A stretch of DNA of 22,607 nucleotides. It comes from a virus. The translations under genes were made by a program, and so were the position numbers. The notes under the pieces were generated by a model. That model was not told the DNA's origin and did not search any database. It was given only the letters and a program-made list of their open reading frames with translations. Positions 1 through 22,607 of the stretch are shown piece by piece (within the stretch, counting starts at the first letter, position 1; each line of letters begins with the position of its first letter). The stretch lies in IMG/VR virus record IMGVR_UViG_3300023179_009545, positions 1-22,607 of that record; one strand, 5' to 3'.

Positions 1-2
1 TT

Positions 3-1181
3 CAATCTGGTTTAGGAAAATCTAGGTTAGAACTAGTCAAGCCAGTAGTTATCCATTGGTGTCAAGAATATCTTGCAGGTAGAGCAGATAAGAAAATATT
101 GTTTGGGAATGTATCACTACAGGACATAGATGAAGGATTGATAATAAACTTTCCTACTCATGAAATTTATAAAACTTACAAAAAAGTCCCAGAAATGAGA
201 GAAGCTGTTAAAAAATTAGCAAATGAAGATCCAACTTTATATATTAATATCGGTATTCAAGAAATACCCGAATATAGAGAAATATCTGATGGACCAATTA
301 AATATAATATAAAAGAAGATTCTTATACGTTTCTCGATCGCTTCTCGGCAAAAATTTGGGCACAACCTTATCTAGATATTGCAAGAAAGTCTTTTGCAGA
401 ACAAGATCCGAGTAACTTTCTCGACCACTTCTCAGGTGAAGACTGGGCAGGACCTTATCTTGAAATGGCAGGGAAGTCTGCTGCAGAAAAGGATCCGATT
501 TACTTTCTTAAAAAATTCTCAGAAAAAGACTGGGCAGGACCTTATCTTGAAACCGCAAGGAAGTCTGCTGCAGAAAAGAATCCGATTGACTTTCTTAAAA
601 ACTTCTCAGAAAAAGACTGGGTGCAGCCTTATCTTGAAACCGCAAGGAAGTCTGCTGCAGAAAAGGATCCGATTTACTTTCTTAAAAACTTCTCAGAAAA
701 AGACTGGGTGCAGCCTTATCTTGATATTGCAAGAAAATCTGCTGCAGAAAAAGAACCGATTAAATTTCTCTATTACTTCTCAAAAGCAGAATGGTCTAGA
801 GTAAAGATACCAGAATTAAATGAAAAATCTTATTTTGATATTGCAAGAAAGTTATCTGTAGAAAATTATCCTATTAAATTTTTAGAATTTTTTTCTCATA
901 AAAATTGGGCTGCCAAGTATATACCTACCGCAGCTATCATTGCTGCAGAAAAAAATCCTCATGATTTCATTAATAAATTTTTAAATGAAGACTGGGCAAA
1001 TGAAGAAAGAAAAGAATTAAAATTTAAATCTTATATAGATTATGTAAAAGAAAATATAATAAGAAAAAAATCTTCATATCATCCAAAGCTTTTAAAGCTT
1101 GCAAAAATTCTCAATCAGTTAGGTGGAGATAGTTTCAAATCAGAAATTCTTGAGCTAAAGAAGTTATTTAAGTTAATCTAA
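3..1181 (+). CDS. Tandem 29-residue helical-repeat protein, 5' end outside window
   Basis: The reading frame is open from base 3 with no stop, so this is the C-terminal part of a longer gene; a TTG at 99 is only one internal candidate start. The body is a run of 29-residue units of the form FLxxFSxxxWxxPYLxxARKSAAEKxP, with Phe, Trp, Tyr and Ala at fixed positions, which suggests a stack of short helices. The units become irregular after about base 738 and the C-terminus is Lys-rich and non-repetitive. I do not recognise the family. It ends 258 bases before the first polymerase fragment and does not carry an intein N-fragment at its C-terminus, so it is not the missing N-terminal part of DnaE. 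Likely phage accessory or structural protein; function unknown. Confidence 0.8.
   Translation, partial: QSGLGKSRLELVKPVVIHWCQEYLAGRADKKILFGNVSLQDIDEGLIINFPTHEIYKTYKKVPEMREAVKKLANEDPTLYINIGIQEIPEYREISDGPIKYNIKEDSYTFLDRFSAKIWAQPYLDIARKSFAEQDPSNFLDHFSGEDWAGPYLEMAGKSAAEKDPIYFLKKFSEKDWAGPYLETARKSAAEKNPIDFLKNFSEKDWVQPYLETARKSAAEKDPIYFLKNFSEKDWVQPYLDIARKSAAEKEPIKFLYYFSKAEWSRVKIPELNEKSYFDIARKLSVENYPIKFLEFFSHKNWAAKYIPTAAIIAAEKNPHDFINKFLNEDWANEERKELKFKSYIDYVKENIIRKKSSYHPKLLKLAKILNQLGGDSFKSEILELKKLFKLI
303..851 (+). repeat. In-frame 87-bp tandem repeats
   Basis: Units start at 303, 390, 477, 564, 651 and 738. The copies at 477, 564 and 651 are nearly identical at DNA level (a handful of changes over 87 bases), the outer ones are diverged, and the unit at 738 carries an insertion of about nine codons. 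A further diverged unit starts at 852. Because 87 is divisible by three, every unit keeps the frame; for the same reason a second frame stays open across 379-804, which is a by-product of the repeats. Near identity of the central copies points to recent unequal recombination or slippage. Confidence 0.9.
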
Positions 1182-1439
1182 TTTTTATTAAAAAACAAAA
1201 TATATTTGATTACTAATTAACAATAATTATAAATTAAAATTTTTAAAAATATTATTTCTAAATAAATTTAATTTTTTACTTTAAAAATTTACTAAGCAGG
1301 TTATTTTTTTGCGGCTATACTGGCTTTAGGGCTGCCGCGTAATTTATTTGTAAATTTAATTTTAAAATTTTTATAATAAAATATTTTATAAAATTTACAA
1401 ATAAATTACTTTTATAAAATAATATATTGGAGTTTAAAA
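1182..1439. other. Non-coding AT-rich gap with hairpins, upstream of split dnaE
   Basis: This is the longest gene-free stretch. It is extremely A+T-rich except for one GC-rich hairpin, GCGGC at 1311-1315 pairing with GCCGC at 1334-1338. Directly after it lies a perfect 19-base inverted repeat (1339-1357 with 1391-1409). A promoter-like pair, TTGATT at 1206 and TATAAA at 1228 with 16 bases between, is present, but such matches are expected by chance in DNA this AT-rich. The ribosome site for the next gene is TGGAG at 1428-1432. Confidence 0.6.
1339..1409. repeat. Perfect 19-bp inverted repeat
   Basis: Bases 1339-1357 (GTAATTTATTTGTAAATTT) are the exact reverse complement of 1391-1409, separated by 33 bases that are themselves A/T-only. 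It abuts the GC-rich hairpin at 1311-1338, so together they could form two stacked stems in RNA or a cruciform in DNA. There is no T-run after it that would make it an ordinary terminator. It could be a protein binding site, an RNA structure in the leader of the polymerase fragment, or a scar of a past insertion. Function is not shown by the sequence. Confidence 0.75.
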
Positions 1440-1544
1440 TTGAAATTGAAATCCAAAAAGTCCTTTACTTACAAAGGAACTGTTTATGATCTAACAGTGG
1501 AAAATACACATTCCTATAATATTGATGGTATAGCTGTACATAAT
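1440..1544 (+). other. Split intein 1, C-fragment (35 residues) in DnaE
   Basis: The fragment has the classic C-terminal intein blocks: block F around YDLTVENTHSYNIDG and block G ending AVHN, with the terminal Asn for cyclisation and Ser as +1 residue. It has its own start codon and ribosome site, so it is a genuine split form and not the tail of a contiguous intein. From memory it resembles the C-fragment of the metagenomic IMPDH-1 split intein (KGKVHDLTVNQDHSYN). The insertion point is inside the conserved GRG|SAAGS stretch of DnaE. The N-fragment partner is not in this window. Confidence 0.92.
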
Positions 1545-3044
1545 TCGGCAGCAGGATCTCTTGTAGCTTATCTTTCCGGAATTACCGAAGTCGACCCAAT
1601 AGAATATGATCTTCTCTTTGAAAGATTTCAAAATGCACAAAAGAAATCTTTTCCAGATATTGATTCTGATTTTTCAGATCCAAGTATAGTAAAAGAATAT
1701 ATTAAAAATAAATATGGAGAAGATAAAGTTGCCTCCATTTCTAATTGGTCAACTCTCTCTCCCAAGGTCGCAGTAAAAGATGTAGCCAGATCTCTGAGAC
1801 TTGGTGGTGATAAATCTACTGCATTTACCATAGCCAATGCTATTACTGCCGCTATGCCAGATGTTCCAAGCCTAGATGAAGCAATGGATATTTCTGATGA
1901 TGTTAAAAAATATATGAAGAAATATCCAGAATTGTACCAGTATACAAAAAAACTAGAGAGTTTAACTAGAAATTGGTCTGTGCATGCTGCCGGAGTCGTT
2001 ATTGGTGATAAACCCCTTTATGAAATGGTCCCATTAAGAGTGGACGAAAAAGAAGGTAAAGTAGTCACCCAATGGGAAAAGACTCGTTGTGAAGACAATG
2101 GTTTAATTAAAATGGACATTCTTGGAGTGCAAACTTTAACTACTATTGATGAAACATTCAAAATAATTGAAGAAACAACGGGCAAGAAATTAACTACTGC
2201 TGATATAGACTTTTCCGATAAAGAAGTCTACAAAATGATTGGTAGAGGAGAAACTGCTGGTGTCTTTCAGCTAGAGTCTTCTCTAACACCTCTTTGTATG
2301 AAGATTAAACCAAAAGATATTGAAGAGATTTCCGCCATTAATGCTCTAGGTCGTCCTTCTTGCCCTCCTGATCAGAGGGCTCAATATGTTAATCGTAAAT
2401 TAGGAAAAGAAAAAGTATCCTATAAACATCCCACTCTAGAAAGAGCCCAAAGAAAAACTTTTGGCATCACACTATATGAAGAGCAAATGATGATTATTGC
2501 TAAGGATTGTGCTGGATGGGATTTGAATCAAGCAGATGCTCTAAGAAAAATTACCAAACTTAAAGGCAAAGATGAAGATCTTTTGCTTAAAACTGAAGCA
2601 AGTTTTATCGCAGATTGCATGAGTTTTAGCAAAATGACTTATGAAGATGCTCGCAGAATCTGGAGGGAAGAGATAGAACCATTTAACTTATATGGTTTCA
2701 ACAAATCATTGACTTTTTCAGAGCTGGTGAGTATAATCCCGGTGGGAACTAATAATGGTTTATGGGAAAAGTTACAAATAAAAGATGTAAAGCCAGGTGA
2801 CTTAGTTAGATCTAGAGATGAATCAACCGGTAAGAATATTGTTGTCCCCGTTAAAGCAAATCATTATCACGGAAAACTAAAAGTATTTAAAATAAAATTG
2901 GATAGTGGAGAAGAGGTAACATGCACGATAAATCACAAATTCAGGACAACGGACGGGAGGATGCTACCACTACATCAGATCTTAAAGGAGGATCTGGAGA
3001 TCGTTGTGTCTGCGGAAAAACAAGTAAATCTTCAAGAGGCCTGA
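1440..3044 (+). CDS. dnaE: DNA polymerase III alpha, middle fragment flanked by two split-intein halves
   Basis: Three parts are seen in the 534 residues. Residues 1-35 are an intein C-fragment ending GIAVHN, residue 36 Ser is the first extein residue, and residues 423-534 are the N-fragment of a second intein. Residues 36-422 are the catalytic core of replicative polymerase DnaE, starting SAAGSLVAY, which normally follows GPGRG in intact DnaE. The active-site aspartates are visible as D73 and D75 in PDIDSDF and D226 in IKMDILG, matching D401, D403 and D555 of the E. coli enzyme. The PHP domain and the start of the palm are missing and must come from another gene. The start is TTG with TGGAG seven bases upstream; starting here gives a normal-length intein C-fragment. 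The protein should be inactive until ligated at both ends by trans-splicing. Confidence 0.93.
   Translation: MKLKSKKSFTYKGTVYDLTVENTHSYNIDGIAVHNSAAGSLVAYLSGITEVDPIEYDLLFERFQNAQKKSFPDIDSDFSDPSIVKEYIKNKYGEDKVASISNWSTLSPKVAVKDVARSLRLGGDKSTAFTIANAITAAMPDVPSLDEAMDISDDVKKYMKKYPELYQYTKKLESLTRNWSVHAAGVVIGDKPLYEMVPLRVDEKEGKVVTQWEKTRCEDNGLIKMDILGVQTLTTIDETFKIIEETTGKKLTTADIDFSDKEVYKMIGRGETAGVFQLESSLTPLCMKIKPKDIEEISAINALGRPSCPPDQRAQYVNRKLGKEKVSYKHPTLERAQRKTFGITLYEEQMMIIAKDCAGWDLNQADALRKITKLKGKDEDLLLKTEASFIADCMSFSKMTYEDARRIWREEIEPFNLYGFNKSLTFSELVSIIPVGTNNGLWEKLQIKDVKPGDLVRSRDESTGKNIVVPVKANHYHGKLKVFKIKLDSGEEVTCTINHKFRTTDGRMLPLHQILKEDLEIVVSAEKQVNLQEA
2706..3041 (+). other. Split intein 2, N-fragment (112 residues) in DnaE
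   Basis: It begins at Ser (residue 423) directly after GFNK of the polymerase; serine as intein residue 1 is less common than cysteine but functional in known inteins. Block A is SLTFSELVSIIPVG, followed by VKPGDLV and VPVKANHYHGKLKVFKIKL, and block B is CTINHKFRTTDGR with the T-x-x-H signature (T496, H499 of the fragment protein). The fragment stops about 35 residues after that histidine, the usual split position. Its partner is the 37-residue C-fragment at 3955-4065. Confidence 0.92.
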
Positions 3045-3967
3045 GGAAACACAAGGTTAGATGTAACATGTATCAGCAGTCTGCTTTATTAAATGGAGAT
3101 TTAATAAAGTGCGGACTATGTAGTTACACTTCGGCAAAATTAACAATACATGTCAAGAAAGAACATAATATTTCTCCAAAAGAGTACCGTAAAAAATACG
3201 GAAGCTTGGTTTGTGATAATTCAATAAAAAGATATTCTGCAATTGCAAAAAAAAATGGATCCTGGATAAAAAAAGCTAAAGAGTCTGGGCAGGATCTAAG
3301 CGAATATAAAGCAAAACTTTCCGAGTCTATTTCTAAGTCAATTATGTCAAATCCAGAAGAAAGAAAGCGTAGAGCAGAACTTCTTGGTAGTTTGAATAAA
3401 ACAGAGGCTTTTAGAAAGAAAGCTAGCGAAACTGCCAAGAAAACTTCTGCCAGAATTGATATCCAGCAGAGTAGAGCAGCTAATCTTAAAAAGTGGAGAA
3501 AACTCAATCCAGATAAATTCTTTAATCAATGCACTCTGGTAATGCATAAAAAATGGCAAAGTCTGCCGGAGAAGAAGCTATTTGAATTCTTTAAAACTAT
3601 TAGCGAAGACTTTGAAAGAAATAAACAAATTAAAAGTAATAAATATTTTTTGATTAATAAAACTAATTCAAAGCAAATAGATATTTTAAACAAAAAACAA
3701 AAAATAATAGCAGAGTTTGATGGAAAACAGCATTTTAGCCCCATCTTTGGAGAGGAAGTCCTCTTAAATATTAAGGAGAAAGACAAAGAACTTGATAGAT
3801 TTTGTATTGATAATAAATTTATTCTAATCAGAGTTTCTCAATCTTGTTTTATTTATCGTACTATTAATGATTTTTCAAACTCAGTAAAAGATGAAATTTT
3901 CAAAATTATAAAAAATAATATTCCTGGAAACTATTTTATAGGAGCAGAATACGAATGTCAAAAATAA
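2921..3967 (+). CDS. Homing endonuclease, zinc fingers plus Vsr-like nuclease domain
   Basis: This gene sits between the two halves of split intein 2, in a different frame. N-terminal residues 29-82 hold Cys/His clusters: C29, C31, H44, C48 and a C2H2-type set C64, C67, H77, H82, followed by ISPKEYRKKYG, a motif often seen after phage and bacterial zinc fingers. Residues 130-200 are basic and helical with NUMOD-like repeats (NPEERKRRAELLG). Residues 215-310 look like a Vsr-type PD-(D/E)xK nuclease: QIDIL, then AEFDGKQHF (E265, D267, K269, H271) and DKELDRFCIDNKFILIRVS. This matches the free-standing EDxHD/Vsr-like endonucleases described with fractured genes. The ATG follows GAGG at 2913 and overlaps the intein N-fragment by 124 bases; the end overlaps the next gene by 13. 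It would cut intein-free dnaE alleles to spread the insertion; that role is inferred. Confidence 0.82.
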   Translation: MHDKSQIQDNGREDATTTSDLKGGSGDRCVCGKTSKSSRGLRKHKVRCNMYQQSALLNGDLIKCGLCSYTSAKLTIHVKKEHNISPKEYRKKYGSLVCDNSIKRYSAIAKKNGSWIKKAKESGQDLSEYKAKLSESISKSIMSNPEERKRRAELLGSLNKTEAFRKKASETAKKTSARIDIQQSRAANLKKWRKLNPDKFFNQCTLVMHKKWQSLPEKKLFEFFKTISEDFERNKQIKSNKYFLINKTNSKQIDILNKKQKIIAEFDGKQHFSPIFGEEVLLNIKEKDKELDRFCIDNKFILIRVSQSCFIYRTINDFSNSVKDEIFKIIKNNIPGNYFIGAEYECQK

Positions 3968-4065
3968 TTTCATGTGAAGAGGTTGGAGAATTTGATACTT
4001 ATGATTTGGAAGTTGAGCATCCAGATCATCAGTATTATTTAGCAAATGGTATCCTGACCTCTAAC
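3955..4065 (+). other. Split intein 2, C-fragment (37 residues) in DnaE
   Basis: Block F is seen as TYDLEVEHPDHQYYLANG and block G as ILTSN, with terminal Asn and Ser as +1 extein residue. The residue before Asn is Ser where most inteins have His, a known tolerated variant. The fragment has its own ATG and ribosome site. Joining at K|S gives FNKSHSVSYS, the conserved DnaE sequence, which fixes both splice junctions. It differs strongly from the C-fragment at 1440-1544, as two inteins in one protein must to avoid cross-splicing. Confidence 0.92.
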
Positions 4066-5142
4066 TCTCATTCTGTTTCTTATTCATTTATTTCTTACTA
4101 TACCGCTTGGTTGAGATACCATTATCCAACACAATTTATGTGCGCTATCCTTAACTCAGAGGATCCTAATGGAGATAAGATTCAAGAATACATTGATGAA
4201 TGCAGGAAGATGGGCATCTCTTTATTACCATCTGATGTTAATTCTAGTTCTTATTTGAACAAAGTAACAGGAGAAAAAGAAATAACTTCTGGACTATCTA
4301 CAATCAAAGGTTTGGGGGAAAAGGCGGTAGGAAGTATTGTGGCCAATCAACCTTATCTTAATTTTATAGATTTTGTGGCCAGAAATACAAGTAAGCTGGT
4401 AGGAAAGACTGCCATTCAATCCCTTTCTAAGGCTGGTGCTCTAGATATTTTTGGTTTGCCTAGAAAAGAAATGCACGATAATTATCAAAAATACAGAAAT
4501 AAAATAAACGCTTTAATTAAAAAAGAAATTTCTATTGCAGAAGCAGAAGAATCAGAGGAATCTGAAGATACAGATCAGTCTATTGATTATGATTCTTCCG
4601 AAGATGGAATAGAAAATGTTGCTTCAAAAGTGATAACTTTAAAAACAACATATGACTCAGAAATGACAGAGAAAATAAAAAAGATGTCCCAATTACTTCA
4701 GATTAAAGATATATCAGAAGAATGGGATAAAAAGAATATTCTTCTTTACGAAAGAGAAGTTCTTGGTCGAGCTGTCTCTGGAAGTTTGCATGAAGCTTTC
4801 AAAGGATTTTTCTCCGGAGGATCCAATGTAGTATCTCTTGGATCAGTAGGAAGAATGGAGTCTGGTTCCAAAGTAAGAGTCGAAGCAATTATTAAAAATA
4901 AAATTAAAGAATTTAAAATTAAAAATGGTGCAAATATCGGTAGAAAATTTGCTAAATATTTAATAGAAGATAGCTTTGGAAATACCTGCGGAATGACTCT
5001 GTGGGCAGACGACTATGATCAATATAGAGCATTATTAGTTGATGGAGTTCCTTTTAAGGCTATATGTAAAATAAATGAGTATATGGATCAAAAAGATTTG
5101 GTATTATCATCTATGGAAAGAGTGTATGGGAGGGAGAAGTGA
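3955..5142 (+). CDS. dnaE: DNA polymerase III alpha, C-terminal fragment led by intein C-fragment
   Basis: Residues 1-37 are the intein C-fragment; residues 38-395 continue the polymerase at SHSVSYSFISYYTAWL, the expected continuation of GFNK in DnaE. Residues about 113-130 (GLSTIKGLGEKAVGSIV) form the helix-hairpin-helix DNA-binding element, residues 195-222 are a very acidic linker, residues 260-280 match the EKEALG region, and residues 305-390 look like the OB-fold. The tau-binding tail of the E. coli enzyme is not evident, so this is a compact alpha subunit. The ATG at 3955 has a GGAG site nine bases upstream inside the endonuclease gene, giving translational coupling. The stop overlaps the next gene by four bases. 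Function requires splicing to the middle fragment. Confidence 0.93.
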   Translation: MSKIISCEEVGEFDTYDLEVEHPDHQYYLANGILTSNSHSVSYSFISYYTAWLRYHYPTQFMCAILNSEDPNGDKIQEYIDECRKMGISLLPSDVNSSSYLNKVTGEKEITSGLSTIKGLGEKAVGSIVANQPYLNFIDFVARNTSKLVGKTAIQSLSKAGALDIFGLPRKEMHDNYQKYRNKINALIKKEISIAEAEESEESEDTDQSIDYDSSEDGIENVASKVITLKTTYDSEMTEKIKKMSQLLQIKDISEEWDKKNILLYEREVLGRAVSGSLHEAFKGFFSGGSNVVSLGSVGRMESGSKVRVEAIIKNKIKEFKIKNGANIGRKFAKYLIEDSFGNTCGMTLWADDYDQYRALLVDGVPFKAICKINEYMDQKDLVLSSMERVYGREK

Positions 5143-5723
5143 TTAATTGTTCAATTTGTAAATTTGAAGTCTCAAATAAAATGAGGCATGCATTAACAAA
5201 AAATATGTGCCCAGCTTGTGGCTCCGCATTATTTGGAGACTTTCATATGCAAAGACTCAATACTATAAGAGATAAAATTTCAGCACAGGATTTTTCCAAA
5301 GGGTTAGATCAATCTATTATTTTTGATATGTCTTTATTTATTATGTCTGAGTTTTTCTCAAGCAATCCAAATAGGGCGGCTGTGGCCAGAGAAGTTGATC
5401 TCATTACTGAGTCTAATAAGACTCTTGATAAAGATAATGATGATTTTGATAAAATTAGAGAACAAGTCAGAAGAGATGCTCTTGCAGCAAGTAGAAGAAA
5501 TACATTATCTGTTGAATCAACAATTGATAGGGTTGAATCTTCCGATGAAGAGTCGGATCTAGATACAGATTTAGATTCAGATCTAGAATCAAATTTATTA
5601 GAAGATCCAGAGTTACCAGTTTCAACAAGTGATCAGGATTTAAAAGTGGCAAAACTTAAAAGACTTTATAATGAGTCCCCGACACTTAAAAAAACTGGTG
5701 TTAGCGTTAGAAGAGTTACTTGA
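5139..5723 (+). CDS. Zinc-ribbon protein with acidic tail
   Basis: The 194-residue product begins with a clear zinc ribbon, C4-x2-C7 and C24-x2-C27, with H17 between. The middle (about 30-130) is probably helical with many charged residues. Residues about 130-158 are a low-complexity Asp/Glu/Ser stretch (SDEESDLDTDLDSDLESN), and the C-terminus is basic. The start is GTG at 5139, overlapping the polymerase stop by four bases, with GGGAGGGAG just upstream. I do not recognise the family. Position after dnaE suggests a replication or transcription role, but nothing in the sequence proves it. Confidence 0.8.
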   Translation: MINCSICKFEVSNKMRHALTKNMCPACGSALFGDFHMQRLNTIRDKISAQDFSKGLDQSIIFDMSLFIMSEFFSSNPNRAAVAREVDLITESNKTLDKDNDDFDKIREQVRRDALAASRRNTLSVESTIDRVESSDEESDLDTDLDSDLESNLLEDPELPVSTSDQDLKVAKLKRLYNESPTLKKTGVSVRRVT

Positions 5724-7432
5724 TAAAAAAGGAAATTAAATTGGAAAAAGCAATAGCAGTATATTTAGATAATTCTGATCAGATGGAAATAGAATTTAGT
5801 TGGTTGTATAAAACTTGGATTTTATATTCTCTTGATATGGAATATGATTTAGTTGTTTACTACAACCCGGAGGCAAAGAGCAGGCTTTCTAATTTTCCAG
5901 GAATAGTTTCTATACCTATGCCTCCAATTAGGATGGCTAATAATTATAAATTTTTGAATTCTCATTATTTTTGTACAAAAGAATGGAATGAACCACTAAA
6001 AAAATATAGCTATTTACTAAAAACTGATTGCGATGTTTTTCTTACAGAGCATATGAAAGGCTATATTCCTTCTAAAGTTCTTATTGGAGAGGGAGGATAC
6101 TATAATAGTAGTGATCATAAAAAAATAGAAACAATTAAATTTTTATCACAATTATGGAATCTTGATTATAAATTTTTTACTCTAGTCGGAGCCTCTTTCT
6201 TTGGTAGAACAGATTATATTCTACCTACTGTAGAAAGACAGGCCTTTCTTACTGAAGATATTTTAAATTTTTATAATTCTAATAATATAAAAAATCTAAA
6301 TGGTTTAGATATAGGAATAGCTTCTATGATTGGCGGCGAAATTGCCGTTAATTATAATTTTAGTAATCAACATATAAGTTTGTATTGTTTGGATTCCAAG
6401 TGTTGGTCTACTACCAAAATTGGTAGTGATACTCTGCATATCCATGCCTGGCACTCCCATCTAGACTGGTCAAAACATAAGTTTTTTAAAAATGAATATA
6501 TAGATTGGAAAATTGAAATTAAAGATGCTTTTCTTAATTCAGCCAATTATTGTCACTGGATAGCAACTATGACAATGGAAGATCTTTTTTATTATAGAGA
6601 TCTTTATTCCAAAGGAAAACTAGAAATTAATTATGGCATATTAAAAAATATAAAAAATAAAAATTCTTGTATATTTACAAATGATAATAATATAAAAGTA
6701 TTGCTACCTGATCATAAATATTCTGAAGTTTTTAGTAAAAGAGATCACCACGAAGTTTTCTTTAGAAGAATTATTAATTACCTAATACAAAACAAATATA
6801 TCAAAGGAAATATTATCGACCTTGGAGCTTGGATAGGCGATAATGCTATACCTTGGTCTAAAAATATAGATGGTATAGTTTATGCTATAGACCCTTCTCC
6901 TGGGAATTGTAATTTTATTGAATTATTATTAAAAGAAAATTTTATAAAAAATGTTAAAATAATTCAAAAAGCAATTTCTAGTGAAAATAAAGTTATATCT
7001 ACTTCAAAAGTTTATGGAGATGATTTTTATCATTGCACACTTCAAGATGGAGAATCAGGTGAATATAAGTTTAATGCTTATTCTTTAGATTATCTTTATA
7101 AAAATAATGAGATAGAAAATATTGATTTTATACATCTAGATGTAGAGGGTATGGAATATCAGGTCATTATTGGTGCTGAAAATCTTATTCAAGATAATTG
7201 TCCAATTATAACATTTGAGCAACATTTAAATACTGATGATTATTCCGGTCTATCTAGACACTTGGAATCTAGAGGGTATCATGTCTATATGATTAATGAG
7301 ACTCTACCAGGTTGCAATCCAGATTGTAGAAATTTTATTGCCTTTAAAGATATAAAAGATAAACAAATTTCAGAACTTACTCACGATATAACTTCCTTCT
7401 TTGGAAAAAAAGATTTATTAATTTCAATATAA
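5720..7432 (+). CDS. Glycosyltransferase-like / FkbM methyltransferase fusion protein
   Basis: Two enzyme-like halves are visible in 570 residues. Residues 10-290 resemble phage glycosyltransferase-like proteins: YSYLLKTDCDVFL holds a D103-x-D105 motif for a metal/nucleotide-sugar site, followed by GEGGYYNS and a His-rich LHIHAWHSHLDW segment near 239-250. Residues 345-545 are an FkbM-type SAM-dependent methyltransferase: IIDLGAWIGDNA (365-376) for SAM binding, AIDPSPGNC (389-397), IHLDVEGME (471-479) and ITFEQH. The likely job is sugar addition and O-methylation on a phage or host glycan, or on DNA. The first possible start is TTG 5720, overlapping the previous stop; a TTG at 5741 has a better-spaced AAAGGA site and is a real alternative. 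No signal peptide or membrane segment. Confidence 0.8.
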   Translation: MIKKEIKLEKAIAVYLDNSDQMEIEFSWLYKTWILYSLDMEYDLVVYYNPEAKSRLSNFPGIVSIPMPPIRMANNYKFLNSHYFCTKEWNEPLKKYSYLLKTDCDVFLTEHMKGYIPSKVLIGEGGYYNSSDHKKIETIKFLSQLWNLDYKFFTLVGASFFGRTDYILPTVERQAFLTEDILNFYNSNNIKNLNGLDIGIASMIGGEIAVNYNFSNQHISLYCLDSKCWSTTKIGSDTLHIHAWHSHLDWSKHKFFKNEYIDWKIEIKDAFLNSANYCHWIATMTMEDLFYYRDLYSKGKLEINYGILKNIKNKNSCIFTNDNNIKVLLPDHKYSEVFSKRDHHEVFFRRIINYLIQNKYIKGNIIDLGAWIGDNAIPWSKNIDGIVYAIDPSPGNCNFIELLLKENFIKNVKIIQKAISSENKVISTSKVYGDDFYHCTLQDGESGEYKFNAYSLDYLYKNNEIENIDFIHLDVEGMEYQVIIGAENLIQDNCPIITFEQHLNTDDYSGLSRHLESRGYHVYMINETLPGCNPDCRNFIAFKDIKDKQISELTHDITSFFGKKDLLISI

Positions 7433-7449
7433 ATAATAACAGGTGTTTT

Positions 7450-7773
7450 TTGATAAAAGCTATTGCTAATAAAAGAATAGATCTTTCTCCAGAAGAATTT
7501 AATTATTATAAATTATTATCAGATAAATATGGTACAGATTCTTTTAAAACATTATTTGAGACCGACCATAATGGAATAGTTATTTCCGTCTCACCACCTC
7601 TGGATGGACAAACACCTATGGCTATAATATTTTATATGTTAAATGTTATGTTTACCCAAAGAATGAGGCTTCTCGATGCTAAGATATCAAAATTTGAGGC
7701 AATAGAGAAAAAAGTTGACCAGTTGTGCGGGGTGGCTACCATAGTGGAGAGGATGGAAGATGGCAAAAATTAA
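7450..7773 (+). CDS. Small unknown protein
   Basis: This 107-residue protein starts at TTG with CAGGTG a few bases upstream. The first third contains LSPEEFNYYKLLSDKYG, a short helical domain; a hydrophobic stretch near 57-70 (MAIIFYMLNVMF) and a Lys/Glu-rich helix follow. The hydrophobic stretch is probably a buried helix, not a clear membrane anchor. It overlaps the next gene by 14 bases, so the two are likely translated together. The family is not recognised. Confidence 0.7.
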   Translation: MIKAIANKRIDLSPEEFNYYKLLSDKYGTDSFKTLFETDHNGIVISVSPPLDGQTPMAIIFYMLNVMFTQRMRLLDAKISKFEAIEKKVDQLCGVATIVERMEDGKN

Positions 7774-8311
7774 AGACCTTCTAAATCTAGAAAATTTTTC
7801 ACCAGAAGAAATAGATCTTTCTCCACTAGAAAAAATTTCAGGGATGCTTCCATCCAATGGAATTGTTGATCTCAACATCGCAGAACAAGGTTTAATTACC
7901 ACACTAGAAGGACAGAATTTCTGTCAGGAAAAAATTGCTCTTTTAGATAGATATATTGGACTTCTTGAATCAAAAAAAAATAAAGCATGGTCAAATGCTG
8001 CTCTTAATAAATCAAAAGAAGAAGGGCATAAAACAGGAAAAGACAAAGAATGGTTTGCTCAAGCAGACGATGAATATATTGAATTTTGTAATAAATTAAC
8101 GATGGCTAAAGCTACCAAAAAATGGTTTGAAAATAAAGCAAATTATTATTTTGGATGGCATTATACCTTCAAAACCTTCCTAAGAAGGGACTATCCTATT
8201 GAAAAATCAAGTAATATAACTTTTGGTGCCTATGATTTTGAGGAGAAGGAAACCCCTCCTCCTTCCGATGTAGACATTGAAGTTAATTCTGATGATATTG
8301 AGTGGGAATAG
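7760..8311 (+). CDS. Unknown helical protein, possibly a UvsY-like recombination mediator
   Basis: The 183-residue protein has a Lys-rich helical centre (about residues 60-150; ALLDRYIGLLESKKNKAW, then TMAKATKKWFENKANYY) and an acidic C-terminal tail ending in SDDIEWE. Its size, helical layout, position directly upstream of the SSB gene and company of RecA are what one expects for a UvsY-type mediator that loads recombinase on SSB-coated DNA. Residue-level similarity to T4 UvsY is too weak for me to claim; this is context-based inference. ATG 7760 with GGAGAGGATGG region upstream overlaps the previous gene. Confidence 0.65.
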   Translation: MAKIKDLLNLENFSPEEIDLSPLEKISGMLPSNGIVDLNIAEQGLITTLEGQNFCQEKIALLDRYIGLLESKKNKAWSNAALNKSKEEGHKTGKDKEWFAQADDEYIEFCNKLTMAKATKKWFENKANYYFGWHYTFKTFLRRDYPIEKSSNITFGAYDFEEKETPPPSDVDIEVNSDDIEWE

Positions 8312-8315
8312 CCTA

Positions 8316-8381
8316 ACTTCGGAACAAGTCCGCATTGTGCGGCAAACTCCACAAAACAACAATCCACAATTAACAAGGAAG
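8316..8381 (+). promoter_or_regulatory. Structured leader of the SSB gene, possible autogenous operator
   Basis: Right after the upstream stop are two adjacent small hairpins: ACTT 8316-8319 with AAGT 8326-8329, and CCGCA 8330-8334 with TGCGG 8338-8342. They are followed by 32 bases with no G at all (8343-8374) and then the ribosome site AAGGAAG (8375-8381), five bases before ATG. T4 gene 32 has a similar plan: a compact RNA fold where gp32 nucleates, then an unstructured leader that it coats to block translation. The analogy is inference. Confidence 0.45.
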
Positions 8382-8386
8382 CACAT

Positions 8387-9034
8387 ATGATTTTTGGCGA
8401 AGTAGATTGGAATTCAGCAGATTCTTCAACTGGAAAATCTGATTTTATGAAACTAGAAGAGGGTGAGAACACTGTTAGGATCATGAGTAATCCTATTCAG
8501 TTTTATATTCACTGGTGTAATGGACCAGATGGAAGTAAACGTAAGTTCAATAGCCCAGTAGATGATCCAGTTATGGTTCGTCGTCTAGAAGACTCGGGAT
8601 TTAAACGTACAGCCAGATGGTTTATTAAAGTTCTTGATCGTCGTGACAACCAATTCAAAGCACTAGAGATTGGTCCACAGGTTTTTAATGGTATTAAATC
8701 CCTCTATACAAATAAAAGATGGGGTAAAGTAACTGGATATGATATTACTATTACTAGAGCACCTAAAGGTACTCAGCCTCTTTACAGCGTTACCCCCAAT
8801 CCTCATGAGGCACTTCCAGGTGATCTAAAACAGAAATTCCAAGATTTTAATGATAGAATCAATCTTGAGAAGATTATCTCCCCATCAGCTGCTTCTGATA
8901 TTGCTGAGTATATGAAGTGGTCTGATTCCAAACCAGCTACTTCTGCTTCCACCGCCGCTACCACTGGGGCTGAGTCGAAACAGTCTACTCAGAAAGCAAA
9001 GGGTGATGATTTTGACTTTGAATTTGAAGACTGA
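8387..9034 (+). CDS. Single-stranded DNA-binding protein, gp32-like
   Basis: The 215-residue product has the features of large-phage SSBs: an N-terminal LEEGENTVRIMSNP segment leading into a strand-rich core with conserved aromatic and basic residues (FYIHWCNGPDGSKRKF, RTARWFIKVLDR, KRWGKVTGYDITITR), a flexible Ala/Ser/Thr linker about 183-200, and a strongly acidic aromatic tail DDFDFEFED. Such tails recruit replication and recombination partners. It would coat single-stranded DNA for the DnaE replisome and RecA. It stands alone between a structured leader and a terminator, which allows high independent expression. ATG 8387 has AAGGAAG five bases upstream. Confidence 0.85.
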   Translation: MIFGEVDWNSADSSTGKSDFMKLEEGENTVRIMSNPIQFYIHWCNGPDGSKRKFNSPVDDPVMVRRLEDSGFKRTARWFIKVLDRRDNQFKALEIGPQVFNGIKSLYTNKRWGKVTGYDITITRAPKGTQPLYSVTPNPHEALPGDLKQKFQDFNDRINLEKIISPSAASDIAEYMKWSDSKPATSASTAATTGAESKQSTQKAKGDDFDFEFED

Positions 9035-9058
9035 AATTATTAATTAAAGTAAAACTGA

Positions 9059-9093
9059 CCCCTGCATGGAGTAAAATTCATGCAGGGGTTTTT
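9059..9093 (+). terminator. Rho-independent terminator overlapping the ruvC ribosome site
   Basis: CCCCTGCATG (9059-9068) pairs perfectly with CATGCAGGGG (9079-9088) around a 10-base A/T-rich loop, followed by TTTTT (9089-9093). The next start codon, ATG 9094, follows the T-run directly, so the only ribosome site for that gene (AGGGG, 9084-9088) lies in the 3' arm of the stem. The element would end SSB transcripts and mask initiation on read-through transcripts. Confidence 0.93.
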
Positions 9094-9645
9094 ATGTTTA
9101 AAACATTATCATTTGATATATCTTCGACTACGATAGGCTGGGCTTTGTTAGAAAACTCAGAAGATCAAATTTCCATTATAGAGCATGGTCATCTCAAGCC
9201 TCCCAAATCAAATTTTTCTTTGGCTAATAGGGCTTTAAAATCTCAGGTTTTAATTAAAAATTTAATTAAAAAATATAATCCAGATAAAATTGCTATAGAA
9301 GATTATGTTACAAAATTTACAAAAGGTAAAAGTACTGCTAAAACTATTGTAGTATTATCCGTCTTTAATGAAGCTATGACTATGGCTTGTATTGAGGAAA
9401 AAAAAGTAGACCCAGATAGATTGGCGGTTATAAGTATTAGAAGTTTGCTTTCTAAATCTTTTAGTCAAAAAATTTCTTCAAAAGAAGAATGTTTTGATTT
9501 TATAAAAAATATTAAATCATTTACCGTTAAATATAATAAGAAACAAAAAATTAAAAAAGAAACATTTGATGAAGCAGATGCCGTAGCGGTAGGTATTTCT
9601 TCTATTATTAGGAGTAACAATGGCAAAAAATTTATCCTACAATAA
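9094..9645 (+). CDS. ruvC: RuvC-like Holliday-junction resolvase
   Basis: The 183-residue product has an RNase H-like RuvC layout: LSFDISSTTIGWALL with D8, IAIEDY with E69, and DEADAVAVG with D159 and D162, giving the four metal-binding acidic residues of RuvC. It would cut branched recombination intermediates before DNA packaging. D8 lies so near the N-terminus that the start must be ATG 9094, whose ribosome site is inside the terminator stem. The 3' end overlaps groEL by 26 bases. A Lys-rich insertion (residues 140-157) precedes the last motif. It could also belong to a related RuvC-fold nuclease family; the catalytic pattern is clear. Confidence 0.85.
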   Translation: MFKTLSFDISSTTIGWALLENSEDQISIIEHGHLKPPKSNFSLANRALKSQVLIKNLIKKYNPDKIAIEDYVTKFTKGKSTAKTIVVLSVFNEAMTMACIEEKKVDPDRLAVISIRSLLSKSFSQKISSKEECFDFIKNIKSFTVKYNKKQKIKKETFDEADAVAVGISSIIRSNNGKKFILQ

Positions 9646-11266
9646 AGAGGCTCGGGCCAAACTTCAGGCCGGTATTGATAAACTGTCTAAAACAGTTGCT
9701 GTAACTATGGGTCCTCAAGGAAAGAATGTTATTTTACAAAAATTTGTAGGCAATCCAGTTATTACTAAAGATGGAGTCTCTGTTGCAAGAGAAATTGTTT
9801 TAGAAGATCCAATAGAAAATTTAGCCTGTCAATTAGTCAAAGAGGCTGCGGGAAGAACGGCAGATATGGCAGGTGATGGAACAACTACTGCCACTGTTTT
9901 GACTCATGAAATTTTTTCTAGAGGCAATAAATTAATAGAAGAAAATTACAATCCACTTTATCTCAAAAGAGGTTTAGAATGGGCAAGAGATCAAATTATA
10001 AAGAATTTAAATAGTATAGCAACTCCAGTTAATGATTTTAATTCTTTAAAAAATATTGCAACAATTTCTTCTAATAACGATGCCGAGATGGGGGGATTGA
10101 TTGCAGAGGCTTTTGAAAAGGTTGGATTAACCGGAACAGTTACTGCGGAAGCTTCACCTGGAAATATCTCTTATGTTAGAATTACAGATGGAATAGAGTA
10201 TAAAAAAGGCTATATCACGCCTAACTTTATTGTTGATGGTGGATCTGAAATAATTTTTCAGAATGCCGCTATTATTGTAACTACTCATGAATTTTCCTCA
10301 CTTACTGCTGGATGGCTTCCACTCCTAAATGAATTGAGTGAATCTCAAACTCCAGTTTTGATTATTTGTAAATCTTTAAAACAAGAAGCTTTAGCAACTT
10401 TTGTTACAAATAATAAACTCGGTAGATTAAAATGTGTTGCCACGGAACTTCCATTATTTACTAGAAATAATAATGAATGGCTAGATGACCTAGCCATTCT
10501 TTTGGGAGCTAAAATTATTGGTCCAGAATTCGGATTAGAGCCTCAGGATGTAAAAATTTCAGATTTGGGATTCGCAAATAGAGTTATTGTAGGTAAGTAT
10601 GATACAAAAATTTTAGAATCCAGAAAAGATCCTGTTAGATTATCTTCTAAATTATCAGTTTATAAAGAAGATCTTCAAAAATTACTAGGAGATACTGATA
10701 GACTTGATATTAAAAAAAGAATGGAATTTTTAAATAATAAAGCTGCTGTAATTGTAGTAGGATATAATACTGAATTAGAACTTAGAGAAAAAGGAGATAG
10801 ATTAGATGATGCTCTCGGTGCAACCAGGGCCGCAATTGATGAGGGATACGTTCCTGGAGGTGGAATGGCCCTCTTTAAATCTGCTGCCATGGTTAAATTA
10901 GAGGATGCTCCAGAGGAGATACGAGAAGCTGCAAAGGTTCTTTTAGATTCATGCTCAAGACCTTTGTGTCAAATTTCATATAATGCTTTTCAAGATCCAA
11001 AACTTATTCTCAGTAAAGCACTAGAGAATTTAGATACGGATATTGGATTTAATGCCTCTACTTGTAAATGGGAGGATTTGATTGCTGCTGGAGTTATAGA
11101 TCCCAAAAAAGTTACTAGGACAGCTCTAGAAAACTCGACAAGCATCGCCCTGCTGCTTATAAATACAGAAGCGGTGGTCTCTGAAGAACCAGAGAAACCA
11201 TCTGGATGGCAGCCGCCAGCAGGTTGGCGGCCACCAGAGTCCTCTAATTTAAACCACAAATATTAG
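9620..11266 (+). CDS. groL: GroEL-type 60-kDa chaperonin
   Basis: The 548 residues align along their length with bacterial GroEL: VAVTMGPQGKNV, the ATP site AGDGTTTATVL (D86 equals E. coli D87), TISSNNDAEMG, KKGYITPNFIVD, and DDALGATRAAIDEGYVPGGG (D397 equals E. coli D398). Equatorial, intermediate and apical segments are all present, so an ATPase ring is expected. The tail is unusual: instead of GGM repeats it ends with a Pro/Trp segment containing GWQPPAGWRPPE. No groES is in the window. Phage-encoded GroELs are known from jumbo phages and may work with or without a co-chaperonin. Start ATG with AGGAG six bases upstream; it overlaps the ruvC 3' end, and recA follows after eight bases. Confidence 0.95.
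   Translation: MAKNLSYNKEARAKLQAGIDKLSKTVAVTMGPQGKNVILQKFVGNPVITKDGVSVAREIVLEDPIENLACQLVKEAAGRTADMAGDGTTTATVLTHEIFSRGNKLIEENYNPLYLKRGLEWARDQIIKNLNSIATPVNDFNSLKNIATISSNNDAEMGGLIAEAFEKVGLTGTVTAEASPGNISYVRITDGIEYKKGYITPNFIVDGGSEIIFQNAAIIVTTHEFSSLTAGWLPLLNELSESQTPVLIICKSLKQEALATFVTNNKLGRLKCVATELPLFTRNNNEWLDDLAILLGAKIIGPEFGLEPQDVKISDLGFANRVIVGKYDTKILESRKDPVRLSSKLSVYKEDLQKLLGDTDRLDIKKRMEFLNNKAAVIVVGYNTELELREKGDRLDDALGATRAAIDEGYVPGGGMALFKSAAMVKLEDAPEEIREAAKVLLDSCSRPLCQISYNAFQDPKLILSKALENLDTDIGFNASTCKWEDLIAAGVIDPKKVTRTALENSTSIALLLINTEAVVSEEPEKPSGWQPPAGWRPPESSNLNHKY
11212..11231 (+). other. GC-rich hairpin at the 3' end of groEL
   Basis: GCCGCCA (11212-11218) pairs with TGGCGGC (11225-11231) over a six-base loop, with TGG/CCA able to extend the stem after a small internal loop. 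It is an island of GC in an AT-rich genome, 44 bases before the recA start, and encodes the duplicated GW(Q/R)PP motif of the GroEL tail. No T-run follows, so it is not a standard terminator; it may stabilise or process the mRNA. Confidence 0.5.
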
Positions 11267-11274
11267 GAGAAAAA

Positions 11275-12060
11275 ATGGCAAAAGCCGAAGAGAAATTAAT
11301 GTCAGAAAATGAAGCTTGGAAACATCTAGAGGATTTATTTGGATCAGATTCTGTTGTTAGACCAGACGAGGTTGTAAAGACTGATATAATTAAGACCACC
11401 ACTCCCTCCCTCGATAGGGCTCTCGGTGTTGGAGGATGGCCTCGTGGTAGGCTTATTCAGTTAGCTGGAGCGCCTAGCTCTGGAAAAACCCTCCTAGCCC
11501 TGCTAGCTATCGCAGAATGGCAGGCAGAACATCCAGAGAATTGTGCTGCATTTTTAGATGCAGAATTTACTTACAGTGCCGATTGGGCTGCAAAATTTGG
11601 AGTAGATAATGACAGAGTTTATCTTGTTAAGAGTAACGAGGCCTCCAAAATATTTGGAGGGCTAGTTGGAAAGGTAAAGAAAAATTCTGTTACTGGTAAG
11701 CTAACAAAAATTCCTGGTTTATTTGATATGATTGCTGAAGGACAGGTTATTTCATATGTTCACCCAGAGACAAAAAAGAAAATTAATTTAAATTGTGGAA
11801 GAATGGGAGTTATAGTACTTGATTCTATAGCCAACTTGCAAGTACCCCAGGAAATTGAGGCCGATGTCGGAAAATCTCTTATGGCAGCGGTAGCTAGATT
11901 TTTAACTGTTGAACTTAAAAAATTAACCCCTGGAATTGCCAAGGCAAATGTTGTAATGATTGGTATAAATCAAGTCCGTGTAGAGGTTGGAAAGATGTTT
12001 GGTGATCCAGAATGCGTTGATCCTTTTTCTACAGTTGTTAAAATAAGATATAAAGTGTAA
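11275..12060 (+). CDS. recA: RecA recombinase, N-terminal fragment ending in a 15-residue intein N-fragment
   Basis: Residues 1-246 are the RecA core: Walker A GAPSSGKT (65-72), catalytic region FLDAEF with E97, Walker B VIVLDS (179-184) and INQVRVEVGKMFGDPE (231-246), ending exactly where RecA continues with TTxGG. Residues 247-261 (CVDPFSTVVKIRYKV) do not fit RecA; they form block A of an intein with Cys1 at 247, after which the gene stops. The product is predicted to splice to the protein at 12453. Later residues resemble bacterial RecA more than T4 UvsX. An insertion around residues 135-175 (KKNSVTGKLTK...) lengthens the core relative to RecA. Start ATG with AGGAGA just upstream. Confidence 0.93.
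   Translation: MAKAEEKLMSENEAWKHLEDLFGSDSVVRPDEVVKTDIIKTTTPSLDRALGVGGWPRGRLIQLAGAPSSGKTLLALLAIAEWQAEHPENCAAFLDAEFTYSADWAAKFGVDNDRVYLVKSNEASKIFGGLVGKVKKNSVTGKLTKIPGLFDMIAEGQVISYVHPETKKKINLNCGRMGVIVLDSIANLQVPQEIEADVGKSLMAAVARFLTVELKKLTPGIAKANVVMIGINQVRVEVGKMFGDPECVDPFSTVVKIRYKV
12013..12057 (+). other. Split intein 3, very short N-fragment (15 residues) in RecA
   Basis: CVDPFSTVVKIRYKV starts with the nucleophile Cys and continues as intein block A, then meets a TAA. Block B, which contains the T-x-x-H motif and normally belongs to the N-fragment, is instead in the partner at 12453. This defines an atypical split, as described for metagenomic AceL-TerL and VidaL inteins, with nearly all of the fold in the C-fragment. 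Confidence 0.88.
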
Positions 12061-12076
12061 AATCTCCCGCCCCCTC

Positions 12077-12126
12077 CACCTCCTTTATCTTCTATTGATT
12101 ATCTTGAATAAAATACATGAGGTGGG
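12077..12126 (+). promoter_or_regulatory. Anti-SD-like stem masking a ribosome site between the recA halves
   Basis: CCACCTC (12076-12082) is complementary to GAGGTGG (12119-12125). The second arm is a ribosome site for ATG 12129, which opens a 12-codon frame ending at 12167. The first arm lies in CACCTCCTTT (12077-12086), which matches the 3' tail of bacterial 16S rRNA. Hidden ribosome sites are known to restrain homing endonuclease translation (for example I-TevI of T4), so this may be the leftover leader of the decayed endonuclease. Confidence 0.45.
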
Positions 12127-12210
12127 TAATGCAAAATTATAAAAATTATTTTATATTTAGTTATTAAATTAAAAATAATATTCCAAAATTTTCAATAAAA
12201 TCAAACTTAA

Positions 12211-12456
12211 CCTTATTTGAAATTAAAGAAAAATCATTTTTTAAAAAATGGCAAAAAGATATCAGCAGATCCAAGTATTTTTAATCATGATGATATTTTT
12301 TTTAAAAAAATGTCAGCCATGGAAATATGGAAAAGAGACGAAGATAGAATAAAAAAAATTAAAGACCTTGGATATAAAGTGTTTATATTTTGGGAGAACA
12401 CAATACACTTCGATCCGGAGTATATAAAGCAAACAATTTTAAGGAGTATTAAATGA
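12211..12456 (+). pseudogene. Remnant of a homing endonuclease between the recA halves
   Basis: The open stretch (possible TTG start at 12217, 79 residues) matches only the C-terminal end of Vsr-like phage endonucleases: SADPSIFNHDDIFF, then MSAMEIWKRDEDRIKKIKDLGYKVFIFWE. In that family the catalytic residues lie upstream and are missing here; the frame is closed by a TAA at 12208 and no ribosome site precedes the TTG. A short frame starting at 12129 with a good ribosome site may be what remains of the N-terminus. The stop overlaps the next ATG as ATGA, preserving the coupling of an intact arrangement. It is therefore read as a decayed counterpart of the intact endonuclease in dnaE; a small retained peptide cannot be excluded. 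Confidence 0.75.
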
Positions 12457-12827
12457 CTTATATTTATGAGGAAATAACATTGGCTGAATTATTCGAACGC
12501 TTTGCAGGTGAAGCTTCTTATAAGCAACCAAAAACAATCGATATTAGTGATATTGATTTAGAGATAGAGGGTTGGGACTTCGAGACAAATTCAAGTGTTT
12601 ATTCGAAAATAAATGCTCTTCTAATAAAAGAGCCTGTTAAAGAGCATTGGAAGCTTGGAGATTTACATGCAACATCTGGTCATTTAGTTTATGACTATAA
12701 TCTTGGAGCATACGTTAGGATGGATCAGCACAAGGATGCAGTAAAGATTGAGGAGCCAATGCTTGTTGTTGATTTATCTGTAGATAAAATTAAAAATTAT
12801 ATGGCAAATGGTCAACTAAATCACAAT
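12453..12827 (+). other. Split intein 3, long C-fragment (125 residues) in RecA
   Basis: It starts MTYIYEEITLAELFERF, the continuation of the strand left open by the 15-residue N-fragment. Block B is LHATSGHLVYD with T74 and H77, block F is MLVVDLSVDKIKNYMANG and block G is QLNHN, with penultimate His and terminal Asn; the +1 residue is Thr. With the N-fragment the intein totals about 140 residues, a mini-intein without an internal endonuclease. Confidence 0.9.
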
Positions 12828-13292
12828 ACCACCCCTGGAGGTAAGGCTTTAAAACATGCTTGCTCAATCATGGTGGAGGTAGGTTCTATGTCTGGTGTTG
12901 ATAATCTTATTCTAGATTCCAGAGAGGAAAAGCAGGGTCATAAAATTAGAGCAAAGATAACTAAAAATAAACTTGGCGCCCCATTCAAAGTGGCAGAATT
13001 TTTTGTAGATTTTAGATCCGGAGTTGTAAAAAAAGGAGAGGAGTTACTAGAACTTGGAGTTAAACTCAATCTTTTTGAAAGACCAAATAATAGAAGTTAT
13101 ATTATTAATGGAGAAAAACTTAACTCCAGAGATAATGCAATAGAGTATTGTGAATCTCATAAAAATGAATTAGAAATTTTTATTAGAGAGCACTACCTAT
13201 CTGGGTTGGATTCTTCTGATACAACAGATCTTCCTGAGGAAATAAAAACAGAAGATCCATTTAATGATGAAACCGAAGGAGAAGTAATATGA
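12453..13292 (+). CDS. recA: RecA recombinase, C-terminal fragment led by a 125-residue intein C-fragment
   Basis: Residues 1-125 are intein; residues 126-279 resume RecA at TTPGGKALKHACSIMVEV, then KITKNKLGAPFKVAEFFVDF, GEELLELGVKLNLFER and NAIEYCESHKNELEIFIREHYL, all in the RecA order. The last 30 residues are acidic (LPEEIKTEDPFNDETEGE), like RecA and phage recombinase tails that regulate DNA access. Joining E246 of the N-fragment to T126 here restores MFGDPE-TTPGG, which fixes the junctions. ATG 12453 has AAGGAG six bases upstream and overlaps the endonuclease remnant stop; the 3' end overlaps the next gene by four bases. Confidence 0.93.
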   Translation: MTYIYEEITLAELFERFAGEASYKQPKTIDISDIDLEIEGWDFETNSSVYSKINALLIKEPVKEHWKLGDLHATSGHLVYDYNLGAYVRMDQHKDAVKIEEPMLVVDLSVDKIKNYMANGQLNHNTTPGGKALKHACSIMVEVGSMSGVDNLILDSREEKQGHKIRAKITKNKLGAPFKVAEFFVDFRSGVVKKGEELLELGVKLNLFERPNNRSYIINGEKLNSRDNAIEYCESHKNELEIFIREHYLSGLDSSDTTDLPEEIKTEDPFNDETEGEVI

Positions 13293-13657
13293 TATTAAGA
13301 TGTAATCAAGGTTGTAAATTAAGTGATGGAACAACAGATGGTTCTTTAAATTTAGAAACAAATGATGTTATTTGCAATACTTGTGGAGATGTTATTAAAG
13401 GTATTTCTGAATTTTCAAAAATTTCAATGAAAAATATTGGAGATATAAAAAGAGTTAATAAAAAGAAGGCATTTGTTTTTCCTTGTAAAATTTGTAATAA
13501 AAATGTAGAAACTGAAGTTGTAGCCGGTAAAGTTACTGGAAAAGATTGTAAAAATAATAATTGTTTAATTAACATTACAGAATTTATGGTTAAAATGATT
13601 CAGGAAAATCAATCTTCAGATTTTGAAGGTAATAAGTTAAATGCAGAACAAAAATAA
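13289..13657 (+). CDS. Small protein with two zinc-ribbon-like Cys clusters
   Basis: The 122-residue product has C5-x3-C9 with C29-x2-C32, and C66-x2-C69 with C87-x4-C92, so it probably binds two zinc ions. The rest is Lys/Asn-rich and carries no other motif. It overlaps recA by four bases (ATGA) and the primase core by 17 bases. Since that primase has no zinc domain, this protein could supply one in trans, but the Cys spacing is not that of the usual DnaG CHC2 domain; a transcription role is equally possible. Family not recognised. Confidence 0.75.
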   Translation: MILRCNQGCKLSDGTTDGSLNLETNDVICNTCGDVIKGISEFSKISMKNIGDIKRVNKKKAFVFPCKICNKNVETEVVAGKVTGKDCKNNNCLINITEFMVKMIQENQSSDFEGNKLNAEQK

Positions 13658-14405
13658 TGAAATTTCTAAACTAATTGATATTTGTCATGTTAATTTAGAA
13701 AAATCAGAAAAATGTTTTTCCTATCTTAGAAAAAATAGAAGATTAAGCCTTAATTTAATCAATAGATATAAATTAGGTTTTTTTCCACAAAATGTTGGAA
13801 AATTATTACAACATATAGATGAAGAAGCACTTATTAATGCAAATATTATTTCTGGATATAAAAATAGTGATTTTGCCAATTATTTTTATTTAATTATTCC
13901 TTTAATTAATGAATATGGAGAAGCTGTTGGAATTAGTGGTAGAGCTTTAGTAAATGATGAAGAAAGATCTTATCTTGGAATTCCCAAGTATAAGAATTCT
14001 TCATTTAAAAAAGCAAATTTTTTATTTGGTTTAAATTTTTCCAAAGAAAAAATAATAAATTCTGGTAATGTTTATGTAGTTGAAGGCTACTTTGATCAAA
14101 TTGCAATGACACAAAGAGGTTTTGATAATTGTGTTGCCATTTGTGGTACAGCCTTTTCTCAATATCATTTTTATAAATTATCTAAATATTCTGAAAAAAT
14201 TACATTTATTTTAGATTCAGATGAGGCTGGACAAAAATCTGCTGAAAGAATTTATTTGAAATTTTTAAATAAAGGTATAAAATTAAGATTTTTAAAAATT
14301 CCAAAGCCATTTAAAGATGTTGATGAATATTTTGCTGACCCATCTAAAAACAAATCTTCTTTTTTAAAAGAATTTAAACAAATTATTCCAGAGGATTGGG
14401 GATGA
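13641..14405 (+). CDS. dnaG: DnaG-type primase catalytic core lacking the zinc domain
   Basis: The 254 residues cover the DnaG RNA polymerase core: RLSLNLINRYKLGFFP (34-49), IIPLINEYGEAVGISGRAL (85-103), KYKNSSFKKANFLFGL, and the TOPRIM motifs VVEGYFD with E148 and D152, then ILDSDEAG with D192 and D194, and KDVDEYF near 225-231. These acidic residues bind the metal ions for RNA primer synthesis. The N-terminal zinc-binding domain (about 100 residues in bacterial DnaG) and the helicase-binding C-terminus are absent. The ATG at 13641 is within the preceding zinc-protein gene; there is no in-frame upstream room for a zinc domain, so its absence is not a start-choice artefact. The stop overlaps the next gene as ATGA. 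Confidence 0.88.
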   Translation: MQNKNNEISKLIDICHVNLEKSEKCFSYLRKNRRLSLNLINRYKLGFFPQNVGKLLQHIDEEALINANIISGYKNSDFANYFYLIIPLINEYGEAVGISGRALVNDEERSYLGIPKYKNSSFKKANFLFGLNFSKEKIINSGNVYVVEGYFDQIAMTQRGFDNCVAICGTAFSQYHFYKLSKYSEKITFILDSDEAGQKSAERIYLKFLNKGIKLRFLKIPKPFKDVDEYFADPSKNKSSFLKEFKQIIPEDWG

Positions 14406-14866
14406 AAAAAAAGAGCAAATCATATCAATATAAAATAGTTGAAGTTTCTTTTGACTATTCAAAGTTGTCAAACTTTTCAGAAAATAGAGGCATTGCCTCT
14501 ATTTTGGCTGAAAATGCTTATAGTGACAAAATGTATGACCTTAGAGAAAAATTGTTAGAAGAACTGTATGAAGTCATTCATGGAAATATTTTAACAGAAC
14601 ATCAAAAGAAAATTCTTTTTATGAGATTAATGGGAAAAACTCAAAATGAGATTGCCACTCATCTTGGGATCACACAATCTGCCGTTCATAAAGCTATGCA
14701 CGGCAATATTGATTATAAAAATCAGAAAAAAAGATACGGTGGAATTGTAAAAAAATTAAAAAAAATCTGTCTTAATGAACCTAAAATAAAAGATATTCTA
14801 GAAGAAATGTCTAAATCAAATAACTTAACAGATGATTCTCCTACTAATTTCTTTGCAGAATTATAA
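14402..14866 (+). CDS. Sigma-region-4-like transcription factor
   Basis: ATG 14402 (with GAGG at 14391) is preferred over TTG 14396. The 154-residue product has one clear helix-turn-helix of the sigma-70 region 4 type: LTEHQKKILFMRLMGKTQNEIATHLGITQSAVHKAM near residues 64-99, a shape shared by sigma factors and LuxR-like regulators. The upstream helical part (ENRGIASILAEN, REKLLEELYEVI) might correspond to a reduced sigma region 2, as in phage late sigma factors of the gp55 type, but I cannot confirm that. It lies at the end of the replication block and next to the presumed late genes, a fitting place for a late-gene regulator. Confidence 0.75.
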   Translation: MKKKSKSYQYKIVEVSFDYSKLSNFSENRGIASILAENAYSDKMYDLREKLLEELYEVIHGNILTEHQKKILFMRLMGKTQNEIATHLGITQSAVHKAMHGNIDYKNQKKRYGGIVKKLKKICLNEPKIKDILEEMSKSNNLTDDSPTNFFAEL

Positions 14867-14919
14867 ATATTGAATTTATATATCTATTAATAAAAATAAA
14901 CATTCTTGGAGAATCAAAG

Positions 14920-15384
14920 ATGAAAGAGTTAGATAATATCTTATTTGATTTATATCAAAAAAGAATAAAAGATGTAAGTAAAAAAAATAAGATAGCTCTA
15001 AGCGAAGCTGTAGGACTTAAAAAAGTTGCCTTTGATATTTATAAAATTATGAATGATCAATATAATGATCTATGGAAAGTAGAGGATGGCTTCTTAGTAA
15101 GAAGTTCTGATCCTAAATATCAAGTAAAGGAGGGCGGTGATTGGTCTGCAGTATCAAGCTATGATGGGAAAATAGTAACACTTGCTTATAAAAATGTTCC
15201 AGTTTGTAATTTTTCATCAGAAGAGTATGGTTTTTCTAATAATGATGTATTTACATTCAAAGGTGCATTATTAGATGAGGTAAGCCAAAATAATGACTTT
15301 TTAAAGAATGTTTTTAGTTCTCAAGCAAAATCAAAAAGAGAAGCTCTTACAAATGTTTTCCCAGAGCTTAAAAAGTTTGTATAA
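14920..15384 (+). CDS. Unknown phage protein
   Basis: This 154-residue protein starts at ATG with a GGAG site (14909) in a 53-base gap. The N-terminal third is a Lys-rich helix (YQKRIKDVSKKNKIALSEA), the middle (WKVEDGFLVRSSDPKYQVKEGGDWSAVSSYDGKIVTLAYKNVPV) is likely strand-rich and the end is helical. No signal peptide or membrane segment. It begins a run of unrecognised genes, probably structural. Family not recognised. Confidence 0.7.
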   Translation: MKELDNILFDLYQKRIKDVSKKNKIALSEAVGLKKVAFDIYKIMNDQYNDLWKVEDGFLVRSSDPKYQVKEGGDWSAVSSYDGKIVTLAYKNVPVCNFSSEEYGFSNNDVFTFKGALLDEVSQNNDFLKNVFSSQAKSKREALTNVFPELKKFV

Positions 15385-15393
15385 GGAAAAAAA

Positions 15394-16932
15394 ATGAAAG
15401 ACATTAAAAATATAGCAAGAGAAGCAAAGAAAGCTCTAGAGCATTTGCAGAATGGCAAGAGCTATCCTACCAACTATGTTTTAGATAGATTGGAAAAGGC
15501 TGCTACTAGAAATTCTGGGGATCCGGTTATTGGACATTTCAGAGATGTTTTACAGAAAGTTGCAAAAAATAATCAATTTGTAACCCAATCTCAACTAACA
15601 AGTCTTTATCATGAGTTATCTGGACTCGGAGGTGGAAAAGATAAATTTAGAAGAGAGCTTGGAGATTTAATTTTTGAAAAACCCACCCCAAGAATAGAGA
15701 AGGATGCTTCAACTGCTAGAGTTTCCTACGAGAATGGCATGCTTCCACTTTACGGAGAGTCTGAAGCTTCAAAAGAATTTGAAGGAGTTTTTTCTCTTGA
15801 TAAAAAATCTTTTTCATCTCTTTCTGATAATATTATTAAAAAAGCAGAAAAATTTACAAAAGTACAACTAGCTTCATTAGGCTGTTCTCCAACTTCTGTT
15901 ACTGCAGTTCATCATAATGAGCATTTTATTCTTTGTAAAGCATCAGTTGATACTTCAGATCATACACAAGTAGATTTATCAATTCCAGTCAAAGTAGCCG
16001 GCGGAATACCTTCTATTCCAGATTCCTTTATTCAAGAAAATAAAATTATTAAATTAAATAAAGAAAATCTATATGTTCATTTAAAAGATAAACAAAATTT
16101 CAAGAAAAAAGTTGCCAAGGCTTCCTTTGAAGGTCAAAGGGCTGCACATGATTTCAAATTAGATACACCAGTAGTACCCGTTGCCCTTGAAAAGTTTGCA
16201 GATTTAGAAGATAGTTTGGTTGCAGCAACTTCTAAATATTCTAAAAACCAAATTGGTTTAGCCTCTAAAGTTTTAGAGGTAGAACTAAAAGGTATTGGAG
16301 TTATTAATCCTCAAATTAAAGTTTCATCTTCTGACGAGAGAACTTTAAATCTAAAAGCCGAAATCCCCACCGCCAATGGAAGAGTTGATATTTTGGTTCC
16401 AGTAGAATTTTCATCTGGAAGACCAATTATCCCATCTACATTTAATGTAGGTGGTGAAATTTATAAGTTAAATTCAGAATCTATTAAAGCGTTAATAAAA
16501 ACTGCTAAAAAATCTGGATTAGAAACTATTTCTAGAGAAGCAGAGTCTATGGAAAAACTCTCCCATGATCAGCTACTAGATAGAATGATTATGGGTGTTA
16601 GTTCTGGGGATCTCAAGACTGCAGAAGATGCTCTTAAAACTATTGGAAATAAATTTGGTGGTCAAACCTATATTTCTGCTTTAGAAAAATTTTCAAAATT
16701 ACTAAAGCATGCATCAAATAGTGACAAGAGAGATCTTCTTATCAAAGAGGCTCTAAAGAAGGGAGACTTTATCTGGATTCCAACCTCTGTAGAGCCATTC
16801 TGCCCCAAATTAGGCCTGCCTGCTTCAAAGGTAGATTTTGATGCCAAAGGCAGACCTGTTCCATTTAGAAAATCTATGAGAGAAGATATAGAAGGTGCAT
16901 TAATTAGTACCTCAAAGGTAGTTTTATCATGA
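15394..16932 (+). CDS. Unknown protein with an internal domain duplication, probably structural
   Basis: In 512 residues, two related segments stand out: residues about 145-232 and 273-370. They align best as VDLSIPVKVAGGIPSIPDSF with VDILVPVEFSSGRPIIPSTF, each followed by IIKLNKENL or IYKLNSESI and a short helix, and preceded by a helix (KFTKVQLASLG, YSKNQIGLASK). This indicates a duplicated alpha/beta domain. The N-terminus is helical and basic; the C-terminus has GDFIWIPTSVEPF and GRPVPFRKS. No enzyme motif is visible. The gene follows its neighbour by nine bases and overlaps the next by four. I infer a virion or assembly protein from position only. Confidence 0.72.
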   Translation: MKDIKNIAREAKKALEHLQNGKSYPTNYVLDRLEKAATRNSGDPVIGHFRDVLQKVAKNNQFVTQSQLTSLYHELSGLGGGKDKFRRELGDLIFEKPTPRIEKDASTARVSYENGMLPLYGESEASKEFEGVFSLDKKSFSSLSDNIIKKAEKFTKVQLASLGCSPTSVTAVHHNEHFILCKASVDTSDHTQVDLSIPVKVAGGIPSIPDSFIQENKIIKLNKENLYVHLKDKQNFKKKVAKASFEGQRAAHDFKLDTPVVPVALEKFADLEDSLVAATSKYSKNQIGLASKVLEVELKGIGVINPQIKVSSSDERTLNLKAEIPTANGRVDILVPVEFSSGRPIIPSTFNVGGEIYKLNSESIKALIKTAKKSGLETISREAESMEKLSHDQLLDRMIMGVSSGDLKTAEDALKTIGNKFGGQTYISALEKFSKLLKHASNSDKRDLLIKEALKKGDFIWIPTSVEPFCPKLGLPASKVDFDAKGRPVPFRKSMREDIEGALISTSKVVLS

Positions 16933-17639
16933 GAAAAAAAGCCCTAAAAGATCAACACGGTCTCTTTCAGCATTTTCAATCTGGAGTGGCTGACTATAAT
17001 ACTAGAGATAGCTATTTAGCACAACGTGGTGGAAAACCCTCAGATCCACAAAAACTTTATGGACTTGGACCAGAACATCCAGAGTCATATCAGCCCAAGA
17101 AAGAAAAGCCAGGAAGCCTTTCTACTAGATATGTCCCTGGAAGACCCGGGGTTCAGGCTCTTAGAGTTTCCACTGGAGTTTTTCAAGATCCCAATACTAA
17201 AGAAACATTTGATTATAATGAAGGATTCACCACATCTGATGGCAGAGTTTTCCCTGGTGGTACAGTAGATTTGCAAACAGATTTAGTTACTCTAGCCAAC
17301 AGATTGGATGCGCTAGGTCTAACAAAAGAAGCTTCTTTAATAGATTCTGTACTTTTCAAAACAGCCATGCCAGAAATGGGTCCATGTGAAAAATTAGCAT
17401 CTACAATTCTTATGGGAATACCATATGCAACTTCTGGCACTTCTGAGATAAGTAGCCTTGCAAATTTTTTGGATACCAAATGCGGCAAAGAACTTTGTGA
17501 AGAGATAAATAACTATTTAGAACATAATATTTCTGATTCTGGATTTGAAGATCAAATGATGAAAGAAGATTTTGTAGACACTTCAGAAATACCTTCTCAT
17601 GAGATTTTACAAGCAGCATTATCATCAAGAAAAAGCTAG
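16929..17639 (+). CDS. Unknown protein, probably structural
   Basis: The 236-residue product has a Pro/Gly-rich, probably extended N-terminal half (GLGPEHPESYQPKKEKPGS, YVPGRPGVQ, DGRVFPGGTVDLQTDL) and a helical C-terminal half with LANRLDALGLTKEASLIDS. Similar short 'LDxLGLxKEAxxLD' helices occur, as I recall, in many proteins of uncultured large phages. No enzymatic motif, signal peptide or membrane span. It starts at ATG 16929, sharing ATGA with the stop of the preceding gene, and is followed by a terminator, so it closes a transcription unit. Confidence 0.7.
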   Translation: MRKKALKDQHGLFQHFQSGVADYNTRDSYLAQRGGKPSDPQKLYGLGPEHPESYQPKKEKPGSLSTRYVPGRPGVQALRVSTGVFQDPNTKETFDYNEGFTTSDGRVFPGGTVDLQTDLVTLANRLDALGLTKEASLIDSVLFKTAMPEMGPCEKLASTILMGIPYATSGTSEISSLANFLDTKCGKELCEEINNYLEHNISDSGFEDQMMKEDFVDTSEIPSHEILQAALSSRKS

Positions 17640-17667
17640 CATTATTATTTAAATAATAAAAGGAATT

Positions 17668-17705
17668 TGCTCATTTAGAGTAGAATCTAAATGAGCATTT
17701 TTTTT
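17668..17705 (+). terminator. Rho-independent terminator
   Basis: TGCTCATTTAGA (17668-17679) pairs perfectly with TCTAAATGAGCA (17686-17697) around a six-base loop, followed by eight T (17698-17705). It separates the gene ending at 17639 from the one at 17714. Unlike the terminator at 9059, the next ribosome site (GAGG, 17706-17709) lies just outside the stem. Confidence 0.93.
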
Positions 17706-17713
17706 GAGGTAAC

Positions 17714-18406
17714 ATGAGTGCAAAAGTAATAAATCATCCAGATAAAGAGAAAATAATTGAAAAATTATTATCTGGAGAATCTGTTAAAGAAATAGAATCT
17801 TGGCTTGAAAAAAAATACCCTAGATCTAAAAGATTACATATTTCTTATATGACTTTACAAAAATTTAGATCGGAAAATCTAAATATAAAAGGTGATGTCT
17901 TAGAAGATATTAAAAATAAAAAAACAGAAATTGATAAAAAACATTTAGAACTAGAAACTAAAATGATAATTCAAAGTTCTAATGCTTATCAGAAAAAAAT
18001 AGATGAAATAGCTTCTTCTGAATTAGATGTTACTAGAAGATTACTAGAGATGGATAAACTTATTAGTTCTAGAATAGAACATTATTATAATTTATTAGAA
18101 ACTGGCGGATCAATTAAGGAAGATAGAATATTTTTAGAATATGTTAATACTATGAAGGGTTTGTTACAAGATTGGAAAAAATATATCGAAGGAGTTGCTG
18201 ATAAAAAGATAGAACATAATATTAATATTAATGTTGTTAATGAACATGCAAGAATTTTAAAAGAAACTATTTTAGAAATTTTAAGAGAAATGGATCCAAA
18301 GTTAATACCAGTATTTGTAGATAAATTAAATTATAGAATGAAACAACTTGATGTTTATCAGGATTCAGATCCAAGGAGGCATATTATCGATGCTGATGGA
18401 CGGTAA
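17714..18406 (+). CDS. Putative helix-turn-helix DNA-packaging protein (small terminase-like)
   Basis: The 230-residue product opens with a probable DNA-binding unit: HPDKEKIIEKLLSGESVKEIESWLEKKYP, then HISYMTLQKFRSENL, the layout of a helix-turn-helix that reads a repeated site. A long coiled-coil-like helical middle follows (about 60-165), then NININVVNEHARILKETILEILREMDPKLIPVF. Small terminase subunits have this order of HTH, helical oligomerisation core and C-terminal tail, but no large subunit is seen nearby, so the call is tentative. ATG 17714 has GAGG four bases upstream, directly after a terminator, so a promoter within or near the gap or read-through is required. Confidence 0.6.
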   Translation: MSAKVINHPDKEKIIEKLLSGESVKEIESWLEKKYPRSKRLHISYMTLQKFRSENLNIKGDVLEDIKNKKTEIDKKHLELETKMIIQSSNAYQKKIDEIASSELDVTRRLLEMDKLISSRIEHYYNLLETGGSIKEDRIFLEYVNTMKGLLQDWKKYIEGVADKKIEHNININVVNEHARILKETILEILREMDPKLIPVFVDKLNYRMKQLDVYQDSDPRRHIIDADGR

Positions 18407-18644
18407 AGAAATAAAAGTTTTTACATTAAAAGATTTAAATAGTAAAATTTCTTTTTCTAATTGGTTAAAAACAAATTTATCCAATGAAAGAGAATATTCT
18501 ACTAGTGAAATTTTTTCATCAAAAAGATATTTAGAATATATAAAATATATTGAAGAACAAGTTGCAAAACAACCATTAAAAAATAAAATAGATTGGATTG
18601 ATCAACTTAAAAAATTAAAAAAAGAAAAGGAAAAAGAAGAATAA
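18390..18644 (+). CDS. Small unknown protein
   Basis: ATG 18390 is chosen because AAGGAGG (18373-18379) lies ten bases upstream; an in-frame TTG at 18348 lacks such a site. ATG 18396 is a second option. The 84-residue product is basic and helical, with FTLKDLNSKISFSNWLKTNL and a Lys/Glu-rich end. It overlaps the preceding gene by 17 bases and shares TAATG with the next. Not recognised; small phage packaging or head genes are often this size, which is only weak context. Confidence 0.65.
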   Translation: MLMDGKEIKVFTLKDLNSKISFSNWLKTNLSNEREYSTSEIFSSKRYLEYIKYIEEQVAKQPLKNKIDWIDQLKKLKKEKEKEE

Positions 18645-20065
18645 TGTCTTTTACTATTTCTCAAAAATTATTGGCTAAAAAAGTAGCCAGAGAATTTGGA
18701 ATAAAAGATATTTCTAAATTTTCTTATGGACAGCTAAAAGATTTTAATGATGCTTATTATTGGACTTTGGTTAATTTAATTGAATCAAAAAAAATTAAAA
18801 AAATTGCTTATCCAAATAACTCTGGAGGAATAGAGTTAGCACCAGAATATGACTTAAAAAAATGGTTAGATCTTGTTTATGTTATTTATTTAGAATCTAA
18901 AAAAACTGGAGAATCAGTTTTAAGTTTGCTTGAAAAATATGCAGAAAAATTAGATAAAAGTATACAAGAAGATACTAATTTTAAAATATGGTTTAAGTTT
19001 TATTATAATGGTGAAAATTTTAAATATGCTTTTAGGAATAATGATATGAAAAAACAAGCTTTATATACTAGCAATTTAGGACAAACTACTGGTTTATATG
19101 GTCATTCTACTTATGACCTTCCGGGTAGTAGTTTTAGCGCTGCAGCTAATAAGGCAGAAATAGATGCAGAACCAGAGCCAGAAATAAATAATACTGATTC
19201 TGATTCCAATAATTTAAAAGCTTGGAAGGCAAGGGTTAATACTGCTTGCAGAAGAATTGATAAATTATTAAGAGAATCTGATCACCTTTCTCCAGATGAA
19301 TTTTTGGAGCTATCACAACTATTATTAAATTTTAGTCATAAAATTAGAGGAGTAAAATTACTAAGTACTGCTCAGGACTTAACTTATCAATTTAGTAATA
19401 CTTTAAAAAAGTATGCTAAAAATAAAACTTCTACTTCTTTAATTAAAAATGCTTCTGACATTTTAATCAAAACTGCACAGGAAGCCGCACAGCCTTCTGG
19501 AACCACCCCTACTACTCAATCTCCTGCCGCTGTAACTACAGAGGCTCCAGCCGCAGGGGCTCCAGCCGCAGAGGCACCAGCCGCAGAAGGCCAGAATGCA
19601 AAAACTCCAGAGCAAGCTCTAAAAGATAAGATTCCTGGACCAGATGATGTTGAGCCGGCAGAATTGAAGGATATCACTCCAATTCCAGGTCCAAAAAAAG
19701 GGGAATACGATAGTTTTATTGGAGATGTAAAAATTGATGATGCAGCTTCAAAATTAGATGAAGTAGCAGGAATGTTATCAGATAGAAGAATTATTAGACT
19801 ACTAGCAGAATTTGACATTATGTTAGATAAAATTGGAATTGCAGCAATGTTTCCAGAATTAGCAGAAGCACAGAGTAAATTAATTGATGGTTACTCTTAT
19901 GCCCTAACTCGTGTAACAAAAATGATGGGTCAGCTAGCCAATGCTAGAATGCTTCTGGCGGCTCAAGAAAGTGGACAACCACTTGATCAAAAACAGGAAG
20001 TTGATATAGAACCCAATCTTCCAAAACCATCAGAGGCTGAATCAGAAGAAGCTCCGGCAGAATAA
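18644..20065 (+). CDS. Unknown protein with Ala/Pro-rich linker
   Basis: The 473-residue protein has three regions. Residues 1-175 are helical (KKVAREFGIKDISKFSYGQL), residues 190-280 form a second helical part (LKAWKARVNTACRRIDKLL), residues about 285-330 are a low-complexity linker with repeated APAAEAPAAEG-type units, and residues 340-450 are again helical (LDEVAGMLSDRRIIRLLAEFD, LTRVTKMMGQLANAR), ending in an acidic Pro/Glu tail. No enzyme motif is visible. The linker is richer in G+C than its surroundings because of GCN and CCN codons. It could be a scaffold, tail or head-associated protein; I cannot say which. Confidence 0.72.
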   Translation: MSFTISQKLLAKKVAREFGIKDISKFSYGQLKDFNDAYYWTLVNLIESKKIKKIAYPNNSGGIELAPEYDLKKWLDLVYVIYLESKKTGESVLSLLEKYAEKLDKSIQEDTNFKIWFKFYYNGENFKYAFRNNDMKKQALYTSNLGQTTGLYGHSTYDLPGSSFSAAANKAEIDAEPEPEINNTDSDSNNLKAWKARVNTACRRIDKLLRESDHLSPDEFLELSQLLLNFSHKIRGVKLLSTAQDLTYQFSNTLKKYAKNKTSTSLIKNASDILIKTAQEAAQPSGTTPTTQSPAAVTTEAPAAGAPAAEAPAAEGQNAKTPEQALKDKIPGPDDVEPAELKDITPIPGPKKGEYDSFIGDVKIDDAASKLDEVAGMLSDRRIIRLLAEFDIMLDKIGIAAMFPELAEAQSKLIDGYSYALTRVTKMMGQLANARMLLAAQESGQPLDQKQEVDIEPNLPKPSEAESEEAPAE

Positions 20066-20085
20066 AAAATGGATTTGAAAAATAA

Positions 20086-20862
20086 ATGGAACCAGATTTA
20101 GCAAATAATTTAAAAAAATTTGCAGAAGAAAATTATATAGATATACCACTTATTGTAGGAGGCTATGTAAGGGATTCTATTTTTGGTTTTCATGATAATA
20201 TTATAGATATAGATTTAACCACTAATAATTCTGATATTACAAGATATGCTATTGGTTTTGCTTTAAAAAATAATTTTTATTATAAAATTTTTAATGATTT
20301 ACATGTTACAATTTATACAGATCAATATAAAAATTTAGATTTTTCTAGTAATTTTAATTCAAAAAAAGCAATAGATTTTTATAAAAATTCTAAATTTTCT
20401 GATAAAAAATACTATGAAGTAATCAGTAGAGATTTTACAATTAATACTCTTCATCAAAATTTATTTAATGAAACTATTTTAGACCCATTGGAAACAGGTC
20501 TTGAAGATTGTGATCAAAAAATTATTAAAGCTGTCTCTACTCCAAAAATTTGTTTTGAAGATGATCCACGAAGAGCTTATCGTGCAATAGCAATTGCTAC
20601 AAAATTAGGTTTAAATATAGATGGTAAAATAATTGATTTTATTAAAAATCATCATTCTATATTTATGCCTATAAATAATAAATTTGTATCAGAAAATTAT
20701 ATTACTTCTAATATAGATAAAGTAATAGGTTTTAATGATGAAATTTTATTAAATCTATTAATTGATACAAATTTATTACCATTTGTGCCATTAATAGGCA
20801 AGTTTAAAGATTTATTAATTTCTAAAAATATGATAACAGTTTATTTAGATTCAACAGAGTAG
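20086..20862 (+). CDS. CCA-adding enzyme / poly(A) polymerase-like nucleotidyltransferase
   Basis: The class II nucleotidyltransferase signature is clear: LIVGGYVRDSIFG (G25, G26, R29, D30) and DIDL with catalytic D41 and D43, then SRDFTINTL (R115, D116, N120), DPLETGLEDCDQKIIKAV (133-150) and FEDDPRRAYRAIAIATKLGL (157-176), the nucleotide-selecting neck. The enzyme would add CCA or A residues to RNA 3' ends, most likely repair tRNA tails during infection. At 258 residues it is shorter than bacterial enzymes (about 400), with the C-terminal tRNA-binding part reduced or absent. The ribosome site before ATG 20086 is weak; a nearby ATG at 20069 leads only to a 10-codon frame. Confidence 0.87.
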   Translation: MEPDLANNLKKFAEENYIDIPLIVGGYVRDSIFGFHDNIIDIDLTTNNSDITRYAIGFALKNNFYYKIFNDLHVTIYTDQYKNLDFSSNFNSKKAIDFYKNSKFSDKKYYEVISRDFTINTLHQNLFNETILDPLETGLEDCDQKIIKAVSTPKICFEDDPRRAYRAIAIATKLGLNIDGKIIDFIKNHHSIFMPINNKFVSENYITSNIDKVIGFNDEILLNLLIDTNLLPFVPLIGKFKDLLISKNMITVYLDSTE

Positions 20863-20897
20863 TTATACTAATAAAAAAATTATTTTAGGAGAAAATT

Positions 20898-21323
20898 TTG
20901 ATTAGAGGTTTGTTGCAAAAATGTCCATTTGGACTTCCGATTCCAAAAGCTTGCAAGTGTGCCGGAGGTATAGCCAAAGGTACCGAGGTAAGTGCTATCA
21001 AAATTATGTCTCCTATAAATTTAGAATCTGAAGATGCAGAAGAGATTTTAAAAGATAATTTGGAAGCTCTTAGTCAAGTTGACGCACCAAAAAGGTGTCC
21101 TTACGCCGATAGACTTTTTTCAGATTCCAACAAGGTTGATTGCAAATTTAATGAAACAGATATAAATTTTATTTCTAATCAACTGCCACTAAATGGAAGT
21201 CCAGAATATCCAGCTATAACAATTGGGAATTCTTCGATCCCTGGTTTTGGACAACCACCACATGATTATTCTGATAATAATAATCGTACAGTATATTATG
21301 GTATTTATTCTTTACTAGGATAG
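20898..21323 (+). CDS. Small Cys-containing protein with CPFGLPIP motif
   Basis: The 141-residue product starts at TTG with AGGAG six bases upstream. Cysteines C9 in QKCPFGLPIP, C19 and C21 in KACKCAGG, C67 in KRCPYADR and C82 in DCKF suggest a metal-binding or disulfide-stabilised fold. The C-terminal 50 residues are Pro/Gly/Asn-rich (GNSSIPGFGQPPHDYS). I recall similar CPFGLPIP proteins in environmental phage contigs but know no function. It precedes a larger unknown gene by nine bases. Confidence 0.72.
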   Translation: MIRGLLQKCPFGLPIPKACKCAGGIAKGTEVSAIKIMSPINLESEDAEEILKDNLEALSQVDAPKRCPYADRLFSDSNKVDCKFNETDINFISNQLPLNGSPEYPAITIGNSSIPGFGQPPHDYSDNNNRTVYYGIYSLLG

Positions 21324-21332
21324 GAGTTTTTT

Positions 21333-22304
21333 ATGAACAGCTATGTAACAAGTTATATTTATAAAGAAGCACAGGATTTTATAGAAAATAATCTTATGCT
21401 AGAAGAAGATGCTGATGATTTTGGGGATTATCCAGAGCAAATGGACGTCATCACTGTCGAAGAAGCTTTCTCACCCATGATAGAAGGCGATGATAGCTTT
21501 GGAGAGCTTGGTGAGCAACTTATAGAAATGGATGAAGATATAACTCAATTTGTAGAAGATCATGGTGAAGAGAAAATTTCTGTTATTCCTGGATCTGAAG
21601 CAAAAGAATCTGATTTCGAAGAAGAGGAAGAAGAGGAAGAAGGCGATTACGTAAACGATGGTAATATTAAAAAATTTTTAGATTATATCAATGAAATTTA
21701 TCCATCGAAGATCCCAAAACATGATGGTTCGACTACTTTGGGTTGTGAGCGTGCTAAGTCATGGCTGGAAAGATTAGACAAAGAAATTTCTACTGTTATT
21801 AGAAAAGATCAAGATGGTATGTTAGATATTAATTCTTTAGAAAAAATTAGAACTAATATTATGTCTGATGTAGCTAAATTATCAAAACATATTAATGTTC
21901 TAAAAAATAGATTTAAAGAAGAATCTAAGAAAAAAGCAAGTCTGGATGAAAATGGAATTCCATCTTGGACTAATGCCTCTGGAAATGAGGTGGATTACTC
22001 TGAACTTAAAAAAGAAGCTGCTACACCCAATAAAATGTTTATTTCTGTCTCACCATTTGAGAGAGCTATTTCTGGAATTATGATTAATGCGCATGTTTCT
22101 GCAGGTCATAGTATGGAAGAAGTTTATGATTATCTTTCTAAAAAATATGGGATTACACCTAGAGAAGAATTAGCAATTATGCAAATTTGTATGGATAGTG
22201 GTTTCCATATTTTTAAAGATAGAGGTACATTTTCTGGTTTAGAAAAAGATTCTGGTAACGATACCAAACGTGGTGTTGATTTTATCAAAAATTATTTTGC
22301 GTAG
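21333..22304 (+). CDS. Unknown protein with acidic N-terminal region
   Basis: In 323 residues, the first 105 are strongly acidic, ending in an uninterrupted Glu run (EEEEEEEE near 96-103). Residues 110-200 are helical and mixed-charge (KSWLERLDKEISTVIRK, DVAKLSKHINVLKNRFKEE), suggestive of a coiled coil. Residues 230-323 form a compact conserved-looking domain: NKMFISVSPFERAISGIMIN, YDYLSKKYGITPREELAIMQ and GFHIFKDRGTFSG. No enzyme motif is evident. ATG 21333 has AGGAG upstream. It may be a virion protein; the family is not recognised. Confidence 0.72.
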   Translation: MNSYVTSYIYKEAQDFIENNLMLEEDADDFGDYPEQMDVITVEEAFSPMIEGDDSFGELGEQLIEMDEDITQFVEDHGEEKISVIPGSEAKESDFEEEEEEEEGDYVNDGNIKKFLDYINEIYPSKIPKHDGSTTLGCERAKSWLERLDKEISTVIRKDQDGMLDINSLEKIRTNIMSDVAKLSKHINVLKNRFKEESKKKASLDENGIPSWTNASGNEVDYSELKKEAATPNKMFISVSPFERAISGIMINAHVSAGHSMEEVYDYLSKKYGITPREELAIMQICMDSGFHIFKDRGTFSGLEKDSGNDTKRGVDFIKNYFA

Positions 22305-22310
22305 GATATT

Positions 22311-22607
22311 ATGAAAATAACAAGACAAAATACAAATGAATCTTATAACACAACTGTTGATTGGCTAAAAAATTTTGCTGATTCTCTAAGAAAAGATGCT
22401 AACTTTATTGATAATTTTAAAAAAATTAAAGATAAAGATTTTGGATCTATTGAAGAAAAAATGGCAGATATCAAGCAAAGAGTTGGTTTTGATATTATCA
22501 AAACCATGCAAGATGAACATACCAATGTTAAATCTGCCGCCATGAAATGTGATCATGTTAAAGATCAATCTGATGACAAAGAATGCAAAGTTTGTAAAGC
22601 AAAAAAA
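22311..22607 (+). CDS. Unknown protein, 3' end outside window
   Basis: The frame opens at ATG 22311, with AGGA at 22303-22306 overlapping the preceding stop region, and stays open for 99 codons to the last base. The visible part is helical and charged (TVDWLKNFADSLRKDANF, FGSIEEKMADIKQRVGFD), then becomes Cys-containing (MKCDHVKDQSDDKECKVCK), which may be a zinc-binding start of the next domain. It is seven bases after the previous gene and so probably co-transcribed. Not recognised. Confidence 0.72.
   Translation, partial: MKITRQNTNESYNTTVDWLKNFADSLRKDANFIDNFKKIKDKDFGSIEEKMADIKQRVGFDIIKTMQDEHTNVKSAAMKCDHVKDQSDDKECKVCKAKK

What the first reader, a model, noticed from the sequence alone, without database searches (positions are those of the whole stretch)
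12013..12827. Atypical split intein in RecA with a 15-residue N-fragment
The RecA N-part ends CVDPFSTVVKIRYKV and stops; block B (TSGH) is in the 125-residue C-fragment. Joining restores GDPE-TTPGG exactly. Only a few natural inteins with such short N-fragments have been described (AceL-TerL, VidaL types), and this appears to be one of the shortest. Cys1 and +1 Thr form an uncommon nucleophile pair.
Basis: partly seen in the sequence, partly recalled or inferred. Interest (0 to 1): 0.88.

Follow-up and report, generated by a model that had tools for sequence, protein, structure and literature searches.

The report
Split RecA rejoined by atypical intein
A phage's RecA gene is broken into two genes whose products carry the two unequal pieces (15 and 125 amino acids) of a self-splicing protein element that should stitch RecA back together; it is a new member of a known class, but its close relatives show the same element flipping between split and unsplit forms, some with even shorter pieces.

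Summary
RecA-N (11275-12060) ends GDPE|CVDPFSTVVKIRYKV-stop. RecA-C (12453-13292) begins with a 125-residue C-fragment ending NGQLNHN|TTPGG. Five related viral contigs have uninterrupted recA (GNPE|DTPGG), and other relatives carry the same intein unsplit or split. An unsplit relative models as an intein fold (pLDDT 96), and the split lies in the turn after strand 2 (the 'S1' position). A frame error is excluded: the stop after KIRY(K)V recurs in divergent relatives. Splicing itself is not shown.

The interpretation needs trimming. Fifteen residues equals, but does not break, the published record (PolB16 OarG, 15 aa), and one relative has 11 aa. Cys1/Thr+1 is normal in this family.

The wider result is about 57 distinct RecA/UvsX inteins in which split and unsplit forms interconverted at least six times. 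Two pairs are near-identical inteins: L008/L009 (98.7% over 4.75 kb) and L069/L088 (intein about 98%, flanks about 76%). Filed as a new member of a known kind: an S1-type atypical split intein in a fractured gene.

The parts
11275..12012 (+). RecA N-extein (246 aa, ends ...VGKMFGDPE)
   Evidence: Pfam RecA E 1.2e-38; 85-87% identical to uninterrupted RecA of L002-L006 over residues 1-246
12013..12057 (+). IntN, 15 aa CVDPFSTVVKIRYKV (Cys1, strands 1-2)
   Evidence: Aligned with unsplit intein L008 CVDPFSTKVKIRKD and split relative L059 CVDPFTTKVKIRYKV-stop, same length
12058..12060 (+). TAA stop ending RecA-N/IntN; position conserved in L059, L065, L114, L125, L130
12075..12126 (+). hairpin CCACCTCC...GAGGTGG pairing with the Shine-Dalgarno of the lost endonuclease gene (remnant ATG at 12129)
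   Evidence: z -2.3 here; same element z -9.1 (L059), -4.9 (L065), -5.5 (L071), -10.5 (L109), -8.9 (L123)
12147..12200 (+). remnant of the N-terminus of the Vsr-like homing endonuclease, one internal stop
   Evidence: tblastn with L059 HEG N-part, 72% over 18 aa, E 1e-4
12265..12438 (+). remnant of the C-terminus of the Vsr-like homing endonuclease; catalytic YPDF...IIECYGTYWH segment missing
   Evidence: 52% over 58 aa to L025 HEG, E 6e-18; DUF559 E 7.5e-4; phrog_22677 E 2.8e-9
12453..12827 (+). IntC, 125 aa: block B ATSGH, block F VVDLSVDKIKNY, block G ANGQLNHN
   Evidence: 54-59% identical to IntC of L009/L025 and to the L008 intein; AlphaFold2 model pLDDT 92, Foldseek best hits all inteins
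12828..13289 (+). RecA C-extein (Thr+1, TTPGGKALKHAC...)
   Evidence: Pfam RecA E 8e-9; matches C-part of L002-L006 RecA

Best explanation
The phage recA gene was invaded, at the loop-2 coding site (E|TTPGG), by a mobile class 1 mini-intein that is split after its second beta strand. Two proteins are made: RecA-N carrying a 15-residue IntN, and a 125-residue IntC fused to RecA-C, each with its own start codon. IntN supplies Cys1 and docks on the preformed IntC, completing the HINT fold. Cys1 takes up the N-extein, Thr+1 attacks, Asn125 of IntC cyclises with the help of His124, and GDPE is joined to TTPGG. The gap between the halves is where a Vsr-type homing endonuclease gene sits in relatives. 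In this contig that gene is dead (internal deletion, stop), but the split was kept because RecA still needs trans-splicing. Shown: anatomy, homology, fold model, empty sites, HEG decay. Inferred: the splicing chemistry, the order of events, and that spliced RecA is functional.
For: Uninterrupted recA in 5 related contigs. The same intein unsplit in L008 and split in L009 and L059/L025. All catalytic residues conserved across 14 aligned members: block B His, block F Asp, HN. L008 intein modelled at pLDDT 96; the Foldseek hits ranked first are inteins or related Hint-fold domains. The IntC model alone also matches inteins. Strand 2 ends at residue 13 and strand 3 starts at 19, so the split lies in that turn. 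IntC under purifying selection in relatives, dN/dS 0.04-0.10 for L009/L008 and L009/L025. HEG remnants at both ends of the gap. 15-aa IntN recurs in at least nine members.
Against: No splicing activity measured. dS between the window and its nearest relatives is saturated, so selection on this very copy is not measured. The single-sequence Pfam intein match is weak (E 0.012). The usual block F histidine is Lys here (VDKIKNY), as in L008/L009. The contig is a 22.6-kb fragment, so a second intact recA elsewhere in the phage is not excluded.
Confidence: 0.9

Rival explanations
1. The two halves are a dead, truncated recA: the intein is a relic that no longer splices and the phage relies on the host RecA.
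For: HEG in the gap is dead, so decay is under way at this locus; the N-extein just before the intein has drifted (VEVGKMFGDPE against VNPGQMFGNPE in relatives).
Against: Both ORFs intact with good Shine-Dalgarno sequences; all catalytic residues conserved after long divergence (54-59% identity to relatives); Thr+1 kept although empty-site relatives have Asp there; RecA-C intact.
Confidence: 0.07
2. Sequencing or assembly error split an ordinary contiguous intein.
For: Unsplit alleles exist (L008, L058, L069).
Against: 392 bp with HEG remnants lie between the halves; IntC has its own start and Shine-Dalgarno; the same stop position and the same arrangement occur in independent contigs (L059/L025, L065, L114, L130).
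Confidence: 0.01
3. A group I or II intron interrupts recA rather than an intein.
For: A group I intron does sit next to the intein site in L132.
Against: No Rfam match in the window; sequence beyond GDPE reads as conserved intein protein in both fragments and is fused in frame in L008.
Confidence: 0.01

Closest known systems
PolB16 OarG split intein (PMC10189870)
   Same: IntN of exactly 15 aa, split after beta strand 2 (S1), found in metagenomic sequence
   Different: Ser1/Ser+1, inserted in a PolB DNA polymerase, IntC 168 aa; the window's is Cys1/Thr+1 in RecA with IntC 125 aa
VidaL split intein (Burton et al. 2020, cited in PMC13014065 and PMC10264447)
   Same: cysteine-dependent, S1 split, ultra-short IntN
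   Different: sequence not available with the tools here, so homology to the RecA/UvsX family was not tested
AceL TerL and GOS TerL split inteins
   Same: naturally atypically split, short IntN
   Different: split after helix 1 (S2 position) according to PMC13014065; host gene is terminase
Fractured genes with split inteins and EDxHD/Vsr homing endonucleases (Dassa et al. 2009, cited in PMC12350094)
   Same: phage gene broken into two ORFs by a split intein, with a Vsr-like endonuclease gene between the halves in relatives
   Different: in the window the endonuclease is a pseudogene; that paper's own text was not held, so its RecA/UvsX cases could not be checked
T4 homing endonuclease ribosome-site hairpins (I-TevI, segB, mobE; PMC2988022)
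   Same: a hairpin hides the endonuclease's ribosome binding site
   Different: here it sits inside a fractured intein gene, directly after the IntN stop codon; function untested

Membership tests
class 1 intein (HINT domain) | nucleophile at position 1 (Cys/Ser) | tested here: met
   Cys1 at 12013, conserved in all members whose N-fragment was seen
class 1 intein (HINT domain) | block B TxxH | tested here: met
   ATSGH; His invariant in 14 aligned members
class 1 intein (HINT domain) | penultimate His, terminal Asn, Cys/Ser/Thr at +1 | tested here: met
   HN|T
class 1 intein (HINT domain) | HINT fold | tested here: met
   AlphaFold2 model of unsplit relative L008, pLDDT 96; model of window IntC, pLDDT 92; Foldseek best hits inteins
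class 1 intein (HINT domain) | precise insertion in a conserved host-protein site, empty site in relatives | tested here: met
   L002-L006 intact RecA
class 1 intein (HINT domain) | protein splicing | not testable with these tools
   needs expression
atypically split intein, S1 position | IntN about 15-37 aa, block B in the C-fragment | tested here: met
   15 aa / 125 aa
atypically split intein, S1 position | split in the turn after strand 2 | tested here: met
   strand 2 = residues 8-13, strand 3 = 19-22 of the L008 model; IntN ends at residue 15
atypically split intein, S1 position | the fragments associate and trans-splice | not testable with these tools
   needs expression
fractured gene with Vsr/EDxHD homing endonuclease | endonuclease gene between the split halves | tested here: met
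   full-length in L065 and L088, partial at contig ends in L009 and L059/L025, remnant in the window; L065 HEG matches PDB Vsr E 0.0017
fractured gene with Vsr/EDxHD homing endonuclease | intact nuclease catalytic residues | tested here: not met
   missing in the window copy, so this copy is not an active homing unit; the YPDF...IIECYGTxWHADP segment is present in L009, L025, L065
VidaL lineage | sequence homology to VidaL IntN/IntC | not tested
   VidaL sequence not in any held paper text or structure

The most novel reading that the evidence does not exclude
The RecA/UvsX loop-2 inteins switch repeatedly and on a short time scale between a contiguous form and an S1-split form. The switch is driven by gain and loss of a homing endonuclease gene in the turn between strands 2 and 3, and the split state is kept after the endonuclease dies, because RecA depends on it or because making RecA in two pieces is useful to the phage. 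The window would be the 'dead endonuclease, split kept' stage.
Probability: 0.4. Interest if true: 0.75.

Novelty: new member of a known kind. Interest (0 to 1): 0.55.

Why it matters
A 2025 study of intein aggregation used five atypically split inteins (PMC11923092). This family supplies about 30 more loci with both fragments visible, several with IntN of 15 aa or less, short enough for easy peptide synthesis and therefore useful for protein labelling. It also gives what the origin-of-split-inteins question lacked: near-identical alleles, one split and one contiguous (L008/L009, L069/L088), which make it testable whether splitting costs splicing speed and what the endonuclease has to do with it.

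Tried and rejected
Direct database matches to the IntC failed: tblastn against 50,697 phage records, two other family members against the same records, phmmer against PDB, one genome-contig scan with the family alignment, and the single-protein scan of viral contigs. The family was reached only by searching DNA patterns for the splice junction and then an alignment. Intron explanation: no Rfam match in the window. Co-conversion of the recA flanks in the window: the 30-bp identity profile dips at 691-720 (53-63%) just before the insertion in comparison with all empty alleles, but also against L008 (63%), so it is not diagnostic. Looked for the RecA-N half of L009: its contig and that of L025 start inside the endonuclease gene, and no other contig was found for L009; for L025 it is L059, same sample, 114-nt identical overlap. 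dN/dS for the window copy: dS saturated. Counting split/contiguous changes: two labellings, each with some misassigned rows (L093, L079; L066, L095), gave 10 and 12 changes; both gave at least 6 forced by well-supported branches, and only this lower bound is used.

Full report
The window is one whole IMG/VR viral contig of 22,607 bases, with GroEL, DNA polymerase III alpha (DnaE) and RecA matches. No cultured-phage record holds a RecA closer than about 34% identity.

Observation. RecA-N, ORF 11275-12060, ends ...GKMFGDPE-CVDPFSTVVKIRYKV-stop. RecA-C, ORF 12453-13292, starts with 125 residues ending ANGQLNHN and then reads TTPGGKALKHAC. Both have Shine-Dalgarno sequences (AGGAG before 11275, AAGGAG at 12441-12446). 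Five related viral contigs (85-87% identical over RecA 1-246) carry uninterrupted recA with GNPE|DTPGG. These are empty sites, and they fix the insertion to the residue.

It is an intein. Searching viral contigs for the C-terminal junction found L008, which has the same intein unsplit in the same RecA (GNPE|CVDPFSTKVKIRKDGNLDELLTVNELFERF...NGQLNHN|TTPGG), and several split copies. In 14 aligned members the block B His, block F Asp and terminal His-Asn are invariant. AlphaFold2 models the L008 intein at mean pLDDT 96 and the window IntC at 92. Foldseek's best matches in PDB are all inteins, among them the engineered atypically split 'Cat' intein 6dsl for the IntC. In the L008 model strand 2 is residues 8-13 and strand 3 is 19-22, so the window's split after residue 15 lies in that turn. 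PMC13014065 calls this the S1 position, known from VidaL and PolB16.

How short is short. Published natural atypical IntN are 15-37 aa (PMC13014065), and PolB16 OarG with 15 aa is called the shortest characterised (PMC10189870). The window's 15 aa ties that. A survey of relatives shows IntN of 15 aa in L059, L065, L071, L086, L114, L118, L125 and L130, 14 aa in L081, and 11 aa in L024 (GNPE|CVAPETLIDID-stop, read directly), with tails up to 41 aa in others. The stop codon in the window is therefore real and recurrent, and the Cys1/Thr+1 pair is the family's norm.

What lies between the halves. The 392 bases hold remnants of both ends of a Vsr-like homing endonuclease: 12147-12200 (72% over 18 aa, with a stop; E 1e-4) and 12265-12438 (52% over 58 aa; E 6e-18). 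The middle, with the YPDF...IIECYGTYWH segment, is gone. Endonucleases retaining that segment sit at the same place in L009, L025/L059 and L065, and a related full-length one in L088; the L065 one matches E. coli Vsr in PDB (E 0.0017). In the 11-aa case L024 the endonuclease is of another family (phrog_314 homing endonuclease, E 2.8e-38). In several relatives a strong hairpin directly after the IntN stop pairs with the endonuclease's Shine-Dalgarno: z -9.1 L059, -4.9 L065, -5.5 L071, -10.5 L109, -8.9 L123. The window keeps a weaker version (z -2.3; CCACCTCC/GAGGTGG at 12075-12126). Other split loci show none (L089, L110, L118, L082). Such hairpins are known to repress T4 homing endonucleases (PMC2988022).

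Split and unsplit. An alignment search gave 75 viral loci, about 57 distinct, 12 or more of them contiguous. On the intein tree the state changes at least six times on well-supported branches. Two pairs are close. L008 (unsplit) and L009 (split, with endonuclease) are 98.7% identical over 4,753 bases starting at the junction, with dN/dS 0.04 for the shared intein part. The L008 linker KDGNLDE is absent from L009, which argues against an assembly artefact. L069 (unsplit) and L088 (split, with endonuclease) share about 98% identical intein DNA while the flanks are about 76% identical, so the intein moved between phages and changed form. Direction of change is not known. Both forms of the same intein appear to be maintained, and in the window the split has outlived the endonuclease.

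Mechanism, with status. Shown: anatomy, homology, fold, empty sites, endonuclease decay. Established chemistry applied here: Cys1 acyl shift, transfer to Thr+1, Asn cyclisation. Inferred: the fragments meet and splice, and ligated RecA works. Dassa et al. 2009 was not held, so whether it already listed UvsX or RecA members could not be checked.

Verdict: a real, probably active atypical split intein, a new member of a known kind.

Noticed in passing
window:1440-1544 and 2706-4065: DnaE in the same contig has two further split inteins: an IntC (35 aa, ...GIAVHN|SAAGSLV) at 1440-1544, and IntN 2706-3041 (Ser1, 112 aa) with IntC 3955-4065 ending LTSN|SHS (Ser+1, penultimate Ser instead of His, non-catalytic Cys at IntN 73 and IntC 7): a canonical-site split intein using only serine nucleophiles.
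   Followed up: partly
window:2921-3967: ORF between the DnaE intein halves, overlapping both, with zinc-finger-like and endonuclease-like stretches (EFDGKQHF); Pfam only weak (ROS_MUCR E 0.0012), phrog_22215 of unknown function.
   Followed up: no
L024:2404-3348: RecA split intein with an 11-residue IntN (CVAPETLIDID), shorter than any characterised natural IntN in the papers read, with a homing endonuclease (phrog_314) in the gap.
   Followed up: partly
L008 and L009; L069 and L088: Near-identical inteins in split and unsplit form: first pair in almost the same phage, second pair moved between phages whose flanks are only about 76% identical.
   Followed up: yes
L010, L011, L014, L107, L120, L121, L128, L131, L132: After the intein the C-extein has only 6-16 residues (TTPGG/TTSGG plus a short tail) and stops: a second interruption right beside the intein. 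In L132 Rfam finds a group I intron (RF00028, 3366-3781); in the others sampled none reached threshold.
   Followed up: partly
L059:6335-6390 (reverse complement), L065:1900-1955, L071, L109, L123: Stable hairpin between IntN stop and endonuclease start hiding its Shine-Dalgarno, resembling T4 homing-endonuclease control; sequences differ while pairing is kept.
   Followed up: partly
L085:upstream of 3351: Endonuclease-like sequence and IntC appear to be one 457-residue open frame, i.e. an endonuclease fused at the S1 split site.
   Followed up: no
window:3-1181: Protein with about nine repeats of the type EKDPIYFLKNFSEKDWVQPYLETARKSAA; no informative family match.
   Followed up: no
L023: RecA/UvsX with two contiguous inteins, one before the P-loop (LHHN|SGKS) and one at loop 2; L071, L095 and L110 also show a second intein C-terminus (LSHN|T or VSHN|T) just before the loop-2 site.
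   Followed up: no
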